From the IMG/VR virus record IMGVR_UViG_3300021137_000010, positions 1-64,000 of that record: a stretch of DNA of 64,000 bases; one strand, given 5' to 3'. Origin of the DNA: a virus. The position numbers were made by a program, and so were the translations under genes. A model generated the notes under the pieces. It was not told where the DNA came from. It worked only from the letters and a program-made list of their open reading frames with translations, and ran no database searches. Of this stretch, positions 1 to 64,000 are shown piece after piece (the first letter of the stretch is position 1; each line of letters starts with the position of its first letter).

Positions 1-5
1 CTTTA

Positions 6-27
6 GGGCCCCATTGGGGCCCTTTTT
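6..27 (+). terminator. Hairpin terminator at window edge
   Basis: A perfect GGGCCCC/GGGGCCC stem with an ATT loop is followed by TTTTT on the plus strand. The orientation suits a plus-strand gene ending left of the window. The same stem may also stop the minus-strand gene ending at 51, although no T-run follows in that direction inside the window. Confidence 0.65.
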
Positions 28-50
28 AAACTATTTGAGATCAGTGTAGA

Positions 51-605
51 TCAGAATGCGTATTTGACAGTAGCAGCGATACCGTTTTGAAACTCAGTAT
101 TACTGATGTTGACGTGCTTGAGAGCTGCGCGGACAGAGAAGGCTTTGTTGATAGGATAATCCACACCGACTTGGTAAGTCTTCTGGTTAGAAGAAGCGTC
201 GGCTGTATTCAAGCGATAGTCAGCTGCAACAAATGCTGGAATGCCAAATACAGTGGCGCGGACCTCAGCACCAGCGTCAGCAAAATGACCGTCAGCGTTT
301 AGTGTATTGACATTACCGATTGCCACACGAGGAAGCACAGCATGGCCACCAATCACTAGCGGGTAGGTATAGCCAACTTCGTATCCAGTTTGGATATTTT
401 GAATGCCGTTGGTCTTGTCATTGGTTAGAGCGCCGTCGATTGTGCCGTAGTTGGTCGCTTGACTGAGACTAACAGTTGCCTTTTCTTGTTGGGTTTTGTT
501 ACCCTGGCTTGCAACGCCGAGATACTCGTAACCAACACCAAGGGTGGTTGCAGAAGCGGTCAAAGCAGCAGAAGCGATAACAAAAGCGGTGAAAAGTTTC
601 TTCAT
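51..605 (-). CDS. Predicted outer-membrane beta-barrel protein
   Basis: A 184-residue exported protein. The first 19 or so residues form a Sec signal peptide (MKK, hydrophobic core, ASA before the mature TTLGVGYEY). The mature part alternates polar and hydrophobic residues in short strands and ends KYAF; a terminal Phe is the usual C-terminal signal of outer-membrane barrels. The length suits a small barrel of about eight strands. The start has a good ribosome site (AAAGGAATATACAATG). I infer it is made in the infected cell and inserted in the outer membrane, possibly altering receptor access or permeability. It resembles no named porin that I can identify. Confidence 0.75.
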   Translation of the reverse strand: MKKLFTAFVIASAALTASATTLGVGYEYLGVASQGNKTQQEKATVSLSQATNYGTIDGALTNDKTNGIQNIQTGYEVGYTYPLVIGGHAVLPRVAIGNVNTLNADGHFADAGAEVRATVFGIPAFVAADYRLNTADASSNQKTYQVGVDYPINKAFSVRAALKHVNISNTEFQNGIAATVKYAF

Positions 606-633
606 TGTATATTCCTTTAAAGTAATGAAAAGT

Positions 634-653
634 AGTGAGTATGACTACCCACT
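634..653 (-). promoter_or_regulatory. Leader hairpin of the barrel gene
   Basis: In the 80-base leader of the barrel gene, AGTGGGTA pairs with TACTCACT (eight pairs, one G-U) around a GTCA tetraloop. It ends about 28 bases before the start codon, upstream of the ribosome site. It could stabilise the mRNA or regulate translation; the function is unknown. Confidence 0.5.
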
Positions 654-659
654 AATATT

Positions 660-684
660 AACAATCTCCGAAATGGAGATTGTT
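660..684 (-). terminator. Hairpin after phosphoesterase gene
   Basis: A perfect 10-bp stem (AACAATCTCC/GGAGATTGTT, 5-base loop) begins directly after the stop codon of the phosphoesterase gene. No U-tract follows, so it may be an mRNA 3'-end stabiliser or processing site rather than an intrinsic terminator. Confidence 0.5.
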
Positions 685-685
685 C

Positions 686-1321
686 TCAACCGGCGATTAC
701 GTCGCCGTGATGATCGTATACTGGCTTAGAGATGTTCTTCATCTCTTCCAGCAGTTGTTCGAGGTCGTATGGGTACAGATCATTAGTATCAATCCCCACG
801 TCCTTGATCCGTCCTTGTACCACACAAGGAGTACCATGTAAATGTCCATGCAGCATTACTGCACCGTGTCCCATTCCGTCCCAGCTTGCGAACGGATAGT
901 GACTCATTACTACGCCGACACCACGTGCACTGAAGCACGCGTAGTCCTTGATATCAATGAACAGTGTTTCCAGTTCAGGCGACTGCATCAGGCCACGATC
1001 GTGGTTGCCACGGATCAGCGTCTTGTCACCGTTCAACCGGCGAATCAATGCTGGAGCCTGGTCAATGCGCCCCATCGCCACATCACCCAAGATAAACACG
1101 TGGTCACCTGGCTGCACCAGTGTGTTCCACTTCTGAATGATTTCTTCGTTCATCGCTTCGATGTAGTGTTCGTACACCGGCGAATCATCCAGATTCATTC
1201 CAACTTGCTGTACAAACTGTCCACGACTTTCTGGACAGTACAGTGCGATGTTTTTGTGGTTAAAATGTAAATCGCTCGCCACGAAATGGCGGCGATATGA
1301 ATGATACTTTTCCTTATGCAT
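686..1321 (-). CDS. Calcineurin-like metallophosphoesterase
   Basis: A 211-residue protein with the metallophosphoesterase motifs in order: DLHFNHKN near the N-terminus (D-x-H), GDHVFILGDVAMG (GD), LIRGNHDRG (GNHD), VVMSHYPF and MLHGHLHG (GHxH). These ligate the two metals of the family. Family members hydrolyse phosphomonoesters, phosphodiesters or dinucleotides; the substrate here cannot be read from sequence. It overlaps the upstream 69-residue gene by 8 bases and is last in the operon that begins with the GNAT gene. Confidence 0.88.
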   Translation of the reverse strand: MHKEKYHSYRRHFVASDLHFNHKNIALYCPESRGQFVQQVGMNLDDSPVYEHYIEAMNEEIIQKWNTLVQPGDHVFILGDVAMGRIDQAPALIRRLNGDKTLIRGNHDRGLMQSPELETLFIDIKDYACFSARGVGVVMSHYPFASWDGMGHGAVMLHGHLHGTPCVVQGRIKDVGIDTNDLYPYDLEQLLEEMKNISKPVYDHHGDVIAG

Positions 1322-1523
1322 TGTTGTCCAATAATTTAATTGCTTCGTGGGCCAGGGCTCGATATGAGTCTCTGGCTGATATAAAATAAGCTTGCCACCA
1401 TTCGTCTACTTGCATTGCTTTTTCATCAGGATACGGCAGCATTCGTGTTGGCATCGGGTCGTGAGTACCGTGCGAGATTTGTATAAGCAGCTCGCGCAGC
1501 TTCGCTTTAGTATTTACTGTCAT
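1314..1523 (-). CDS. Small hypothetical protein
   Basis: 69 residues, rich in Ala, Leu and Arg, with no motif I recognise. It has GTG or other weak start options but overlaps both neighbours by 8-17 bases, the coupling pattern of this operon, which is the main evidence that it is expressed. Confidence 0.6.
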   Translation of the reverse strand: MTVNTKAKLRELLIQISHGTHDPMPTRMLPYPDEKAMQVDEWWQAYFISARDSYRALAHEAIKLLDNNA

Positions 1524-2067
1524 CTAGCATACTCCAATCCCAAAATTTAATAACCGACACACCAGCATGGTGGCCATCGCGCCATGTCATATCCGGGTGA
1601 ATGAAATACTCCGGATCATTCGATTGATACCGTTCAATGTTAATAAGATCGTTGCTCACTGTTCGAATACCGCGCTGCGAGAGTACCTCATCCGCACGAT
1701 ACAGAAACGTGTTCTGCAAGTCGCTCGGAATATCCGCGTGATCAAATCCAACGCACTGCGCTCGCATTTGAATCTCGTGATAGTACTCGAACACACACTT
1801 GCGCTTTGCTAGTGTTCTCCATTCCGCTGGGGTGTAGTGGGAGGATGGATGTGAAGGGTTGCTACCGAGAATCTTGCAGCCACTATACATTCCAAATACC
1901 AGCACCACACCGATCAATGCCGTGACTAGTTTATTCTTCTCTCCTCTACTGTTCGATGGGGTCAACCAGATGCACAACATCCAGAACCACTTAACTACAA
2001 AGAACACCGCAATGATAATCATCACCTGATTGACCATTTGGCCAAAACTGTTTTCTTTATCATTCAT
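1507..2067 (-). CDS. Membrane protein, paralogue of the upstream gene
   Basis: 186 residues. Two hydrophobic segments at about residues 10-36 and 47-66 are followed by a soluble domain. The stretch SHPSSHYTPAEWRTLAKRKC matches SHPSLAYSPAKFRELMNRKC in the next gene upstream, and both have TM segments followed by the same soluble region, so the two are tandem paralogues. The function is unknown; a small inner-membrane protein with a periplasmic or cytosolic domain is likely. Confidence 0.75.
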   Translation of the reverse strand: MNDKENSFGQMVNQVMIIIAVFFVVKWFWMLCIWLTPSNSRGEKNKLVTALIGVVLVFGMYSGCKILGSNPSHPSSHYTPAEWRTLAKRKCVFEYYHEIQMRAQCVGFDHADIPSDLQNTFLYRADEVLSQRGIRTVSNDLINIERYQSNDPEYFIHPDMTWRDGHHAGVSVIKFWDWSMLDDSKY

Positions 2068-2078
2068 TTTGATTCTCC

Positions 2079-2630
2079 TTATCGAATTGCTTTAGTTTCC
2101 CAAAAACGCAGCAGGCTGTTTTCCGGGCGAGTTCCGTCTTTGTAGAAGAGCACAGGGGGACTAAAATCCTGTGGGTCGTTAGTTAGGTAAGCACCAAGCC
2201 AAAAGTTACTAGTTTTATATTTGATGTTCCTGTCGTCGAGTATACGCATCGGATCCTGATATCCAGTCACAGCACCCATTCCTTGCAAGTCTTTTGGCAA
2301 GTCGGGAGAGTCCAATGCAGTGCAGTACGCGGTGTATAGAATATCAGTTGCTGTCCCGCCTTGTCCTTTTGATTGGAGTATGCACTTGCGATTCATTAAT
2401 TCACGAAACTTAGCTGGAGAATACGCAAGTGACGGATGTGATGGTGCAGATGTTGCAGCATCAATAATCAGTGTTGCACCAGTGAGCAAACCTGCCATCA
2501 CAACAAACATTACCGCGATCCGCGCTTCACCGAACATTCCAGCTGGTGTCAGTTTATCTGCAGCAGTGACTAGACTGTATATAAAGGCCAGTGCGACGAC
2601 CCCTAGTAGGATACTCATACGATTCTCCAA
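2079..2630 (-). CDS. Membrane protein, paralogue of the downstream gene
   Basis: 183 residues with hydrophobic segments at about 5-25 and 32-60, then the SHPS...RKC motif shared with the neighbouring 186-residue protein, and a C-terminal domain containing NDPQDFSPPVLFYKDGTRPE that parallels NDPEYFIHPDMTWRDG in the paralogue. Conserved cysteines in both suggest a disulphide or metal site in the soluble domain. Tandem duplication within the phage is the simplest origin. Confidence 0.75.
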   Translation of the reverse strand: MENRMSILLGVVALAFIYSLVTAADKLTPAGMFGEARIAVMFVVMAGLLTGATLIIDAATSAPSHPSLAYSPAKFRELMNRKCILQSKGQGGTATDILYTAYCTALDSPDLPKDLQGMGAVTGYQDPMRILDDRNIKYKTSNFWLGAYLTNDPQDFSPPVLFYKDGTRPENSLLRFWETKAIR

Positions 2631-3170
2631 TTACATGAACAAACTCTTGTCGACGATCGAGTGCTTGATTTGGTCCATTTGTTTTAGCGACACCGGGTAC
2701 TGAATGTTCACAGACCCTTCGCTCTCAGTACCTTGTGTCATAACAGCGAGACCAAACTTCTTAGCGATGTGTCGCATCGCTTGGTTTTGTGTCAAGCAAA
2801 CCATGTAGATCCGTGTGATTGAGTATTCAGTCACTAGCTGGTACCCACGCGCAAACATCAACTGACCGAGCTTGCGGCCACGATGTAGCTCAGCAGTAGT
2901 AAACGCAAATTCTGCAGTGTCGTCAACTGTGGCAACGTGCAGTGTAGCAACGAGATCGTTCCCTTGTTTGATGCCGAACCAGAAGTCAGCACGTTGCCGC
3001 GTGTTCACAGTCTCGAATGATTTTTTAACATACGTCTCCAGCCGCTCTGGGGTAATTTGATACCCAAAGCGGAGGTATAGGTCATGGGCATTCAACTCCA
3101 GGATGTGTTGGACGATGTGCATTGCAGAATCGTCAAACAAGCGCACCAGCGAGTAGTCTTCGATGTTCAT
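2631..3170 (-). CDS. GNAT-family N-acetyltransferase
   Basis: Taken from the ATG at 3170 (179 residues, starting MNIEDYSL) rather than an upstream start, because a strong promoter lies at 3222-3250. The fold pattern is GNAT: FWFGIKQGNDLVATLHV (beta strands 2-4) and the acetyl-CoA loop region ELHRGRKLGQLMF (Q/RxxGxG/A-like), then YMVCLTQNQAMRHIAKKFG near the C-terminus. It would acetylate an amine on a small molecule or protein; the substrate is unknown. First substantial gene of the operon running to 686. Confidence 0.75.
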   Translation of the reverse strand: MNIEDYSLVRLFDDSAMHIVQHILELNAHDLYLRFGYQITPERLETYVKKSFETVNTRQRADFWFGIKQGNDLVATLHVATVDDTAEFAFTTAELHRGRKLGQLMFARGYQLVTEYSITRIYMVCLTQNQAMRHIAKKFGLAVMTQGTESEGSVNIQYPVSLKQMDQIKHSIVDKSLFM

Positions 3171-3214
3171 ATTGTGGCAGCTTTGGCTTGCGCAACAGCA
3201 AGCAGTTGGTTCAT
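3167..3214 (-). CDS. Possible 15-residue leader peptide
   Basis: An ATG lies 7 bases after the TATACT -10 box, so the transcript would be leaderless for this frame. It reads MNQLLAVAQAKAATI and stops with TGA overlapping the ATG of the GNAT gene, which has no clear ribosome site of its own. It would allow translational coupling. It could equally be chance. Confidence 0.3.
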   Translation of the reverse strand: MNQLLAVAQAKAATI

Positions 3215-3221
3215 TGAGGTA

Positions 3222-3250
3222 AGTATACCTTGTATTGTTGTTGCGGTCAA
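3222..3250 (-). promoter_or_regulatory. Sigma70-like early promoter
   Basis: TTGACC (3250-3245), 17-base spacer, TATACT (3227-3222). Drives the GNAT-to-phosphoesterase operon. Confidence 0.8.
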
Positions 3251-3267
3251 CACACTCAATGTTGACG

Positions 3268-3275
3268 CATAAATA
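3268..3275 (+). promoter_or_regulatory. T4-type late promoter
   Basis: CATAAATA, one base from the T4 late consensus TATAAATA, placed 61 bases before the homing endonuclease start and immediately before the conserved leader hairpin. The same GCATAAATAGAGGTGTG context recurs at 48136. Confidence 0.82.
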
Positions 3276-3315
3276 GAGGTGTGGATCACGATGTCTCACC
3301 ATCTATCCACTCTAA
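3274..3315 (+). ncRNA. Conserved leader hairpin of homing endonuclease gene (copy A)
   Basis: The leader folds as TAGA-GGT-GTGGAT-CAC-GATG-loop-CATC-T-ATCCAC-TCTA. Copy B at 48143 keeps the single-stranded bases but has GTGAGC/GCTCAC in place of GTGGAT/ATCCAC, so the pairing is maintained by compensatory changes. Probably a cis-acting RNA controlling translation or stability of the endonuclease mRNA. Confidence 0.7.
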
Positions 3316-3336
3316 CGCTTTAAAGGAGCATCAGCA

Positions 3337-3918
3337 ATGTATTTACGCTTTTACGTATATGCTTATTTGAGAACAAATGGTACACCATACTACATTGGAA
3401 AAGGATGTGGGCATCGTGCCTTTGATAAACACGTTCACTTTTCTCCACCCACTGACTTATCTCGTATAGTATTCCTCGAGCGGAATTTAACCGAACTAGG
3501 CGCGTTTGCACTAGAACGAAAGATGATCAAGTGGTACGGCAGAAAAGATTTAGGTACGGGTATTTTGACTAATAAAACAGACGGTGGAGACGGAGCAACA
3601 GGACACAAACACTCTGCAGCAACAATAGCCCATCTTCGAGCGGTTCACAAAGCAAGAGAGTACAAGCCATCCGAAAGTGCTATTGCTAAACAGAAGGCGT
3701 CGAGAAAACAGAACAATAAAAAGAGATCGGCAGAGGCTAATGAATTATGTGCGGGCAATCGACGCGGATTGAGGACGTGGAACAATGGAGTAGTCCACCA
3801 GTTTTCGGAAAACTGCCCGGGCCCAGAATGGACTGCAGGCAGAATTCCAAGAAACCAAGAGCAACGAGAAAAGATGGCTGTCGCTGCTCGTAAGCGGTGG
3901 GCGAAGGTTACAGGTTAG
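3337..3918 (+). CDS. GIY-YIG homing endonuclease
   Basis: 193 residues. The N-terminal GIY-YIG module is visible as FYVYAYL...PYYIGKG, followed by the Arg of the module and a catalytic-type Glu in [11 protein letters not shown]. The C-terminal part carries a NUMOD3-like DNA-binding segment ([17 protein letters not shown]) and basic residues. Such free-standing phage nucleases cut a site in related genomes and spread by repair. Good ribosome site (AAAGGAGCATCAGCAATG). Transcribed alone on the plus strand from a late promoter; its end overlaps a convergent gene by 4 bases. Confidence 0.88.
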
Positions 3919-4154
3919 TAATCCATGTCTTCTATCGTAGTCAAGCTCAGGTGGTTCGTTTTCATCCACGCTTTGAGATCGAATCCTTCTGGAAAGACAA
4001 GCACTCTTGATTGCAGGCCGTCGCCGGATGCATAACTTTCGTCGCCTTCGTCTGCTAGTTCTTCCATCTTCTCCAACACATCTTCATCGGTTACCCATTG
4101 AATGCCGTTAGAGCCATCACCACTATCTGTAATTACCATATAAATTTTAGTCAT
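3915..4154 (-). CDS. Small acidic protein of a duplicated family
   Basis: 79 residues from the ATG at 4154, chosen because CGGAAATT precedes it. It starts [19 protein letters not shown] and resembles the protein at 11169 (KVFGLVRNCGDGSATMDW): same order of beta strand, GDGS turn, W, acidic middle and [17 protein letters not shown]. This is a phage-specific paralogous pair of unknown function. Third gene of the nadV transcript. Confidence 0.72.
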
Positions 4155-4323
4155 TTTTAATTTCCGTGTTAATTTGTTGTTCAAGTTTTAATTTTTCCAA
4201 CTCTCTTTCGAGGGTAGTTTTTCTTTCGTATGTATCAATGCGGCGGAGATATGTTAATCTGTCCGCCGCATCCATCACACTTGGAGCAATAGTATTAGGA
4301 TTGCTCGGTAGTAGTGGCATCAT
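4147..4323 (-). CDS. Small coiled-coil protein downstream of nadV
   Basis: 58 residues. The ATG overlaps the TGA of nadV (ATGA) and its own stop overlaps the start of the next gene, so it fits exactly between two genes. The second half is a heptad-like helix (YERKTTLERELEKLKLEQQ). Unknown function; possible partner or mere spacer in the nadV operon. Confidence 0.68.
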   Translation of the reverse strand: MMPLLPSNPNTIAPSVMDAADRLTYLRRIDTYERKTTLERELEKLKLEQQINTEIKND

Positions 4324-5753
4324 AGATTACTGTTAGCCCGAACTTGGTCAAACGTTTGTGTGAACTTTACTTCACCATCCTCAAAATAAGTTTCCATAGC
4401 GTCTACCCATTCAAATCCTTTATCCGTCCAGTTAGTTGGTTTATCAACGCTGGTCTGATATTCTCCACCTGACTCCCACAATTTTACTTTGCCTTTCTTT
4501 GAGGCTTTTCCGGAGTCAGTAATTGGGTCTTTGAATACATCACGCCATACCAATCGAGATTCAGTATCTGGTCGGCCCATAAATTCAACATCAACATCTT
4601 CACGAATGCCAACCGAAGATGCTTTCATAGCAAATTTTAAGGTATCGCGGTCAAGCTGCTGCAATAAGCCACCCCCCATTCCTAGGGCAATGTTATCAGC
4701 CGACCAGCCAGCCACATCCACGACACAGCGAAGAATGCTGCTAAGACTAACGCTGTTAATACCGTCCCCCCAAATGACACGAACATTATTAAGGACCTTG
4801 TATCCTTTGGCGTTGGTTTCGTAGCCAAACTTTTCACCAAGAATGCGAAGCATTCTTGGTACAACGACCACAGGGTCACCAGAGTCAGGACGAATAACAA
4901 CAGTTGCACCAGAATTGACCACATCATCTTTTAGTTCCGTTCCCCACATTTCGCAGGCTTTGTAAATATCGTAACTGTCGCTAACCACAGCAACAATCTT
5001 ACCATCGCCGCCAAACTGCTTAACCATATTGCGGTAAGCGTCTACTTCGTTTGCACGACCCCAGCTTGTAATGGTGCTGTGCTCTGCGGCTGGAATTGAG
5101 AATCCACAGACGTCGGCTCCATATACATCCATTGCATAAAGCACGCCAGACATAGTATCAGTACCCATAAAGTTAACCAAATGGGCGGCACCGCCGATAC
5201 CCGCACTTTCTGTGCTAGATACGCCACGAGCACCAAAGTCGTGGAGCTTAAAATCAATAGTAGTAGGGTCACCGGATTTCTCCAAGTAGTTCAGAATTTC
5301 TTGCTTGATGTGCCAGCTAGTGGTACCGACTGTAGTAGGATACCAGATAGCCCTAAGTGCTGCTGTTTCCACCCAGGTAGTGAGCCAATAGCATTCAGGG
5401 TCTGTGTTTTCGATGGTACAAAGTACATTTCGGGTCGGTATAACCAATCCCTCTTTTGCAGCACGAATGCGGAGAGGTAGCTTGCCATTGTGCTTATCGA
5501 GAATGTACTGCCAACCTGCGCGGTTGAACGGTTCTCCGTGCATGGTCCAGATTTTGTCGGCATAGTCAATGTCTTCCTGTGTGATAGGAGTTGCGAGGTA
5601 TTTTGAGAGCGCCTGCGCGCCGAGGAATTCAGTTTCGGTGTATTTACCACCACGCGACTCGATGTAAGAGTAAACGTATTCAGTACCAGCTGGGTACTGC
5701 TTCCACATGCTAACTTTGTAGCTGTCAGTATCGAGAATAATTGAGTTTTTCAT
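4320..5753 (-). CDS. nadV: Nicotinamide phosphoribosyltransferase
   Basis: 477 residues, the usual NAMPT length. Family hallmarks: DTDSYKVSMWKQYPAGTEYVYSYIESRGG at the N-terminus, KLHDFGARGVSS in the middle (substrate-binding region), VVIRPDSGDPV and VRVIWGDGI for the PRPP/phosphate site, and GMGGGLLQQLDRDT. It converts nicotinamide and PRPP to NMN. With the NadM-Nudix protein at 8842 it completes a two-step nicotinamide-to-NAD salvage route that phages use to restore NAD after host NADase defences. Own leader (about 75 bases) with a hairpin shared with the nadM leader; ribosome site AAAGGAACTTTAAAATG. Confidence 0.95.
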   Translation of the reverse strand: MKNSIILDTDSYKVSMWKQYPAGTEYVYSYIESRGGKYTETEFLGAQALSKYLATPITQEDIDYADKIWTMHGEPFNRAGWQYILDKHNGKLPLRIRAAKEGLVIPTRNVLCTIENTDPECYWLTTWVETAALRAIWYPTTVGTTSWHIKQEILNYLEKSGDPTTIDFKLHDFGARGVSSTESAGIGGAAHLVNFMGTDTMSGVLYAMDVYGADVCGFSIPAAEHSTITSWGRANEVDAYRNMVKQFGGDGKIVAVVSDSYDIYKACEMWGTELKDDVVNSGATVVIRPDSGDPVVVVPRMLRILGEKFGYETNAKGYKVLNNVRVIWGDGINSVSLSSILRCVVDVAGWSADNIALGMGGGLLQQLDRDTLKFAMKASSVGIREDVDVEFMGRPDTESRLVWRDVFKDPITDSGKASKKGKVKLWESGGEYQTSVDKPTNWTDKGFEWVDAMETYFEDGEVKFTQTFDQVRANSNL

Positions 5754-5778
5754 TTTAAAGTTCCTTTAAAGTTAAATG

Positions 5779-5797
5779 CCTAAAGTCTATCTCTAGG
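5779..5797 (-). ncRNA. Conserved leader hairpin of nadV
   Basis: CCTAGAGATAGACTTTAGG: CCTA pairs with TAGG around the 11-base loop GAGATAGACTT. The nadM leader has the identical loop with stem GTGA/TCAC, so every stem position that differs is compensated. It lies about 26 bases before the nadV start, near the expected 5' end of the mRNA. Candidate cis-regulatory RNA or protein-binding site for NAD genes. Confidence 0.72.
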
Positions 5798-5831
5798 ACT
5801 TGCTCTTATGGTAACACAAGCTTATTTTGTG

Positions 5832-6293
5832 CTAAACCAATTTCCGCTTGAGCTTATAAACAAGCTCATCCAAGGTTGTTACCAGCGGTGCTCGAAATCT
5901 ATTACACACGATTTCAACATTCCCCTTGCGCCAAAATCCATCAGGACAGCACACGATTATTTCAGCACCACTTGCGGCACATAGCCCAAGCTCGAGCAGT
6001 GTAATCGGAGATTTTGTGTTCGGGTCGAAGTAGAACACGACTACATCCGCTTGACCGAGCGCGTCCATCTCCCAATCGACCTGCTCTTTAAACTTGGGAT
6101 TATCAATCGATTGTTCCCAGGTTGGGTCCCAATTGCTACGCCGGGGATTCAGAATAGCGACATCGTAGTCAGCCATTGCTTCGGTCACGACGACTTGCCA
6201 ATCTACCGCAGTACCCATTTCGATAGAGCCTGCAAGAAAAACAGCTTGTGGAGCATCCCACTCAAGCGAGGTTGGTGATTTGATTTCGATCAT
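5832..6293 (-). CDS. Nucleoside 2-deoxyribosyltransferase-like protein
   Basis: 153 residues. VFLAGSIEMGTAVDWQ near residue 18, DVAILNPRRSNWDP, then EMDALGQADVVVFYFDP and SPITLLELGLCAASG match the nucleoside deoxyribosyltransferase-like fold (FLAGSI...W, NPRR, D..V..Y......S..E.G). The family cleaves N-glycosidic bonds of nucleosides or nucleotides; the Glu of LLELG is in the catalytic position. Last gene of the nadM operon, joined to the previous gene by ATGA. It may recycle bases or sugars, or process an NAD-related metabolite. Confidence 0.8.
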   Translation of the reverse strand: MIEIKSPTSLEWDAPQAVFLAGSIEMGTAVDWQVVVTEAMADYDVAILNPRRSNWDPTWEQSIDNPKFKEQVDWEMDALGQADVVVFYFDPNTKSPITLLELGLCAASGAEIIVCCPDGFWRKGNVEIVCNRFRAPLVTTLDELVYKLKRKLV

Positions 6294-6478
6294 AACATTT
6301 TTATTCGTTCAAAGCGGATGCCATAATGCTGGCTTCTCCGTTCTACCTCAAATTGCACGCCCTGTGCCGTATCTGTAACGTGGTGCACAATCACTTGCTC
6401 ATTCGGCTCCATCTTGCCAAGCAAATTAGTCAACGCAAGGCGAAGCGCTACTGAGTTTGGTCGAAAACCATTGTTCAT
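6290..6478 (-). CDS. Small hypothetical protein
   Basis: 62 residues, starting at the ATG at 6478 that overlaps the stop of the 53-residue membrane protein; a longer frame exists upstream but would overlap that gene entirely. It contains MEPNEQVIVHHVTD and ends in a basic strand. No family recognised. ATGA-coupled at both ends. Confidence 0.6.
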   Translation of the reverse strand: MNNGFRPNSVALRLALTNLLGKMEPNEQVIVHHVTDTAQGVQFEVERRSQHYGIRFERIKML

Positions 6479-6636
6479 AATGTGTTCGACACAAACAGCA
6501 TCACTAGCGCTAGGTTCCACGCGCTTCCGACTACACATATCCAACCAAATGCTGGTGTACGATTTTTGAAAGCGGTAATTGCCCACTTGCCGAGTAGTGC
6601 AGTACAGCCACCATTGATAAAAAGTCCGATGATCAT
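6475..6636 (-). CDS. Small membrane protein (53 residues)
   Basis: Starts MIIGLFINGGCTALLGKW and has two hydrophobic segments (about 2-15 and 29-50). Its start overlaps the stop of the upstream gene and its stop overlaps the next start, which strongly argues for a real gene despite its size. Unknown function; a two-helix inner-membrane peptide. Confidence 0.68.
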   Translation of the reverse strand: MIIGLFINGGCTALLGKWAITAFKNRTPAFGWICVVGSAWNLALVMLFVSNTL

Positions 6637-6896
6637 GCTGCGTGCACCCCAACTACCTCGTGTCCATTCACTGGCTTCAGCTTGAGGAGGTCATCCAACG
6701 GAACCGTATGTCGATTCCCATTTTTACTGACCCGATATCCAGGCAGTACCTGATGGCCGTTGTACCACCCGCCTTTGCAATACGCGAGTGGTCTCAACTC
6801 GCCAGTGACTTTGATTGAGTACAACCTCTGATTGGTGGTATTCCAAAAATAACCAGGGTACTTAATCGCAACGAACTCTCCGGGCAATACTACCAT
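6633..6896 (-). CDS. Small phage protein, possibly DNA-binding module
   Basis: 87 residues with aromatic/Gly-rich pattern KYPGYFWNTTNQRLYSIK ... GYRVSKNGNRHTVPLDDLLKL. The layout (short strands ending in GYxVSKNG) recalls NUMOD4/AP2-like modules found in homing endonucleases, but no nuclease domain is attached. Strong ribosome site TAGGAGCACGAAAATG. In the nadM operon. Confidence 0.6.
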   Translation of the reverse strand: MVVLPGEFVAIKYPGYFWNTTNQRLYSIKVTGELRPLAYCKGGWYNGHQVLPGYRVSKNGNRHTVPLDDLLKLKPVNGHEVVGVHAA

Positions 6897-7087
6897 TTTC
6901 GTGCTCCTACAGGGTTAGAACATTGTGGACATTCGATGTAATGAATGACCTCGGACCCGCCACCGTAGTCACGCTCGATCCTCTCCTTCACATCTCTTGG
7001 TACGTATTCTAACGTAGCTCCACAATTGTGGCAAACAGCTTGTTTGACAATGGTTGGATGTGGAATGGTGCTGACAACGGTTACCAT
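6890..7087 (-). CDS. Zinc-ribbon protein
   Basis: 65 residues with CHNCG at 19-23 and CPQC near 53-56, a two-knuckle zinc ribbon. Could bind nucleic acid or a partner enzyme. Ribosome site TGGAGCCTAACATG; overlaps the next gene by 7 bases. Confidence 0.72.
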   Translation of the reverse strand: MVTVVSTIPHPTIVKQAVCHNCGATLEYVPRDVKERIERDYGGGSEVIHYIECPQCSNPVGARKW

Positions 7088-7088
7088 G

Positions 7089-7583
7089 TTAGGCTCCAGA
7101 AATCTCTGTGTAGCTGTTTAGGAAAATCTTTTGATCGACAATCCAAGTATCAGTATAATCTTCGCGATTACGCACCACAAAGTCGCCTAGTTTGAAACGC
7201 TGTATATTTGGCATACCATCAATAGTTTCACCCCAGTTACCTTGTATACAAAAATCTGCCGATCCTAGCATAGTATTTGTAATTTGGCAAAACTCCACGC
7301 TGTTTTCCTGCTTTGGATTACACACCATCCAGCCATCTGGATCAATTGCATCAACAGTATACTTGGATAGTAGTTTCTTTGCCGATTGCTGCCACGCATC
7401 ATTACTTTCACCAATACAAAACATTGCATCAGCATGTACTGGTTCTTTAGCCTCAAGTGTATCCACGAGAAATTTTGCCATTACAGTGCGATCAACAAGC
7501 AATGTTACCATTGGTTTGGCACGCAGGCCTTTTGTTTTACGACCCACTTTGTAAGTCAACTTGCTTGTATCTAATAGTTCCAT
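7089..7583 (-). CDS. Hypothetical protein, possibly PGDYG-like
   Basis: 164 residues. The C-terminal half (VEFCQITNTMLGSADFCIQGNWG ... FKLGDFVVRN) recalls the PGDYG family of small proteins that sense or bind nucleotides; the signature tripeptide is degenerate here (LGDFV). The N-terminus has VGRKTKGLRAKPM. Ribosome site TTAGGAGCATAATATG. Second of two genes between the RlmN-like enzyme and the zinc-ribbon gene. Confidence 0.6.
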   Translation of the reverse strand: MELLDTSKLTYKVGRKTKGLRAKPMVTLLVDRTVMAKFLVDTLEAKEPVHADAMFCIGESNDAWQQSAKKLLSKYTVDAIDPDGWMVCNPKQENSVEFCQITNTMLGSADFCIQGNWGETIDGMPNIQRFKLGDFVVRNREDYTDTWIVDQKIFLNSYTEISGA

Positions 7584-7584
7584 A

Positions 7585-8586
7585 TTATGCTCCTAACTTC
7601 CAAGTGCTTGGTGTGTGGATCTTTTGTTGACCACAGCCGACGCTTGGTTTGACATGTTCTGGGTGATCTTTCATCCAGTCCTGCACGTACCACAACTGAC
7701 CGCATCCGCCGCCGATTGTATCTTGGCCAGCCGGGTCGAATACCCGGACATTGTATCCCTGCTCCAGCAGCTTATTCCCAAAGTCTACAGCCAAATCACG
7801 TTGGTAGTTGTTCTTCGCTTCTGCATGAGCATCACGTTCGCAGATTACAGATACAGTCGCTTCCCACACATATGGCGGAAACAGAGATACGATTCGCGAC
7901 ACGTCATCATCGGTATTGTTACCGTCGTGAGCGCAGTAGTTGAAATACGGTTTGCGGCCGGTTTCCAAGAACCAATCTACACCCTCGTTTGCAATCTCTT
8001 GTAAGTTCATTTTCTTCTTGAACGGAATCAACTTGTCACGAGCTTCGTCTGTGCTTTCGTGAATGCTAAACTGCAGACCCACGGTAGGAATGCGAACACT
8101 CATGTCACGGATCCAAGTGTAATCAACTTTTGGACCAGATGAGCTGATCAGCAGAGCAGCGTTTGGATACTTGGCGTATAGCACGTCAAACGCTTGTTCT
8201 AGTGCTTTGTTCAATGCCGGTTCGCCCATGCTCATTACCATGATCTGGAGCTTTTTGATCGCCGTCGGATCAACACCTTCGATTTGACTCGAGAGAATGT
8301 ACTCAGCCTGTCCAACAATTTCTTCTGCAGTCAAGCTGCGAACAAAGTAATCGCCGGTTCCGCAAAACCGGCAACCCATTGGACAACCACACATTGTGGA
8401 AATGCACAATACAGTACGCTCATCATACGTGGGGTACTTGTACAGCACTGATTCAACTGCGATGTCGTCCTTTTCAAAGACGTACTTCTTCACATGCTCT
8501 TTTTCGTCTTCAAAGACGTTGATGTTGGTCCACATATTTTTAGTCCTGATGTATGCGTCGTATTGTTTGTAATCGGGGTGAATCAT
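7585..8586 (-). CDS. RlmN/Cfr-like radical SAM methyltransferase
   Basis: 333 residues. The iron-sulphur motif is C68-PMG-C72-RF-C75. All landmarks of the RlmN/Cfr class are present: a Cys seven residues before the first cluster ligand (C61, the RlmN C118 equivalent), MSMGEPALN (GEP motif), VGLQFSIHES, and GGGCGQLW carrying the methyl-carrier Cys (RlmN C355 equivalent). RlmN methylates A2503 of 23S rRNA and A37 of some tRNAs. The protein is slightly shorter than bacterial RlmN, missing part of the N-terminal domain, so the RNA target may differ. Start overlaps the stop of the previous gene. Confidence 0.85.
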   Translation of the reverse strand: MIHPDYKQYDAYIRTKNMWTNINVFEDEKEHVKKYVFEKDDIAVESVLYKYPTYDERTVLCISTMCGCPMGCRFCGTGDYFVRSLTAEEIVGQAEYILSSQIEGVDPTAIKKLQIMVMSMGEPALNKALEQAFDVLYAKYPNAALLISSSGPKVDYTWIRDMSVRIPTVGLQFSIHESTDEARDKLIPFKKKMNLQEIANEGVDWFLETGRKPYFNYCAHDGNNTDDDVSRIVSLFPPYVWEATVSVICERDAHAEAKNNYQRDLAVDFGNKLLEQGYNVRVFDPAGQDTIGGGCGQLWYVQDWMKDHPEHVKPSVGCGQQKIHTPSTWKLGA

Positions 8587-8840
8587 CGAACACCTCCGTT
8601 GCTAAAATCATCATGCGCTGGAGGGATGCCGACGGTTTTTTCGTCGTCTTCGAATTGCACAGTACACCCACTGAATGCTTTATGCGAGTAGCGGTCCGCA
8701 AAATCAGATATCTCAGCCAAGTTAAACTCGATTTTTTTGACTTTGCGACCAGTGTCACGTTCGAGATATTCCTTGATGATGCTATCTACTGCTGCCTTCT
8801 CGAGTGATGCGCTCACTGCGATCTTAAAGGTGTAGCTCAT
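8583..8840 (-). CDS. Small hypothetical protein
   Basis: 85 residues; begins SYTFKIAVSASLEKAAVDSIIKEYL with a strand-helix-strand look, ends in acidic and Gly-rich tail. No recognised motif. Strong ribosome site AGTAGGAGCGTAACATG; sits between nadM and the RlmN-like gene with overlaps of 1-4 bases. Confidence 0.68.
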   Translation of the reverse strand: MSYTFKIAVSASLEKAAVDSIIKEYLERDTGRKVKKIEFNLAEISDFADRYSHKAFSGCTVQFEDDEKTVGIPPAHDDFSNGGVR

Positions 8841-8841
8841 G

Positions 8842-9867
8842 TTACGCTCCTACTCCCCACTGAATCATTTCAAAGTGATCTTCGAAGCACTCATCGCTGC
8901 GAATTTCTGCAATTGGAACCCAACGTGCCTTTTCGGCGTCGTCAGCACCCTTTACCTTTGCAAGTGGACCGTCAGGCAACACGATCTTGAAGCAGTGTGT
9001 GATGATACGGCCACGAGGAGAACGATCGATCGCATCAAACACTTTGTTTGACTGAATGCTTCCACGCAACACTGGAGTTGGAACCTTGATCATCGTTTCT
9101 TCACGCAACTCACGCAACATCGCGTCTTCCACACTACGGTCGGTGTTTGCATTGACAAAACCACCAGGCAGTGCCCACAGTCCCTTACCAGGCTCAGAGC
9201 GGCGCTTGACCATCAAGATATGTCCACTTTGGATAACCAGTGCGTCAGCTGTGCTCAGGATCGGAGGATATTTCAAACCAGCGTATTGCTTTTTGTACTC
9301 AGTAACGAATTCGCGCTCGCGCACAACTTGTTCGTGTTCTGGCGTATCGCAGAATTGGTTCAACAAATCAAATGTAGTAGGGGGGACGACGTTTCGAATG
9401 AAATTCATGTTGGGATCGCGCTTGAAATACAAGTCGCGAATTTCAGACGCATCGAGTGGTTCCAGCAATTCAATTTCTTCGAAGCCCCATTGTGGGAACA
9501 TTTCTAGGTAGTAAGAGCTCGGATCCTTCTTGTGGCCGATAATGCCAACTTTGTCACCGGGCTTGGTATGCTTTGCAACTAGTGCTTGCACGCGTGCAGC
9601 CCATGCTTGATCGTTATACAAACTATCAGGGTTCGGTTCAACGTGGAACGTCAGTGTTCCAGCCATGCCGTTCGTTGCCAGCTTGATCATTCGGCTACGT
9701 TCGTCGAATGTAAATGGATTCTTGTAGGTGCGAGGTTGGTGTGCGCTGCCAACGATGAAGACAACTTGTTCAGCAAGCGCTGTGGCTCGTTGAACTAGCA
9801 GCAAGTGAGCTGTATGGAAGGGCTGGAAGCGTCCGATAAGGACGAGGGTATCGTATTGTTTAGTCAT
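8842..9867 (-). CDS. nadM: Bifunctional NMN adenylyltransferase / Nudix hydrolase
   Basis: 341 residues, two domains. Residues about 5-175: nucleotidyltransferase with GRFQPFHTAHLLL (HxGH-like) and LDASEIRDLYF (the second ATP-binding motif), making NAD from NMN and ATP. Residues about 195-341: Nudix domain with ALPGGFVN ... AMLRELREET, whose family members hydrolyse ADP-ribose or similar. This is the same architecture as the phage/cyanobacterial NadM-NudV proteins. First gene of a nine-gene operon to 5832. The promoter at 9922-9950 and a leader hairpin shared with nadV precede it. Confidence 0.95.
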   Translation of the reverse strand: MTKQYDTLVLIGRFQPFHTAHLLLVQRATALAEQVVFIVGSAHQPRTYKNPFTFDERSRMIKLATNGMAGTLTFHVEPNPDSLYNDQAWAARVQALVAKHTKPGDKVGIIGHKKDPSSYYLEMFPQWGFEEIELLEPLDASEIRDLYFKRDPNMNFIRNVVPPTTFDLLNQFCDTPEHEQVVREREFVTEYKKQYAGLKYPPILSTADALVIQSGHILMVKRRSEPGKGLWALPGGFVNANTDRSVEDAMLRELREETMIKVPTPVLRGSIQSNKVFDAIDRSPRGRIITHCFKIVLPDGPLAKVKGADDAEKARWVPIAEIRSDECFEDHFEMIQWGVGA

Positions 9868-9892
9868 TTCAAAATCCTTGAAAAATAATGAT

Positions 9893-9911
9893 GTGAAAGT
9901 CTATCTCTCAC
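9893..9911 (-). ncRNA. Conserved leader hairpin of nadM
   Basis: GTGAGAGATAGACTTTCAC; the stem extends to GGTGTGA/TTCACATC in this copy. The loop GAGATAGACTT is identical to that in front of nadV while the stem differs by paired changes. The predicted transcription start is about 5 bases upstream, so the hairpin sits at the extreme 5' end of the mRNA. Confidence 0.75.
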
Positions 9912-9921
9912 ACCTGTATAT

Positions 9922-9950
9922 ATGATAGTTCAGTGAAGGGTTGGTCTCAA
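9922..9950 (-). promoter_or_regulatory. Sigma70-like promoter of the nadM operon
   Basis: TTGAGA, 17-base spacer, TATCAT. Overlaps the end of the upstream HD gene. Confidence 0.72.
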
Positions 9951-10582
9951 CTGGGTGAATATTCATCAATCAAGTACTGGATGTTGAATCGAGCCTTTGC
10001 TTCCCAGTTAGTGCGAGCGTATTCTGTGTGGTAGATATTGTCCCGCACTTCCAAAAACTGCTTCAAGAATGTTGCACACTTACCGAGCGACTCTTCGTCG
10101 ACATTTCCACCATTTTCTATAACGATGTTGCACTGCAGTTGCACAAATACATCAAGGTCGGATGTAAGTGCAACGAGATCAGCGTCAAGCAGCGTGGCGA
10201 GGTCACTAAGTGGATCTAACTCAATCGACATTAGATGGTTTTTGATAGATGTTCGCCGAATCAGATTTTGAGCTGGTACAAGCACTGGATGATTCTTATC
10301 AAATCGACACTTTTCCCAGTCTACCGCAAGAGCAGCAGCAGAGCAGCGTTCGTTTGAATCGCTTCCAGCACCTGGCACATAAACAGCATCGTGATACAGT
10401 GCTGCAACCATCCAGGAAAGTGGTGCTTCTGAGTTAATTTCCTGCACTGCATCCATTACCGCTAATGCGTGCGCATAGTTGTGGTACTGTCGAAGGTCTC
10501 TGTCCACGCTATACCGCACGTTTGCCATAGCGTTCATTAGAGTAAGGATTTCGTGGTCACGAGAGTGCATAGATGGTGTCAT
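9947..10582 (-). CDS. HD-domain phosphohydrolase
   Basis: 211 residues. YHNYAHALAVMDAV (first His), ALYHDAVYVPG (HD), and the later LLDADLVAL (D) give the H...HD...D metal-binding set. Family members are metal-dependent phosphohydrolases of nucleotides. The substrate is not evident; its position next to NAD genes hints at nucleotide handling. Own promoter at 10606-10634 and ribosome site CAAGGATATTTTATG. Confidence 0.82.
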   Translation of the reverse strand: MTPSMHSRDHEILTLMNAMANVRYSVDRDLRQYHNYAHALAVMDAVQEINSEAPLSWMVAALYHDAVYVPGAGSDSNERCSAAALAVDWEKCRFDKNHPVLVPAQNLIRRTSIKNHLMSIELDPLSDLATLLDADLVALTSDLDVFVQLQCNIVIENGGNVDEESLGKCATFLKQFLEVRDNIYHTEYARTNWEAKARFNIQYLIDEYSPS

Positions 10583-10605
10583 AAAATATCCTTGAACTTG
10601 TGAAC

Positions 10606-10634
10606 AGTATCCACACTTCCAAAAAAGGGATCAA
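10606..10634 (-). promoter_or_regulatory. Sigma70-like promoter of the HD gene
   Basis: TTGATC, 17-base spacer, GATACT. The -35 overlaps the stop codon of the upstream gene. Confidence 0.65.
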
Positions 10635-10870
10635 CTTTCTTTTACCATCTCGACTGTGCGGGAGTATGTGTCTTCATTGTCCCAAAACTCACGAAACGTG
10701 ATAATGAACGTAGCGCCTTTCTGAGACTTTTGCAAATACTCCCACCAGAACGAACGGGTGGTGTACTTGAACAATGTAACTGCGTCATATCCTACGAATG
10801 CACGTTGTTCAATTTCCCGACATTTTGCTCGGCACTCTGCAAGTATTTCTGAATAATCAGGGGCTGTCAT
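10631..10870 (-). CDS. Small hypothetical protein
   Basis: 79 residues, taken from the ATG at 10870 that overlaps the upstream stop (TAATG). Contains EILAECRAKCREIEQ (helix with paired Cys) and SFWWEYLQKSQKGATF. No family recognised. Last gene of the small-gene operon that starts near 13686. Confidence 0.62.
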   Translation of the reverse strand: MTAPDYSEILAECRAKCREIEQRAFVGYDAVTLFKYTTRSFWWEYLQKSQKGATFIITFREFWDNEDTYSRTVEMVKES

Positions 10871-11166
10871 TATCGACCTTTCCAAAAAGTTGCTTCCTCC
10901 ACAAGACGGGCGGTGACTGCTTTTTGAATAAGCGCTTGTCCTTCTTCGCTTGTCGCCCACCACCGCTTGACTGCGTGTTCCACAGTTGATATCACTACTT
11001 CACGAGCAGCTTTATCGATAGTCGCCTGAATCACGTCAGGATGACAAGCACGGTCAATAGCCAACTTGAGTTCGGCACTGAAGTCGAGTTCTCGTTCTGC
11101 AAACGCGTGAATGATCGTTTGCTTCATGTGCTCGACTTCGAGGGTCACTCGTGGAATATCGTACAT
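10870..11166 (-). CDS. Hypothetical protein
   Basis: 98 residues, almost wholly helical by composition (EVEHMKQTIIHAFAERELDF, IDKAAREVVISTVEHAVKRWW). No motif recognised. Two bases separate it from the upstream gene. Confidence 0.65.
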   Translation of the reverse strand: MYDIPRVTLEVEHMKQTIIHAFAERELDFSAELKLAIDRACHPDVIQATIDKAAREVVISTVEHAVKRWWATSEEGQALIQKAVTARLVEEATFWKGR

Positions 11167-11168
11167 GA

Positions 11169-11417
11169 TTAGTCGTCCAATTCTTCGATATCATCGACAT
11201 CGACATCACCATCACTGAATCGGAATCCGCAGGAATCCAAATCTAGCGAGTCGGGAAATTCAAGCTCTGCAGCAAATGATCCTTCGTTCTGCCCGTAGTC
11301 TTCACAGAACCGATCATCTTTAACGAATCGAGTTGCCTTAGCTTCGTCACGAAACCAATCCATCGTGGCAGAGCCATCACCACAATTCCGAACCAATCCA
11401 AATACTTTTTGTACCAT
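11169..11417 (-). CDS. Small acidic protein, paralogue of the one at 3915
   Basis: 82 residues. KVFGLVRNCGDGSATMDWF parallels the protein at 3915-4154; the C-terminus is very acidic (DGDVDVDDIEELDD). Good ribosome site ACAAGGAAACTAAATG. Unknown function. Confidence 0.7.
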   Translation of the reverse strand: MVQKVFGLVRNCGDGSATMDWFRDEAKATRFVKDDRFCEDYGQNEGSFAAELEFPDSLDLDSCGFRFSDGDVDVDDIEELDD

Positions 11418-11654
11418 TTAGTTTCCTTGTTTAAAAATATGCATCTCGCACATGGAGTGCTCTTGCTCGAACAATATGATTGAGTCCATGTCAGGGACAG
11501 TGCAACCCCATCCAATTAGCTTGGTTACGCTACCTTTAAACGCTTCATTCCGATTCCAAGGATGTGCGGAAACTGCACGCTGAAATTTACAGTTGCAGCA
11601 ACATCGACCTTTAGCGTTGGCAGATTCTTCCCACCCGATAAAACACTTAGCCAT
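11418..11654 (-). CDS. Cysteine-rich small protein, likely zinc-binding
   Basis: 78 residues from the ATG at 11654. The motif CCCNCKFQ followed by HPWN and a later GWGC suggests a zinc knuckle. Start overlaps the stop of the 41-residue membrane protein upstream. Confidence 0.65.
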   Translation of the reverse strand: MAKCFIGWEESANAKGRCCCNCKFQRAVSAHPWNRNEAFKGSVTKLIGWGCTVPDMDSIILFEQEHSMCEMHIFKQGN

Positions 11655-11772
11655 TTGTTCGTACCTTTGCGTTTTTGCGAATCTTCTTTGCAACTCGCAT
11701 GATAAGATACCAGTAGTATCCCAACACAAACGTCACTACGAACGGAGAGATGTAATCAAGGAATGCGTTCAT
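11647..11772 (-). CDS. Small membrane protein (41 residues)
   Basis: One hydrophobic helix (SPFVVTFVLGYYWYLIMRV) followed by a strongly basic tail (KKIRKNAKVR), the shape of a single-pass inner-membrane peptide with a cytoplasmic C-terminus. It fills the gap between two genes and overlaps the downstream start by 8 bases. Confidence 0.6.
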   Translation of the reverse strand: MNAFLDYISPFVVTFVLGYYWYLIMRVAKKIRKNAKVRTNG

Positions 11773-11782
11773 AGAATGATGT

Positions 11783-12364
11783 TTATCGTTTTGCTAATTT
11801 TGCTTCTACTTGTTGTTTGTTGACAACTATCAGCTGTTTACTGTACTTCTTCACCGGACGGGTGGTCTTGGACGGAGATGCCAGCATGAGCTGCACTACA
11901 CCGTACCCATCGTCGTATACCCTTGCAGGCAGACCCTTCACTACGTAGATGCAGTTGGTGAACACAACGTAGTCGCCAATCGAAATCGGTTGGCTAAGCA
12001 AATCCGTGACCCCGGTCGTGGGGTACCAGTCTGCTAAAAGACGTTCGCCGACGTTGACCTTATCCATCCAGTAGGAGTAGTTACTCTGAGTGCCTCCACC
12101 ATACTGAGCGTTGCTTTCGCTGTAATATGCAATTTTTTCACGAAGTTCTTGCTCCGTGAACCGCCGACGTTCGGATAGCTCTAGGATATCAGTACGGTCA
12201 GTGTACGCACGTTTAAGGTAGTCAGTCCCGCCATCAACTGCGATTGCGCCACACGTGCACCGGTTGAAATCATGTCGGTGAACAGATTCGATCTCATCCC
12301 CGCATTTGTTGCACTTGGCGGCGTTGCGGGTGGTGACATAAAAGTCATGGTCGTCCTTCAACAT
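11783..12364 (-). CDS. Phage protein with zinc-ribbon N-terminus
   Basis: 193 residues from the ATG at 12364, chosen for GGGAGAACTGTATG. CNKCG and CTCG form a two-CxxC ribbon around VHRHDFNRC, followed by GAIAVDGGTDYLKR; this N-terminus is a widespread phage domain of unknown role. The remainder contains QPISIGDYVVFTNCIYVVKG, an SH3-like barrel pattern. Confidence 0.68.
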   Translation of the reverse strand: MLKDDHDFYVTTRNAAKCNKCGDEIESVHRHDFNRCTCGAIAVDGGTDYLKRAYTDRTDILELSERRRFTEQELREKIAYYSESNAQYGGGTQSNYSYWMDKVNVGERLLADWYPTTGVTDLLSQPISIGDYVVFTNCIYVVKGLPARVYDDGYGVVQLMLASPSKTTRPVKKYSKQLIVVNKQQVEAKLAKR

Positions 12365-12590
12365 ACAGTTCTCCCAAATCAGTAAGTGGACCAATGCGGT
12401 TGATTTCGCGACTAACGTTTGTCATTATCGTATAGCTGGATATCACGTTGCCATCCAGCAGTCGTTCACCCATTTCGACAAGCAAGCGTCTGTTTTCTGG
12501 TTTTGCGCTAACGGCTTTATTTCCAGCGTTCGCAATGTGTTGCTGCCCACTACCTGGATACGTAATTAACAGCATGTAAAAATCGTTCAT
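12345..12590 (-). CDS. Small hypothetical protein
   Basis: 81 residues; MNDFYMLLITYPGSGQQHIA start, then a helical middle. Ribosome site CCTGGACATG. Overlaps the downstream gene by 20 bases. No family recognised. Confidence 0.62.
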   Translation of the reverse strand: MNDFYMLLITYPGSGQQHIANAGNKAVSAKPENRRLLVEMGERLLDGNVISSYTIMTNVSREINRIGPLTDLGELYVEGRP

Positions 12591-12598
12591 GTCCAGGA

Positions 12599-12817
12599 TT
12601 ACTTACGGAACTGGGTCAATACAGTGGTGGCGAGAGTTAGATCCTCGACGTCGTCAAAAAAGTTGGCAGCGTAGAGCTCGAGGTCAGTCTTGGCTTGATT
12701 GAGCAACTCTGTCGCATACGCGTGGTCGTCTGGCCCCATTTTTGCATACCAGTCTTGAATGGTTGTTGCGGACGAGTTGAGTAGAAAACTGAGGTTTTCT
12801 TGATCATGTGGGTTCAT
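12599..12817 (-). CDS. Small hypothetical protein
   Basis: 72 residues, acidic and helical (ATELLNQAKTDLELYAANFF). Strong ribosome site AAAGGAGTATTTAAATG. Overlaps the upstream gene by 14 bases. Confidence 0.65.
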   Translation of the reverse strand: MNPHDQENLSFLLNSSATTIQDWYAKMGPDDHAYATELLNQAKTDLELYAANFFDDVEDLTLATTVLTQFRK

Positions 12818-13007
12818 TTAAATACTCCTTTGAAAGACGGGTAAGCTTCATACGCCAAAATGTTCGGTATACACGAGCAGCGGTGGTGCGGTGCGATGAT
12901 TGTATCCCCACGCTGAGGTGACTATCACGAAACCTACAAAACCGTTTAGGCCGAGGCATCCCGTTCAGTAAGCGCTGCGAAATTCGCTCATATGCACTAG
13001 TCATCAT
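12804..13007 (-). CDS. Small basic protein
   Basis: 67 residues, strongly basic (FCRFRDSHLSVG, SSHRTTAARVYRTFWRMKLTRLSKEYL), coupled to the upstream gene by ATGA. The basic character suggests nucleic-acid binding; unproven. Confidence 0.55.
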   Translation of the reverse strand: MMTSAYERISQRLLNGMPRPKRFCRFRDSHLSVGIQSSHRTTAARVYRTFWRMKLTRLSKEYLNEPT

Positions 13008-13186
13008 AGCATATCCTCATTGTGTTGGGAACGTGCGGCGTCGAATGCAGCTCGTATCCACAGTTCGGCATTAACTGGCTTTCCAGTTTCACTGAACTGT
13101 GTCATGCTTTCGAAAAAACGCTCACTACGGAGACTAAACGACTCAATCTCGTTCCACCAGTCTTCGAAAGTTTCGTATTGGTTCAT
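13004..13186 (-). CDS. Small phage protein
   Basis: 60 residues; ETFEDWWNEIESFSLRSERF is a pattern common in short phage early proteins. ATGA overlaps on both sides. Function unknown. Confidence 0.62.
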   Translation of the reverse strand: MNQYETFEDWWNEIESFSLRSERFFESMTQFSETGKPVNAELWIRAAFDAARSQHNEDML

Positions 13187-13392
13187 ACTACAATGTCCTT
13201 TGACACCAACTCACTCAACACGCTCATAATCTCTTTTTGCTTGTGCAACGGCATGTCAAGCATGACGTTAGTAAGCAGTGTAGACAATGCACCAGCTGCA
13301 TACGCATCAGTACCGAACTCTTTACGAGCAGCGCTGGTGAACAGAGTGAGCTGTTGGTTGATAAATTCGCGATTGTATTTGGTCTTAGACAT
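13183..13392 (-). CDS. Small hypothetical protein
   Basis: 69 residues with NREFINQQLTLFTSAARKEF and a C-terminal hydrophobic stretch (LSTLLTNVMLDMPLHKQK). No motif recognised; part of the coupled run. Confidence 0.6.
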   Translation of the reverse strand: MSKTKYNREFINQQLTLFTSAARKEFGTDAYAAGALSTLLTNVMLDMPLHKQKEIMSVLSELVSKDIVV

Positions 13393-13404
13393 GATGCATA
13401 TTCA

Positions 13405-13686
13405 TTAAACAGCTGTGAATTCCACCCAGAAATGGCTAGACGCAGCAAGCGAAGCTCCACCGCGGAACGACGCCCAATGGTCACCGTGTTCTTTCATAAA
13501 CAAAACCAGACCCGCATCTGCAAGCAACTTGGCAACGGTAGAAGCGAAGCGAGCAGAGTCCATTCCGTTACGGTAGAAGTAACCACGACGAATGATGATA
13601 GTTCCATCTTTCTTCTGTCCGATTCCGTCAGAGCGACTCTCGAGTGCTTTGCGAACTTGCGAAATGAGAGTAGGTTGCTTTGCCAT
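13405..13686 (-). CDS. Small hypothetical protein
   Basis: 93 residues: helix (ISQVRKALESRSDGIGQ) then RRGYFYRNGMDSARFASTVAKLL and a final beta strand pair. First gene of the 13.7-10.6 kb operon, with ribosome site TAAGGAAGTTCAAAATG and its own promoter. Function unknown. Confidence 0.66.
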   Translation of the reverse strand: MAKQPTLISQVRKALESRSDGIGQKKDGTIIIRRGYFYRNGMDSARFASTVAKLLADAGLVLFMKEHGDHWASFRGGASLAASSHFWVEFTAV

Positions 13687-13718
13687 TTTGAACTTCCTTA
13701 ATTACTTACGATGAGGTA

Positions 13719-13746
13719 ATTATCCCCCATTTAGGGTAAAGGTCAA
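13719..13746 (-). promoter_or_regulatory. Sigma70-like early promoter
   Basis: TTGACC, 16-base spacer ending GGGG, GATAAT, then TACC. A close relative of the promoters at 30277 and 51521. Confidence 0.85.
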
Positions 13747-14006
13747 CGCCTTTTTGTCGCTCCGATGCGATTATTTTTGTTCCAACCGTAGTCGGTACCG
13801 TCTGGTAACCTACCATCAGCAACTGCGTCCACACCAGATTTACCAACGCTGTTGGTATTTTCACTAACGATTGAGACAAACTGCATTCCAACCTTTCGAA
13901 AGCCTTCAGCATACCGCAACGCTTCAGCCAAGGAGTCTAGGAAATGTGAGTGTGGCCATTCTGTGACCGGGTCGGTGTAGTACACTACGTATCGAATTTC
14001 ATCCAT
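13743..14006 (-). CDS. Small hypothetical protein
   Basis: 87 residues from the ATG at 14006 (ribosome site CAGGAATACCAAAATG); begins DEIRYVVYYTDPVTEW, a beta strand followed by HSHFLDSLAEALRYAEGF helix. It resembles short phage proteins that lie between promoters; no function known. Confidence 0.65.
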   Translation of the reverse strand: MDEIRYVVYYTDPVTEWPHSHFLDSLAEALRYAEGFRKVGMQFVSIVSENTNSVGKSGVDAVADGRLPDGTDYGWNKNNRIGATKRR

Positions 14007-14030
14007 TTTGGTATTCCTGTTGAATGACTT

Positions 14031-14059
14031 ATTGTATACAAACGAGAAAAAGGGCTCAA
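14031..14059 (-). promoter_or_regulatory. Sigma70-like promoter inside a terminator
   Basis: TTGAGC, 17-base spacer, TACAAT. The -35 lies in the loop of the terminator at 14045-14073, so the end of one unit and the start of the next are overlaid. Confidence 0.72.
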
Positions 14060-14073
14060 CGGGCCCCTTTTCT
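14045..14073 (-). terminator. Intrinsic terminator after the LysM-fusion gene
   Basis: On the minus strand AGAAAAGGGGC pairs with GCCCTTTTTCT, leaving a T-tract; it lies 14 bases after the stop codon of the gene ending at 14087. Confidence 0.78.
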
Positions 14074-14086
14074 ACCATATTAATTA

Positions 14087-15151
14087 TTACTTGCTTGGAA
14101 TCACTAGTTTCTGACCAACTGCGATGAAGTTGGGGTTAGCCAAGTTGTTACGAGACTGGATGTCACTGTACTTCTTGATGTCACCGAGCTGGGCTAGTGC
14201 AATCGTACTCAAAGTGTCACCTTTAACCACAACGTAGCTGACTTCACCTGAGCTAACACGACGGACCGCTGCAACAGCAGTGCTCATAAAATATGACTTC
14301 AACATTGTTGTGTATTCAGGGGTGTCGATTGACTTCCGAATCGCGCTATTCAATGCAGCCAGCAAATCTACATCTCCCTTGCGCACGCCAATGCTGTATT
14401 TGATGTCGGAACCTTTGATCTTAGTTTGCGCAAATTGCAGGTTAGTGCCTTCAACTTCAGCTACAGCGAACGGATAGTCGTACATCACCGCGTCTACTTG
14501 CTTGGAAGCGATGTGACCTACAATCCATTTTCCATTCACGTCGGCTTTATCAGACAGTTCAATCAGTTTTGCATCTGGGAATGCTTGCTCAGCGAACGCT
14601 TTCGCATCCGGATCACCCTGCAAGATGCCGATTCGCATACCCGCGCCAGGAGATTCGCCCTTAGCCATGATCAAGCTGTAACCGAAATCTTTCACATACG
14701 GAATCGTATACACAACTCCTGGATTATCTTCATCATTCAGCGTAATGCCGTCAATAATGATGTCGACCTTTTTATTGGTAAGCAGTTGCTTAGGCAAATC
14801 AGCGTATGTTTCAACCTGCGCACTCGTATCTACCTTGGTGATGCCTTTGAACTCAGTCTGAGCGAATAGAATCTTCATAAAGTCAACGTTAAAGCCTTTT
14901 GCGCGGCCACCTTCGTCGCTATAAAACGGCTTAGAAGGATTTTGCACACTAGCTTGTACCATCTTAGTCCCGATGATGTTAGCCAAGCGCCCGCCAGCTA
15001 CTTCTGCTACAACAGAACCACGTGGGAGAGTGGCCGACGTGTTAGAATGGCCGATAAGCGAATCGACTTTTGCTTTGAATGAAGCATCGCTAAAATACCC
15101 AGCGACTAACACGACTACGAGAAATGCGACTGAACTGATGAGTTTGTTCAT
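14087..15151 (-). CDS. Periplasmic solute-binding protein fused to LysM
   Basis: 354 residues. An N-terminal hydrophobic anchor/signal (ISSVAFLVVVLVAGYF) is followed by a type-2 periplasmic binding fold of the amino-acid family: FYSDEGGRAKGFNVDFMKILF, VDIIIDGITLNDED, VVYTIPYVKDFGYSLI, GILQGDPDAKAFAEQAF and VDAVMYDYPFAVAEVE. Residues about 305-354 are a LysM module (YVVVKGDTLSTIA ... SDIQSRNNLANPN...VGQKLVIP), which binds peptidoglycan. A binding protein tethered to the wall, in a phage, is unusual. There is no cognate ABC permease in the window. Ribosome site TTAAGGAACAAAAATG. Confidence 0.85.
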   Translation of the reverse strand: MNKLISSVAFLVVVLVAGYFSDASFKAKVDSLIGHSNTSATLPRGSVVAEVAGGRLANIIGTKMVQASVQNPSKPFYSDEGGRAKGFNVDFMKILFAQTEFKGITKVDTSAQVETYADLPKQLLTNKKVDIIIDGITLNDEDNPGVVYTIPYVKDFGYSLIMAKGESPGAGMRIGILQGDPDAKAFAEQAFPDAKLIELSDKADVNGKWIVGHIASKQVDAVMYDYPFAVAEVEGTNLQFAQTKIKGSDIKYSIGVRKGDVDLLAALNSAIRKSIDTPEYTTMLKSYFMSTAVAAVRRVSSGEVSYVVVKGDTLSTIALAQLGDIKKYSDIQSRNNLANPNFIAVGQKLVIPSK

Positions 15152-15166
15152 TTTTGTTCCTTAAGG

Positions 15167-15649
15167 TTATTCCAAATCAATAGGGCTAACCGTTACCCGA
15201 TCTTCAATGTATACTGGTACCGGTTTACCGGTCTTGTGATTAACACACATCACCCAAGTGCCATCTGCGGAAGCGGGGCTATACAGACCGTTCGGATCAG
15301 ATTGCGGCAACACCACATAATGACTGGAAGCATAGTGCTCAGTCTGAGGGTTGGTGTATTGCGTCGCATACGGCAGTCCATAGCCGATGCTGTCACAACG
15401 CTTGTGGAGCTTACCGTTCATGTCGGTGATATAAGTGGTAGTTGCTACATCCTTGTCACGTAGTTCAAGAATATCTTTCATCATGCGTTTTTCAGCAAAG
15501 TTGGGAATAGACGGCATACCGACTGCTTCGACTGCTTGCAAGCTCATTGCCTCTTGCTGCTTCGATTCGCGTTGATGTGACGTTTCCGGACCACAGCCAG
15601 CCAACATAGTTGCTGCTGTAAGTGCTGCGATAATATAAAGTGTTTTCAT
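15167..15649 (-). CDS. Lipoprotein
   Basis: 160 residues from the ATG at 15649. KTLYIIAALTAATMLAGCGPE is a lipoprotein signal with lipobox L-A-G-C; the residue after Cys is Gly. Mature part contains KRCDSIGYGLPYATQYTNP, suggesting a disulphide. Stop and start of the preceding small gene overlap. Likely inner- or outer-membrane anchored; function unknown. Confidence 0.78.
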   Translation of the reverse strand: MKTLYIIAALTAATMLAGCGPETSHQRESKQQEAMSLQAVEAVGMPSIPNFAEKRMMKDILELRDKDVATTTYITDMNGKLHKRCDSIGYGLPYATQYTNPQTEHYASSHYVVLPQSDPNGLYSPASADGTWVMCVNHKTGKPVPVYIEDRVTVSPIDLE

Positions 15650-15813
15650 GTAATCTTTCTGAATTTGATGTTGCCGCATTTTTCACATTGAAGGTGATAG
15701 TTTGTACCTATCGGGATGGTCATTTCGCTATCACTACACAGTAGAACGGTTTTGTGTATTACCCAACGATGGTCGCACCCGCCCACTAACCAATACCATA
15801 GTTTGTATAACAT
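15646..15813 (-). CDS. Small zinc-finger-like protein (55 residues)
   Basis: Contains GGCDHRW, and C-terminal CEKCGNIKFRK, so a Cys/His zinc site is likely. Its start overlaps the upstream stop (TAATG) and its stop overlaps the lipoprotein start (ATGA). Missed by length-limited gene finders. Confidence 0.7.
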   Translation of the reverse strand: MLYKLWYWLVGGCDHRWVIHKTVLLCSDSEMTIPIGTNYHLQCEKCGNIKFRKIT

Positions 15814-16139
15814 TATTTTCCTGCCCGTAGATCATTGTAGAAGTTACGTAGATTGGGTGGTAGCTTTTCTTGTGGATACACACTAAAGCGATGTAACACG
15901 ATCGCCCGAAGTGCGTCTTTTTTATCAACATCGGCGGTGACGTATTCCATTTGGAGATTCTCCAAGTCACGTACCATACCATCATTATATTGTTGGGATT
16001 CGTGGAACACTTGATTATCCACTGCCATGTACTTTGGTGCGAAGTATGCATACATGCCGTACGATAGCAATCCGATACCGAACACGAGCGTAACAAAACC
16101 GAGAATGGAGCCGAATACGAAGTTGATCGTGTCTTTCAT
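15813..16139 (-). CDS. Membrane protein
   Basis: 108 residues; one long hydrophobic segment (NFVFGSILGFVTLVFGIGLLSYGMYAYF), then a soluble tail with YVTADVDKKDALRAIVLHRF. TAATG overlap with the upstream gene. Possibly a partner of the coiled-coil membrane protein encoded just upstream. Confidence 0.7.
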   Translation of the reverse strand: MKDTINFVFGSILGFVTLVFGIGLLSYGMYAYFAPKYMAVDNQVFHESQQYNDGMVRDLENLQMEYVTADVDKKDALRAIVLHRFSVYPQEKLPPNLRNFYNDLRAGK

Positions 16140-16912
16140 TATGCGGTCACTTTCTGAGCTACCAAAGTAGTTTCGACGTCAATCACCTGAGATGGTACAT
16201 TGGTCAGTGCTGACTGCACTGGCTTGCGGTTAACCATTGTGGCAGTTTCCATTTGGGCGAACGCTTTGTTCAGGTTGGACATCACACTATCAACTGCAGC
16301 CTCGTTCTTGATACGTGCAAACTCGTCGCCAGTATTCATACCAGCTAGTTTATTCATCTTTTGGGTGGCGATTGCCAACTTCCATAGGGCGCGCATTTTC
16401 TTGATTGTTGCAGCAAGATTTGCCAGTTCGGCTTGTACAGCGGCATAACGATTTTCACGCTCTTTCAAGTTTTCTCGCATAAATGCAAGTTGCTCACGAC
16501 CCGCTTGGGCGTCATCTGGATATTCAACCTCGAACTCCTTGACGGTACCTTCGTAGTTCTTGATCTCAGTTCGGAATTCTGTAATAGAATCCGCAAACTT
16601 TGCAGCGTCATTCACACGCCCATTGTAACCTATTTGAATCGTTTCGATTGGATTCTCTGCAGCAGCGTCTTGGATCTTAATAAGATGGTTAACTCGCTCT
16701 GCATCTAGTTCACGATATTTCAAATCAGCGAGTTTCAATGCGACGACTGGCGCAGCGTTGATTCCAACTAGTCCAATGCCGCCCGCAATCAAGATGCCCA
16801 CAATTCCTAGTGCGCCGTAAATGATTACAGGTAGTGCTACTGCGCATGCTACGAGCACTACACCGAATTTTGCAACATTAATAAACTGTTGCTTCTTTAC
16901 TTCATCGATCAT
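16139..16912 (-). CDS. Membrane protein with long coiled coil
   Basis: 257 residues from the ATG at 16912 (ribosome site AAAGGATATTCGATG). Two hydrophobic segments (FGVVLVACAVALPVIIYGAL and IVGILIAGGIGLVGI) are followed by a helix-rich region (EFRTEIKNYEGTVKEFEVEY, LKERENRYAAVQAELANLAA) with heptads, recalling the envelope-stress PspA type in layout but not in sequence. Inner-membrane anchored, acting inside the cell. First gene of the envelope group 16.9-14.1 kb with 16938. Confidence 0.7.
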   Translation of the reverse strand: MIDEVKKQQFINVAKFGVVLVACAVALPVIIYGALGIVGILIAGGIGLVGINAAPVVALKLADLKYRELDAERVNHLIKIQDAAAENPIETIQIGYNGRVNDAAKFADSITEFRTEIKNYEGTVKEFEVEYPDDAQAGREQLAFMRENLKERENRYAAVQAELANLAATIKKMRALWKLAIATQKMNKLAGMNTGDEFARIKNEAAVDSVMSNLNKAFAQMETATMVNRKPVQSALTNVPSQVIDVETTLVAQKVTA

Positions 16913-16937
16913 CGAATATCCTTTGTTAAATATGTAC

Positions 16938-17141
16938 TCAGCCGCCGAAATGGTTGATGAGAAGTTTGAGAGCTGGCAGAAGTTTGTCCTGATTGGCAGC
17001 GACGTCTTCCGGATGCATGTAACCACCGTTAAAGTGATCCTTGAGATTCTTTTTGATTGTACGACGATAGTCTTTTAGCACAAGCAATGCGATACCATCA
17101 GCGACGTCGTAGTCGAGTTCGAGTTTAATTTTAGAGGCCAT
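16938..17141 (-). CDS. Small conserved phage protein
   Basis: 67 residues from the ATG at 17141: KIKLELDYDVADGIALLVLKDY ... HPEDVAANQDKLLPALKLLINHFGG. This pattern recurs in T4-type phages as a short early protein without known function. Confidence 0.68.
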   Translation of the reverse strand: MASKIKLELDYDVADGIALLVLKDYRRTIKKNLKDHFNGGYMHPEDVAANQDKLLPALKLLINHFGG

Positions 17142-17209
17142 GTGTAGTCCGAGTGAATAAAGGGGTAGTGTACCACATTGTTGAACTGTGCGATACACTA
17201 ACTTTGCAT

Positions 17210-17386
17210 TTAAGCGATAGCAGTAGTTTCTTCAAGGAACTGTTCAAACAGGAATTGATCAGCCATCGCTTCGGTCAGACCACGCTTAGTGGAGACGTTG
17301 TAACCCATCAACTTGGCGTACTCGGCGTTATCAAGAATGAAGTCAGCGTAAGCATCAGAGGTCATCAGGAGAGAGTAGTCAGTCAT
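17210..17386 (-). CDS. Small hypothetical protein
   Basis: 58 residues from the ATG at 17386 (ribosome site AAAGGACTCTAAAATG); TDYSLLMTSDAYADFILDNA, acidic. No motif recognised. Confidence 0.65.
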   Translation of the reverse strand: MTDYSLLMTSDAYADFILDNAEYAKLMGYNVSTKRGLTEAMADQFLFEQFLEETTAIA

Positions 17387-17411
17387 TTTAGAGTCCTTTG
17401 AAGTGAAAAAA

Positions 17412-17492
17412 TTAACGAGACACACGAGCGCGGATGAAAACAAAGACATAAACAGCAGAGATTACCAACATTACGATATCTACACTATCCAT
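17412..17492 (-). CDS. Single-helix membrane microprotein (26 residues)
   Basis: A frame of 26 codons that is nearly all one hydrophobic helix (VDIVMLVISAVYVFVFIRA) with a basic end. It is the first frame after the promoter at 17521, with AAAGAACC before the ATG. Plausible small membrane protein. Confidence 0.5.
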   Translation of the reverse strand: MDSVDIVMLVISAVYVFVFIRARVSR

Positions 17493-17520
17493 TTCAAGGT
17501 TCTTTGTTGTCAATATGGCT

Positions 17521-17549
17521 ATTGTACCCCAACGTTATGAAAAAGGCAA
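17521..17549 (-). promoter_or_regulatory. Sigma70-like early promoter
   Basis: TTGCCT, 17-base spacer ending GGGG, TACAAT. Drives the 17.5-14.1 kb genes. Confidence 0.72.
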
Positions 17550-17610
17550 CAGATAGTTCAACAAATATTTTTCAGCCGATTGAGCTGGTTCTGCTGCGGA
17601 TGCGAAGCCG

Positions 17611-17640
17611 TTTACAACAAGTTTGAACTTATTTTACAAT
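17611..17640 (+). promoter_or_regulatory. Possible promoter of the LuxR-type gene
   Basis: TTTACA, 18-base spacer, TACAAT, about 100 bases before the regulator gene. The leader then contains two palindromes, GCTCTATAGAGC at about 17656 and CGCCATGGCG at about 17676, which could be operators for autoregulation. Confidence 0.5.
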
Positions 17641-17748
17641 AAATTTTTTGATGAGCTCTATAGAGCAAGTAGTCGCCATGGCGCCAGTTTGATATACATC
17701 GAATGGCTTGTGTGGCGGTAAGTATTTCTGTCACACATCCTAACCAAA

Positions 17749-18510
17749 ATGCTCGAATTAATCAACCAAGCTACTGGACCAAGTCCATCATCAGTAGTAT
17801 ATGTATGTCACGCAGATCAACGACCAGTTGGTATGATTGCTGCTGTGCAGAAGTTAACGCTCGCGGCGAATATATACGTCGATTGTGTGGATACAGTAGG
17901 AGAATTACTACAAAAAGTCGGACGAGGGCTAATTGATCCAGATCTTATCATAATCGATCACAGTCTATTGACAACTCCTAACCCCCATTCTTCCGTTTTT
18001 GACATTATTAATACTCTGAATACGTTATTGAAGTATCAACGTTCTGAACCTGTGATTGGACCAACTAAGCCATCGTTCGTTGCCGTAGGAATAGATGATC
18101 AAGTAGCCACACAAGTCATTCGAGAACTTCTAACAATTAGCACAATATCTAGGATCTATCCAAGTGGACCTGTGCACACACTAGTCGACAAAGTTACCGC
18201 AATACAGGAATTACTACGCGGAATTCGGCACATGCCTGCTCCAATTAAAGACCGGATCGTGCACCGAGCTAAACAGGTATCTAAGCAACCAATTGAAACT
18301 ATTGCACTAACCCCACGACAGCAACAAATCTTCGATCTTGTTACTACCAGAGGAGCGAGCAATAAAACAATCGCAAATACTCTACACATAACAGATAGTA
18401 CAGTAAAGCTTCACATGACAGCAATTTTAAAGAAGTGTGGAGTACGCACCCGGACCCAATTGGCTGTGTTTACTAAGCAACCCAATGTACCAATTTCGCT
18501 ACTCAAATAG
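17749..18510 (+). CDS. LuxR/NarL-type transcription regulator
   Basis: 253 residues. The C-terminal 65 are a LuxR helix-turn-helix: LTPRQQQIFDLVTTRGASNK, then IANTLHITDSTVKLHMTAIL. The N-terminal part looks like a degenerate response-regulator receiver: DLIIIDHSLL places an Asp where phosphorylation occurs, but other acidic residues are unclear. No partner kinase is seen. It stands alone on the plus strand. It may switch phage genes or capture a host regulon; the palindromes in its own leader are candidate sites. Confidence 0.82.
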   Translation: MLELINQATGPSPSSVVYVCHADQRPVGMIAAVQKLTLAANIYVDCVDTVGELLQKVGRGLIDPDLIIIDHSLLTTPNPHSSVFDIINTLNTLLKYQRSEPVIGPTKPSFVAVGIDDQVATQVIRELLTISTISRIYPSGPVHTLVDKVTAIQELLRGIRHMPAPIKDRIVHRAKQVSKQPIETIALTPRQQQIFDLVTTRGASNKTIANTLHITDSTVKLHMTAILKKCGVRTRTQLAVFTKQPNVPISLLK

Positions 18511-18622
18511 TTATGTCCCACCCTGTACCCGATAGCACACCAGATGCGCTATACCTATTTTAGGAGTAGTGCGTTAAAGGCTACAGCTAGCCTGATGTGC
18601 CCAGTATATCGTCAGAGAATTT

Positions 18623-18630
18623 TTTAAATA
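18623..18630 (+). promoter_or_regulatory. Possible late promoter
   Basis: TTTAAATA, 58 bases upstream of the coiled-coil protein gene, in an otherwise gene-free 177-base stretch. A palindrome AGAATATATTCT lies just before the ribosome site. Confidence 0.4.
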
Positions 18631-18687
18631 TTAGTAAGGGAAGACTAATTTAAGTATCCCTTAGAATATATTCTTAGGAGAATTAAT

Positions 18688-19413
18688 ATGGCAGATATCG
18701 TAACAGGTACAGTATCCGGACAAGTAGACATGACATCCGTTCAGGCGCAATTGTCTGACATCCGTCGTGAAGCAGAAGTTGCTGCTGGTGTAGCTAATTT
18801 GGAAAATATGAAAGGATTTGACCGCGTCAATTCTGACGTGCTGAAGTCTGCATGGCAGACAACGGATGCAACTAAAGATGCGCGCCATGATGTGACTGAT
18901 GCAGTTGCATCCCAGGCAGCATTGCTATCTCGACAAATAGATGCAATTGATGACACTCTCAGTGCATCCGTCAATCAAGTTAGTCGTGACGTAACAGACA
19001 ACCGTGCACAAATCAGTGCAATTGGTTATCAGATTCGTGACGGTTTCTTCTCAGCAGGTAAAGATTCTGAAATCAATGCGTTAAAGACACAAGTCGATGC
19101 AGCTAAGAACACGACTTACCTATCGGACAAAATTGGCGGCGAAGGTGAAAAAACTCGCCTACTAATCAACGAACTCCAAAGCAACGATCTAAATCGCATG
19201 CTGATTGAACGCAATGCGCTATTGGCTGAAGCATATGCTGATGGTCGTCACGCACGTGACCGCGTCGACATGGGTCAATTTGCAGCAGTGAACAGCCAGA
19301 TCCAAGCGCTACACAGCCAGTTGTCCACACAACTAGCAACTCAAGGAACTGTTAACTTTGGTTCGATGAGTGGCAATGCTGGGCGCAATACTAGCACAAA
19401 CAACGTAGTTTAA
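18688..19413 (+). CDS. Coiled-coil protein, probably virion-associated
   Basis: 241 residues, Gln/Asp/Ala-rich and helical throughout (VASQAALLSRQIDAIDDTLS, NSQIQALHSQLSTQLAT), with a low-complexity C-terminus ending in Ser/Asn/Gly residues. No enzyme motif. Very strong ribosome site CTTAGGAGAATTAATATG implies high expression; paired with the collagen-like gene and followed by a terminator. A structural or fibre-associated role is likely. Confidence 0.65.
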   Translation: MADIVTGTVSGQVDMTSVQAQLSDIRREAEVAAGVANLENMKGFDRVNSDVLKSAWQTTDATKDARHDVTDAVASQAALLSRQIDAIDDTLSASVNQVSRDVTDNRAQISAIGYQIRDGFFSAGKDSEINALKTQVDAAKNTTYLSDKIGGEGEKTRLLINELQSNDLNRMLIERNALLAEAYADGRHARDRVDMGQFAAVNSQIQALHSQLSTQLATQGTVNFGSMSGNAGRNTSTNNVV

Positions 19414-19433
19414 TACAAACTAGTGAAGAGTTG

Positions 19434-19467
19434 AAGGGTGGGTAGCTTTGGTTACGCACCCTTTTTT
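19434..19467 (+). terminator. Intrinsic terminator
   Basis: AAGGGTG pairs with CACCCTT followed by a T6 run, 20 bases after the stop of the coiled-coil gene and just before the collagen-like gene. Confidence 0.8.
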
Positions 19468-19498
19468 AATTAAGCATGGCGCATATTTAAGGACGATT

Positions 19499-20392
19499 AT
19501 GGACACCCTAAACAGACGACTGGTTGAACTAAATGAGGCCTTATTGAAACTGTCAATGGGGCAAAAGGTAGATGACAGATTGCTAACCCAAGCTCGACAA
19601 GTGTTAGCTGGAGCGACAGTTGGTCCTCTAATCGACACCGGTTCGGGGAACGATACTGTGATCGTAAATGAGGGAGGGAGGTGCAACTGCCCACCTGGAC
19701 CTCCGGGTCCTGTCGGTCCACCCGGACCAAAAGGAGATAAAGGTGATCAAGGAATTAACGGAGAGCCAGGTGCTACAGGCTTGCCTGGCCCTGCAGGAGT
19801 TGCAGGCCCACAGGGGGAACAAGGACCATCAGGAGTTGCAGGTACTCAAGGACCAACTGGACCAACTGGAGAACAAGGTCCGCCTGGCGCAGATGGTACG
19901 ACAGGACCAATCGGTCAACAAGGTCCACCAGGATCAGCCGGAGCTGATGGTGCTCAAGGACCAGTTGGTCCAGCTGGACAGCAAGGTATACCAGGACCAA
20001 CTGGTGCAAATGGAGTTGACGGTCAGAGTGGACCAGTTGGAGCACAGGGTCCGGCAGGACCACAAGGAGAGTCTGGTCCGGCAGGACCAGCTGGTGAATG
20101 CACTTGCCAATGTACGACGACTGTTGTTACAAAAAACTACACAACTACGATGGATGACTATTATATTGGTGTTGCTAATCCTCGACCGGTTACCATCACT
20201 CTACCAAGCTATCCAGCACACTGCATTCAACTAATCATCAAGGAAGAGTTGGGACCCCCAGTCGGCAATCGAAAGATTACGATCGCAACCGAGGATGGGA
20301 GTTTAATAGACGGCAATGCAGAATTTGTGATTACAGAACCCTACGAAGTTCTGCGATTGATCTACCGCGGCGGAGAATGGCATGTTATTTAA
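19499..20392 (+). CDS. Collagen-like fibre protein
   Basis: 297 residues from the ATG at 19499 (ribosome site TTTAAGGACGATTATG). Residues 1-60: helical head. Residues about 65-200: some 45 uninterrupted Gly-X-Y triplets ([19 protein letters not shown] style), flanked by CNC before and CTCQC after, which could lock the trimer by disulphides. Residues 206-297: beta domain ([19 protein letters not shown] ... YRGGEWHVI) typical of the tips of phage fibres. Trimeric virion fibre or whisker that binds a surface or substrate. Confidence 0.88.
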
Positions 20393-20688
20393 CAATAGTC
20401 GAATCCATAAGCGTCGTGACTATCTTCATCGTCCCTATCGTACTGCCAATTGGGGCTGGTACCTTTTGGAGCGCAATCTCGCCAGTGATTACCGTAGTTG
20501 TGACGAATACCGTAACCGGATTGATTGGTGGGACGATGAGCTGATTGAGCAGGAATTTTTGTTACTTGCTGCTCGGCGAACATGGCGATATTGTCAACCC
20601 AGGTTGCATGCGCCCCCTTGTTAATCCTGTAACCCAACCCCGACCATGCAGCGAATGGTCGGAAGTCGGTTAATCGCAGTACAGACAT
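20389..20688 (-). CDS. Hypothetical protein
   Basis: 99 residues ending in an acidic, aromatic tail ([15 protein letters not shown]). It begins 3 bases after the stop of the P-loop kinase gene, in the same direction, which favours it over the overlapping plus-strand frame. No family recognised. Confidence 0.5.
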
Positions 20689-20690
20689 TG

Positions 20691-21113
20691 TTAAAACTTT
20701 ACGAACATTTCGTCGATGTTGAACAAAAAGCGGTTCTTCATATTGTGAAGGACGTTTTCTGGTACACCATGCACAGAACTGAAGTTGGATTGCGCTAGGA
20801 TAACAGTAGGATTTTGCCCGTACTGTTGAATCATCTCGAAGTAAGGCTGGAGTTCCTTCTTAGTCGTGAACGTGTTAGACACGATCACAGTATCACCTTC
20901 TTTAAGGCGTTCGGCACACTCAGTTTGGCACCAAGCATGAGCGGCACCAATCCTCGTTACATCCCAGTGATAGTTACCAGCTTTGTCAGTGAAGAACTGG
21001 TCAGCTTCGTAATGGCATACTGGGATAAACCGTTCGTACGAAGCCAACAGACATTTTGCAAGCGTGGACTTACCAGATCCGGGATTTCCTCGAATAATAA
21101 TCAACTCACGCAT
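20691..21113 (-). CDS. P-loop kinase (AAA/polynucleotide-kinase-like)
   Basis: 140 residues from the ATG at 21113 (ribosome site AAAGGAAACTGAAAATG). Walker A GNPGSGKSTLAK at residues 9-20; EADQFF follows as in zeta-toxin/polynucleotide-kinase-like P-loop proteins, and DTVIVSNTFTTKKE and the C-terminal region complete the fold. Probably phosphorylates a nucleic-acid end or nucleotide. Overlaps the nucleotidyltransferase gene by 8 bases, suggesting joint action. Confidence 0.8.
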   Translation of the reverse strand: MRELIIIRGNPGSGKSTLAKCLLASYERFIPVCHYEADQFFTDKAGNYHWDVTRIGAAHAWCQTECAERLKEGDTVIVSNTFTTKKELQPYFEMIQQYGQNPTVILAQSNFSSVHGVPENVLHNMKNRFLFNIDEMFVKF

Positions 21114-22095
21114 TTTCAGTTTCCTTTTCAAGTAGTGCTTCGTGATCATCAAGCACAAGTGATTTGATTGTTTCGTCGTCCCAGTCAAGCACTGCTTCTG
21201 GCGTCATGTAGGTTTTCAGCACCTTCATCAATTGTCCGAGCGCAGCATTTTCACGACCGGTCCACTCTTGCACAAGATTACCGTTGAAACGCTTTGCAGC
21301 TTGTTCAATCATAAACTTGCGTCTCCACAGTTCATCAAATTCCATACGAGCGTGTGGGAATGCTTTGAAGATTTTCTTATGGTAGATGGTCTTGTCAACA
21401 TCGAACTGGTAGAATTCATTTTTGAAGGTCTGTGTCTTGCACCATTCCAAAAACGTTGTGTACGTTGCACGCTTGCGGTCGCGCACACGTGATGTGTGGT
21501 TGCGATTTTCCAGCAGAAAGATGTCCGGAATGAAGTATTTGCTCGAGGCAACGTTTTCAAAAATATCTTCCAGCGTATCAAAACCACCAGCGGGTGGTGG
21601 AGGCACATCGAGGAACTCTTCCGCTTCGTGCGGATCCAGTGTCAGCAACACTTCACCAAGAGTGTGATCTTTACTACGCACAGGGAACCACAGACCATCG
21701 TGACCGTGTTTCATACCGAGCTTGTGGGCAAGACGACCAACAAGGTTACCACGATCGTTGAACGAGAAGTAGTTCAGAGCGTAGTCCATCTCTTCCCACT
21801 TTGTAGTGATCAGGTCCAGTTGAAATCCCTTGTAAACAAGAGACCACACACCACCGTTATGCAGCACTTCGTCCTTGGCGCTTCCAAAAGCTGTCATTAG
21901 CAGCTGTTTGTTGATCTCAACAGACGGGGTGAACAGGATGTCCATATCCCCGAACGAAGCCTTTTCATTGTACGCAGGGATAACCACAAGCGCAGCAGAA
22001 AACGGTACCATCAATCGTGATACTTCGTCAATCAGGTCGAAATATTCACTACGTTCGAATCTACGTGTTTTACCAGGGAAAACTTTTCCACCCAT
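21106..22095 (-). CDS. Nucleotidyltransferase-fold protein
   Basis: 329 residues from the ATG at 22095 (GAGGATGGTACTAAAATG). The polymerase-beta-like core is VVIPAYNEKASFGDMDILF (G-S-x-D-x-D form, carboxylates in DMD), followed by FQLDLITTKWEEMDYA (third Asp). A helical C-terminal domain follows. It could add nucleotides to RNA or a small molecule. Co-transcribed with the P-loop kinase, an arrangement seen in RNA-repair sets; here that is inference. Confidence 0.7.
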   Translation of the reverse strand: MGGKVFPGKTRRFERSEYFDLIDEVSRLMVPFSAALVVIPAYNEKASFGDMDILFTPSVEINKQLLMTAFGSAKDEVLHNGGVWSLVYKGFQLDLITTKWEEMDYALNYFSFNDRGNLVGRLAHKLGMKHGHDGLWFPVRSKDHTLGEVLLTLDPHEAEEFLDVPPPPAGGFDTLEDIFENVASSKYFIPDIFLLENRNHTSRVRDRKRATYTTFLEWCKTQTFKNEFYQFDVDKTIYHKKIFKAFPHARMEFDELWRRKFMIEQAAKRFNGNLVQEWTGRENAALGQLMKVLKTYMTPEAVLDWDDETIKSLVLDDHEALLEKETENA

Positions 22096-22174
22096 TTTAG
22101 TACCATCCTCTATAGAAGTAATATCGAGCCATAAACGATTGCATATCGTTGCTGGGCACAATGTCATTACCGTA

Positions 22175-22203
22175 ATTATCTACGAAACGACTGACGATGA
22201 CAA
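22175..22203 (-). promoter_or_regulatory. Sigma70-like promoter
   Basis: TTGTCA, 17-base spacer, GATAAT; about 80 bases before the nucleotidyltransferase start. Confidence 0.75.
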
Positions 22204-22251
22204 CACCTGTTGACATATATTTTGACTTTATTTGTTGATTAGACTGTGAAA

Positions 22252-22269
22252 TTTACACACTCGTGTAAA
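22252..22269 (-). terminator. Hairpin downstream of tRNA-like gene
   Basis: TTTACAC/GTGTAAA stem (7 bp, 4-base loop) about 40 bases beyond the CCA end of the tRNA-like element. No long T-run; could be a processing or termination signal. The rest of 22204-22486 shows no protein gene beyond a chance 17-codon frame. Confidence 0.45.
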
Positions 22270-22307
22270 GAGGGAGGTATGACGATATTTGAACATTGGG
22301 TCAACTA

Positions 22308-22391
22308 TGGAGCCCCCTGGAGGAATCGAACCTCGTACCGTCCATCTTTCGTTAAGGAGCGCTTTAGAAGAGCGCTAAAAGGGCAGGGGGC
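22308..22391 (-). tRNA. tRNA-like gene, anticodon TCT (Arg), D-arm missing
   Basis: Acceptor GCCCCCT (22391-22385) pairs perfectly with AGGGGGC (22318-22312), followed by T and an encoded CCA. The T-arm is CGAGG-TTCGATT-CCTCC. The anticodon arm is AGCGCT-CTTCTAA-AGCGCT with U33 and anticodon TCT. Only 8 bases lie between the acceptor and the anticodon stem, too few for a D-arm, while 22 bases lie between the anticodon stem and the T-stem. It may be a degenerate tRNA, an unusual functional one, or a mimic. Confidence 0.6.
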
Positions 22392-22486
22392 ATACATTGG
22401 CATTTATACAACAATGAAGATAGTTGATCTGTCCAGTTTAGTCGACATGACGAGCATACACCAGAAGTTAAGAAGGGTGCTACCTT

Positions 22487-22756
22487 TTACTCGTGTGTTA
22501 GCTCTTTATCTTTTTGTGTTTTTTTATCGAACTCGCCTGGTTTGATCTTACGTAGCCACTTCGCGGGGGCATGAGCTTTGTTTCCTACTCCACCGTACTC
22601 TGTTACCAATTGATCTCGCGAGCTAACTTCCCACACTGTACCGTACAGAGAATGGTCACCGACGATTTTAACACACTGCACGACTGCTCCTACTTGAGAG
22701 CCAGTTATCGTTTGTATCACTACTGCTAAACAGCCCGGTTCCAAATTATTCGACAT
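22487..22756 (-). CDS. Small conserved phage protein
   Basis: 89 residues: GCLAVVIQTITGSQVGAVVQ, YGTVWEV, YGGVGNKAHAPAKWLRKIKPG. Beta-rich with an SH3-like look and a conserved PAKWLRKI ending seen in many phage early proteins. Overlaps the upstream gene by 11 bases. Function unknown. Confidence 0.68.
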   Translation of the reverse strand: MSNNLEPGCLAVVIQTITGSQVGAVVQCVKIVGDHSLYGTVWEVSSRDQLVTEYGGVGNKAHAPAKWLRKIKPGEFDKKTQKDKELTHE

Positions 22757-23093
22757 CTGGCACGGTAGCTACAATGCGGTGACTAACAATCACCTCGTCA
22801 AGAAACTTCGTCGACCTCGTTTCGACGTCCCCACACGTAACGCTATCCAGTGCATACTCTGGATGGTCGCCAAGAGTTTCGATGTAATAGGTGTTTCGAA
22901 TTACTTGTACAGTCTGAACTTCAACCAACACCCTCGACGGAACCTTGGTTAGTGTAAACGTACCGTCGCCGTTATCGTTCCAGTTGATAGTATCCCCTTC
23001 GCACCAGCCAACAGCAGTCAATACTGCGTCACTAAACGGTAACATTAAGTTACCGTCTTGGTCCTCACCCACGATGACCGTTTCGGTGACCAT
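22746..23093 (-). CDS. AbrB-like protein
   Basis: 115 residues. LMLPFSDAVLTAVGWCEGDTINW ... DGTFTLTKV matches the swapped-hairpin AbrB/SpoVT DNA-binding pattern (LPxxxxxxxG...GDxxxW...G...L). The C-terminal half is a separate beta domain. Could be a DNA-binding regulator. Ribosome site AGGTCTGTATTAACATG. Confidence 0.6.
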   Translation of the reverse strand: MVTETVIVGEDQDGNLMLPFSDAVLTAVGWCEGDTINWNDNGDGTFTLTKVPSRVLVEVQTVQVIRNTYYIETLGDHPEYALDSVTCGDVETRSTKFLDEVIVSHRIVATVPDVE

Positions 23094-23094
23094 G

Positions 23095-23529
23095 TTAATA
23101 CAGACCTTCTAAATTTGGCTTGACGTAATCAGGTCCCTTAGTGATCTTACCGTTAGTATCGAACACTGGCTTACCATCAACGAACTTAGACCAGTTGCTG
23201 ATATTAACACGATTTAGCGCTTCGGTAATATCCATACCAAGCATGTGAGCCACCCCCGTTGCTGTAACGATTTGATCGCACAACGCGTCAAGCATTGCCT
23301 TACGGTCGATGACCAGCTGGTCGAACGTGAGAGTACCCTCTGGTGTGATGCCGCTTTTGAACGTAGCCGCGAGATTAAACATCGGTTTAGCGACTTCAGC
23401 AGCGCCCATTGCGTCAAACATTTCACTGAATTCTTCGATGTGTACACCAAGTTGAACCAATCGGTTCTTATCATTAGGCGTGGGCACTGCAGCCTCAAAC
23501 CATTGTTTTGTGCTTTGTAGTTCACTCAT
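23095..23529 (-). CDS. MazG-like nucleotide pyrophosphohydrolase
   Basis: 144 residues. HIEEFSEMFDAMG and the later KAMLDALCDQIVTATGVAHMLG reproduce the ExxE...D/ExxD helix pattern of all-alpha NTP pyrophosphatases, and the tail SNWSKFVDGKPVFDTNGKI is typical of phage members. Would hydrolyse (d)NTPs to monophosphates. A second, shorter MazG lies at 55790. Confidence 0.75.
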   Translation of the reverse strand: MSELQSTKQWFEAAVPTPNDKNRLVQLGVHIEEFSEMFDAMGAAEVAKPMFNLAATFKSGITPEGTLTFDQLVIDRKAMLDALCDQIVTATGVAHMLGMDITEALNRVNISNWSKFVDGKPVFDTNGKITKGPDYVKPNLEGLY

Positions 23530-23532
23530 TTT

Positions 23533-23607
23533 TTAGTTCTTTCCAAGTTTTATAAAAAGGGCGCCCATAAAAACTAAGGCTACCCCTATCGCAATATCGT
23601 TAAGCAA
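23533..23607 (-). CDS. Possible membrane microprotein (TTG start)
   Basis: 24 codons starting TTG: a single helix containing NDIAIGVALVFMGALFIKL. Overlaps the end of the upstream 54-residue gene; lacks a ribosome site. Listed because it fills the gap, but weak. Confidence 0.25.
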   Translation of the reverse strand: MLNDIAIGVALVFMGALFIKLGKN

Positions 23608-23764
23608 GCAAGCAGGATGATTCGTCACAATTTTCTACTTCTTGCACGAATGCATCGTCACCGCATTCGTATCTGTTGTTTTGCATAAATGCCTTACATT
23701 GCCCCATGGTTCCGGTATACAAAATTTTTGTCACGTACGACGTTTCGAAGATCACTGCAAACAT
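23600..23764 (-). CDS. Small Cys-rich protein (54 residues)
   Basis: ATG at 23764 preceded by AAGGGGAA. Contains ETSYVTKILYTGTMGQCKAF and a Cys-containing acidic tail (ENCDESSC). Upstream is a hairpin (23799-23820) and a possible late promoter CATAAATA near 23845. Unknown function. Confidence 0.6.
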   Translation of the reverse strand: MFAVIFETSYVTKILYTGTMGQCKAFMQNNRYECGDDAFVQEVENCDESSCLLA

Positions 23765-23797
23765 AAGAGTTCCCCTTAATTGACAAGATTGAATCAT

Positions 23798-23820
23798 ACC
23801 ACAAAAAAGTTGTGGTTTTG
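23798..23820. other. Hairpin between thyX and a small gene
   Basis: ACCACAA...TTGTGGT stem around an A/T-rich loop, 24 bases after thyX ends. On the plus strand it is followed by TTTTG, on the minus strand by ATG, so terminator action for thyX is not clear; a processing site is as likely. Confidence 0.4.
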
Positions 23821-23843
23821 TACTAACTGAAGCTTTATTTATG

Positions 23844-24776
23844 CTACCACTTAGCTTCGTTGGCAATAAGTTGCCGAGCTTGGATCCAACCGCGGAAGTT
23901 TGCAGACCACAGCGAACCATCGCGACGCATGTGAGTGACACCAGGTTCCCACGCAGAGGGCGATCCCCATGCTTCTTGCATCACTTTGCCTTGATGTTCG
24001 ACAGGAGAAGCGTGTTTTGGATCACTTTCAATTAGGCGAGAATAAATTGATTGTGCTTTTTCGAGCGTATCATTCATCGTGCGGTAGCTCACTTGCGCAC
24101 AGCATGCTGCACTAACCTTCAACGCATCTTCAATTGACAAAACACCGTCACTTTCCGTAGAGTACAGAGTGTCACCATCCGGATCAAGGTAAGTATCAAC
24201 GTACGGCAAGTGCCACTCGCCTACTTGCAGAATATGCGGTTTGCTTTGTGTATATGCAGTACGCATGCAGCTAGCAAGTGCTTTAAATTCAGGTTGCGCA
24301 TCTGGATGGTCACGAAGATGGAAAAAGTTCGCCCACTCGGTACCGGAAATGACAGTTTTCATTCGTTGCCAAGGTTCACACAGACGGTTTGCAACTTGCT
24401 TGTGCAGTCCGCCACCAGTCAACACTCGCGTCGTGCTGATCATAATCTTGCGCGCATCACGCCAGACCATTTTTGCTGCTTGTTTACCTGGTTCACTCAG
24501 CTCCTCACGAGCAGACATGCCGGGTTGGTTCTGTCCCCAGTGCACAGGCATTGCTGGGTTCGTGTCGATCATTTCGAGCAATTTTTCAACAGGAATAGCA
24601 CGCGATGATGCACTATTCTTGCTCAACATTTTGTGCGTATTGAGCTCAGCGAGAATAAAGCGCGGATACTCAATCTCAAATGTAGTCAACCGAGTACCGT
24701 TGTGTGCGTAAGCAACACTGTCAGCGATAATACACGCGGAGATGCCCTCAGGGCCGTGAACTTCAACCATTTTCAT
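23844..24776 (-). CDS. thyX: Flavin-dependent thymidylate synthase
   Basis: 310 residues. The ThyX signature RHRxxSxNxxSxR appears as THKMLSKNSASSR; also MVWRDARKIMISTTRVLTGGGLHKQVANRLCEP, WANFFHLRDHPDAQPEFKALA (the FxLR...QxE FAD/dUMP region). It methylates dUMP to dTMP using FAD, NADPH and methylene-tetrahydrofolate. Longer than cellular ThyX (about 230), as in other phage versions. Overlaps the upstream gene by 14 bases. Confidence 0.92.
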   Translation of the reverse strand: MKMVEVHGPEGISACIIADSVAYAHNGTRLTTFEIEYPRFILAELNTHKMLSKNSASSRAIPVEKLLEMIDTNPAMPVHWGQNQPGMSAREELSEPGKQAAKMVWRDARKIMISTTRVLTGGGLHKQVANRLCEPWQRMKTVISGTEWANFFHLRDHPDAQPEFKALASCMRTAYTQSKPHILQVGEWHLPYVDTYLDPDGDTLYSTESDGVLSIEDALKVSAACCAQVSYRTMNDTLEKAQSIYSRLIESDPKHASPVEHQGKVMQEAWGSPSAWEPGVTHMRRDGSLWSANFRGWIQARQLIANEAKW

Positions 24777-25140
24777 TTTCCTTTTCTTCTGGTATTTCTT
24801 CTAGTGCTGCTTCAAATATATGGTGGCCTCCACGCTGGCTGTGTTGCCACGTTTCGTCCCACAACGCTTCATTTTTCTGCATCATTTTGATCAGTGTTTC
24901 GTTGCCTGACCAACCAACGGTGGAGAGGTGGTAACGATTGCCACCCAGCTTCCATCCAGACCAGTGGTCTGTTACACACGGCTCTGAATGCCAACCGTAT
25001 GAACGAAGGTGCCAGATGGTGAAAATAAATTCAAACCATCCAGCACGATCATTGTAATCCCAAGTCGCAATCCGTTCGCACGCTTCGTATGTTGGGTAAC
25101 CATCTTGGTCGTAGTAGAGGGGATCGCGATCTTGGACCAT
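24763..25140 (-). CDS. Hypothetical protein
   Basis: 125 residues, rich in Trp, His and Tyr (WFEFIFTIWHLRSYGWHSEP, SGWKLGGNRYHL). A conserved-looking phage protein without a motif I can name. Ends ENENG overlapping the thyX start. Confidence 0.62.
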   Translation of the reverse strand: MVQDRDPLYYDQDGYPTYEACERIATWDYNDRAGWFEFIFTIWHLRSYGWHSEPCVTDHWSGWKLGGNRYHLSTVGWSGNETLIKMMQKNEALWDETWQHSQRGGHHIFEAALEEIPEEKENENG

Positions 25141-25143
25141 ATT

Positions 25144-25335
25144 TTAAAAGGGGCGTTTGCGGCCCAATAAGCGAAAGTGGAACTTCTCATTGTAGTGCCA
25201 GGCACCAACAACGAGCACGACAAACAGAAATGCAAGGACGTACAGTGGAGAGATTACCAACCACCACGACCAAGCGATGTATCCCATCAACTTGAGCGCA
25301 GTGAATAGCATTGTTAGTGCAACAATGTACGACAT
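25144..25335 (-). CDS. Small membrane protein
   Basis: 63 residues with two hydrophobic helices (IVALTMLFTALKLMGYIAWSWW, LYVLAFLFVVLVVGAWHY) and a basic tail; the KLMGYIAWSWWLVISP pattern is that of small bacterial and phage 'fragile-X-F'-like membrane proteins. Function unknown. Confidence 0.7.
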   Translation of the reverse strand: MSYIVALTMLFTALKLMGYIAWSWWLVISPLYVLAFLFVVLVVGAWHYNEKFHFRLLGRKRPF

Positions 25336-25336
25336 A

Positions 25337-26278
25337 TTACTTCTTCGATGCCTTGAATGGTGTCATGCCACCAGTATTTGCACCGAGGTTGACTTCGTTC
25401 CAAGCTGGTTGGTACGAACCTTCCTTGAGCTCAGTCAGGTTAGCTGTGATACACGCTTGAATTGCAGCAATATTTGCAGCACGTTGGCCAGAGAACTGAC
25501 GGGTGACAAGTACGTTCTGCACTGCAAGACTGTTGTTGTTATACACTGCAATGTTCTTGTAATTCAGAGCCTTCACTTTGTATGGATCGCCGATTGGAGC
25601 ATCAAACGGAACCATTGTCAGACCACTTGATTGGTTGAGTGCTTTGACGGTGCCAGAAGGCCAGCCAGAAACTGTGAATGCAGCCGCAACTTGCCCCTTC
25701 TTGACCATGTCGAATGCGGCGTTGTCGTCCTTGACGTCCACAAATTGCATGCCGTAACCGAATTGCTTGTCGAGCCGACGACCAAGGAGTTGGGCAGACC
25801 CAACCAACGCGACAGGCTTGCCACGCAGCTCGCTGAAACGACCAATTACAACCGTAGTCGCATCGCCTTTCATAAAGCCGCCAAACTTCTTCTCGCCTTG
25901 CACGGTAAAGCCGGCCGATGCAGTAATTACATGTAGGTAGTTGTTGTTGACTGGCATCACAGACTGCAGAGCCGCAACATTGTCGTCACCATTCTTCATG
26001 TCTGTCCAAGTATCGACTGACACGAACCCGACGTCAGCTTCTTTGGTAGACAGCGCATTCAGGTTATCGAGGCCGCCACCAGTATTGATTTCACAAAGAT
26101 TGACCTTAGCGCCACACAGCTTTGTTACGTCAGCGAACAATAGAGAAAATCCTTTGCCTTTAGGGCCGGTGGCGACCTTAACGCCGTCACAATCAGCAGT
26201 AGGAGCACCATCAGCGGGTGCAGCGAAGGTAGTAGCGCAAGCCAGGGCCAGCAGAGAAGCAGTGAAAACTTTTTTCAT
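25337..26278 (-). CDS. TAXI-type periplasmic solute-binding protein
   Basis: 313 residues from the ATG at 26278 (AAAGGATACGTTATG). Residues 1-20 are a clear Sec signal peptide (KKVFTASLLALACATTFAAP). The mature protein has the TAXI/NMT1-like features ATGPKGKGFSLLFADV, NTGGGLDNLNALSTKEADVG, LRGKPVALVGSAQ and AFDMVKKGQVAAAFTVSG. Such proteins bind carboxylates or amino acids for TRAP transporters, but no transporter subunits are in the window. Second periplasmic binding protein of this phage. Confidence 0.85.
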   Translation of the reverse strand: MKKVFTASLLALACATTFAAPADGAPTADCDGVKVATGPKGKGFSLLFADVTKLCGAKVNLCEINTGGGLDNLNALSTKEADVGFVSVDTWTDMKNGDDNVAALQSVMPVNNNYLHVITASAGFTVQGEKKFGGFMKGDATTVVIGRFSELRGKPVALVGSAQLLGRRLDKQFGYGMQFVDVKDDNAAFDMVKKGQVAAAFTVSGWPSGTVKALNQSSGLTMVPFDAPIGDPYKVKALNYKNIAVYNNNSLAVQNVLVTRQFSGQRAANIAAIQACITANLTELKEGSYQPAWNEVNLGANTGGMTPFKASKK

Positions 26279-26288
26279 AACGTATCCT

Positions 26289-26426
26289 TTAGAAATTAAA
26301 TTTGGTTTGGGGTTGAGTGGAAGCAGGTTGGATAGATGATGGATCATCTTTCGTGAACACTGCGTACGCGATGACCGCAATGAATATCGCAGACGCCAAG
26401 TACTTGAAAAGTTTGTAGAAATCCAT
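26289..26426 (-). CDS. Small membrane protein (45 residues)
   Basis: Strong ribosome site GAGGACCTAAATG. One helix (KYLASAIFIAVIAYAVFT) followed by a Pro/Gln/Ser-rich tail, the layout of an inner-membrane peptide with a periplasmic tail. It is the first gene after the promoter at 26456 and directly precedes the solute-binding protein. Confidence 0.68.
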   Translation of the reverse strand: MDFYKLFKYLASAIFIAVIAYAVFTKDDPSSIQPASTQPQTKFNF

Positions 26427-26455
26427 TTAGGTCCTCATGTTGTGTTGATGGGCCG

Positions 26456-26484
26456 ATTATTACCAAAGTCGAAATTGTGCTCAA
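26456..26484 (-). promoter_or_regulatory. Sigma70-like promoter
   Basis: TTGAGC, 17-base spacer, AATAAT (or TAATAA with 16). Similar to the one at 33243 (both TTGAGCACAAT). Confidence 0.65.
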
Positions 26485-26486
26485 CC

Positions 26487-26924
26487 CTAAAGTAACGCGA
26501 AGTCATGCATCTCTAGGTCTTTCAACTTCCAATGAACAGCGTTCCACAGAGCGGTATCACCCCAGTCATAGATGTCTTCGAAATTCCAGATGATCTGCTT
26601 CTGTTGGATGTCTGTTAGGTACCCAATAGCCTCAAACTCACGTTTTGCTTGGATTGCATTTTCTGCATTCATAAAGATTATGTGCTGTGCCCAGTTTATC
26701 AGGTTACAGCTCATTGGCACGAGTGCGATTTTTACATTCGATCCAGCTGCGCGTGCATTATATCCAAGACTGGATGCAACCATTTGAGCGGTTGGGCTAC
26801 GAAGCATTCCAACCGAACAGACAAAAAGCAATCGCCTTGCCTTTGTCTGGTTGTAGTTGTCGTACGGACACAGATCACTAAAGATCTGCTCCGTTTTAGT
26901 CTGCTTGTTTGCGGAGGTACTCAT
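26487..26924 (-). CDS. Low-molecular-weight protein tyrosine phosphatase-like
   Basis: 145 residues from the ATG at 26924; an earlier start would lie at the predicted promoter start. LLFVCSVGMLRSPTAQMVA is the CX5R phosphatase loop (C-SVGML-R-S); the general-acid region near NFEDIYDWGD supplies Asp. Phage versions of this family are found next to nucleotide or signalling genes; target unknown. Confidence 0.8.
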   Translation of the reverse strand: MSTSANKQTKTEQIFSDLCPYDNYNQTKARRLLFVCSVGMLRSPTAQMVASSLGYNARAAGSNVKIALVPMSCNLINWAQHIIFMNAENAIQAKREFEAIGYLTDIQQKQIIWNFEDIYDWGDTALWNAVHWKLKDLEMHDFALL

Positions 26925-26940
26925 TTGAGATAGCTGTTTG

Positions 26941-26948
26941 CATAAATA
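26941..26948 (+). promoter_or_regulatory. T4-type late promoter
   Basis: CATAAATA, 28 bases before the homing endonuclease start; it lies back-to-back with the minus-strand early promoter at 26957. Confidence 0.78.
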
Positions 26949-26956
26949 GATGCACA

Positions 26957-26985
26957 AGTATATTGTTTTGTATAAATGTCGTCAA
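26957..26985 (-). promoter_or_regulatory. Sigma70-like promoter of the phosphatase gene
   Basis: TTGACG, 17-base spacer, TATACT. It overlaps the start of the divergent endonuclease gene. Confidence 0.78.
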
Positions 26986-27815
26986 CCTTTGTTCCAACTT
27001 TTCTATACATCAAGCGACACAAGATAACTGGGTTGTTGTATTTCGGAAAAACCATTAGAAACCCTGAAAAATACAAAGGGTCTGGCAAGTATTGGTTGCG
27101 GCATTGTGCTGCACACGGTACCGAGCATGTTGAGACTTTGTGGTACTGTCTATTTGTTGATTTGGATACGCTACAAGAATTTGCATTAGCGTTTTCACGA
27201 CAACAATCCATCGCGGTCGACGAAGGATGGGCGAACCTCATTGACGAGAATGGAACCAATGGCGCACCAGTCGGGCACGCGGGGGTAGTGTTTTCTCCTG
27301 AAAGTTTACAAACGATATCCGAAAAGTCTAAACAAAGTTGGGCGATAAATCGCGATAGGATCAGCAATGCACAGAGAGCAGCTGCAAACACTCCTGAACG
27401 GTTAGCACAGTATTCGAAGAACTCCAAGTTATATTGGGAGAATGCTGACGAGGAGCGGCGAGAACAACAACGGGCGATTGTTAGACGGTTGGACAACTCA
27501 AAGTTTTTAGCATTATCCAAACAGCCGAAAACCGAAGAACACAAAAGAAAAATTGCACAAGCGCTAACCGGGCGACAGCGAACTCCAGAGAATGTGCGAA
27601 CACAACGCATTGCTCGTTCGAAACACAAAGGCAAATTCAGAGACCACAATGGCGTTGTATATGAGCAGGCTATTGATTTTTTAGATGCGTATGAGTTGTA
27701 TGCTTCATTTTTGGATACGCTCGACAGTCCGGTGAAGCACAAAAGCGCCAGACGAAAACTCGGAATAGAAAAATCCACCCTAACGAAGCGTGAGTTAGGG
27801 ATGGATTTTGTTTAG
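26976..27815 (+). CDS. GIY-YIG homing endonuclease
   Basis: 279 residues. FLYIKRHKITGLLYFGKTI ... KYKGSGKYW is the GIY-YIG core of the Seg-like type; ENGTNG, and a NUMOD3-like helix (EEHKRKIAQALTGRQRTPE) and basic C-terminus form the DNA-binding part. No Shine-Dalgarno site is visible. Late promoter just upstream. Inserted between the phosphatase gene and the 3' part of the RNA ligase, with a 4-base convergent overlap. Confidence 0.82.
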   Translation: MSSTFVPTFLYIKRHKITGLLYFGKTIRNPEKYKGSGKYWLRHCAAHGTEHVETLWYCLFVDLDTLQEFALAFSRQQSIAVDEGWANLIDENGTNGAPVGHAGVVFSPESLQTISEKSKQSWAINRDRISNAQRAAANTPERLAQYSKNSKLYWENADEERREQQRAIVRRLDNSKFLALSKQPKTEEHKRKIAQALTGRQRTPENVRTQRIARSKHKGKFRDHNGVVYEQAIDFLDAYELYASFLDTLDSPVKHKSARRKLGIEKSTLTKRELGMDFV

Positions 27816-28543
27816 TCTTTGGATTTCACCAAATAAGCGTTAGAAATCGCTTTCCAGGTGAGACGCTTGCGAGATTTAGCCTTAAACACGAGACCTTCAC
27901 GTTTCGTTTTCGGGTTGATGACTGACGGACCGTCTGCCATTTTGATCACATCATCGATTGTCATGTCACCAAACGACCAATTCGCGTCAACCAGTGGAGC
28001 TTCCATAAAACCAAACTTTGCCGCAAATTCATGGCGTTCGTCAGGGTCCATGTATCGACCGCCTTCGTTAGGCAGCTGCACGTCAAATAGACGGAACTGG
28101 TGCTTGTCCAATTTGTAGATGTTGTCCTGAATACCAGGGCCAATTGCTTCGCCTTGGATTGCAATGTCTTGACCAAACTGGAGAAGGCGAGATTCTGCTT
28201 CAATGGCTGGCGAACGAGCAAGATCCCAGAATGTGTTACCTTCAGTTTCCTTGAGGTCCAAATTACGAGAGGCAACACCAAATTCACCGTCGAGAATGTA
28301 CATCGTGCAAGAGGAACCTTCACACTTTTCCTGCACTTCGTACTCTTCTGCTTGCAACGTACCGTTGTTGAAGGCGCGCGTCAGGTTTTGGATGCGTTCT
28401 TGATCAGTCTTGACGATACGGGACGGGAAGTTACCACGAGCCATACCAGCAAGTTGAGCAGAGATTGGGGCTTCCCACTTTTGAATACCGAGTACTTCTG
28501 TCAGGTCAATACCCTCTTCAATTTTAATCAATAGTGTGTTCAT
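27812..28543 (-). CDS. RNA ligase, C-terminal (catalytic) piece
   Basis: 243 residues from the ATG at 28543. It holds the nucleotidyltransferase motifs: EKCEGSSCT (motif I, Lys that takes AMP), FGVASRN (III), IQGEAIG (IV) and EGLVFKAK (V). The beginning LLIKIEEGIDLTEVLGIQKWE corresponds to the middle of intact DRB0094-type RNA ligases; the OB-fold N-terminal piece is the separate gene at 29371. The two are separated only by a homing endonuclease gene. Together they should form a working ligase if both are translated. Confidence 0.85.
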   Translation of the reverse strand: MNTLLIKIEEGIDLTEVLGIQKWEAPISAQLAGMARGNFPSRIVKTDQERIQNLTRAFNNGTLQAEEYEVQEKCEGSSCTMYILDGEFGVASRNLDLKETEGNTFWDLARSPAIEAESRLLQFGQDIAIQGEAIGPGIQDNIYKLDKHQFRLFDVQLPNEGGRYMDPDERHEFAAKFGFMEAPLVDANWSFGDMTIDDVIKMADGPSVINPKTKREGLVFKAKSRKRLTWKAISNAYLVKSKD

Positions 28544-29417
28544 TTTGTTTAATCGCTTTGCAAAATTTTCTAAAATCTGTATATCCAAGTTCGCGCACCC
28601 ATTTTCGTAACACCCAACTCGATATTCCAAACGTGTATTCGAGGTTAGCCATTGATGTTTTCGTAGACTGAATGTGTTGTATGATATCTGCTTTTGGTTT
28701 TGGGGGGAACTCAACATAGTTGGGGTTGCTTTCACCTGAAAACTGTTGGCGGCGCTTTTCACGCTCAACAGCAGCCTTTTCCTCTCCAAACACCTGCTCG
28801 TAAGTCATTCCCAACCGTGCTTTACCCATCTTTTCTTTTGAAGCAGCAGAATGTTGCTTCCCTGTGAAAGTTCCCACTTGGCCCGCTTTCCATTTCGTAT
28901 ACTCGGGGGGTGCTATTCCTCGTTCTTTGTTGGTGGTGCTTATTTTTGCTGCTATTTCGGCTTTTTGTTCTGTGGTGTAGCTCTGCTGTCTTTTAGTCGC
29001 GGCGGAAGCCATATTTGCGCGTTGTTCCGGAGTGCGTTTTTGCCCAGTTCGAGATAGTGCCTGCCGCTTATATATTTCTGCACGGTTAGGATTATGTTTA
29101 AGCACAAACCCACCCTCACCACCTTCGGTCATATTATAGTTACCAAACGAGTGTTCTGCATTTAATTCTTTAATCCAATATTTTTCCCGCTCTGTTAACT
29201 CTTCTGTTGTTGCACAGACTTCTAAAATATCAATCGAAAAGTTTTCAGCGCCGTGTTTTCTAATTGAGTTATACAGAGGGCGGTGCGATGTCAGTGCGTC
29301 ACGCTGGTGTCGAGCCCACCGCTCTTCGATCAGCCGTTCGGTCTTCCCAACATATATTCGGCCGTTGATATTATTTGTTATCCGGTAGATTACCACTTTG
29401 TGTTCCCGTAGTTGCAT
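28524..29417 (-). CDS. GIY-YIG homing endonuclease splitting the RNA ligase
   Basis: 297 residues. VIYRITNNINGRIYVGKTER is a canonical GIY-YIG start; RWARHQRD carries the conserved Arg and EREKYWIKEL the Glu; YNMTEGGEGG follows. C-terminal half has NUMOD-like basic repeats and an HTH-like end. It begins inside the 3' end of the ligase N-piece and ends 17 bases past the start of the C-piece, so the inserted DNA is essentially just this gene. Confidence 0.9.
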   Translation of the reverse strand: MQLREHKVVIYRITNNINGRIYVGKTERLIEERWARHQRDALTSHRPLYNSIRKHGAENFSIDILEVCATTEELTEREKYWIKELNAEHSFGNYNMTEGGEGGFVLKHNPNRAEIYKRQALSRTGQKRTPEQRANMASAATKRQQSYTTEQKAEIAAKISTTNKERGIAPPEYTKWKAGQVGTFTGKQHSAASKEKMGKARLGMTYEQVFGEEKAAVEREKRRQQFSGESNPNYVEFPPKPKADIIQHIQSTKTSMANLEYTFGISSWVLRKWVRELGYTDFRKFCKAIKQNEHTID

Positions 29418-29778
29418 CGTATGTAGTATTTATACGAATGAACTGTTCATCCCCTATTGTTTCTATAGTACCAATAGCCGAGAGTGGGAGGAGCAAGCCT
29501 TGGCTCAACGCTCCACGCAAGCGTATGGTTCGCAACTTTTCACCTTCCGCACTGTTGTATGTCTTCGGGAAGTGACCAGGCTTCGTCAGAAACGGGGCAA
29601 GTGCGGTCGGAATGAACGAGTCGATTTCAAAATAAGTCGCAAGATCACCAACAGAGAATTCACCCTTTTTGACAACAATATCCCAGTTGAGCACACGCGC
29701 AACTTCGATAGCATCAGCACCTTCAATAGGCGAGATGGAGACGATTTTTTGAATGGAAGCAAGTTTTCGTTCAGTCAT
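29371..29778 (-). CDS. RNA ligase, N-terminal (OB-fold) piece
   Basis: 135 residues. ERKLASIQKIVSISPIEGAD, VLNWDIVVKKGEFSVGDL, YFEIDSFIP and RTIRLRGALSQGLLLPLSAI match the OB-fold domain that precedes the catalytic core in DRB0094-type RNA ligases. The homologous part ends near QFIRIN; the last 20 or so residues (TTYDATTG...) are read from the inserted endonuclease DNA. Ribosome site TTGAGGTATTACTATG. Confidence 0.85.
   Translation of the reverse strand: MTERKLASIQKIVSISPIEGADAIEVARVLNWDIVVKKGEFSVGDLATYFEIDSFIPTALAPFLTKPGHFPKTYNSAEGEKLRTIRLRGALSQGLLLPLSAIGTIETIGDEQFIRINTTYDATTGTQSGNLPDNK
29427..29434 (-). promoter_or_regulatory. T4-type late promoter inside the ligase N-piece
   Basis: TATAAATA, exact T4 late consensus, 9 bases before the endonuclease start, so that gene is expressed late regardless of the ligase. 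Confidence 0.8.
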
Positions 29779-29859
29779 AGTAATACCTCAATAATTATGG
29801 TAATGGCAACGAGTGTTACCGTTTGGTGTTGGGAACAATAATTAACAATTGTCAGCATT

Positions 29860-30030
29860 TTAAGCAGTGTGCTCTACATCCCATTCCACATAGTTACGCC
29901 AGTCCGTCTCGGTAGCAGCGAAATCATCTTTCCATACAAGTGCTTCTACCTCGTCGGAAAATACCTTCACCACTGATTCAAATACATCACAAAAGTTGTA
30001 GTAGCACTGATAACCGAGATAGACTTTCAT
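29860..30030 (-). CDS. Small phage protein (56 residues)
   Basis: Begins KVYLGYQCYYNFCDVFESV, acidic with several Trp (WRNYVEWDVE), a pattern typical of short phage early proteins. ATGA overlap with the upstream gene. Function unknown. Confidence 0.7.
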   Translation of the reverse strand: MKVYLGYQCYYNFCDVFESVVKVFSDEVEALVWKDDFAATETDWRNYVEWDVEHTA

Positions 30031-30245
30031 GTGGTCTCCGTTGGGATCATTCCAAAAGCAGCGATAATTTCTTCGGCAGCGTCTTCGTAATCTTCTTCGT
30101 CCATCCCGTCATCAGATCCGCAACCATATCCCCTGTGGAACGTAGTGGTGAACTTGGACATGATAACAACGATCTTCTCGCGCATTTCGAACTCAGCTTT
30201 GGAGCACTTGCTGTACTCTGGATCTTCGTTGTAATACTTTACCAT
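30027..30245 (-). CDS. Small acidic protein
   Basis: 72 residues from the ATG at 30245 (AAGGAGCCCACGATG). VKYYNEDPEYSKCSKAEFEM, then CGSDDGMDEEDYEDAAEEII. No known family. First gene after the promoter at 30277. Confidence 0.68.
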   Translation of the reverse strand: MVKYYNEDPEYSKCSKAEFEMREKIVVIMSKFTTTFHRGYGCGSDDGMDEEDYEDAAEEIIAAFGMIPTETT

Positions 30246-30276
30246 CGTGGGCTCCTTATCTGTCGTCAATAGGGTA

Positions 30277-30304
30277 ATTATCCCCCATTCTCGCAAAAGG
30301 TCAA
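30277..30304 (-). promoter_or_regulatory. Sigma70-like early promoter
   Basis: TTGACC, 16-base spacer ending GGGG, GATAAT followed by TACCCTAT. Drives the RNA ligase operon. Confidence 0.85.
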
Positions 30305-30307
30305 CAG

Positions 30308-30913
30308 TTAGTACAAAGATTTGTGTGGCGTACCGAGCATTACTTTGGTGTGAGGCTCTCCACCAATGATGCGGGTGTAAAAGTAATTTTTTAGATCTGG
30401 GTGGCGAATGACCTCTGGATCATCCTCAGCAGGACGAGTCGCCTCGTCCCCACGTTGAGCGAGCATTTTTACCGCCTCGTTGAACGGTATCAGGTACGGA
30501 GCGAGATCGAGTTGTTTGCGAGCGAATGACAACGCTTTACCAGACACTTCACCGTAGCTACGACCTTGCATCAAGTCAGCAACGGTCATGTCTGCGGCCG
30601 CTTTTCTACCTTCTGGAGAACCGTCAGTAGCCACAGCCACGCGCTTTCTGCCAAGGGTATCCTTATACATCCCGACCGCTACGATTCTACCTGCGGTGCG
30701 AGCTACTTTCCAGAATGGAATATTTGCTACCATATCGTCAGGAGAACGGAATCCAGATCCAGCAATTCCGCCTTGGTCAGCATACGCTTTTTGAAGCATA
30801 GCATATATCTGATCTTTAAGTTCGTTTTTCTTCTCAGTATCGCGGGGTAACAGATTGGTATACCGCTCAGTTAAGCTAATGCTGAGTTGTTTAAACAAGG
30901 GAAATGACGACAT
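30308..30913 (-). CDS. Hypothetical protein, conserved-looking
   Basis: 201 residues. IPFWKVARTAGRIVAVGMY ... GRKRVAVATDGSPEGRKA resembles the beta-core of GNAT-like or ADP-ribosyltransferase-like phage proteins but lacks definite catalytic residues; I leave it unassigned. A late-type TAAATA lies about 20 bases upstream in the end of the neighbouring gene. Confidence 0.6.
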   Translation of the reverse strand: MSSFPLFKQLSISLTERYTNLLPRDTEKKNELKDQIYAMLQKAYADQGGIAGSGFRSPDDMVANIPFWKVARTAGRIVAVGMYKDTLGRKRVAVATDGSPEGRKAAADMTVADLMQGRSYGEVSGKALSFARKQLDLAPYLIPFNEAVKMLAQRGDEATRPAEDDPEVIRHPDLKNYFYTRIIGGEPHTKVMLGTPHKSLY

Positions 30914-30914
30914 G

Positions 30915-31439
30915 CTACAGATAGTTGATCTTCTTATTTAGTATCGACACGATCGACTCAGCATTTGCAGTAGTCATTCTGTGACCGCCACTGCTCCAAA
31001 CCACGTCATATTTGTGGAAGTATCCAGCAGCATATTCAGGTAACACAATATCATCATCGTAACACAGTACGACTGACCGAGTGGACGAAGGCGATGATGG
31101 AGCTGGTGCAGAAAGAGCAAGTTCGCGCAGCTCCGGTAACGCAGCAGGATCGATTCGACTAACTTCATACGGGCGAAGCGACGGATTGTAGAAAATCACA
31201 TGGACGACCCGACGTACTGCTACGTTTTCGGCGAAAAACCCACCCAGCGAGGACGCAATGATATACACATCATCTTCCGGAAATTGATCGACAAGTGCAA
31301 GTAGCGTTTCGAGAGCTTCTGCAGGTTTGTAATAATCTAACGTAGGAGCAATCAACCCAGGGACGAGGGTTTTAAACAGAGAAGCGGTGTCTCCGATACC
31401 GCTTGATCCCCAACCGTGAATGTATATAAATTTGTTCAT
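30915..31439 (-). CDS. YqiA-like alpha/beta-hydrolase esterase
   Basis: 174 residues. FIYIHGWGSSG at the N-terminus (oxyanion region), nucleophile elbow ASSLGGF (G/S-x-S-x-G), and a late GGHRMT that may hold the catalytic His. Matches the short UPF0227/YqiA esterase family. Substrate unknown. The predicted transcript starts at or next to the ATG, so the mRNA may be leaderless. Confidence 0.78.
   Translation of the reverse strand: MNKFIYIHGWGSSGIGDTASLFKTLVPGLIAPTLDYYKPAEALETLLALVDQFPEDDVYIIASSLGGFFAENVAVRRVVHVIFYNPSLRPYEVSRIDPAALPELRELALSAPAPSSPSSTRSVVLCYDDDIVLPEYAAGYFHKYDVVWSSGGHRMTTANAESIVSILNKKINYL
30933..30941 (-). promoter_or_regulatory. Possible late promoter
   Basis: CTAAATAAG inside the last codons of the esterase gene, 20 bases from the start at 30913. 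Confidence 0.4.
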
Positions 31440-31445
31440 GTGTGT

Positions 31446-31474
31446 ATGATCCTACAAAACAAGACGAAGGTCAA
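31446..31474 (-). promoter_or_regulatory. Sigma70-like promoter, leaderless gene
   Basis: TTGACC, 17-base spacer, GATCAT; only 6 bases separate the -10 from the esterase ATG. Confidence 0.75.
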
Positions 31475-31761
31475 CGGCGCATTCTTGCTATATCTGTTAT
31501 ATGTGCTGTATCAAACACTGGTACCGCATTTGATTTCGCCATTTGACTCACCCCCAGCATCTTTTCGCCAGTGTATTGCAGAACGGGTTTGAGAGCTGTT
31601 GTTCCACCTGGCGTAACACGACTGCGAAGCTTTGGTGTGTTACGCGCATTGGCGCTCGTGTCAATAGGTGTCCACGGCTTTATTCCAGAGGGAGTGGGCC
31701 CTCTTCCAAATCTTTTGATAGTGCTGCGCTGGACTTTGGGAGAATAGTCAATCTTTTTCAT
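31471..31761 (-). CDS. Hypothetical basic protein
   Basis: 96 residues from the ATG at 31761 (a GTG 30 bases earlier is possible). Basic and Pro/Thr-rich (KVQRSTIKRFGRGPTPSGIK), with no family recognised. Overlaps denV by 14 bases. Confidence 0.58.
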   Translation of the reverse strand: MKKIDYSPKVQRSTIKRFGRGPTPSGIKPWTPIDTSANARNTPKLRSRVTPGGTTALKPVLQYTGEKMLGVSQMAKSNAVPVFDTAHITDIARMRR

Positions 31762-32152
31762 ATAACCAAGGCTTTTGATTCTTTCGTTCACTAATACGAG
31801 AAAGAATTAGTGTACGAGAATCAGAAGTTGGGGTCCAGTCGTTATACAATACTGTTGGGAATCCATCAAAGTTTTGTGTACGACTTTCCGCAACAAAGTA
31901 TCCACGATGTCGCATTTCTTGCTTGAGATGCTCATATCGCTGTTCGAGATATTTCAACTTATCGAAAAAATATGATACGTGCCCTTTATTGAGAGTAAAT
32001 GTTTTAGGAATACTTGCAATAATATCATTGATATTCCGAGTACGAAGCGAGCGACGTAATGCTGCCGGTACCATTAGAGTTTCTCTGTACTCCGCAATCA
32101 AATGACGACGGTGTAACTCAGACGGGTCGACGCCTGCATTTATTCTAGTCAT
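31748..32152 (-). CDS. denV: Pyrimidine-dimer DNA glycosylase (endonuclease V)
   Basis: 134 residues. MTRINAGVDPSEL ... HLIAEYRE is the T4 endonuclease V N-terminus, where the Thr after Met is the nucleophile; KGHVSYFFDKLKYLEQRYEHL corresponds to the T4 GHVTFFYDKLEFLRKR region, and PWLYEKD to its C-terminal WYKYYGK zone. Excises UV-induced dimers from phage DNA. Coupled to the upstream gene. Confidence 0.92.
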   Translation of the reverse strand: MTRINAGVDPSELHRRHLIAEYRETLMVPAALRRSLRTRNINDIIASIPKTFTLNKGHVSYFFDKLKYLEQRYEHLKQEMRHRGYFVAESRTQNFDGFPTVLYNDWTPTSDSRTLILSRISERKNQKPWLYEKD

Positions 32153-32736
32153 GTTAATATATTATCAGTGCGGTTAGGAAATTGGTTACGAGATGGCTTG
32201 CGTTTAAAACTCGCACGTGGACGGGCTTGCGTTTTCCATCCAGTTAAATCCCAAGTACGAGCATCGAGATTAATATGCACATCCCCCAACCACTCGTGTG
32301 GTAGTTCACGTGGGTCAAACTTACATTTCTTTTTACCATCTGTCATTCCAGCAAGGCGACGAGTTTCCACAGCATATTTTAAATCAGCAAGTGTATATTT
32401 GCGAATCTTTCCAACCATCTCTCCGGCTTTAGTCGAGCTTACATTAACGATTAACCAGTAATCTGCAGTCGATATGGATATACCAGATGGGTTAGTATTT
32501 TTTGATTGTTCGAATTCAATATCTACACTACCGTGAAACTGAAATTTTACTTCATATGTGGTACCAGTATCCGCATCAGTAAAATCAAATTCACTGTGGA
32601 AACCTTCTGCAATTGTTCGGTTCACAATTCCGACGAGATCAGCAAGTGCTTCTTCGGCGATCTTACTATAGTCGAAGCACTTTTTCATGCTCCAACCTGG
32701 CTGCAATTTCCATAACCGGTCATGTTCAACAATCAT
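32149..32736 (-). CDS. Hypothetical protein, possible PD-(D/E)xK nuclease
   Basis: 195 residues. FDFTDADTGTTYEVKFQF could be the D...ExK of a restriction-endonuclease fold; DIEFEQ and ADYWLIV follow as strands. The C-terminus is basic (ARPRASFKRKPSRNQF). It is immediately upstream of denV, consistent with a DNA-processing role. Moderate guess only. Confidence 0.5.
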   Translation of the reverse strand: MIVEHDRLWKLQPGWSMKKCFDYSKIAEEALADLVGIVNRTIAEGFHSEFDFTDADTGTTYEVKFQFHGSVDIEFEQSKNTNPSGISISTADYWLIVNVSSTKAGEMVGKIRKYTLADLKYAVETRRLAGMTDGKKKCKFDPRELPHEWLGDVHINLDARTWDLTGWKTQARPRASFKRKPSRNQFPNRTDNILT

Positions 32737-32768
32737 AGTATTCCCATATCAACATTTCAATAGTGGAA

Positions 32769-32796
32769 GTATCACTCTAATTGGCCGATCGGTCAA
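32769..32796 (-). promoter_or_regulatory. Promoter with palindromic operator-like site
   Basis: TTGACC, 16-base spacer, TGATAC. The -35 is part of TTGACCGATCGGCCAA, a 16-base palindrome with one mismatch pair, suggesting regulation by a dimeric repressor. Drives 32736-31471. Confidence 0.7.
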
Positions 32797-32816
32797 CAGA
32801 GTTTCGACAAAGACAT

Positions 32817-32846
32817 AAAAAAAGGGTGCATTGCACCCTTTTTTTA
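32817..32846 (-). terminator. Bidirectional intrinsic terminator
   Basis: A7-GGGTGCA/TTGCACCC-T7, a symmetric stem that would stop the HTH gene on the minus strand. Confidence 0.88.
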
Positions 32847-32871
32847 AAGTGGGAAAACTATTCCGAAAAGC

Positions 32872-33180
32872 TTAGATGGTGCGGGTCGGAATGCCGAATT
32901 TAGCCATGCGATTAGCTACTGTGGAGTGTGACACGCCTGCACGAGCAGCAATGGTGCGAAGCGATTCGCAGCGAGCCCAATAAGCAACAACAAGATTCGG
33001 AGCATAGAGCTGTTCACTCGGCCGGCCTGGCGACTTGACTGCCAAGCCAGCAGTCTTCAGGACGCGAGTAACAGTGGAGCCGGAGATCCCAAGCAACTTA
33101 CCTGTAGTCTCACGCGAACCGGTCATTTTATATACAGTATTAATAGCGCGAACTGCAACGGAAGAGTTGGAAATAGACAT
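32872..33180 (-). CDS. Helix-turn-helix DNA-binding protein
   Basis: 102 residues containing two HTH units: TTGKLLGISGSTVTRVLKTAG and LRTIAARAGVSHSTVANRMAKFG, linked by GRPSEQ. The layout is like a double homeodomain-like/resolvase HTH. A phage regulator or a remnant of a transposase/homing element DNA-binding part. Independent unit with its own promoter and terminator; may bind the palindrome at 32781. Confidence 0.75.
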   Translation of the reverse strand: MSISNSSVAVRAINTVYKMTGSRETTGKLLGISGSTVTRVLKTAGLAVKSPGRPSEQLYAPNLVVAYWARCESLRTIAARAGVSHSTVANRMAKFGIPTRTI

Positions 33181-33242
33181 AAGGTTCCTTAAATTGGATA
33201 ATTATCGAATACGCAGATGTGAATTACAAACTGCAGCCCCAA

Positions 33243-33270
33243 TATTATCGAACTTAAGGATTGTGCTCAA
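33243..33270 (-). promoter_or_regulatory. Sigma70-like promoter of the HTH gene
   Basis: TTGAGC, 15-16 base spacer, GATAAT/ATAATA. Confidence 0.62.
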
Positions 33271-33770
33271 CTGATATACTGAGCTGCGAATTCGGCTGGC
33301 GTCAATGCTGCAAGTGCTGTCGTTACGATAACTTCACCCAATTTGTTACACAGTAGTTTAATTTGGGCAAACGTGAACACACCGCTTTGGTATGCTTCTA
33401 GTGCAGTATCATATTGACGAGTACGAGACCACTTTTCAACACGTGCTGAGGCTTCTTTCTTGGCACGAGTAAATGCAGTAGTTGGGAACATAGTAGGACC
33501 AGTGATTGCACGCGGGTCTGAAGCACGCAAGTCGTTACGTGCGCACCATGCATCAAACTCGTCAACGTACGAATCGAGTAGGTCAAACTTCAATGTAGAT
33601 TCGTCACCTTTGTTAGACTGCAGCAACCGAAAATCACCACGATTGCGATCTTCACCATCAGTGCGGTGGCACCCTGCGAGAAACGTATCCCGAACATCTT
33701 CAGCACTACCGTAACCGTAGTACACGTTGGAGGTAAATGGACCAGAAACCTTATAAACAACTGTCGACAT
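33267..33770 (-). CDS. Hypothetical protein with GIY-YIG-like start
   Basis: 167 residues. VVYKVSGPFTSNVYYGYGSAED resembles the two strands of a GIY-YIG module (VYKV ... VYYGYG), followed by R-rich helices, but the catalytic Glu is not obvious. It has a sigma70-type rather than late promoter, unlike the homing endonucleases here. Function unknown. Confidence 0.6.
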   Translation of the reverse strand: MSTVVYKVSGPFTSNVYYGYGSAEDVRDTFLAGCHRTDGEDRNRGDFRLLQSNKGDESTLKFDLLDSYVDEFDAWCARNDLRASDPRAITGPTMFPTTAFTRAKKEASARVEKWSRTRQYDTALEAYQSGVFTFAQIKLLCNKLGEVIVTTALAALTPAEFAAQYIS

Positions 33771-33801
33771 TTTGCAACCCTTTTTGTTAACCGATAGGGG
33801 T

Positions 33802-33830
33802 ATTGTACACCGCTATCGGCAAAAAGTCAA
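33802..33830 (-). promoter_or_regulatory. Promoter within an inverted repeat
   Basis: TTGACT, 17-base spacer, TACAAT. CCGATAG (33791-33797) and CTATCGG (33813-33819) flank the -10, an operator-like arrangement or a hairpin at the transcript start. Confidence 0.72.
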
Positions 33831-33834
33831 CACT

Positions 33835-34953
33835 TTAGTTCACCGCGTCACTCTGTTGAACGATCACTGTTAGTTTGTACGTAATCGTCCAGGACCGTGA
33901 CGCATCTTTTTGCAACGGTGAGAAAATGAGGTGAGTCAACAGTCGCTCGCGCTCATTCTCCGGATAGGTTGGATTATCCTCTTCTCCTTGCGGTTGGCCA
34001 ATTACAGCAGTGCTGAGCCCCACGTAGGCGGTCGCACCACCAACTGTTGCAATCATTAATTGTGGGAGCAACCAGGTGCACCCGACTGGGACTCCGACGC
34101 CAGATGACAAATCTACAATCACGATAGACGAGGTCGATCCAGTTGTGATCGAGCAGAAACGTAGATTGCCGAGTGTATTGACGCCGGGTTGGGAGATTTG
34201 AGCGACGAAGCCGAAACCGAGCGCGTCAATTGCTTGCTTTAAGTCTGTGTAGGTAATTGCGCCACCCAATCCGGTACCAACTGGTAACACCACTGTGGCA
34301 TTTTTTTGAACCCCGTCGACAACCACTTGGAAATAGTAAGCAACTCCTGGAGTTAGGTAAGTTAGATCGGTATACACCTTGCCACCGTGAAGCACAATAT
34401 CTTGATACCCTTGAGTAGAAGTTGCTGGTAGTCCTGATGTAAACAACCCGAGCTCGTCGAATGTGTATACGCCAGTTGTTGCACTGATTAAGCTATTAGC
34501 AAGTTGAGCGATCGGCTCTTGGCTATTCAATACGCATGTTACCACAACCTGACTTTCGCCAGTGGGGAGCTTCAAGCTCCGTACACCGTCGATTCCAGCC
34601 GGATCCCCACCAGGAAATGTGCCAAGGCCTGTGCCAAGCTTTAGGGAGCTTTCATCTACAATTTCGTTATACGTTTCATTGTACAACCGACTTTGCCAGC
34701 CAGCGAGATCAGGCGAAATGCCATCGTTGGGACGACGAAATGAAATTGCCCCAGTCGCATCTATATAAGTTCCTCCATTGCCAAGGGCAAGTTTGTAAAT
34801 TGTACTGTTTGGCTCGCGAGCGAGCGCACGGGAAATAATGCGAGAAATATTTTGGGGATGGATAGCGTTGCTTTTATCGAGCACTACTTGACCCAAATCG
34901 TCCGTAATCGTCACGTGGCCTGCAATACCGACTCGTAAAAAATTGTCACTCAT
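33835..34953 (-). CDS. Virion structural protein, probably tail/baseplate
   Basis: 372 residues, beta-rich. It opens with VGIAGHVTITDDLGQVVLDK and AIHPQNISRIISRALA, includes GNGGTYIDATGAISFRRPND and YNETYNEIVDESSL, and ends with ERERLLTHLIFSPLQKD. These features are familiar in large T4-type phage tail proteins. Transcribed from a late promoter (GTAAATAC) about 25 bases upstream. Exact position in the virion is not known. Confidence 0.7.
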   Translation of the reverse strand: MSDNFLRVGIAGHVTITDDLGQVVLDKSNAIHPQNISRIISRALAREPNSTIYKLALGNGGTYIDATGAISFRRPNDGISPDLAGWQSRLYNETYNEIVDESSLKLGTGLGTFPGGDPAGIDGVRSLKLPTGESQVVVTCVLNSQEPIAQLANSLISATTGVYTFDELGLFTSGLPATSTQGYQDIVLHGGKVYTDLTYLTPGVAYYFQVVVDGVQKNATVVLPVGTGLGGAITYTDLKQAIDALGFGFVAQISQPGVNTLGNLRFCSITTGSTSSIVIVDLSSGVGVPVGCTWLLPQLMIATVGGATAYVGLSTAVIGQPQGEEDNPTYPENERERLLTHLIFSPLQKDASRSWTITYKLTVIVQQSDAVN

Positions 34954-34976
34954 TTTGTGTAATCTTGTTTTATATT

Positions 34977-34984
34977 GTATTTAC
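34977..34984 (-). promoter_or_regulatory. T4-type late promoter
   Basis: GTAAATAC, 25 bases before the structural gene. Confidence 0.65.
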
Positions 34985-35013
34985 GTGCCGGTGATGCTTC
35001 GTGCGCAACTGAT

Positions 35014-35394
35014 TTAGGCTGCTACTGGAGATGGACCGTGACCGATTGATCCGCCAATTTCACCAACGCGTGGGGTTAGCACTTGATGAGTAGGGGTAAG
35101 TACCTTGACCAACTGTTGGAAATACGATAACGCATTCACCCCATTTCCGAGTGTGGTTTGTGCACAAAGGTCATACAGTGGGAATTGACCGGCGTTACGG
35201 TTGGAGATCAAGTTGAAGAAACGCTGACGATCAATACGGTCGAGAGCGGTTAGTGGGAAAAAGTGAACGTTACCGTTGTTGTCGACGGTCATAATTGCAA
35301 CTTCAGTCCAGACACCTTTACCAGCAATGTCTACCCAACCTGTGTGTGGGAATTTACCTGGGCGAATTTCGATTGGAGTTGGATTATATTTCAT
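35014..35394 (-). CDS. Late gene, probable virion protein
   Basis: 126 residues: KYNPTPIEIRPGKFPHTGWV, KGVWTEVAIMTVDNNGNVHF, DRIDRQRFFNLISNRNAGQF. Conserved in style in large T4-like phages beside structural genes. Ribosome site AAAGGCTACAAACATG; late promoter CTAAATA 38 bases upstream. Confidence 0.68.
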   Translation of the reverse strand: MKYNPTPIEIRPGKFPHTGWVDIAGKGVWTEVAIMTVDNNGNVHFFPLTALDRIDRQRFFNLISNRNAGQFPLYDLCAQTTLGNGVNALSYFQQLVKVLTPTHQVLTPRVGEIGGSIGHGPSPVAA

Positions 35395-35431
35395 GTTTGT
35401 AGCCTTTGCAGGTGCACAGTGTGTTCGGTGT

Positions 35432-35438
35432 TATTTAG
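35432..35438 (-). promoter_or_regulatory. T4-type late promoter
   Basis: CTAAATA upstream of the gene at 35394, inside the stretch between it and the tmRNA terminator. Confidence 0.65.
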
Positions 35439-35469
35439 ACTACGAAAAATGCGGGTATTTTTAGGGAAC

Positions 35470-35493
35470 AAAAAAAGGACCTTGCGGTCCTTT
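35470..35493 (-). terminator. Terminator of the tmRNA gene
   Basis: AAAGGACC-GCAA-GGTCC followed by T7 on the minus strand. Confidence 0.88.
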
Positions 35494-35494
35494 C

Positions 35495-35770
35495 TTAGCG
35501 GTTATTGGGAGATAAGGTCACCGTGACCTCAGAGTCATGCTTAGGCCACTAGGGCAAAGCGTTCGTCGTTCGAAGCGTTAGCTGCGTTTAGTTTTTCGCT
35601 GGTTTTACGTGTACTGCATCACGATTCCTAATCATATCTACTTATTGCGCAGGCAATCTCCACGTCGGGCCCATCAAATATGGTCTGACTTTTACAACAG
35701 ACCGTAGGCACTACCAGCCTAGCATATTTGGTGGACCCGGGGGCGTCGAAGCCCCTTCTTGCACACCTTT
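35495..35770 (-). ncRNA. ssrA: Circularly permuted (two-piece) tmRNA
   Basis: Order on the minus strand: T-arm GGGGC-TTCGAC-GCCCC (35755-35740), acceptor 3' strand CGGGTCC, A, encoded CCA (35729); a structured intervening loop whose AAATATG/CATATTT continues the acceptor stem and which has two further hairpins; acceptor 5' strand GGGCCCG (35672-35666); then the coding part with the tag frame and a terminator. The acceptor has the G3-U70 wobble required for alanylation. No T-arm or CCA follows the tag, so the gene is permuted, as in alpha- and some beta-proteobacteria, and would mature into two RNAs. tmRNA frees stalled ribosomes and tags the nascent protein. Confidence 0.82.
35541..35585 (-). 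other. tmRNA tag-peptide reading frame
   Basis: GCA GCT AAC ... GTG GCC TAA reads AANASNDERFALVA then stop; the resume codon may be the first or second Ala. The NDERFAL core resembles betaproteobacterial tags and the LVA end is a ClpXP-type degradation signal. Confidence 0.78.
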
Positions 35771-35780
35771 TGATACAATT

Positions 35781-36392
35781 TCAAACAGAATTCTTATATA
35801 GAGTGGTCAACTTGGATAAACTATCCCCGTAGAGCACTCTGCGTTCTTTACTATTTATACCTTCATCCAGGTTTACCAATCTACCACCGTTGGCTACCAA
35901 CCCGAATATATCAATCAACTTCGATTCCAGCATCAATGCTTCTTTTTCTGTCAACCGATCTTTTAATACTTCTACGATAACCTCTTTACCAAACTGTTGT
36001 AAACGTTGCCGAACTTTTCTATGAGTTTCATTGCGGTTGAGGTTGTATGCTCTATTACCCGTGCCCTTGCCGACATAAAATGGCAGTTTTGTCATTCCTA
36101 TTGATGCTGCAAAAGTTGTTTTTCCATTTTTACCGGCGTGAGCATTTTTAGTAGGCTCACAATGCGTATACACATAATACACAGGCGCATCATCCAGCAT
36201 CAATGAGTTGTATACTGGTGAAATATCTGTGTTGTATATTTGCTGGCATGCATCTAATACACTTCCCGCACGCTCTTTATGAGTTCCATACTTACCAGCT
36301 CGGTGTTGCCCAATCAGGGTTTGGGCAAGTTTCAACAGCCGGGTGCAATCTTCCAGCGAATCGATGTCAACTTCGTATGATTTCAAGTTCAT
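35781..36392 (-). CDS. GIY-YIG (LEM-3-like) endonuclease-domain protein
   Basis: 203 residues. Residues 70-105: VYYVYTHCEP ... FYVGKGTGNRAYN, the GIY-YIG pair, followed by HRKVRQRL and LTEKEALMLESKLIDIFG with the catalytic-type Glu. The N-terminal 65 residues are helical. More like LEM-3/LOG-type domains than canonical free-standing homing endonucleases; could be mobile or a nuclease used by the phage. Confidence 0.75.
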   Translation of the reverse strand: MNLKSYEVDIDSLEDCTRLLKLAQTLIGQHRAGKYGTHKERAGSVLDACQQIYNTDISPVYNSLMLDDAPVYYVYTHCEPTKNAHAGKNGKTTFAASIGMTKLPFYVGKGTGNRAYNLNRNETHRKVRQRLQQFGKEVIVEVLKDRLTEKEALMLESKLIDIFGLVANGGRLVNLDEGINSKERRVLYGDSLSKLTTLYKNSV

Positions 36393-36404
36393 ACTACGAT
36401 GATA

Positions 36405-37007
36405 TTATACTTTCGAACTTGTCCACAACGGATTGTGAGAAGTTAGTATCGCCATACGGTCGTTGAAGTTTGGCGTTTCGATGATGCACTGCTTTGTTGG
36501 CTGTGTCATCTGTCCAAAATAATCAATCATCGTAAGGTCGACCATTCGACTATAGTGACGGTTACTACCTCGTACTCCATCGTGCTCTGGCTTGAAGTGT
36601 CCAGCACGTAGATAATATACTTTGTCATACACTTGTTGTGCAGCCATGCACTTACGGTAGTACTCATCTAACCAATCGCTGTACGAGTTATTGCTGCCCA
36701 TTGCAACCAATGCGTATGTCCACAAGTCAGCAAAACTTCGCTCAGTCACAACAACACTGGCTCCAAGTTTTCCGAGCTTGTGCATCTTTTCAACTACGCT
36801 GTCATCTTCCAACTTTCGCTTTAGGATCTCATCCTGAAACTTGCACGTTAGCTCGTTATCCGAATTTACCTGAGTTAGAGTCACTCCCCAATCACTTAAA
36901 ATCGAGCGAGACGTCTTTCTAGTGATGGTTATATATCCAAGCTCAGACAGAGCTGAGATGATGCTACTCTTGCCGCTACCTTGACTTCCGCTAATTGCAA
37001 TCAACAT
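36405..37007 (-). CDS. P-loop ATPase/kinase
   Basis: 200 residues from the ATG at 37007 (AAAAGGTTGTACATG). MLIAISGSQGSGKSSIISAL is Walker A; VVVTERSFADLWTYALVAMG is the Walker-B-like region with ER, and DLTMIDYFG follows. It resembles AAA_28/NadR-type P-loop kinases that act on nucleosides. Substrate unknown. Confidence 0.75.
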   Translation of the reverse strand: MLIAISGSQGSGKSSIISALSELGYITITRKTSRSILSDWGVTLTQVNSDNELTCKFQDEILKRKLEDDSVVEKMHKLGKLGASVVVTERSFADLWTYALVAMGSNNSYSDWLDEYYRKCMAAQQVYDKVYYLRAGHFKPEHDGVRGSNRHYSRMVDLTMIDYFGQMTQPTKQCIIETPNFNDRMAILTSHNPLWTSSKV

Positions 37008-37017
37008 GTACAACCTT

Positions 37018-37218
37018 TTAAACTGCTGGCGTGGCGATCTTAGTTGCCGTTGCAACTGAGGTACGATTGAGTGTCATAATTTGATCATTGTGAGCACTCA
37101 ATTTTGCCGCAAGCTTCGATGCGAGAATGTTCGAAAGCACTGCTTGGGCTTGCTCTTTACTATCATTTACGACGTGGTTGATCATCGCGTTGTATTGTTG
37201 ACGTAGTTCTAGTTCCAT
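37018..37218 (-). CDS. Small helical protein
   Basis: 66 residues, all helix (LELRQQYNAMINHVVNDSKE, AQAVLSNILASKLAAKLSAH), likely late and possibly virion-associated by position. No family recognised. Confidence 0.62.
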   Translation of the reverse strand: MELELRQQYNAMINHVVNDSKEQAQAVLSNILASKLAAKLSAHNDQIMTLNRTSVATATKIATPAV

Positions 37219-37223
37219 TTTTA

Positions 37224-37481
37224 TTACCCCATAAAATAAAGTTTATACGACCTGTTCCGAAATTCCGGAAGAGAGCCGATCTGATACCCTTGTACCTTCT
37301 TTTCGACAAGTTGGGAACTGCGAGTTTGTGAAAGCAGATCTGCAACTTGCTTTGCGAGCGCTTCATCAGCTGGATTACCGGCTGCTTCAACAACACACAC
37401 TTTGCTACCAGTTGGTGCAAGACGCGAGAGCTGGGCGCTCACAGTAGTTAGTGCGCCACCTGTCAAGTAAAATACGTTCAC
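37224..37481 (-). CDS. Small hypothetical protein (GTG start)
   Basis: 85 residues. The GTG at 37481 overlaps the stop of dsbA (GTGA) and is preceded by GAGGATCAGCC. NVFYLTGGALTTVSAQLSRL, KVCVVEAAGNPADEALAKQV: short Rossmann-like pattern. Function unknown. Confidence 0.62.
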   Translation of the reverse strand: MNVFYLTGGALTTVSAQLSRLAPTGSKVCVVEAAGNPADEALAKQVADLLSQTRSSQLVEKKVQGYQIGSLPEFRNRSYKLYFMG

Positions 37482-37777
37482 GGCTGATCCTCTAGTTTCT
37501 CGATGTCACCAAACAACACAGTGTATAGTTCGCTCGTTGCTTCTTGTTTCGCTGCGACTGTTGTGAACGTTTGTTTGTGACGCATTGCAATCACCTTGTT
37601 GAGAATTGAGGCGTCAATCTTAAACTGCTCGCGAATAGCACTAATTATTTCTTTCTTGTGGTCACGCTCCCCATCTGCTCTAATTAAGCAACCGCACGCT
37701 TCTTCAATCATCACCTTGAGTTGCTTACGTTCAGCTTCTGCACTCGGAATTACAAATTCAAAACCTTCGATTGCCAT
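37478..37777 (-). CDS. dsbA: DsbA-like late-transcription DNA-binding protein
   Basis: 99 residues. The C-terminal two thirds (HKKEIISAIREQFKIDASIL, NKVIAMRHKQTF, SELYTVLFG) match T4 DsbA, a small double-stranded-DNA-binding protein tied to late promoter activity. A member of the transcription machinery that reads the TAAATA late promoters. Ribosome site AAAGGATATATTATG. Confidence 0.82.
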   Translation of the reverse strand: MAIEGFEFVIPSAEAERKQLKVMIEEACGCLIRADGERDHKKEIISAIREQFKIDASILNKVIAMRHKQTFTTVAAKQEATSELYTVLFGDIEKLEDQP

Positions 37778-37787
37778 AATATATCCT

Positions 37788-38414
37788 TTAAATTGATTGT
37801 TCTAACCACTGACGCCACGTGCCGGGAAAGTTCTTCGGCGAGTACAGTAGTGGTGGATTTAACTGAATAAATGTCTTTGATACAAATAGTTCTCCCATTC
37901 CGACCTTCGAAAATACGTGCGTGAAATGCGGATCACTTGGATAAATGATCATAGTACCACGCACTGGATTAAATCCGAATCCATGAGATGGAAATTCCAG
38001 CTTCCCACCGTACACCTCAAACTCGCCATCAAACGGCGGCTTATCGTTATAATCACACAGAAACAGAAGTGCCGTCAAGTCTCGGTTGTGTACCCGCAGC
38101 CACTTGTCTTTAATGCGAGTAGAATTATCACACACTGCTACTGGCGCAACCCACTCATTTGCCCACTGCACTCGAGTAGGTTCCAAATCAGTGACAACCG
38201 CTTGGTAATGATGCTCAATCGCTTCTCGATGAACAGCAAGAGCTTGTGCTACGTACGTGTGTGCTAGCTCAGTATGCTTGATCGTCATTATTGGACGATT
38301 GGACCTATCTACATCAGTCTGGATAAATTCCGCGCTATCAGCAATTTGTTCACACTGCATCGGAGATACGGCTTCGTCGATAATGAAAAATGGAGAGCGT
38401 GAGGTGGGGATCAT
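37788..38414 (-). CDS. 2-oxoglutarate/Fe(II) oxygenase-like protein
   Basis: 208 residues. FFIIDEAVSPMQCEQIADSA is a typical N-terminus of P4H-like oxygenases; RVHNRDLTALLFLCDYND includes an H-x-x-D possibly serving as iron ligands, FEVYGGKLEFPSHGFGF, MIIYPSDPHFTHVF supplies the distal His, and SKTFIQLN the 2OG-binding Lys/Arg strand. Might hydroxylate a protein or nucleobase. A TAAATA late-like box lies in the preceding gene about 40 bases upstream. Confidence 0.65.
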   Translation of the reverse strand: MIPTSRSPFFIIDEAVSPMQCEQIADSAEFIQTDVDRSNRPIMTIKHTELAHTYVAQALAVHREAIEHHYQAVVTDLEPTRVQWANEWVAPVAVCDNSTRIKDKWLRVHNRDLTALLFLCDYNDKPPFDGEFEVYGGKLEFPSHGFGFNPVRGTMIIYPSDPHFTHVFSKVGMGELFVSKTFIQLNPPLLYSPKNFPGTWRQWLEQSI

Positions 38415-39127
38415 TTTTTCAACTTCGATGTGTGGTAGTCAGTGAAGACTTTATTTACTTGTTTCACGTATGGGTAAATTGACTTTTCGAACACTTGAGC
38501 TTTGAATAGCGTTTCGTTCCCAATAATGGTAACAATGTTCTCAATGAGAATGCCAGACATTTCATAGAACATCAGTGCATATGTCGTCTCTTGTAGGAAG
38601 TAGTCTTTAATCCAATCTTCCTGTTTCTTTTTACTTGCAGTCTTGAAGTCAATGATACAAGGCTTGCCCTTCCATACACCAATCAAGTCTACTCGACCAG
38701 CAGTTTTCAACTCATGTGAGACGAGGCACTGCTCGTTCATCCAAATCTCCGACAGATTGGTTGTCAGTTCTTTTTTGATTTGTCTGTATGGAATAGCGAC
38801 TTCACGTGGTGCATCTTCTTGCAACACTTTAGACTGGTCATTGAGCCATTCGTCGAGTGGATTGTGTACTCCAGTACCACGGTCAGTTGCAGCTTTGGTA
38901 GTTTGCTTTGCTTGTTCGAAGCCAACCCTTTTGCGCCACACGTTTAGAGATTCCTGTTTTTCAGGATCCGCTTGGCCAATTACTGTCGTAACGCTTGGAT
39001 ACCACAAATCATCAGCGACTTTATACATTCGCTTGCCATACACATTAGTTTTTGCTTCGAGCTCTACAGCCCAGGCTTGAGGTGGTTGACGAGGAATCAA
39101 AATAGATAAGGTAGTACTAATGCACAA
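38411..39127 (-). CDS. RecB-family (PD-(D/E)xK) exonuclease
   Basis: 238 residues as drawn from a TTG start; no ATG is near the expected N-terminus. YPSVTTVIG, GTGVHNPLDEWL (motif with conserved H), SHELKTAGRVDLIGVWKGKPCIIDFKTASKKK (D-x(n)-D-F-K catalytic core) and QETTYALMFYEM (QxxxY) match the MGME1/RecB-like single-strand exonucleases of phages. Acts in DNA processing or recombination. Confidence 0.82.
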   Translation of the reverse strand: MCISTTLSILIPRQPPQAWAVELEAKTNVYGKRMYKVADDLWYPSVTTVIGQADPEKQESLNVWRKRVGFEQAKQTTKAATDRGTGVHNPLDEWLNDQSKVLQEDAPREVAIPYRQIKKELTTNLSEIWMNEQCLVSHELKTAGRVDLIGVWKGKPCIIDFKTASKKKQEDWIKDYFLQETTYALMFYEMSGILIENIVTIIGNETLFKAQVFEKSIYPYVKQVNKVFTDYHTSKLKK

Positions 39128-39156
39128 TTATCTATGGTTGCAAAAAAGGGGGCAAC

Positions 39157-39423
39157 CTACCACCCTTTGTCGATGATTACCCTTGGCATTGCATCTTCTT
39201 CCACTTCGTCTTTCATTAGTTTAACAAGACGAGGTTTGAATAGCAACTGATCCCCTTTTGTAGTATGGAGAATCGGCTGGCCATGCTTATCGGTGCCGAA
39301 TCCTGTCACCGTCGCTTTACGGTTCTTAAACTTCCCAACTCTGATTTCATCACCAACGGCGATAGGAGGAACATTAAGCTCCTCTTCCGCTTTTTCAGTT
39401 AGGAAAGCTATGAACTTGCCCAT
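39157..39423 (-). CDS. Small conserved late protein
   Basis: 88 residues. IAVGDEIRVGKFKNRKATVT, GFGTDKHGQPILHTTKGDQL is an SH3-like small domain seen next to head genes in T4-type phages, followed by an acidic tail. Coupled to the large internal protein upstream (start overlaps stop). Confidence 0.65.
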   Translation of the reverse strand: MGKFIAFLTEKAEEELNVPPIAVGDEIRVGKFKNRKATVTGFGTDKHGQPILHTTKGDQLLFKPRLVKLMKDEVEEDAMPRVIIDKGW

Positions 39424-41183
39424 TACACTGGCTTACGAATGCATTCAGCTTTGTGGTTACGACCACCGACTAGCTTTTTAACTTCTGCACAGGCAGCATC
39501 CGCTGTGTCCACATAAACAGTCTTCGTGGCGCCTTTTTTAAGCGGGACGTCCTTGTTAGAACCGTATGTGTCGTACGTCACAGTCCATTTCGATTTAGCA
39601 TCTTGTGGGTCTGCGCTTTCTTCAACACTTTCGTTATCTGAATTAGCGTGCGCTTTAGCAGCTTGTTCGTTTTTAAAGATTTTACGCGAACCAGCTAGAT
39701 TAGTTGTACAGAAAGACCCATCTTTTAATTTCTTTACATCACCACGAATAAATCCACGTGCTTCTTGTGAGGAATCGATAGTTGGATCTTTGCCTTCTGC
39801 CACGTCTTGATTGTTAAGTTGATGAGAAACTCCTTGTCGCAGCGCTTCCTTAAATTTACCCAACTCCATAAAGTTTCCATTTTTACGCATACGCTTATCT
39901 AATATATTTAATATACCTTCAATAGCAGATTCAGCAGTCGCGCCCGATTTGGAGAAATAATGTTTTACACCTTGGCGAATTGCGTCCAACGCACCGCTAT
40001 CATTTATATTATGCTTACGAAATAATCTCTCGACGGTGTTGAGAATAGCATCTTGAATACCTGAATTGTCCATACGTTCTCTCATACGATCTGGATTGCC
40101 TCGTTCGCCCTGGCGCATACTGTAATCGGTATAGTCATCTTCCCACGCATCGTGGTTAGCTCCTTCTTCGACGCTTTCATTCTTGTGTTTGAAGTATTCG
40201 ACTTCACGTTCGTGCTTTTCAGCTGCAGCTTTGGTTGGGAAGTCGCCAAGATTTTTACCAGTCTTTTTGCTGACGAGACGGTATCCAGCACCGTGCTTGA
40301 TGATGTGTTCATTAACTGTTTTATAACGATCGACCTTCATGCCACAGTTCGTGCAGTGCAATACCCCATCCGTATCATCCAGTTGTGATGTTTCTTGATA
40401 CGTACCTTTGCCGCATTTAGTGCACTTGCAACCAGTCATGTCTTCGCCAGCTGCTTCTTTGACCTTCGTCCAAGTGCCCGGATGTTCGAGATTTGCGTAA
40501 CGTTCGTGCTTTCTAAACGCTTTTGCAGCACCTGGATGATCACCTTTCTTCTGTGCAGCCCCTGCATCTCCCCAGGTTGAATCTACTTTTTTCTTTAGTT
40601 CACTGCCTCGTTGAATTTTACCAATGAATGAATGCTTGTCGGCTTCAGCCAATCCTTCATTCAACATCTTTACCAACTTTTCCATATCCGCAGGGCCTGC
40701 AATCGGTTCATCAAAGTGCATCAGTGGGGTGGCTCTTCGATTGTTAGCATCGTCGACCGACTTGTGATACGCTACATGTGCCGTGAGGTTACCATCGTAG
40801 TTTGTAAAATTCACAATGCCTTTACCACTTACAGCTCTAACACTATCTGGTAATACATACTTTCCTGGCGAATATTCGACATCAGCATTGTGTTGGTCTG
40901 GAAAATATTTTATGATAAATGCACGCTGCTCTGCATCAATCGGCATTCTTTTTGGAACTGGAGCAGCTTTCTTTTTAAAACGGTCAAATAAACCTTCAGT
41001 TAGACTACCTTTACCGGAACCAGCTTTAAATGAGCCTTTATTTGTGGTACCATCCCAAGCGTGGTACGTACCAGACTTGTTGTCTTTTGTTACTTTGTAG
41101 CCAGCTTTTTTAGCAGCTTCTTCCCACGCAGTAAGCGATGGGTAAGTACCTTCATTCAGCGTTAGGACAGTTGAGAGTTTCAT
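39423..41183 (-). CDS. Large modular protein with capsid-targeting-like N-terminus
   Basis: 586 residues. N-terminus MKLSTVLTLNEG resembles the T4 internal-protein targeting peptide, with a possible prohead-protease site LNE/G; further L-x-E sites occur (LTEG, LAEA). A zinc ribbon with CKCTKCG and later CTNCG lies near residues 260-290. Elsewhere there are basic/acidic linkers and repeated short domains (FKAGSGKGS, GYRLVSKKTGKNLGDFPTKA). I infer a DNA-associated internal head protein, cleaved on maturation and possibly injected. Confidence 0.62.
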   Translation of the reverse strand: MKLSTVLTLNEGTYPSLTAWEEAAKKAGYKVTKDNKSGTYHAWDGTTNKGSFKAGSGKGSLTEGLFDRFKKKAAPVPKRMPIDAEQRAFIIKYFPDQHNADVEYSPGKYVLPDSVRAVSGKGIVNFTNYDGNLTAHVAYHKSVDDANNRRATPLMHFDEPIAGPADMEKLVKMLNEGLAEADKHSFIGKIQRGSELKKKVDSTWGDAGAAQKKGDHPGAAKAFRKHERYANLEHPGTWTKVKEAAGEDMTGCKCTKCGKGTYQETSQLDDTDGVLHCTNCGMKVDRYKTVNEHIIKHGAGYRLVSKKTGKNLGDFPTKAAAEKHEREVEYFKHKNESVEEGANHDAWEDDYTDYSMRQGERGNPDRMRERMDNSGIQDAILNTVERLFRKHNINDSGALDAIRQGVKHYFSKSGATAESAIEGILNILDKRMRKNGNFMELGKFKEALRQGVSHQLNNQDVAEGKDPTIDSSQEARGFIRGDVKKLKDGSFCTTNLAGSRKIFKNEQAAKAHANSDNESVEESADPQDAKSKWTVTYDTYGSNKDVPLKKGATKTVYVDTADAACAEVKKLVGGRNHKAECIRKPV

Positions 41184-42121
41184 GCTCGTGATGCTCCACC
41201 AGATTTTTGCGAACGGAATTTTGCTAACCGCTGAACTAATCGTTCATTTTTCTTGCGTTCTTTTTCTTCATCCTCGAATTCTTCCATATCAGCAATCTCC
41301 TGCTGGCCAGCAATCTCGTTGTCTTGCTTCTGTTGCTCAACCCCTTGCAATTCAGTCTCTGCTTTTGCTTTTGCGACATCTGCGTTGGCGGTACGGACAC
41401 CTGTTTCAGATTTTAGTAGGTCAATAACCTGTTGTAATAGTTGAACAGTGCTTTGTTGCATATCTGGAGATGATTCGTCTTCGCCACCGAGGTCACCTTC
41501 GCCACCTTCTGTGTCTAGGTCCAGTTCACCTTCGCCACCTTCTTCGCCATCAAGTGCTAAATCTTCTTCACCACCATCTTCACCTTCGGCGCCTGGCTCT
41601 TCTTCGTCTTCAGTGATTGGTTCATCCCACTCTACGTCAACGATATCGTAGTCCTGCTTTAGCATATACAACACTTCAGCGATTTCTTTTTTCTGCTCCG
41701 TGTCCGACAGAATGGAGTTTAGACGGGATTCAAAATCTTCAGCTTGTTCACGCTTGACGGTTACTTTAACGATCTTACCATCACCATCCTGCAAACCGAA
41801 TGTAGAAGTTTGCGTTTTGTCATCAACATCCGCACGTTTGGTAGCATTGCTAACTTTGTCATTGATGTCGGCGACAATTTTCTTGTTTTTATCGGTCATT
41901 ACCGGAGCAGTTTGTCCATCGTCGAATTCAAACAAAATCGCAGTACCGACATCGAATGTCGCAATACTACTCTCGTTGAATTTAATCTTTTCGATCTTGG
42001 CGCTACCAGAAAATTTACGGCGTTTAACAGGTTTCGATGGGTGGGTAAATGGGTTGGTAGCGATAGCCTGTGCACTTACGGCGCCGGCTGCTGCATCTTC
42101 AAGTATGGTGGATAGTTTCAT
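41180..42121 (-). CDS. Acidic prohead-core-like protein
   Basis: 313 residues. N-terminus MKLSTILEDAAAGA (targeting-like; site ILE/D). Middle region with a long run of Glu/Asp/Gly (residues about 165-220), then a strongly helical, charged C-terminus (KNERLVQRLAKFRSQK). The acidic, coiled character suits a scaffold or core protein. Late promoter GATAAATA overlaps the stop of the upstream ligase-like gene. Confidence 0.65.
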   Translation of the reverse strand: MKLSTILEDAAAGAVSAQAIATNPFTHPSKPVKRRKFSGSAKIEKIKFNESSIATFDVGTAILFEFDDGQTAPVMTDKNKKIVADINDKVSNATKRADVDDKTQTSTFGLQDGDGKIVKVTVKREQAEDFESRLNSILSDTEQKKEIAEVLYMLKQDYDIVDVEWDEPITEDEEEPGAEGEDGGEEDLALDGEEGGEGELDLDTEGGEGDLGGEDESSPDMQQSTVQLLQQVIDLLKSETGVRTANADVAKAKAETELQGVEQQKQDNEIAGQQEIADMEEFEDEEKERKKNERLVQRLAKFRSQKSGGASRA

Positions 42122-42143
42122 AGTGGTTTAGGGGCAGTATCGA

Positions 42144-43541
42144 TTATTTATCGCCGAGGTAGCTCTTATATAGTATTTCGACAGCTTGTTGTGTAGTCTT
42201 AGCGGATTGGAGAGCTTGCTCGCTTGTACGAACGTCAGTAATAACGTCAGCAAACTGGGAAAGTGTGCGCCGAATAATTTCAGGAGAGTACTTGAAATTC
42301 CGACCAGCTTCGGTAGCGAGTTCCAACTTGTCGGCGCGCTCCACGAATGTATCTTTTGCTTGGATAAGTGAAGTTTCTGCAGTTTTTAGTGCACGAATCA
42401 ATAGTGGGCGAGCCTGCTTAATGTCGACTGCCCAATTACCGTCGTGAGAAGCGAGTAATGCACGGATAGTACGTGGAGTCTTCAACTTAGGCTCTTGCAA
42501 GATAATTGATAAATCTTCCAACAAGTCGCCGTAGATCGAGCCACTGCGAGTTTCCGCAACTTTCAAAATGCCTTGAACTGGCCGAGGCACAGATGCTTTA
42601 ATTTGATTGCGAATGGCGAAATTGAACTGATTGAATGCAGAGAACACGTCTTTATCAACGATCTTGACTTGGCGATTTGTCTTTGGATCGAACATTACAA
42701 CGCCCTCTACCCCTGGGTCGTGCTCCGCTTCAACATCTTGGACGTCTCGGAGACTTGGTACCAACGTGCGCACAAACTGCTTAAGCAGTTTTTCTTTGAT
42801 AGGGAGTTTGAAATCAGTTAATAATTTTTCAGCAACTTGCTTACGGAGTGCGACCATTTCGCGAGTTTTTGAGGTGGATTTGGCGATAGCTGCAATTGAC
42901 ATTGGGCCTTGCGAGGTTTCGATCTGTTGCGCTACGTACGTTTTTAGTTGATCCAACTCTGCTGCAAAGTCGATTTGCTTTAGCTTTTGAGCATCAATTT
43001 GCTGCGGAGTGACAAATCGCCATGTGATCAGAGTTGGCTTCCTAACTAACGACACACCGTCTTCGGTTGTGACTTCAACAGTTTCAACTTTGACAGGAGC
43101 AAGCTGCAATGCGATTAGTTTTTTGATAATAGCTGGGGAGTCCTCGCTAATCGCTCGCAAGAACGCAATACTAGAGGTACCGTAAATGATCGCATTTGGT
43201 TGGCGGCCATATAACACCTCGCACTCGACCATAACATTTACTGGGACTGCAGTTGCTAATTGATCTTCAACCTGTTGTAACGCTTGGTGAGCAGATTTGA
43301 ATCCAACATACGCAGGAGAGTCGCCCCATTGTTGTGCATCGTACACTGGAGTGTCATTGCCTTTTTGTTGACGATTGGTAAACAATTTACCATGTTCGTC
43401 AATGCCAAACGTGAGCGCCGATCCGTCCAGCTTTTCTGTAACAGCGTACCGGGTTAGATTAGTAATAGTATCAACGAATTCATCAATCGACAAATCTTCG
43501 ATGTGCTCTATACCTTCTCGCAAAAATTGACTAAATCGCAT
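42144..43541 (-). CDS. Ligase-like nucleotidyltransferase with capsid-targeting-like N-terminus
   Basis: 465 residues from the ATG at 43541. Begins MRFSQFLREG (same type as three other proteins here; site LRE/G). The covalent nucleotidyltransferase motifs follow: VTEKLDGSALTFG (motif I, adenylated Lys about residue 37), VMVECEVLYG (IV-like) and EGVVMFDPKTNRQVKIVDK (V). The C-terminal 200 residues are helical. Likely an RNA or DNA ligase-type enzyme carried in the head. Late promoter CCTAAATA directly upstream, sharing its TAA with the helicase stop. Confidence 0.72.
   Translation of the reverse strand: MRFSQFLREGIEHIEDLSIDEFVDTITNLTRYAVTEKLDGSALTFGIDEHGKLFTNRQQKGNDTPVYDAQQWGDSPAYVGFKSAHQALQQVEDQLATAVPVNVMVECEVLYGRQPNAIIYGTSSIAFLRAISEDSPAIIKKLIALQLAPVKVETVEVTTEDGVSLVRKPTLITWRFVTPQQIDAQKLKQIDFAAELDQLKTYVAQQIETSQGPMSIAAIAKSTSKTREMVALRKQVAEKLLTDFKLPIKEKLLKQFVRTLVPSLRDVQDVEAEHDPGVEGVVMFDPKTNRQVKIVDKDVFSAFNQFNFAIRNQIKASVPRPVQGILKVAETRSGSIYGDLLEDLSIILQEPKLKTPRTIRALLASHDGNWAVDIKQARPLLIRALKTAETSLIQAKDTFVERADKLELATEAGRNFKYSPEIIRRTLSQFADVITDVRTSEQALQSAKTTQQAVEILYKSYLGDK
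42145..42152 (-). promoter_or_regulatory. T4-type late promoter on a stop codon
   Basis: GATAAATA; TAA is the stop of the ligase-like gene. Serves the acidic protein at 42121. Confidence 0.65.
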
Positions 43542-43561
43542 ATACACTTATTTTAAAAGCG

Positions 43562-43569
43562 TATTTAGG
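43562..43569 (-). promoter_or_regulatory. T4-type late promoter on a stop codon
   Basis: CCTAAATA; TAA is the helicase stop. Serves the ligase-like gene. Confidence 0.65.
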
Positions 43570-44875
43570 TCAATCCCAACAAGTCGTCCAACGATACCTT
43601 ACTCGATGCGACTTCGCGTTGAGGGCGGTCGAATCCACCCTTTTGAGCCATATTTGTAATACGCAGCGATTTCGCATCCCAACCAATGTTAACAATACTG
43701 CCTACCCCACCCGAACTGCGAGTTTTTAGAAACTGGAATCCGATTTGTCCTGCAGCTCGCATCGCATCAGTTAGGTGAATAGCTAGAGTCCAGTCACTGC
43801 TACGAATCTTTTCAGCTCCGCCAGCTTGGTGACTCTGATTGTAGACTTCGACTTCTGCGGCGCCTTTTGTCAACTGACTAGCAGTGAGTCCGATCATATT
43901 GTATTCACCAAGCAAGTCGTAGAACTCTTCCGTGATAAACTTATCACGTGTTCCGATGTTCTCAGTAGACACTTTTTGGATCGGATACATCTTGTCAAGG
44001 TAGTCGAGTACAATGATATCAGGAATCCAACCCTTTTGGATTTCAACCTCTTTAATTAAGGCACGTAGGTCATTGGCTGTAGACCCAAGTCGAACTTTCT
44101 TGATCACCATCTCACCACACTGGTCCGAAATTCCATTAAGAGCAGCAGCGGCCAGCTCTGGATGACGGGCGAGTTCTAGCGAGCTCTTACCCGATACTAC
44201 CATCTGCGCGCGTTTATCTATCATCTCTTCACTCAATTCGAGCGAAACGTATAGCGCATTTAGGAAGCTCCCATCAAGCCCGCGCTCCTTGAGCATATTT
44301 AAACCGAAGTTTAAAATAGATACGCTCTTCCCACCACCTGAAATAGCAAGCACTAGCATCATTTCGCCACGAGCTGGACCGCCATCCATTCGTTTATCGA
44401 GCTCAGGATAACCAGTTGAATACCGAACTGAATTCTCTGTAGCTCCTTGCCGAGCTTCAGGATTTTCGAAGAATGATATGCCAATATTACTATCAACCTT
44501 GATTGAAATTGCTGCACGCACCAAATGCTCTAGTTGATCGTACTGCTCCTCCATAATCAACGACGCAGACTGCTCCAGAATGATATTACGGAGAGCGCTT
44601 TGTCTACAAAATGTTTCGATTTGGTCTTGGGTGTATTTGACCTCGTCCCCTAGCAATGCTTTAACTTTTTTGAGCTTCGTCTTAGTCTCTGACTCGATGA
44701 TGTCACCAGATGGGATTCCATTATACTTGCTGTGATACACTTTAACAAATGTAATTGCTTTACGAAATTGAGGATCGAAGTACTCTGGTTGAATGATTGG
44801 AAGAGTTTTTGTGAATAGCTTAGCATCTGCTACCCACAAAGATAGGAGCATTTCTTGTTGTTTGGTGTCAAGCAT
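43565..44875 (-). CDS. Replicative DNA helicase, DnaB/T4 gp41 type
   Basis: 436 residues. An N-terminal helical domain (residues 1-150) is followed by the RecA-like core: STGYPELDKRMDGG, Walker A LAISGGGKSVSIL, ALYVSLELSEEMIDKR, Walker B PDIIVLDYLDKM, and IGLTASQLTKGA for motif H3. It unwinds DNA at the phage replication fork. The adjacent genes are late; this one may be read from the upstream operon. Confidence 0.92.
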   Translation of the reverse strand: MLDTKQQEMLLSLWVADAKLFTKTLPIIQPEYFDPQFRKAITFVKVYHSKYNGIPSGDIIESETKTKLKKVKALLGDEVKYTQDQIETFCRQSALRNIILEQSASLIMEEQYDQLEHLVRAAISIKVDSNIGISFFENPEARQGATENSVRYSTGYPELDKRMDGGPARGEMMLVLAISGGGKSVSILNFGLNMLKERGLDGSFLNALYVSLELSEEMIDKRAQMVVSGKSSLELARHPELAAAALNGISDQCGEMVIKKVRLGSTANDLRALIKEVEIQKGWIPDIIVLDYLDKMYPIQKVSTENIGTRDKFITEEFYDLLGEYNMIGLTASQLTKGAAEVEVYNQSHQAGGAEKIRSSDWTLAIHLTDAMRAAGQIGFQFLKTRSSGGVGSIVNIGWDAKSLRITNMAQKGGFDRPQREVASSKVSLDDLLGLT

Positions 44876-45811
44876 TTAGTAGATTGTGTACGGTTTACGT
44901 AGTTGTTCAATGATAGACGAGTTTGCAATAATAAGCTGCGTGTTGTCAACGACGATGTCCCCCAAACGCACAGTGGAATTGCGGATGATTTTATCAGCGA
45001 CAATATCAATTGCAGCTAGTTTTTGAGATACTGCCAATGGGAGCACGATAGTCGGTAAATTAGCACCAGACAATTGAAGGGCATTTCCCTTTTGTAGAGT
45101 ATACGACGGGAGAGTAACAGAGTACAGAAAGTACGGCTTTTCGATAGCGAGTACTTTATACCGAGCCCATAGTGTGCCACCAACAGGAGTAGCTGCAGAC
45201 ATAGGTTGGTAATGATTAACAAAGGTAAGAGTCTCTGTACTCATATCTTTCGAGTGGAGTGTTTTATATAGTAGTGTAGCAACAAACGTTGGGGCGTTGA
45301 TATCTGCTGCAATTGTCATGATGTTAGACGTTAACAGATTTGGTGCTGACCAGGCGGCTGTATTAGCATATAACACAGGTGGGTTAAATTGATTATCGGT
45401 TATAACAGCTACGCCAGTTTGGGGAGTTAGCAAATCAATCACAACAGTATCATTAGTTTGAGAAACGATAACGAAGTTGGTAGTTTTTACATGCGCAATG
45501 CTGGTAGCGGTAACAACTTCCACAAATATCTCAACAACAAGGGCACCAACGTGACCAAAGTTGTGGATCGCAGTAAGGTTGCGAAGTTTTGAAAATGAAG
45601 TTTTGAACACAACCGGTGTCTGGCGCCAAGTAAGGGCACTGCGGGTCGATACTTCGGCATTTTGGTCAATCGTTAGTATTCCAGCACAGTTGGGAGTAAA
45701 GGTACATCGATTAAAAAACGTAACTGCTCCTGGTACTACTGCTTTATGATCAGCTTTTGCACAAATACTACATTTGAAGATTTTATTGATATTTGTACGT
45801 TTGTTGCTCAT
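44876..45811 (-). CDS. Hypothetical protein, possible virion component
   Basis: 311 residues. The N-terminal FKCSICAK...C...CAGIL is a zinc-ribbon-like Cys set; the remainder is beta-rich and Thr/Val/Ala-rich (VEIFVEVVTATSIAHVKTTN, LADIVVDNTQLI style), as in tail or fibre proteins. Overlaps the upstream gene by 4 bases and abuts the helicase gene. Confidence 0.6.
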   Translation of the reverse strand: MSNKRTNINKIFKCSICAKADHKAVVPGAVTFFNRCTFTPNCAGILTIDQNAEVSTRSALTWRQTPVVFKTSFSKLRNLTAIHNFGHVGALVVEIFVEVVTATSIAHVKTTNFVIVSQTNDTVVIDLLTPQTGVAVITDNQFNPPVLYANTAAWSAPNLLTSNIMTIAADINAPTFVATLLYKTLHSKDMSTETLTFVNHYQPMSAATPVGGTLWARYKVLAIEKPYFLYSVTLPSYTLQKGNALQLSGANLPTIVLPLAVSQKLAAIDIVADKIIRNSTVRLGDIVVDNTQLIIANSSIIEQLRKPYTIY

Positions 45812-46293
45812 GTTAATTCATCTAATAGTTGACAGAACTTGGGATAAGCCGCTGTTCGTATAGCTACGTATTTATTGACCCCAAACACATGAATCGGAAT
45901 CTTTTTGTCAGTAGCTTGGCGAATATCAACCACTTGACTAAATCGATCAGTGATAACTTGCTCGAGTAGATGAGCATCGAGGGCGTTTGCTACAGGGTCA
46001 GTACGTTCGAATACAGTTGGGCGCCAGTCGTACCCATTGAAAGGTAACACATACACACTAGATTGTGACGATTGCCAATCAATCTCGATTGATCTGCATA
46101 ATACTCCCTTTATTCCGACTAACTTCTCGATTATAGTTTCCGTAGGAGAATATGTATAGTCACGGTGCCGCACTTTGACGATCGACATTACTTTTGCGTT
46201 AGGTGGGCGGCTCTTTATTAAACACAGTTCTTCACGGAGTACCTTGCTGCAGTGTTCTTTAATAAAGTTTCGTTGAGGTTGCGTTAAGTACAC
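45808..46293 (-). CDS. Hypothetical protein (GTG start)
   Basis: 161 residues from GTG at 46293; RNFIKEHCSKVLREELCLIK then beta-rich middle (VKVRHRDYTYSPTETIIEKL). No family recognised. A late-type GCTAAATA lies 23 bases upstream. Confidence 0.58.
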   Translation of the reverse strand: MYLTQPQRNFIKEHCSKVLREELCLIKSRPPNAKVMSIVKVRHRDYTYSPTETIIEKLVGIKGVLCRSIEIDWQSSQSSVYVLPFNGYDWRPTVFERTDPVANALDAHLLEQVITDRFSQVVDIRQATDKKIPIHVFGVNKYVAIRTAAYPKFCQLLDELT

Positions 46294-46315
46294 AGCGTAA
46301 ATGAATGATGTGACT

Positions 46316-46323
46316 TATTTAGC
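46316..46323 (-). promoter_or_regulatory. T4-type late promoter
   Basis: GCTAAATA on the minus strand. A possible opposing plus-strand box CTAAATA is at 46341. The stretch 46324-46514 holds no protein gene that I can see. Confidence 0.6.
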
Positions 46324-46514
46324 GCTGACGAACGTGTATACTAAATACTGTCGTCGGATAGACGTATCAGTCAGTATCCCGAACTCGACACAGATGGTTT
46401 CAGTACTTTGTACATTCAGTTTCAGACCGATCGAACGCCTCTAAGTTTCCGTCGGCATCGTCTTATTATGTATGCAACTAGTGTTAACCGGATGTACGGG
46501 TGGATCACTTGCAG

Positions 46515-46522
46515 CATAAATA
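46515..46522 (+). promoter_or_regulatory. T4-type late promoter
   Basis: CATAAATA, 26 bases before the AAA+ ATPase start. Confidence 0.8.
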
Positions 46523-46547
46523 GTGCACACATACTTTACTTACCCAT

Positions 46548-48083
46548 ATGAAGTTCTCACAATACTTGTACGAAGGCATACGAACTGCGGATTTTGCAAA
46601 AGCTGTTGGCTCAATTGTTCAGTACATCGAAAAACAAATTGGTACACTGTACCGCTATCCAGAGATCGAGCACTACAAAGGCTCACAAGGTAGCGGCATC
46701 GGTCTACGGTATTTTACTCAGGACGGTAGTAGCATTCGGTTCAACTGGACGTCAACAGCAGCTTCTTCGAAGCTTGATTCAATTTCGCTTTGGAACGGAT
46801 CAACTAAGTATCCTAATTTCCAAATCCGTGGCATCGACGACGTGCCGCTCGGTCAACTATCGCTTGCAAAAATCTTACCAACGCTAATCCAGACGTTGAA
46901 AAATCCAAAAGTAGGTGAAGTTGAACTGTCGACACAAGAAAGCGCTGACGTACTCGATGATCTCGATAAAGCACTACTAGAGGGTGTACTGAAGGAAGAT
47001 GCGTACGAGGACGTGATCGATGCATTAGATGCCGGCCCAGTATCCGGTTACACATTCTCCAAGATGGGACGCAACCAAGACCGTATTTTCCAGAAGATTT
47101 TGTCAACCTACAAAAATTCATTTGATGTTAAGACTGATGGTGCTGGACGGGCAAAGTACACATTTAAAGATGATGCTAACGAGATTGACAGAGAAACTAT
47201 CGTCGGAGCTGTGATGAGTGGCCAAGCACGTAGTGCTCGTCTTGGGTTGAATGTAACTGCTGGTGGCGAAGAAACGATTACTACTGATGGTGAGCTCGCA
47301 GCACAAAAGCAGTATCCGGCTGCACCAGCGCGTGTACCGTACGAAGAACAGTTAGACGATATGAAGACGATTATCAATGCTGTTGTCAAAGGTGCATCAA
47401 ATTTTGCTGTTATCTTGGGAGCTGGTGGACTGGGTAAGACTCACACCGTTGAAGAAACATTAGGGGATCTGGGATTAGAAGACGGCAACGGATACTTCAA
47501 GAACACATCCAGCGGTTCTGCAGCAGGTTTATATAAAACATTGTTTATGAACCGCAAGGGCATCGTGGTGCTAGACGACTGCGACACGATTGTTGCCACA
47601 CAAGAAGGCCGCAACTTGATGAAAGCTGCGCTCGATACCAAGAAGAAGCGTAAATTAACTTGGTCCAAGCACGCATCGTGGTTATTTGACCCAGCAAATC
47701 AAGAAGAGATGGCCAAGACAGAAGATTCGATTGCAGTTGGCGAAGAGCCAGAGATGTTTCCGAAGTATTACGACTTCGAAGGTCGTGTCATTATGATTAG
47801 TAATCTATCAGCAGACACGCTAGATCCAGACGGAGCCCTTGCTACACGTGGGTTTATTCTTACCCTGGATCCAACCAAGGATGAGGTGTTTGCGTTCATG
47901 CGCAAGATTGCACCAAAGATTCCAGTCGAAGGGCGCCAATTGACCGATGCAGAGCGCAACGAAGTCGTTGACATGATTGAGAAACAACCAGGCACTGCCA
48001 ACATTCGTAAGCTAGTTAGAGGGTTGAATATGTGCGCATCCGGGGTGCCGAATTGGCAGCGAATCGTCGAACGATACGTATAA
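46548..48083 (+). CDS. AAA+ ATPase with capsid-targeting-like N-terminus
   Basis: 511 residues. Begins MKFSQYLYEG (site LYE/G). An N-terminal 250 residues of unknown fold precede an AAA+ module: Walker A LGAGGLGKTHTVEE (about residues 287-300), Walker B GIVVLDDCDTIVA, sensor-1 VIMISNLSAD, then ALATRGFILTLDP with the arginine-finger region. Possibly remodels DNA or protein after injection, or in the head. Late promoter, own terminator, alone on the plus strand. Confidence 0.8.
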   Translation: MKFSQYLYEGIRTADFAKAVGSIVQYIEKQIGTLYRYPEIEHYKGSQGSGIGLRYFTQDGSSIRFNWTSTAASSKLDSISLWNGSTKYPNFQIRGIDDVPLGQLSLAKILPTLIQTLKNPKVGEVELSTQESADVLDDLDKALLEGVLKEDAYEDVIDALDAGPVSGYTFSKMGRNQDRIFQKILSTYKNSFDVKTDGAGRAKYTFKDDANEIDRETIVGAVMSGQARSARLGLNVTAGGEETITTDGELAAQKQYPAAPARVPYEEQLDDMKTIINAVVKGASNFAVILGAGGLGKTHTVEETLGDLGLEDGNGYFKNTSSGSAAGLYKTLFMNRKGIVVLDDCDTIVATQEGRNLMKAALDTKKKRKLTWSKHASWLFDPANQEEMAKTEDSIAVGEEPEMFPKYYDFEGRVIMISNLSADTLDPDGALATRGFILTLDPTKDEVFAFMRKIAPKIPVEGRQLTDAERNEVVDMIEKQPGTANIRKLVRGLNMCASGVPNWQRIVERYV

Positions 48084-48086
48084 AGA

Positions 48087-48110
48087 AAAGGGCCTCACAG
48101 GGCCCTTTTT
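48087..48110 (+). terminator. Intrinsic terminator of the ATPase gene
   Basis: AAAGGGCC/GGGCCCTTTTT stem, just after the stop codon. Confidence 0.85.
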
Positions 48111-48136
48111 GTTGAGCCACCCTGCAGGTAAGTTCG

Positions 48137-48144
48137 CATAAATA
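48137..48144 (+). promoter_or_regulatory. T4-type late promoter
   Basis: CATAAATA in the same 17-base context as the one at 3268. Confidence 0.82.
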
Positions 48145-48184
48145 GAGGTGTGAGCCACGATGTACCACCATCTGCTCACTCTAA
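48143..48184 (+). ncRNA. Conserved leader hairpin of homing endonuclease gene (copy B)
   Basis: TAGA-GGT-GTGAGC-CAC-GATG-loop-CATC-T-GCTCAC-TCTA; the counterpart of 3274-3315 with compensatory stem changes. Confidence 0.7.
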
Positions 48185-48208
48185 CAGTCGAGAAAGGACT
48201 AATCAGCA

Positions 48209-49138
48209 ATGCGTATTTACACGATTTATATGGCCACCAATATGGTCAACAACAAAAGGTATATTGGATTCGATTCCGCTTGGCCCAATCGACAAAAAGA
48301 CCACCTTAAAAAAGCGTTCGGTAAGTATAACCAACAAAATAAGTATTACTTTCACAGAGCTATTCAAAAACACGGTAGAGATAACTTCGAATGGACTGTG
48401 TTATACCAAAACCTCGATGGGGAACATACGAAGAATGTTATGGAGAACCACTTCATTGCAGAATATCGCACGTTTCGTGGGTTCGAAGACTGCAATGGAT
48501 ACAACCTATCACTTGGTGGGGATGGGAACTTGGGTCGAAGACATTCAGCAGAAGCAGTAGCCAAGGTGAGCCAGAGTAAGACTGGGAAACTAACAGCCCG
48601 GTCAAGACCAGTTACCACACCGTACGGAACATTTGATAGCTTGGCTGCAGCGACGATGGTTACTACACAGCACGGAATATCAAAAGGAATGATGTACGTA
48701 CGACTACGTAGTTCATAGTTTCCGGAGTGGAGTTTCGTAGATACGCCGAAACATACTCCTGTTGCGAAACAACGAAGACAACGCACCAAACCGTTGCCGA
48801 GACAACAACGGGCTGTAACTACACCAGAAGGTAGCTTTGAGAGTGTCAAAGCAGCAGAAGTAACAACAGGTACGTCAATGCAAACAATTCGATGGCGAAT
48901 ACATAGTGTGAATTATCCAGATTGGTATTATAGCGAACCAGCTACACACAAACTAACAACTTCCAACCCAAAACGGCTTACTGTACGGACCGAGTCCGTA
49001 CAAACCCCGATTGGTACATTTTTTGGATTAGAAGCTGCATCAGTAGCGACCGGATTGCAAACTGGGACTATACGTTACAAGATTAGCAGCGACAATTACC
49101 CAGAGTGGCAGTACGATAATACTGTAGTAGAAAATTAA
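48209..49138 (+). pseudogene. GIY-YIG homing endonuclease interrupted by an amber codon
   Basis: The first 169 codons give an intact GIY-YIG part (IYTIYMATNMVNNKRYIGFD, FHRAIQKHGRDNFE, NHFIAEYRTF, YNLSLGGDG, RRHSAEAVAKVSQSKTGK). A TAG at 48716-48718 follows, and the same frame then stays open to 49138. Reading through restores three repeats of a NUMOD1-like unit: TPYGTFDSLAAAT, TPEGSFESVKAAE, TPIGTFFGLEAAS, each ending S-x-x-(F/Y)PxW, with the stop falling at the position before F/Y in repeat one. So either a recent nonsense mutation or suppressed readthrough. Ribosome site GAAAGGACTAATCAGCAATG. Confidence 0.82.
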
Positions 49139-49719
49139 GCAGTCTGCGATTTTAAAAGTTTTTTCACGTTGTAGTGGTACGTCGCAGCACCGTTTGGAGT
49201 GAGCTTCAGCTGTTCGATGAACATATTTTGCAGTTCACGCGACGTGGCTGTCGGGTTGGCTTTCACGATGTCGATAGCACGAGCTTGCTTCGACACTGGG
49301 CGAACATAGTCTTCTTTGTGCTTAGCAGTCAGCGCTTTCACTTCGTCACGGCAACCCATTTTCCAACCGACGCGTTTACCAACCGGAATGCGTGATGAGA
49401 ACACATCAAAGTACTTTTCGGTACCAGCTTGTGCAGTGCGAATAGCTTGCTGTAGAGCAATGTCTTCAGTCTTAGCGTATTGAGTGACAGCATCACGTAC
49501 GAAGTTGATGAAGTACATCTTAGCTTGGAGTTCAAACTGAGTGTGAGTCAAGTCACCGGTGATTTCGAACATAGCACGTTCGTAACCAGCTTGATCACTT
49601 TCGAAATCTTCAGCAGCAGTCACAGCACGTGTAACATTATTGACATCGATACCCTTGTCGCGAAGTTTTGTGATGACATTAAACAAGTTAGCGTCTGTGC
49701 GTGTGATCGATGCTGTCAT
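49135..49719 (-). CDS. Hypothetical protein
   Basis: 194 residues, helical, ending with a likely winged-helix or HTH (ATSRELQNMFIEQLKLTPNG, AATYHYNVKKLL). Possibly DNA-binding. Its stop overlaps the convergent endonuclease gene by 4 bases. Confidence 0.62.
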   Translation of the reverse strand: MTASITRTDANLFNVITKLRDKGIDVNNVTRAVTAAEDFESDQAGYERAMFEITGDLTHTQFELQAKMYFINFVRDAVTQYAKTEDIALQQAIRTAQAGTEKYFDVFSSRIPVGKRVGWKMGCRDEVKALTAKHKEDYVRPVSKQARAIDIVKANPTATSRELQNMFIEQLKLTPNGAATYHYNVKKLLKSQTA

Positions 49720-49748
49720 TTAGAATCCTTTAGTAGTTGATAGGGTCT

Positions 49749-49776
49749 ATTATCCCCGTTTTTTGCCAAAAGGCAA
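49749..49776 (-). promoter_or_regulatory. Sigma70-like promoter in a hairpin
   Basis: TTGCCT, 16-base spacer ending GGG, GATAAT. The same bases form CCCCGTTGCC/GGCAAAAAACGGGG, which may terminate the upstream gene at 49791. Confidence 0.65.
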
Positions 49777-49790
49777 CGGGGTTTGTAAAT

Positions 49791-50609
49791 TTATTTGAAA
49801 GAAACTCGCTGAACAACAGTTTGTTGCATACCGTTGTACACCGTATGATCTTTCACTGTGAAAGCAGCAGTAGCAAACTCAGTAGAGACATCCATGTGAT
49901 GGCTCGTCCACCACGTCAGCTGGTTACCGGCATTATCTTCCAGGGTAACCAGGATACGAGGAGTTTCAGTGTAACCAAACGAGCTCCAACCAATTTGAAG
50001 ACTACGAACCACCCGAATCTTGGCATTTTTCACCCGTTCCCCAACTACACCGATGTGGCGGCTGTTGACAGCAGCTTCAGCTTGGCGTCGTTGCACAGCG
50101 AACACACTCTCAGTAGATTCCAACTGACGGACGGTGAGCGAACCCCATTCCTTCAGCTGTTGCTGCATAGACAGCAGGAATCCGTTTGTACCGACATAGT
50201 CTGTCAATGCATTCACCAGGGCAAGATGTTCATTCCTCCAGGCAGATGTGGACTCTTGACGCTCGGCTTGGCGAGCTTGGCGCTCAGCTTCCCAACGAGC
50301 TTGGCGCACTGCACGACGTTCAGTGGCTTTCACAGCACGACGTTCCCGAGCATTTTGCAGGCGAACAGCTTTGAAATTCTCAACTTCACCACCGGTCTTT
50401 GCAACACAGTCGCAACCGACGACAAAGTTCTTACCATCCGCACTCTTGATCACAAACTCGTACAGGATACCGGTACCACAGTAGTCACAAGTACCACCGG
50501 GCTTACGACCGAACCCAGGCATTACAAACCAGTTTTCACGGCAACCAACACAACGGAAAGGAGCGCGACCGAGACCGGCTTTTTCAAAAGGGTGGGTAGA
50601 TGTTGTCAT
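49791..50609 (-). CDS. Zinc-binding phage protein
   Basis: 272 residues from the ATG at 50609 (AAAGGAACACGAAATG). FEKAGLGRAPFRCVGCRENW, then GTCDYCGTG and SADGKNFVVGCDCVAKTGG give three Cys pairs; a basic coiled helix (ARERRAVKATERRAVRQARW) links to a C-terminal beta domain (GNQLTWWTSHHMDV, YNGMQQTVVQRV). Widespread among phages and integrative elements as a protein of unknown role; nucleic-acid binding is plausible. Confidence 0.75.
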   Translation of the reverse strand: MTTSTHPFEKAGLGRAPFRCVGCRENWFVMPGFGRKPGGTCDYCGTGILYEFVIKSADGKNFVVGCDCVAKTGGEVENFKAVRLQNARERRAVKATERRAVRQARWEAERQARQAERQESTSAWRNEHLALVNALTDYVGTNGFLLSMQQQLKEWGSLTVRQLESTESVFAVQRRQAEAAVNSRHIGVVGERVKNAKIRVVRSLQIGWSSFGYTETPRILVTLEDNAGNQLTWWTSHHMDVSTEFATAAFTVKDHTVYNGMQQTVVQRVSFK

Positions 50610-50617
50610 TTCGTGTT

Positions 50618-50665
50618 CCTTTGTTTGTTGAGTCAATTATCTACCCTAATTCAGTTAAGGTCAAC
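50618..50665 (-). repeat. Promoter-bearing direct repeat, copy 1
   Basis: About 47 bases nearly identical to 50857-50903, containing a complete promoter and the ribosome-site region, two differences in the core. Suggests duplication of a promoter cassette. Confidence 0.75.
50636..50664 (-). promoter_or_regulatory. Sigma70-like early promoter
   Basis: TTGACC, 17-base spacer, GATAAT. Confidence 0.85.
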
Positions 50666-50668
50666 AGG

Positions 50669-50848
50669 TTACCCACAAGTTGTTGCACCAATTTCCCACA
50701 GTCCATTCTTGATGGTCAGACGAGTCCAGTACGTGAACTTTCTATTACCAAACTTGCGTTGGTACTTTTTCAGCAGGCGTTCAGCAGTACGGTAGTCTCC
50801 CACGTTGATAGCTTCACTAATGTGATGGCTTGCTGTAGTGATCTTCAT
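50669..50848 (-). CDS. Small basic protein (59 residues)
   Basis: Starts KITTASHHISEAINVGDYRT, then AERLLKKYQRKFGNRKF. Basic, helical, with ribosome site AAAGGACCTGAAATG and its own promoter. Not recognised; just under common length cut-offs. Confidence 0.72.
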   Translation of the reverse strand: MKITTASHHISEAINVGDYRTAERLLKKYQRKFGNRKFTYWTRLTIKNGLWEIGATTCG

Positions 50849-50856
50849 TTCAGGTC

Positions 50857-50903
50857 CTTTGTTTGTTGAGTCGATTATCTACCCTAATTCAGTTAAAGTC
50901 AAC
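50857..50903 (-). repeat. Promoter-bearing direct repeat, copy 2
   Basis: Partner of 50618-50665; see there. Confidence 0.75.
50874..50902 (-). promoter_or_regulatory. Sigma70-like early promoter
   Basis: TTGACT, 17-base spacer, GATAAT; drives the 59-residue gene. Confidence 0.83.
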
Positions 50904-50906
50904 GAT

Positions 50907-51485
50907 TTAACGCTTACCAGTGAACTTTGCAATGTAGTACGAAGCGTTTGCAACACTGATGTTGAGTTCTGTCGCAATACGCTTAGCAATTGCGTAATTA
51001 CTCAGTGTTCCGTATGCAAACAGGCGATCAAATGTCAAACGAGCACCAGCTTGTTTGTCTGCAGGGGATTCCACTGAGTAGTGCTTAGCAGCAACAACTG
51101 TAGGAGCAGGCACGACAGCAGCGTCATCAGTCCAGTAGAAGTTGGTTCGAGACTTACCACCAACCTTCCAGGAATCATGCAGAACACCGTCGATGATCGC
51201 AAATGCGTGACCGCGCTTGAGACCATACACACGACCTTTCGGAAACTTTGTGATCAGTTGATTCAGAGTGATCTTCTCACCATCTTTGCGAGTTGCGCGA
51301 TCGAGCAAGTCATAGATAATGTGGTTTTTCGTGGCGTGTCCGTCGCGGCGACCACGTTGTTTGAATATACGGTGGGCTTCGTCGTACGGAATGTCTTTGA
51401 ACAGCGCATAGGCACGAACTGCACAGTCGTTGCTTTCGGCAAAACCAGAACTACGCATTCCACCATCTGTTTTAACGAACTGCAT
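50907..51485 (-). CDS. Putative papain-like cysteine peptidase/amidase
   Basis: 192 residues. SNDCAVRAYALFKDIPYDEA has a Cys in the position of a papain-fold nucleophile; RGHAFAIIDGVLHDSW supplies a His and Asp in the right order. The C-terminus (LSNYAIAKRIATELNISVANA) is HTH-like. Common in large phages, role unknown. Ribosome site CAGGAAGCAAAATG. Confidence 0.65.
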   Translation of the reverse strand: MQFVKTDGGMRSSGFAESNDCAVRAYALFKDIPYDEAHRIFKQRGRRDGHATKNHIIYDLLDRATRKDGEKITLNQLITKFPKGRVYGLKRGHAFAIIDGVLHDSWKVGGKSRTNFYWTDDAAVVPAPTVVAAKHYSVESPADKQAGARLTFDRLFAYGTLSNYAIAKRIATELNISVANASYYIAKFTGKR

Positions 51486-51520
51486 TTTGCTTCCTGTCTG
51501 TGCTGTTTAACGATAGGGTA

Positions 51521-51549
51521 ATTATCCCTCAGTTTGAACAAAAGGTCAA
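51521..51549 (-). promoter_or_regulatory. Sigma70-like early promoter
   Basis: TTGACC, 17-base spacer, GATAAT, then TACCCTATCG. Confidence 0.85.
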
Positions 51550-51555
51550 CGGACA

Positions 51556-51585
51556 ATGAAAAACCCGGCCAGGCCGGGTTTTTCA
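51556..51585 (-). terminator. Strong symmetric terminator after rIIB
   Basis: AAAAACCCGGCC/GGCCGGGTTTTT on either strand, 6 bases from the rIIB stop. Confidence 0.9.
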
Positions 51586-51590
51586 TTCTG

Positions 51591-52772
51591 TTATACAGAT
51601 GCGAGCTTTTCTAAGGTTGCACGATCCGTAAGCGACATCAATCGCTTAATACCAGTTGCCTTATCCCGGAAGTGGTCGAGTTGGTTAATCGCCATTTGGT
51701 TCCACATCGCAACTAATTGCGTATTTGTAAACTTTTGCAAAGTGAGAGCTAGATTAGCATCAGTCATTTTGCCAGCAAAGCTACTTTGGACTGCATGAGC
51801 AAACGTTGCGTTGCCTCCAGCTGCCACAGGATTTGGCCACGTACTCGGCACAGGTGCTGCTGGAGTGCCAGTTGCAATAGATGCACGAGCAGCAGACACG
51901 TCAGCAGCAGTATACGCTGGTGTGTGCATAGAGGGGGCCACAACAGAGGTAGTCAGAGTGGTGCGATACGCAGTGGACGATACGACTGCAGGACCTTGGG
52001 ATAACACAGGACCCTTAGTGACTTCTTCAGTAATTTCGCTCAGTACCTCATACTTGCAGCAGCGACCTTTAGTATCATTGTAGTTAGCAGGAATTGATAC
52101 TACGTCAGCTGGATTGATTTTTAACACAACTACGCGGTTACCAGCACCAGCGGAGCCGAATTGACCGAGGTACGAGTACGAACAGAAGTGCAGACCAGTG
52201 GAACAGGTTTCACTGTCCTTGTCGTTAACTAGCACACGAGGCATTTCAACAGTCATACCGACCTTGTTTTCCATTGTACCAGAGTGGATGTCCTTCCAGT
52301 CGGCGCGAATCTTTTTGTAAGCTAGAAAGTACCCATCTTCAGTCAGTGGCATGTTACCGACTTCCAAAAACTTGTACAAGCGCTCTGCGATCGTGTTGCG
52401 AGGATTTTGATACAGATTTTCCAAGAATGCTAGGAACATCTGTAGAGGTTTTTGCTTGCCAGCACGATGCAGTTCCCCAGCTTTGGTAGCGATATATCCA
52501 CTCAATGGGAAGCCACGGTACTTGAGTGTACCACTTGCAATATCGAAGGTGACATCTTGATTACCGCGTGATACAGCATTAGGTTCGACACGTTGAGCAC
52601 CCAAGCTCTTAACGATATCAATCAGTTGCATCAAGGCTCCAGCGTCATCGGTGCCACTTTCCAACTTGGAAACAATTTCCTTGAAATTAACGTGGTCGCT
52701 TGCCACAGTATGGCCGCGACCTTTGACGAACAGAGTTGCAGAGTCAGGTTTAATGATGTATGGAATCGACAT
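51591..52772 (-). CDS. rIIB: rIIB-like protein
   Basis: 393 residues. RGHTVASDHVNFKEIVSKLE is the N-terminal rIIB motif; a central region has EDGYFLAYKKIRADWKDIHSG and CSTGLHFCSYSYLGQFG (the conserved GLHFC); the C-terminal third has an Ala/Thr/Pro-rich linker and a final helical repeat domain (MTDANLALTLQKFTNTQLV) with an HTH-like look. Paired with rIIA as in T4, where they act in lysis inhibition and exclusion of prophage defences. Ribosome site AAAAGGACCTTCATG. Confidence 0.88.
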   Translation of the reverse strand: MSIPYIIKPDSATLFVKGRGHTVASDHVNFKEIVSKLESGTDDAGALMQLIDIVKSLGAQRVEPNAVSRGNQDVTFDIASGTLKYRGFPLSGYIATKAGELHRAGKQKPLQMFLAFLENLYQNPRNTIAERLYKFLEVGNMPLTEDGYFLAYKKIRADWKDIHSGTMENKVGMTVEMPRVLVNDKDSETCSTGLHFCSYSYLGQFGSAGAGNRVVVLKINPADVVSIPANYNDTKGRCCKYEVLSEITEEVTKGPVLSQGPAVVSSTAYRTTLTTSVVAPSMHTPAYTAADVSAARASIATGTPAAPVPSTWPNPVAAGGNATFAHAVQSSFAGKMTDANLALTLQKFTNTQLVAMWNQMAINQLDHFRDKATGIKRLMSLTDRATLEKLASV

Positions 52773-52794
52773 GAAGGTCCTTTTAAGTTAAGTG

Positions 52795-55203
52795 TTAAGC
52801 AGATGCTAGTTTAAGGTATTTGTGAACTTGGTCACAAGTATTTTTTATTTCCCGATCGTTACCCGAATACCGATAGTGAGTGTTGACGTAGCTGAGCATT
52901 GGAAATTCAACTTCCAACTGTTTGCTCAACTTCATCAAATTGCCGTACTCAAGTTGGGCCAACGTACCAGAATTGGCAACCACAGTTGCAATATCTGCAA
53001 GTGCAGAATCAGTAGAACGAGCATGCAATCGATCAATACGGTGCATCAGTTGCAGTACAGTACTGATAGCAGCTTTATTAGCTGTAGCTCGAAGTTGAGC
53101 AGTGGTATCACAGATGAACTTGTTTACTAATACAGAGGTTGCAGCCACAGTAGCATTGGTGGGAGTCGGAATGGTAGCAACAGCTCGTAGCACGATGTTT
53201 TGTTTACCGGAATTGTTCACCCAAGTGATGTGATAAGCATCCGTCTGGGACACCGTTTTAGCATTATTATGGAACCACATTCGCAAGAATATATCGAACG
53301 CTTGTGCACGCGGTAGAAACGCTTTCGCCTTTTTACTTCCAATTGCTGACACCTTGATGCCGACCAACAGTATACAGGCTGGTAGAAACGCTTTTGCTAC
53401 GTTGTTCCACAGATCAGAAAAGTCTTCAGCAAGTTCACTATAAATGACGTCTCCCGTTGAGTTAGTGTTGATATATTGAGGAATGCCTCGAAGTTGCGGC
53501 ACGAACACGATGTGAGCGTACTTTCCACTCGCGATATGCAAGTCTAGTGTAGCTTCATCCACCACATCCCAGCTATTCTGTGAATATTTCGTCGGACAAT
53601 TACCGGCACGGAGGCAGGGTGCGAATACCTTGAACGTATCATCAGGCTTGCTAGCTTGCGATACTCTACGACCTTTTGCTGGAGGGGTTGCCAAATCGGA
53701 TGTAAACACCACCTTAACATAGCTACCAGGAATGCGAAACGCTTCAAGAAGCACTGTAACTGCCTGTTTGAATGTTGGGATATCAGTTAACTTGTCCCCA
53801 CGCGGGACACCAATTGAGATAATATCGCCAGATGAAGAACTGGCTACATTATCCAAAAAATGGTGTTTCAGTTTTGCTGCGCAACCCTTAACCTCATCGA
53901 ATACTACAACCGTAATGATATCACTCTTAGGACTGAAGCTCATTGCTGGCAGTACACGGTCAACCGGAACACTACCAACCAAGGTCGTCATTACCAGCGG
54001 ATACGCTTCCATCTTGCGCCGTTTGTTGGTTTGTACTTGCAACTTATGGAGTGCTAGCGAGGCTGCAACCAATGCAGTATCAACACTAACACTTTGTTGA
54101 GTAGTACTAATGGTCTGACCTTTCCAGATCAACTTACCAGCGTCAACCAACTGTACAATATAGCGCATGCGATCATTACGCAACGCTTTGCAAAATTTGA
54201 CAACGTCCCACGGTGTAGGCAATGCAGCAAACTGAGCTTGGATATGTTCTTTGATACTGTCGCCAATTTTAAGCAGCTTATCGATGATCACAGCGACAGT
54301 TTGTTCCGTGTACTGCAGTTCTTCTCGAGATGCGCTAAAGTCAAGCGAGCCGATCGGAAATGTAATAATGATCGGGAGTTCCAGCAGGCGCGTCACTAAG
54401 TCGCGTGCAGTTTGTAGTTTGCAACGGTCACGGAATGCGTTTGAAGAGGTAATTGTATGGCGTTGCAGTGGATACGGAACGTTACCCTGAATTGCTAGTG
54501 CAGTCGATAGCGGACCAGCTACTGTGGCAACAAACCAATCAGTTCCACCGAAATCTCGTTCCACCTGACGCAATGTCGTATGACCATACAGACCACCTGT
54601 AATTGAAGGTGGAACAGATCCCCACGTTGTGAAGTATGATTGAACTTTAGAAGTGAACTTCTCAAAGTCGCTAGCTTTGACTGCAAACGTTACTTCTAGG
54701 CCAGACGGTTCGATGCTGTCGCTAACATCCAGTAGTGCAATAGACGGAATACCGTCGGCGCTTTTGAATGCAGAATATACTAACTTCAGTCCACCGTGCC
54801 AACTAGTAATTGTATAATTACTAGTGTACGAAAACGGAGACTTCGAACCAAGACCGAGGGCACCGACTACATCATTAGATTTAGTCTTAGTACTCTCAAA
54901 GAACTTAGTGTACACGCTGTCAATTTGCTCAGCAGACATCCCGATACCGTAGTCGCGGATCGTGAAGTGTGGCTCTAACTGATTCGGAAGATGGATATCG
55001 AACGCTTTGTCAACACAACCGTTTTCTACGTGGCTATCATACGCATTGCACGACAATTCCCGAATAATAGCGAGGTGAGGATCTTTATACAACATCGACG
55101 ACAGAATTTCGAAGGTCTTACCAGTCAATGCGATTGTATATTGTGAGGACTTCACCCCTGCGCTCATCGAGACAGGAGATGCTTCGGTAATCAGCGGAAT
55201 CAT
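52795..55203 (-). CDS. rIIA: rIIA-like protein
   Basis: 802 residues from the ATG at 55203. The N-terminal GHKL ATPase is clear: IIRELSCNAYDSHVENG (N box, E/N), FTIRDYGIGMS (G1, DxGxG) and GALGLGSKSPFSYT (G2). A transducer region and a long C-terminal part follow. In T4 rIIA and rIIB form a membrane-linked pair. The gene begins 5 bases after the stop of the HAD phosphatase gene. Confidence 0.9.
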   Translation of the reverse strand: MIPLITEASPVSMSAGVKSSQYTIALTGKTFEILSSMLYKDPHLAIIRELSCNAYDSHVENGCVDKAFDIHLPNQLEPHFTIRDYGIGMSAEQIDSVYTKFFESTKTKSNDVVGALGLGSKSPFSYTSNYTITSWHGGLKLVYSAFKSADGIPSIALLDVSDSIEPSGLEVTFAVKASDFEKFTSKVQSYFTTWGSVPPSITGGLYGHTTLRQVERDFGGTDWFVATVAGPLSTALAIQGNVPYPLQRHTITSSNAFRDRCKLQTARDLVTRLLELPIIITFPIGSLDFSASREELQYTEQTVAVIIDKLLKIGDSIKEHIQAQFAALPTPWDVVKFCKALRNDRMRYIVQLVDAGKLIWKGQTISTTQQSVSVDTALVAASLALHKLQVQTNKRRKMEAYPLVMTTLVGSVPVDRVLPAMSFSPKSDIITVVVFDEVKGCAAKLKHHFLDNVASSSSGDIISIGVPRGDKLTDIPTFKQAVTVLLEAFRIPGSYVKVVFTSDLATPPAKGRRVSQASKPDDTFKVFAPCLRAGNCPTKYSQNSWDVVDEATLDLHIASGKYAHIVFVPQLRGIPQYINTNSTGDVIYSELAEDFSDLWNNVAKAFLPACILLVGIKVSAIGSKKAKAFLPRAQAFDIFLRMWFHNNAKTVSQTDAYHITWVNNSGKQNIVLRAVATIPTPTNATVAATSVLVNKFICDTTAQLRATANKAAISTVLQLMHRIDRLHARSTDSALADIATVVANSGTLAQLEYGNLMKLSKQLEVEFPMLSYVNTHYRYSGNDREIKNTCDQVHKYLKLASA

Positions 55204-55207
55204 TGTG

Positions 55208-55702
55208 TTACAGGCCCAAAAGGTTAAAAAGAGTTTGTCGTGTGGTAGCTGGAGAAGTATGCAGAATGCCAATGCCACCCGCTTTCACCCAACGATTGAT
55301 ATTGTCAATACGATCATCAATAAGGATATCATTTTCATGTTCTTTACTGATGTGTTTTTGCTTATCACGAGACAAGCATACTACGACGTCAAGATTGGGG
55401 TCAAGGTGTTTCTTAGCCCACTCGATTTTGTGTTGAGCAGAGTTTGGAAACTTTTCCTTGCGAGGACGACCAGTGATAACACGGACGTGCCCGACTTTGT
55501 CTTTTGTCTCGTGAAACAGCTCGACCATTTCAGGATATGGTTTGAGATCAGAGAAAAATGATGGGTACTTTTCGAGAGTGCTCCACAAAATACCAGCATC
55601 ATCGAGCGTTTTGGGAGTTACGCCAGTCAGCTCCATCACACTTTCATCGAATTGAGCATGGACACCATCAAGGTCCCATGCGATTGCAAATTGTTTATTC
55701 AT
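55208..55702 (-). CDS. HAD-family 5'-nucleotidase-like phosphatase
   Basis: 164 residues. FAIAWDLDGVHAQFDESV is HAD motif I (D-x-D-G), VRVITGRPRKEKF motif II (T), DILIDDRIDNINRWVKAGG motif IV (DD). Matches the deoxyribonucleotidase/short HAD group. Dephosphorylates nucleotides; part of the nucleotide-metabolism group with MazG and the rII pair. The mRNA may be leaderless (ATG 7 bases after the -10). Confidence 0.82.
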   Translation of the reverse strand: MNKQFAIAWDLDGVHAQFDESVMELTGVTPKTLDDAGILWSTLEKYPSFFSDLKPYPEMVELFHETKDKVGHVRVITGRPRKEKFPNSAQHKIEWAKKHLDPNLDVVVCLSRDKQKHISKEHENDILIDDRIDNINRWVKAGGIGILHTSPATTRQTLFNLLGL

Positions 55703-55709
55703 AATTTAT

Positions 55710-55738
55710 ACTTTAACAAAAGGGAAAAAAGGGGTCAA
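55710..55738 (-). promoter_or_regulatory. Sigma70-like promoter, leaderless gene
   Basis: TTGACC, 17-base spacer, TAAAGT, then 7 bases to the ATG. Drives the HAD-rIIA-rIIB unit. Confidence 0.7.
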
Positions 55739-55789
55739 CCTCTCGATTAACCCCTAATGTTAACTTCAAGAGTTAACGATCTGTTTTAA

Positions 55790-56074
55790 TTACACTCGGC
55801 GGCCACGAGTACCGCGTGCTTCGTTGATTGCCATCTTTTTTGCAATCTCGTCATTTAGATCAATTTGTTGCCATTGAGCTAAATCGACAACACGAAGAAT
55901 GATGTCGACGAGTTCACTACCGAATTCCGGAGTAGGAACTTCACCACGGCATTCATTAACTGCTTCACCAACTTCACTGGCGATAAGCGCAAGAGCTTCG
56001 AGCACAGTCTTATTGTGCCATCCCATTCGCTCTACCCAATCATACTGCTTTGCAGCAAGTTCGTTAATATCCAT
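55790..56074 (-). CDS. MazG nucleotide pyrophosphohydrolase
   Basis: 94 residues, single-domain MazG. LIASEVGEAVNECRG (ExxE) and GSELVDIILRVVDLA (ExxD) form the metal site; IAKKMAINEARGTRGRR is the usual end. Cleaves NTPs to NMPs. Ribosome site AAGGATTAAAAATG. Confidence 0.9.
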   Translation of the reverse strand: MDINELAAKQYDWVERMGWHNKTVLEALALIASEVGEAVNECRGEVPTPEFGSELVDIILRVVDLAQWQQIDLNDEIAKKMAINEARGTRGRRV

Positions 56075-56076
56075 TT

Positions 56077-56583
56077 TTAATCCTTAAATTCATTCCACTC
56101 ACGGTGACCATATCTACTAGCGGTATTACTTTGGGTCTCTCTGACTTCGATGCGGCAACACCACAGACGATCCGCTTCAACTTGGCCGTACGACGGTAGG
56201 AGAATTGTGTTTACATACTCGTATAAAAAGTCTGACAATCCTTCACATCCAGTTTTTTCAACTTCTGTGATCTTTGCAATCCCCGCATTGTGCATCGCAA
56301 CAAATAGCTCCTTATGGGGATCATCGATTGCAACCAAAAGCCGATGGTCGAACCATTCTTCTAGTTTCTCTTTTAGAGGACGCAATCCACCAAAATCCAT
56401 TGCCCAATTTTTTACATTGAGGTCATCAGTCTCGAACCAAAATTTAATGGTGAGTGCATAGCCGTGCACGATAGAGCATTTCCCATCATCTCGCCACTGA
56501 CGATATGCAACCGGAAATGCATCCTTGTACTCTTTTGTACTCACATACTTTTTCTGAATCACTGGTCTTATATTTGCTGTCAT
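56077..56583 (-). CDS. queD: 6-carboxytetrahydropterin synthase-like (QueD)
   Basis: 168 residues of the PTPS/QueD family: KCSIVHGYALTIKFWFE (catalytic Cys, then HGY), NWAMDFGGLRPLKEKLEEWFDHRLLVA (DFG and FDH), EVRETQSNTASRY (substrate Glu). In cellular QueD the zinc is held by three His (one in FxAxH, two in HGH); here the first and third positions are Tyr, leaving HGY. Phage relatives show a similar form. With FolE it points to 7-deazaguanine or pterin chemistry. Confidence 0.82.
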   Translation of the reverse strand: MTANIRPVIQKKYVSTKEYKDAFPVAYRQWRDDGKCSIVHGYALTIKFWFETDDLNVKNWAMDFGGLRPLKEKLEEWFDHRLLVAIDDPHKELFVAMHNAGIAKITEVEKTGCEGLSDFLYEYVNTILLPSYGQVEADRLWCCRIEVRETQSNTASRYGHREWNEFKD

Positions 56584-56585
56584 CT

Positions 56586-57530
56586 TTACTTTCCTTTTGT
56601 TAATCTATTACAAAATTCCACTAACACCTGGGAGCGTTCCGTAGGAGACATTTCATCTGTTACCACGAAAACAACAAAACCCTTTTCTTTCGCCAGGTCT
56701 ATCTTATGTCTGTCATTGTGGTACATCTCGGTTAACGTTTTTTTAGTAACCGGATGTACCGAATTATCAGGTTCTACTGGATGCCAAAAACTCCCATTGT
56801 ATTCTAAGATAGATTTGGTCTCTCGATCAGTAAAGTCATACCCATATATTTTATTCGACTTACTCAGCCAAAATTCTCGTTTGCCCGGAACATCGCAATA
56901 TAGTCGCTCCATGATAACCGTTGGCAGTGCTTGGCACAGAACATCGTAAATCCGCTTTGCAGGAGCTGACATCCTATTTGGACCATGGAAAGCCTTCTTC
57001 ATCGCATCATGGTATCGTTGTGTTCCGTCAATTTCACCATATTTGGTGACGAACACGTCCAGTCTGGGTTTACCCCTGATTTGCTCTGTAAGATATTTTT
57101 CTAACCCAGCGTCTCGTTTTTGTTTTATGGCTTTTTTAAGTTCGGGATGTTGTTGCCCAACGGTTTTTTGTTGACGAGCGTAGATATCAGTAACCGCAGC
57201 GTCCCCCAGTTTTTCTCTGACTATTGCAACGGTGTTTTTCTTAGCAAGCGTTTCTTGCCATTTTTTCTTACCAAGCTCTTCGCCCCATCGAGCGATCATA
57301 TTTTCTTCCGTTTGGAGCGATTTGTTAACGTGAGTTGTAAACCGTTCGAGTCCGTCATCGGGGTACCGCCATAAAAACCATTCTTTTGTAAGTCTTCGAT
57401 ATGGATGGGTTTTGTACGTTTCTTCTCGTTTTTTCAGCTGCACTTGTTTACTTGCATACTTTGCTGGACCTATTGTAGGTCCATACTTCGTGATATAATC
57501 ATCTTCAGTCATAATAACGTATCCGTGCAT
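56586..57530 (-). CDS. Vsr-like/PD-(D/E)xK homing endonuclease
   Basis: 314 residues from the ATG at 57530. The C-terminal nuclease has SILEYNGSFWHPVE (E with NG..WH), MYHNDRHKIDLAKEKGFVVF (D..K..A..G), as in Vsr-like phage homing endonucleases; N-terminal half carries repeated KYG...G..Y helices typical of their DNA-binding part. Late promoter GCATAAATA directly upstream. It sits between queD and folE, separating genes of one pathway. Confidence 0.8.
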   Translation of the reverse strand: MHGYVIMTEDDYITKYGPTIGPAKYASKQVQLKKREETYKTHPYRRLTKEWFLWRYPDDGLERFTTHVNKSLQTEENMIARWGEELGKKKWQETLAKKNTVAIVREKLGDAAVTDIYARQQKTVGQQHPELKKAIKQKRDAGLEKYLTEQIRGKPRLDVFVTKYGEIDGTQRYHDAMKKAFHGPNRMSAPAKRIYDVLCQALPTVIMERLYCDVPGKREFWLSKSNKIYGYDFTDRETKSILEYNGSFWHPVEPDNSVHPVTKKTLTEMYHNDRHKIDLAKEKGFVVFVVTDEMSPTERSQVLVEFCNRLTKGK

Positions 57531-57535
57531 CAACC

Positions 57536-57543
57536 TATTTATG
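57536..57543 (-). promoter_or_regulatory. T4-type late promoter
   Basis: CATAAATA, 5 bases before the endonuclease ATG at 57530; the GCATAAATAG context is shared with those at 3268, 46515 and 48137. Confidence 0.8.
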
Positions 57544-57569
57544 CGTAAGCACGGATACGCCTCAAAAGA

Positions 57570-58265
57570 TTAGGCCGTTGGCAGTTTAGTGCGAGCGATT
57601 GCTAAGAATTCAGAGCGAACGTATGGATTGTCGACAAACTTACCGCTCATTGCGCACGTAACCGTATCAGCTGCAGTGTCTTTAGCACCACGAGTAGACA
57701 TGCACAAGTGAGCCATCGAGGCGAACACTGCAACGTCAGTCGATTCAGTGATAAACTTCATTGCTTCCAAGATTTGGTGAGTTAGACGTTCTTGTACTTG
57801 CGGACGAGCTGCAAAGAAATCAACAATGCGGCTGATTTTCGATAGACCAAGTACACGTTCGCATGGAATATACGCAACGACAACTGCTGGCTTATTCAAT
57901 CCGCCAGCTGGAATAATCGATAGCAAGTGGTGTTCACATTGCGAAACGGTGGAACAAGTAACTGCAACAAATTCGTCAGGTGCCGACATCTTGTTTTCGA
58001 CGGTTGTGCATTTCGGGAAGTTGTCATAATCGAGTCCCCACATAAAGTCATTGACCCACATCTTACCAACTCGACTAGGAGTATCGATCAAACTGTCGTC
58101 AGTGAGATCGAGACCGAGTGCTTCTAACATGATCTTGGTAGATGCAGCAATTTTGTCTATTTGCTCCTGTTTGGTAAGAGTCTGTTCAACCATTGGGGTT
58201 TCGATGCCAAGTGCCAATAGGTGCGCATGCACTCGTTTACCTAGTTCCGGATTTGATTTGCTCAT
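57570..58265 (-). CDS. folE: GTP cyclohydrolase I
   Basis: 231 residues. DTPSRVGKMW, TVSQCEHHLLSI (zinc Cys and His), RVLGLSKISRIVDFFAARPQVQERL and HLCMSTRGAKDT (second Cys) cover the FolE active site. Converts GTP to dihydroneopterin triphosphate, the entry to folate, pterin and queuosine/7-deazaguanine routes; with QueD nearby the last is likely. Ribosome site AAAGGAACTACAAAAATG. Confidence 0.94.
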   Translation of the reverse strand: MSKSNPELGKRVHAHLLALGIETPMVEQTLTKQEQIDKIAASTKIMLEALGLDLTDDSLIDTPSRVGKMWVNDFMWGLDYDNFPKCTTVENKMSAPDEFVAVTCSTVSQCEHHLLSIIPAGGLNKPAVVVAYIPCERVLGLSKISRIVDFFAARPQVQERLTHQILEAMKFITESTDVAVFASMAHLCMSTRGAKDTAADTVTCAMSGKFVDNPYVRSEFLAIARTKLPTA

Positions 58266-58294
58266 TTTTGTAGTTCCTTTTAAATATAAGATTG

Positions 58295-58302
58295 CTATTT
58301 AG
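58295..58302 (-). promoter_or_regulatory. Possible late promoter on a stop codon
   Basis: CTAAATAG, where TAA is the stop of the upstream gene. Late timing would be unusual for folE, so this may be chance. Confidence 0.3.
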
Positions 58303-58583
58303 ACTAGTTGAATACCGGATACTTCTTGCAAGTAATCTTTTTCGAACGCTGCATCAACTTCGATAACTGCGACGATGTGAGCAGCCGGAATTGTGACAGA
58401 CGGTAGATCGACAGCAGACATGAAGATTGGAGCTAGCATCAAACCCTCCCCTTTTTGAGTGCGAGTGAGCATTAGTCGGCGTGGATCCTGTAGAGTGATC
58501 TTGCCATCATCGTGAAGCGAAGGTTGGTGTTTACCGATCCACTCTTCACCGTTTGTTACCTTGATTGCGATTACTGTTGCCAT
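58299..58583 (-). CDS. Small beta-barrel protein (Sm/Hfq-like)
   Basis: 94 residues: VIAIKVTNGEEWIGKHQPSL, GKITLQDPRRLML, ... TIPAAHIVAVIEVD. The strand order resembles the Sm-like fold of small phage proteins. RNA-binding is possible but not shown. Ribosome site AAAAGGCACTATAACATG. Confidence 0.62.
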   Translation of the reverse strand: MATVIAIKVTNGEEWIGKHQPSLHDDGKITLQDPRRLMLTRTQKGEGLMLAPIFMSAVDLPSVTIPAAHIVAVIEVDAAFEKDYLQEVSGIQLV

Positions 58584-58584
58584 G

Positions 58585-59142
58585 TTATAGTGCCTTTTGA
58601 AGAATAGTGTTCTGCATGTATACCGCTAAAGTATCAACATCATCGAATGTGTTATCAACATCTGTGTGAATCGTATCATGTTGGTCAACGAACGTGCGTA
58701 TTTTATTGTCCATCACAATAGATTCAGCAAGAGTCTGCACTCTCCCCTCTTGCTTGAAAATATCTGAATTACGATTGATCCACACGTTGAAATTGTTGTA
58801 TTTGTTGTATAGGCTTAACGAAAGCTTTTCGAATTCCTCATACGGATAGTTAGGAATGTATTCTCGTGCATACGGAGCGAACAATAGTAACGGACAGTCG
58901 CTGACAACTACTCGTACTTTACCGTCTAGTGCCCACAACTTCTGATGTTGATTGGCGAGTAAGATTTCTGGATGTTCTAACACGTTTCCGTGATTGAGCC
59001 ATACAGACATTTTGTGCCACTCGTCTACGTACTCACAATCGATGCCGGCTTGCTTTAGCAACCCAGCAAGTAATAACGCGACGGTAGTTTTACCAACCCC
59101 AGCACCTGCGATGCAATTCACTACCAAAAGTTTGGATTTCAT
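58585..59142 (-). CDS. P-loop kinase (deoxynucleoside kinase-like)
   Basis: 185 residues. Walker A NCIAGAGVGKTTVALLLAGL, EYVDEWHKM, VVVSDCPLLLFAPYAREY, NVWINRNSDIFKQEGRVQTL (lid Arg) fit AAA_28/nucleoside kinase P-loop proteins. Start overlaps the upstream stop (ATGA), tying it to the cluster to the right. Confidence 0.75.
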   Translation of the reverse strand: MKSKLLVVNCIAGAGVGKTTVALLLAGLLKQAGIDCEYVDEWHKMSVWLNHGNVLEHPEILLANQHQKLWALDGKVRVVVSDCPLLLFAPYAREYIPNYPYEEFEKLSLSLYNKYNNFNVWINRNSDIFKQEGRVQTLAESIVMDNKIRTFVDQHDTIHTDVDNTFDDVDTLAVYMQNTILQKAL

Positions 59143-59753
59143 TTTTTAAATCCGCTTATGGTGAATAATTTTTCTCTGCCAGTTACCAATGTGCTAATCT
59201 GCTTCGTATCAATGAAGTCTGCTAGTACAGCATATGCATCGAATGGAGTAATAACGTCTTTCGATTGCTCAACTGGAGCAACAATTGTAATAGTATCTGG
59301 AAGGTAATTCATTGGGAAATTAGCAATCTCGTACGTATCAGTAAACACAACAATATCATAATTGTCAAATACCGCAAAGTTACTGTTGTCCAACAAGGGT
59401 CCGAAGAAATAACACTTGAACAAATTTGGGGAATTGACGTACTCATTAGCTGCAGCTTGCTCATCGAGTGATTTGACGATCGAGTCAACGACGTAGTCTG
59501 TAGACATATTAAGTAGGATTTTTGCAAAAAGAGTACCGTGGTTGCCTATGGCAATTACTCGCTGAGGTTTATGATGGGTGTTTCTATTGAGATGCGCTGC
59601 TAATGCAAACAGTAGAAGTAATTGTCCACCTGATGCGTGCATTCCTGGAGAGTAGGACATCCCAATACAATCAGTTAAAATTGAAATTGGGATGAGGTTT
59701 TGGGTAGAAAACGTTGGTTGAAATTGTTCTGTGAACTGTACTGTTGGTGCCAT
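59139..59753 (-). CDS. Hypothetical protein, Rossmann-like
   Basis: 204 residues; KPQRVIAIGNHGTLFAKILL and YDIVVFTDTYEIANFPM, TITIVAPVEQ suggest a nucleotide-binding alpha/beta fold. Between the carbamoyltransferase fusion and the kinase, so possibly part of the same pathway. Preceded by an inverted repeat GTAGTTA/TAACTAC at about 59758-59776. Confidence 0.6.
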   Translation of the reverse strand: MAPTVQFTEQFQPTFSTQNLIPISILTDCIGMSYSPGMHASGGQLLLLFALAAHLNRNTHHKPQRVIAIGNHGTLFAKILLNMSTDYVVDSIVKSLDEQAAANEYVNSPNLFKCYFFGPLLDNSNFAVFDNYDIVVFTDTYEIANFPMNYLPDTITIVAPVEQSKDVITPFDAYAVLADFIDTKQISTLVTGREKLFTISGFKK

Positions 59754-59785
59754 AAATGTAGTTATTATCTAACTACAGTATACAG

Positions 59786-62134
59786 TTACAGTGCGGTGGG
59801 TGCTACAGGTGCTGCTTTTTCAATTACATAATTATTAATAACCAAAATATCCAATCCACATTTTTTGAATGTGGTTACCGCGTCTTGTGGAGTTTCGACA
59901 ATTGGCTCCTGACAGTTGAAGCTCGTGTTCAGTAACATCGGAATTCCAGTGATCTTATAAAACTCACTAATAAGCTTGTGATAACGTTCATTAGATTCTT
60001 TAGTCACTGTTTGTATTCTCGCAGTCCCGTCTACGTGAGTTACACCTGGAATTTTATCAGATACCACAGGCATAATACGAGACATGTATGGACTTGGTTG
60101 ATTTGTGTCAAAATACTCAGTATAATACTCTTCCAACACGCTGGGAGCAAACGGTCGGAAATCTTCTCGTAGTTTAATAGTCGAATTAATAATGTCTTTG
60201 ATGTTAGGATTTCGCGGATCTGCAAGAATACTACGATTCCCGAGTGCTCTATTACCACTCTCGGACTTTCCTTGATACCACCCTACTATTTTACCATTAG
60301 CAATAGCCTGTGCGAGTTCGGTCGCGATCTCGTCAAACTGCTTATCCTTCCAAGATAACCCTTCAAATATAGCAGTATCAATATCATGTTCTTCCCCAGC
60401 ATATACTGTGGGAATATGTATATTACCATTTAATACATAGTCGGCGTGCATATATGTGCCTAACGCTTGCCCCTCGTCGCCAGGTGCAGGTGGTACAAAT
60501 ACATTTTCATACATCTTAGTAAATTCTTCAATTAGATAGCCGTTATACGCAACTCCGCCGCTGATACAAAGGTTTGACGAGGTCTTTAGTGAACCGACGA
60601 CGTGAGTTACAAGACTGGTCGTTACTTTTTGCAATGTAAACGCTACGTCTTCCGTAGGTATTGTGTCGATGATGTTCCAATTTTCTGCCGACACACGTTT
60701 ATCCGTTATATACTGATTAATAATATCACCAAAGTTCTCGTTGAATTTTCCATAGCCAGCTAATCCCATTAGTTTACCAGCGCCAAGATACCCCATTCCT
60801 GTATGTTGGGATAGCATATTCCATAAGCTCCCGATAGTTAACTTATCAGAGAGATCTACAATATTAAAGTGAACATCTACGAAGATGCAGCTGAATGTGC
60901 ACCCTTGTCCGTCAATCGCTAACACGTCGGAGTCGGTATACCCAGAACTCAGTAACGCATATACAGCATGAGATTGATGATGATCGATGTAATAATAGTT
61001 ATCAGTGTAATAACTATCCCACAGATTCGTAGGCTTAAATGAAAAAAAGTCTGAGGCAACCGGAAGATGAATATCTAACATATCCGATACGAATTTTTTC
61101 CCCAAACTCGAACATGTAAACGCAATCACGTTATTATCAACACTGCAACTATATGTATAATTCGGCACAAAATGCGCTAGGAAAAATTCTCTACTCGGTC
61201 TCGAGTCGAAGGGTCCACCATCAGCGAGATTGTGTTTTCTCCTCGAGTACCGTTCCTCCTGTCTATGCAGAATGCCATCATATGTATTGTGATCGTGCAT
61301 ATTTACCGCCGTTGCAAAAATATTCACACGAGCTGCAGCGCCGGGCACTTTGTGGAGGCGGGTCACTTTAGCGTGCAGTGTATTGATGCGAGTACGAGTC
61401 ACTTTAGCAGGCGATTTGTGTTTTGACCAATCCCGCATATCCGTAGTAAAGTGGCTCCAACTCTCATTTGAAATGTTCGGAGAAACGTGAATGTCTGATG
61501 GTCGCATCGCGTTAAAGTCTACTTTGTTTCGTAGAGTTAATTTATTTGCATTAAAGTCTCGATTCGATTTAACCAACAGCAGGCCAAACCCCTCTTGCAT
61601 CGCGATACATTTTGCTTGATCTACTTCATGCTCGTTGTATTTAAATATGATATATTGCCAGTTAATACATTGCTCTAACTGTTTTCCAAGCTTCATCATT
61701 TCCCACACATTTTCGTAGTCTGACCCTATTCGGTATAGTTCACTCTTCTTATCGATACCATCAACCCCAAAGAACCACGCATTTTTGCCTTTACCGTAGC
61801 TAAATGCCGTTTTCCACCAATCGACGCTCCGACCAGTACCATTAGTCGAAATTCGCAATTTCTTGTTACGCTCGTCGCACAGTTTTAAAAAGGATAGAAA
61901 ATTAGGATGATATATCGGATCAGAAATTTGTCCACAGAACGCGACACCGCCATAGTAATCTAAAATTTTTACAAAGTCAATTTCAGCGAGGTCAAACGAT
62001 CGTTTGATTTGAGACTGGCTTCCTAACTCTTGTCTGTTACATTGTGGGCATCTTAAAATGCACCTGTGAGAAATATCCAAATTAGGTAAAAAATTTCGTT
62101 GATTTCGTATATACGTGTCAGTGATTCGGTCCAT
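59786..62134 (-). CDS. Radical SAM - carbamoyltransferase (NodU/TobZ-type) fusion
   Basis: 782 residues from the ATG at 62134, which overlaps the upstream stop (TAATG) and has GGGACGCAG before it. Residues about 20-235: radical SAM domain, cluster motif RCILRCPQCNR (CxxxCxxC), ISTNGTGR, WFFGVDGID. Residues about 260-782: O-carbamoyltransferase, with NMHDHN and ILHRQEERYSRRKHN (N-terminal Kae1-like part), YYYIDHHQSHAVYALL, VLAIDGQG, CISGGVAYNG, GNRALGNRSILADPRN, and MLLNTSFNCQEPIVETP. Cellular relatives move a carbamoyl group from carbamoyl phosphate to a hydroxyl. The fusion is unusual. Confidence 0.85.
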   Translation of the reverse strand: MDRITDTYIRNQRNFLPNLDISHRCILRCPQCNRQELGSQSQIKRSFDLAEIDFVKILDYYGGVAFCGQISDPIYHPNFLSFLKLCDERNKKLRISTNGTGRSVDWWKTAFSYGKGKNAWFFGVDGIDKKSELYRIGSDYENVWEMMKLGKQLEQCINWQYIIFKYNEHEVDQAKCIAMQEGFGLLLVKSNRDFNANKLTLRNKVDFNAMRPSDIHVSPNISNESWSHFTTDMRDWSKHKSPAKVTRTRINTLHAKVTRLHKVPGAAARVNIFATAVNMHDHNTYDGILHRQEERYSRRKHNLADGGPFDSRPSREFFLAHFVPNYTYSCSVDNNVIAFTCSSLGKKFVSDMLDIHLPVASDFFSFKPTNLWDSYYTDNYYYIDHHQSHAVYALLSSGYTDSDVLAIDGQGCTFSCIFVDVHFNIVDLSDKLTIGSLWNMLSQHTGMGYLGAGKLMGLAGYGKFNENFGDIINQYITDKRVSAENWNIIDTIPTEDVAFTLQKVTTSLVTHVVGSLKTSSNLCISGGVAYNGYLIEEFTKMYENVFVPPAPGDEGQALGTYMHADYVLNGNIHIPTVYAGEEHDIDTAIFEGLSWKDKQFDEIATELAQAIANGKIVGWYQGKSESGNRALGNRSILADPRNPNIKDIINSTIKLREDFRPFAPSVLEEYYTEYFDTNQPSPYMSRIMPVVSDKIPGVTHVDGTARIQTVTKESNERYHKLISEFYKITGIPMLLNTSFNCQEPIVETPQDAVTTFKKCGLDILVINNYVIEKAAPVAPTAL

Positions 62135-62427
62135 TACTGCGTCCCTTTTGTGCCACATTGTCGTTTACATGTAGCTGTTGCATGATTAGGGTCAGTTAAT
62201 AACGTAGTAAAAAAGTTCTCCCACTGGTCAGATCCGAAAATTTGCTCTAATGAATCATTTTTAGATAGTTTTAAGACGTCATCTCGTAAGCCACGTTGCA
62301 CTATGTCGTCATACGCTGCCCAGTTATCTAACCAACAACACGGAAGCATAAACCCATCGGAAGTGTAAGCGGCAGATTTATGGGTTGCTGGCTCGAATTG
62401 TAGGCACTTGGGTATTATTCTTATCAT
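62134..62427 (-). CDS. Free-standing SPASM-like Fe-S protein
   Basis: 97 residues. IPKCLQFEPATHKSAAYTSD, GFMLPCCWLDNW, then DSLEQIFGSDQWENFFTTLL and CKRQCG: the Cys pattern (C, CC, C..C) and helix pattern of the C-terminal SPASM domain of radical SAM enzymes, but encoded alone just before a radical SAM protein lacking one. Probably binds auxiliary Fe-S clusters and works with it. Overlaps both neighbours. Confidence 0.75.
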   Translation of the reverse strand: MIRIIPKCLQFEPATHKSAAYTSDGFMLPCCWLDNWAAYDDIVQRGLRDDVLKLSKNDSLEQIFGSDQWENFFTTLLTDPNHATATCKRQCGTKGTQ

Positions 62428-63227
62428 GGCATTAGATCAACTACTCTGACTGGAGTATTAAAATCAAATACTCCATAAGCCCAAAACTTTTCTCGACACG
62501 GCCAACAACCCTGGCACGGTTCTATACCTGGTCTATCATATATCATGCCGAACTTCTCCTTTAACACGTACCCAACATATTTGTGTGGTTCTGTTTCACA
62601 GGTTTCGGAAACTGGAAACAACGTATCCATTAGACCCAGTTCCCTACACACCCCTGCGATCTGCTTCTTATCGTAGTTCCTAAACGGACTATATTCGTAT
62701 TTTGTTATATCTTTGTACGAATATACACGCAGCAGGTCGTCACGAGTCGCATTTCTATCCTTCATAAACTGATCTTCCATACCTAACGCTGCTTGATCTT
62801 GTATAGGCGGGTTATGAGTTTCGCCAGAGAGCACAAGGTTCAACTTTCCTTCGTGTCTATCAAACATGTCTTTGACAAATTGCCGTTGAAATATGTCTTT
62901 AGGGTGGTACTTAATTCCATCATGATCTTTGATAGTTCTGACAAATCCTGTGGTATCAAAAATCCCAACTTCTTGTGGCATTAAATTATTGTTAGGATTG
63001 AGGTCATTGAGAACTCTTAATACATTAGCGACGGAACTTTCCGCAATCGGTCTAAGTTTATTATAAAACGTAATAGGCACTAATTTAATATGTGGGAAAT
63101 ATTTAAGAACCACATAACACAAGATTGCTGAGTCTATTCCGCCACTGAGTCGTATCCCTATGTATTCTTGTTGGTTTATAATATCCATGACGTCGTCAGT
63201 GAATAACTCGAGTTGTCCAATTTGCAT
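62424..63227 (-). CDS. PP-loop ATP pyrophosphatase (QueC/asparagine-synthetase-like)
   Basis: 267 residues. PP-loop IGIRLSGGIDSAILCYV near residue 22; LNLVLSGETHNPP in the middle; C-terminal SETCETE and EPCQGCWPCREKF give four or five Cys for a zinc or cluster site, like the QueC CxxC set. QueC makes preQ0 from carboxydeazaguanine; this one is also compatible with tRNA-thiolation or amidotransfer chemistry. Ribosome site AAAGGATATAACATG. Confidence 0.78.
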   Translation of the reverse strand: MQIGQLELFTDDVMDIINQQEYIGIRLSGGIDSAILCYVVLKYFPHIKLVPITFYNKLRPIAESSVANVLRVLNDLNPNNNLMPQEVGIFDTTGFVRTIKDHDGIKYHPKDIFQRQFVKDMFDRHEGKLNLVLSGETHNPPIQDQAALGMEDQFMKDRNATRDDLLRVYSYKDITKYEYSPFRNYDKKQIAGVCRELGLMDTLFPVSETCETEPHKYVGYVLKEKFGMIYDRPGIEPCQGCWPCREKFWAYGVFDFNTPVRVVDLMP

Positions 63228-63237
63228 GTTATATCCT

Positions 63238-63984
63238 TTATATTAACTGTAACTGCTCATACGCGTTTAAGATGGGTATCACATCAGGTTGTTTAATACC
63301 TCTCACCCAATACACACTTCCGCCATCTACTATCGAAACATCTCTGCAATAAATCATATTCTTTCCAAACTGTTTACACTCTTGAATAATTCTTGGAGCT
63401 GGATCGAAAATCTCTTTTGTGTAGACGTACGTATCAAACAACCCCATCATATTTTCAACAGGTGCAGGTATGTTATTGTGTTTGGGATTCGCATACCCTA
63501 AATCGACAGTTAATATTCCGTGATTTGGATACCGATCGACAACCTTTTCTGCTGATGCGTAATACTCTTTATTTGTGCCTAAAAATAAATACTCGAACTG
63601 AACATCGTCTACGTGCGAATTATATATCTCGAAATTGATGCGTTTTTCAAAATGTGCACCTAACCCTATACTCATCGGATACACTTCCGTATCGCATATG
63701 TCGACAATATGTCGTGTGGAATAAAATAATACAGCTATTGGATATTCAGTAGGGTGATTTTCTGAATATACGGAAATCAGCTTGCCCGAAAACAGACGTT
63801 TTAAGGACATTCGTTGAGGGTTGGTGTAATAATTGTAGTTGCGCCACGATAGTGTCAACATACTTCTTCCCATTATTAACGTAACGTCACCGATCGCTGG
63901 TGTAAAATCATCAAATATAACATTTTCACAATGTACATATTTTTTCAATATCGACTGTATATAATCTTGCTTTGAAAAAGTCAT
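63238..63984 (-). CDS. Hypothetical protein of the biosynthetic cluster
   Basis: 248 residues. LIMGRSMLTLSWRNYNYYTN, FEYLFLGTNKEYYASAEKVV, and a GGSVYWVRGIKQPDVIPILN end. Mixed alpha/beta, no motif I recognise. Starts 16 bases from the window end and is 10 bases from the PP-loop gene, so it is co-transcribed with it. Confidence 0.65.
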   Translation of the reverse strand: MTFSKQDYIQSILKKYVHCENVIFDDFTPAIGDVTLIMGRSMLTLSWRNYNYYTNPQRMSLKRLFSGKLISVYSENHPTEYPIAVLFYSTRHIVDICDTEVYPMSIGLGAHFEKRINFEIYNSHVDDVQFEYLFLGTNKEYYASAEKVVDRYPNHGILTVDLGYANPKHNNIPAPVENMMGLFDTYVYTKEIFDPAPRIIQECKQFGKNMIYCRDVSIVDGGSVYWVRGIKQPDVIPILNAYEQLQLI

Positions 63985-64000
63985 GTTACATACAATGATC

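Follow-up and report, generated by a model that had tools for sequence, protein, structure and literature searches.

NadV and NadM let phages restore NAD+ that bacterial defenses have destroyed, and to our knowledge the control of the phage genes has not been described. A viral record of 70.6 kb, the first 64 kb of which were analyzed here (the window), raises the question of how these genes might be controlled together. In the window, the minus strand carries nadM, then several small genes (including a radical SAM gene and a deoxyribosyltransferase-like gene) and then nadV (Table 1). By their Pfam and PHROGs matches, NadV and NadM form the phage NAD+ reconstitution route (activity predicted), which Osterman et al. 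in 2024 (cited in PMC12774641) reportedly named NARP2. An earlier note on this DNA had quoted similar hairpin sequences upstream of nadV and nadM, and both do lie there on the minus strand. Are these hairpins one regulatory element, and if so, what reads it? The evidence below leaves us in little doubt, as a statement about structure and genomic position, that the two hairpins are genuine and make up a cis-regulatory RNA, apparently a new one, that is specific to the NAD+ reconstitution pathway of phages. The element almost certainly acts in cis to control translation, and candidates that may bind it are NadV and NadM themselves, a metabolite acting directly and a host factor that is widely conserved.

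Table 1. Features of the Window and Matches of the Two-Hairpin Covariance Model (R2) in Named Phage Genomes (Positions Refer to the Window or to the Named Genome)
Feature	Position	Strand	Basis
nadV, nicotinamide phosphoribosyltransferase, 477 aa	4320..5753	-	Pfam PF18127 and PF04095; phrog_448, E 9e-148
P2 of nadV leader, TTTAAAGGAACTTTAAA; loop holds Shine-Dalgarno GGA, last base directly precedes ATG	5754..5770	-	folding
P1 of nadV leader (AUAGA apical loop), CCTAGAGATAGACTTTAGG	5779..5797	-	R2 match 5751-5801, 62.3 bits
Deoxyribosyltransferase-like protein, between nadM and nadV	5832..6293	-	
Radical SAM protein, nadM operon	7585..8586	-	Pfam PF04055
nadM, NMN adenylyltransferase fused to Nudix domain, 341 aa	8842..9867	-	Pfam PF01467 and PF00293
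P2 of nadM leader, TTTCAA-GGATT-TTGAAA, Shine-Dalgarno in loop, last pair takes A of ATG	9867..9883	-	folding
P1 of nadM leader, GTGAGAGATAGACTTTCAC, stem continuing outward to ~10 pairs	9893..9911	-	R2 match 9865-9915, 48.1 bits
Promoter-like site of nadM, sigma70 type (TTGAGA, 17 nt, TATCAT), a short way upstream of P1	9922..9950	-	predicted from sequence
Synechococcus phage B23	nadM 42319; nadV 44106		R2 matches
DSS3_MAL1	nadM 90846; nadV 92263		R2 matches
Xanthomonas phage LucasX	nadM 139407		R2 match
DSS3P8, RpAliso, RcXuper, MD18	nadM and nadV		R2 matches

Two Covarying Hairpins Precede nadV and nadM

Folding of both window leaders places an AUAGA pentaloop on a stem of about 10 pairs (P1) and, between P1 and the start codon, a second hairpin (P2) with the Shine-Dalgarno in its loop, the two together forming a plain nested fold. 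The loop run reported in the earlier note is identical in both leaders, which share 13 nt (AGAGATAGACTTT), whereas the four-pair stem given there is too short and P2 had been missed. Among the 85 ORFs of the window, a Shine-Dalgarno-loop hairpin of at least 6 bp is found only at nadV (7 bp) and nadM (6 bp).

For comparison, 151 loci were collected, each a tblastn-confirmed NadV/NadM relative in IMG/VR. The motif recurs with differing stems at a distance of 28–36 nt from the start codon, the gene being nadV, nadM or a small one that immediately precedes nadM. Viral contigs yielded 127 distinct leaders beyond the window in all (70 nadV, 44 nadM and 13 others). The G+C content of the leaders, including those of the window, ranges from 29% (window) to 69% (L327). 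P1 was assessed in an alignment of 56 distinct sequences (A1), gathered by the core word and a downstream start codon rather than by the stem, from which one stemless sequence was removed by hand. P1 cells are paired in 78.6% of cases in A1, compared with 28%–52% when the partner strand is slid; all six pairs show double changes, covariation is 0.712 (0.10–0.17 slid), and none of 500 shuffles scored as high. For P2, 75 sequences were registered on GGA rather than on pairing (A2), and 94.9% of cells are paired (31%–52% slid), again with double changes at six of six pairs and a covariation of 0.779 (0.09–0.16 slid). A whole-leader alignment of 101 sequences (A3) gives 0.643, compared with 0.04–0.11 slid. 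The double changes in P1 and P2 thus bear out the earlier proposal that one covarying RNA element serves the NAD-synthesis genes, and the covariation stays strong in A1, A2 and A3 as more leaders are aligned.

Mutual information was also calculated for all column pairs (61 columns, 117 leaders). The 12 pairs of P1 and P2 take the top ranks; the P2 rows of this table were registered by pairing, so that it is not independent support for P2, yet it counts against further helices, and neither a third helix nor a pseudoknot appears among all column pairs of the 117 leaders. A pseudoknot of the P1 loop with the linker or the Shine-Dalgarno was rejected, the mutual information revealing no covarying or invariant complement. 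The near-invariant positions of the element are the AUAGA loop and the Shine-Dalgarno only.

In both window leaders, P1 has ~7–10 pairs, with the apical loop AUAGA inside GAUAGAC. The G and C at the ends of this 7-nt loop pair, and in a few leaders (L010, L077, L083 and nadM of B23) they are swapped for A and U, which defines the apical loop as AUAGA. Of 87 nad leaders with a pentaloop hairpin of the (A/G)NAGA type, 76 carry AUAGA as the P1 loop; AAAGA, AGAGA, GGAGA and the 6-nt GAUAGA are less frequent, GGAGA being found in some distant leaders (L053, L054). A third exact copy of the 11-nt word that the earlier note had given as the loop, at 30016-30026 on the plus strand, was rejected as chance, since it lies within a minus-strand reading frame (MKVYLG...) and has no stem.

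P1 Adjoins the Predicted Transcript Start

Strong sigma70-type promoter-like sites are present upstream of 91 of 129 leaders, compared with 3.5% of random windows. For nadV, 33 of 48 predicted transcript starts are exactly 10 nt upstream of the loop, and for nadM the distance is 7–21 nt; in the window, the nadV leader has a weak promoter match only. With start sites predicted in this way, P1 is at or near the start of the mRNA and the UTR would span ~50–65 nt, in agreement with the earlier suggestion that the two elements lie near the 5′ ends of separate transcripts. Because the predicted starts adjoin P1, there would be no space for an additional upstream aptamer.

The Element Is Specific to NAD Genes and Occurs in Unrelated Phages

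Two covariance models were used, R1 with P1 only and R2 with P1 and P2. R1 gave 53 matches in 36 whole phage records, those of at least 23 bits clustering at nad genes. R2 gave 54 matches of at least 27 bits in 30 whole phage records, the next score being 22.9 bits; 52 precede nadV, nadM or the first gene of the nadM operon, and the remaining two are followed by a short ORF, which lies beside an insert located immediately upstream of nadV. A second set of 32 records (20 from IMG/VR, 10 named phages and 2 bacterial assemblies) yielded 30 R2 matches of at least 25 bits. Of these, 28 precede nadV or the nadM unit; the other two lie upstream of a 114-aa ORF that immediately precedes nadV (G040) and of the gene for a PnuC-type NMN transporter (L049), P2 being present and P1 absent at the latter. 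Altogether, in 58 distinct viral records (two being common to both searches), all 84 R2 matches of at least 25 bits are at NAD genes, about 80–81 before a nadV or nadM unit and the rest at nadV-insert or small-ORF neighbors or at the NMN transporter; as 39 of the 58 records are in or near the set that supplied the relatives, this is specificity within genomes rather than independent discovery. The motif is therefore not scattered over random or unrelated sites, which the earlier note had named as a result that would speak against it. The note had also proposed a search for the element in relatives upstream of nadV, nadM, prs or pncA-like genes; the first two carry it, and it was not seen at the others.

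In complete named genomes outside the model, R2 marked nadM and/or nadV in seven phages (Table 1), whose hosts are Ruegeria/Phaeobacter, Rhodobacter, Xanthomonas and Synechococcus, and the matches end on, or immediately before, the annotated start codon. ACP17, Mx1, RAS14, XacN1, Cp1R7A-A1 and three Vibrio phages tested have no R2 match, and hence the element is not universal in phage nadV/nadM. In 841 kb of sequence from bacterial assemblies, covering 80 nadV loci, there are only two matches, both weak (E 0.43 and 0.77); they stop exactly at the nadV start and lie on MAG contigs that are possibly phage. Viral contigs picked by the bare 13-mer and ATG alone are mostly stemless, with the word before unrelated genes, and were rejected as background.

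DSS3_MAL1, B23 and LucasX have in common only NadM, NadV and a PhoH-like ATPase (phmmer E 1e-3), which indicates that the RNA travels with its genes and makes a dedicated third phage regulator unlikely. Furthermore, of 47 records searched, 46 have both NadV and NadM, and the one that does not is a 9-kb fragment; this agrees with a published statement that NadV is present in every phage with NadM (PMC9503650). Since the two are nearly always together, either enzyme is still eligible as the binder.

Several leaders were noticed apart from these matches. The nadV leader of LucasX, CCGGCG-GATAGAC-CGCCGG, was spotted by eye. In SCTP-2, both nadV and nadM are preceded by short GGC-GATAGA-GCC hairpins that the model overlooked; the match in SCTP-2 at 384026 (25 bits) was rejected as chance, as it consists of an AU-rich ribosome-binding site only, without a GATAGA hairpin. 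In another phage (L136), a radical SAM gene has its own P1–P2 leader.

Comparison with Known Systems

At gathering score, no family of Rfam 15 (4227 models, which may or may not include the NAD riboswitch classes) was matched, and at E up to 10 the nadV leader gave spurious low-score matches only and the nadM leader none. No description of the element was found in the literature covered, which comprised few subscription journals and preprints, and the word "riboswitch" is absent from a review of viral NAD+ systems (PMC9503650). The NAD+-II riboswitch (pnuC motif) is similar in that it lies in the 5′ UTR of an NAD-related gene and overlaps the ribosome-binding site and start codon, and translational control has been proposed for it (PMC7749635, PMC10085692). 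However, NAD+-II is built of three helices, one of them a long-range pseudoknot, includes an A5 strand that takes part in a triple helix, and has fixed nucleotides at many positions (PMC7749635, PMC10085692), whereas the phage element consists of two plain hairpins with one fixed loop and no pseudoknot signal; a long-range pseudoknot with the ribosome-binding site was found neither in the 117 leaders nor by folding. The phage element is also mainly at biosynthesis genes, in contrast to the transporter gene of NAD+-II. NAD+-I (nadA motif) resembles it as a regulatory RNA of NAD genes with two consecutive stem-loops, but these are similar to each other and bulged, the bulge being ACANCCCC, and form a tertiary contact internally (PMC7297122). 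This bulge is absent from the aligned leader sequences, which sets them outside the NAD+-I class.

A fixed-loop hairpin at or containing the ribosome-binding site is also a feature of the phage operators of MS2/R17 coat and T4 gp43. These are autogenous translational operators that control one or a few genes of their own system, whereas the NAD element precedes two, sometimes three, genes in unrelated phages. Indeed, what marks an autogenous operator, a fixed-loop hairpin with a covarying stem adjoining the ribosome-binding site, is present in the NAD leaders. The lambda boxB/N type shares with them a short hairpin and a purine-rich pentaloop in a phage leader; boxB serves transcription antitermination together with boxA, whereas the NAD element lies directly at the translation start. 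NrtR, a Nudix-related regulator, is dedicated to an NAD regulon of bacteria and responds to a signal of the ADP-ribose type. However, it is a repressor that binds DNA, while the phage element is structured RNA, and no repressor of this kind was identified.

How the Leader May Be Read

We propose that the element is a compact cis-acting RNA that apparently makes up most of the short 5′ UTR and moves with the NAD+ reconstitution genes. Placed at the mRNA 5′ end or close to it, P1 would offer its (A/G)NAGA pentaloop (AUAGA in most cases) for recognition, while P2 would hold the Shine-Dalgarno in a weak hairpin abutting the start codon and so make ribosome access tunable. A trans-acting partner at P1, possibly touching both hairpins, would then set how frequently P2 opens. 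The partner would most likely be a protein, with the encoded enzymes NadM or NadV as the top candidates, and their binding could provide feedback on NAD+ synthesis. The small fixed part and the absent pseudoknot lean toward a protein-binding hairpin: apart from the Shine-Dalgarno, all positions intolerant of variation are in one apical loop, the same confinement that is seen in protein-bound hairpins. As far as we know, a phage NadV or NadM acting as an RNA-binding autoregulator is not documented. We tentatively favor a protein bound at P1, preferably in NadV/NadM autoregulation, a reading derived from sequence comparison. A pathway-specific RNA operator shared by unrelated phages points to selection for controlled, possibly demand-driven anti-defense expression, and the element provides a defined 55-nt target for binding tests as well as a covariance model that locates NAD reconstitution loci.

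A new and very small riboswitch class, in which the leader itself binds NAD+ or NMN, nicotinamide or ADP-ribose and the ligand stabilizes or opens P2 such that NAD+ synthesis is off if NAD+ is plentiful or on if it is depleted, appears rather unlikely to us, yet it deserves weight. The association is exclusive to one biosynthetic pathway and the ribosome-binding site lies within the element, a classical riboswitch signature that keeps this reading in contention. The 84 matches likewise show a conserved structured 5′ UTR RNA at the genes of one pathway, as is generally expected of riboswitches, and the element is found in cyanobacterial and several proteobacterial phage groups that share almost no other genes; NAD+-II, too, overlaps the ribosome-binding site (PMC7749635). 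On the other hand, the near-invariant parts are so few, and the leaders so devoid of pseudoknot, junction and third helix, with stems that vary freely and can pair fully, that there is little space for a ligand pocket, and even loop position 2 is variable (AUAGA, AAAGA, AGAGA). More doubtful still is the specific version in which a phage riboswitch, one of the simplest on record, senses NAD+ or a breakdown product and turns on the reconstitution genes upon immune NAD+ depletion. A metabolite-responsive leader would be a compact NAD sensor, and one responding to NAD+ depletion a virus-encoded RNA sensor of host defense.

An unregulated, constitutive element for mRNA stability and translation initiation, with P1 as a protective 5′-terminal hairpin and P2 as an efficient ribosome-binding hairpin, would suit the position of P1 at or near the predicted transcript 5′ end and the display of the Shine-Dalgarno in the loop of P2, whose AU-rich stems are weak. 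We consider it improbable, because a stabilizer needs no fixed loop sequence and should occur at other genes, whereas long Shine-Dalgarno hairpins mark only nadV and nadM in the window and the whole-genome searches place the element at NAD genes only.

The leader could also serve as operator for some RNA-binding protein of host or phage that is widely conserved but is not NadV/NadM, such as a CsrA-like dimer bridging both loops or a PhoH-family helicase; we regard this as distinctly improbable. A dimeric binder would fit two hairpins that have 5-nt loops and a nearly constant spacing, GGAGA occurs in the P1 loops of L053 and L054 and GGA in P2 loops, and PhoH is the sole further protein common to the three element-bearing phages. 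However, CsrA requires GGA, and the GGA expected in each loop bound by CsrA/RsmA is present in P2 but not in AUAGA, the usual loop of P1; a host regulator of generic function should also have sites at other phage genes, and PhoH is a common phage protein.

Finally, although the 11-mer is frequent in the window at two mismatches and contigs chosen by the bare 13-mer and ATG mostly lack stems, the likelihood of a chance repeat or a DNA operator for a transcription factor is negligible, since two stems have changed in a compensatory way on either strand and 127 further distinct leaders keep the motif within a narrow range of distances from the start codon, the stems and their covariation ruling out chance and the retention of pairing rather than stem sequence ruling out a DNA operator, which would conserve sequence. 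Indeed, the window holds 19 GATAGAC/AATAGAT 7-mers, and six of six stem pairs surround them only at the two leaders, compared with 0.08 such sites expected in random sequence.

Sequence conservation around the P1 loop

In the two-hairpin leader that precedes the phage genes nadV and nadM, the apical loop of the first hairpin (P1) reads AGAGA in the nadM leaders of two viral records (G043 and G045), whereas the nadV leaders of the same phages carry AUAGA, and position 2 of the loop is therefore not fixed. Around P1 of nadV-type leaders the sequence AAG(U/A)CC...GGCA(A/U) is kept, extending past the paired bases, and it is conserved even in Synechococcus phage B23. This conservation may reflect the transcript start or an extra contact.

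Leaders at interrupted loci and other genes

The nadV gene of contig L066 is interrupted: a 378-aa ORF resembling a GIY-YIG endonuclease separates its two parts, ORFs of 233 and 249 aa. A separate P1-P2 leader precedes each part, as though the insert had brought one along to maintain expression of the second. In L013, L023 and L007, the leader occurs twice, once on each side of an insert upstream of an intact nadV; in L013 a 308-aa minus-strand ORF, which looks like an endonuclease, lies between the two leaders.

The first gene of the nadM operon recurrently encodes a protein of 108-123 aa, from three different families. A radical SAM gene lies inside the nadM operon of the window, and in L136 such a gene is preceded by a P1-P2 leader; it is possibly a third regulon member and an unknown NAD-related enzyme. 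In phage contig L049, a PnuC-type NMN transporter gene (PF04973) has a P2-type hairpin, which bears the Shine-Dalgarno sequence; P1 is absent from this leader.

Outside these loci, the window matches the permuted tmRNA family RF04321 of Rfam (53.5 bits; gathering threshold 47), and ARAGORN made no call for a tmRNA there. The match suggests a phage-borne, two-piece tmRNA.

Coordinates of the features
Feature	Record	Position	Strand	Remark
nadM leader, AGAGA loop	G043 (L512)	115000-115300
nadM leader, AGAGA loop	G045 (L511)	7100-7400
nadV-type P1 flank	window	5798-5801	(-)	also other nadV leaders, e.g. B23 (L406)
Split nadV	L066	5963-8680
Leader and short ORF, then second leader before intact nadV	L013	4905-5960
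Same arrangement	L023	4927-5960
Same arrangement	L007	4800-5960
nadM-operon first gene	L005	3650		phrog_33851
nadM-operon first gene	L105	5645		phrog_37251 (weak)
nadM-operon first gene	L090	5673		phrog_12218
Radical SAM gene	window	7585-8586
Radical SAM gene leader	L136	8058-8103
PnuC-type gene leader	L049	2015-2057
Putative tmRNA	window	35541-35791	(-)	RF04321
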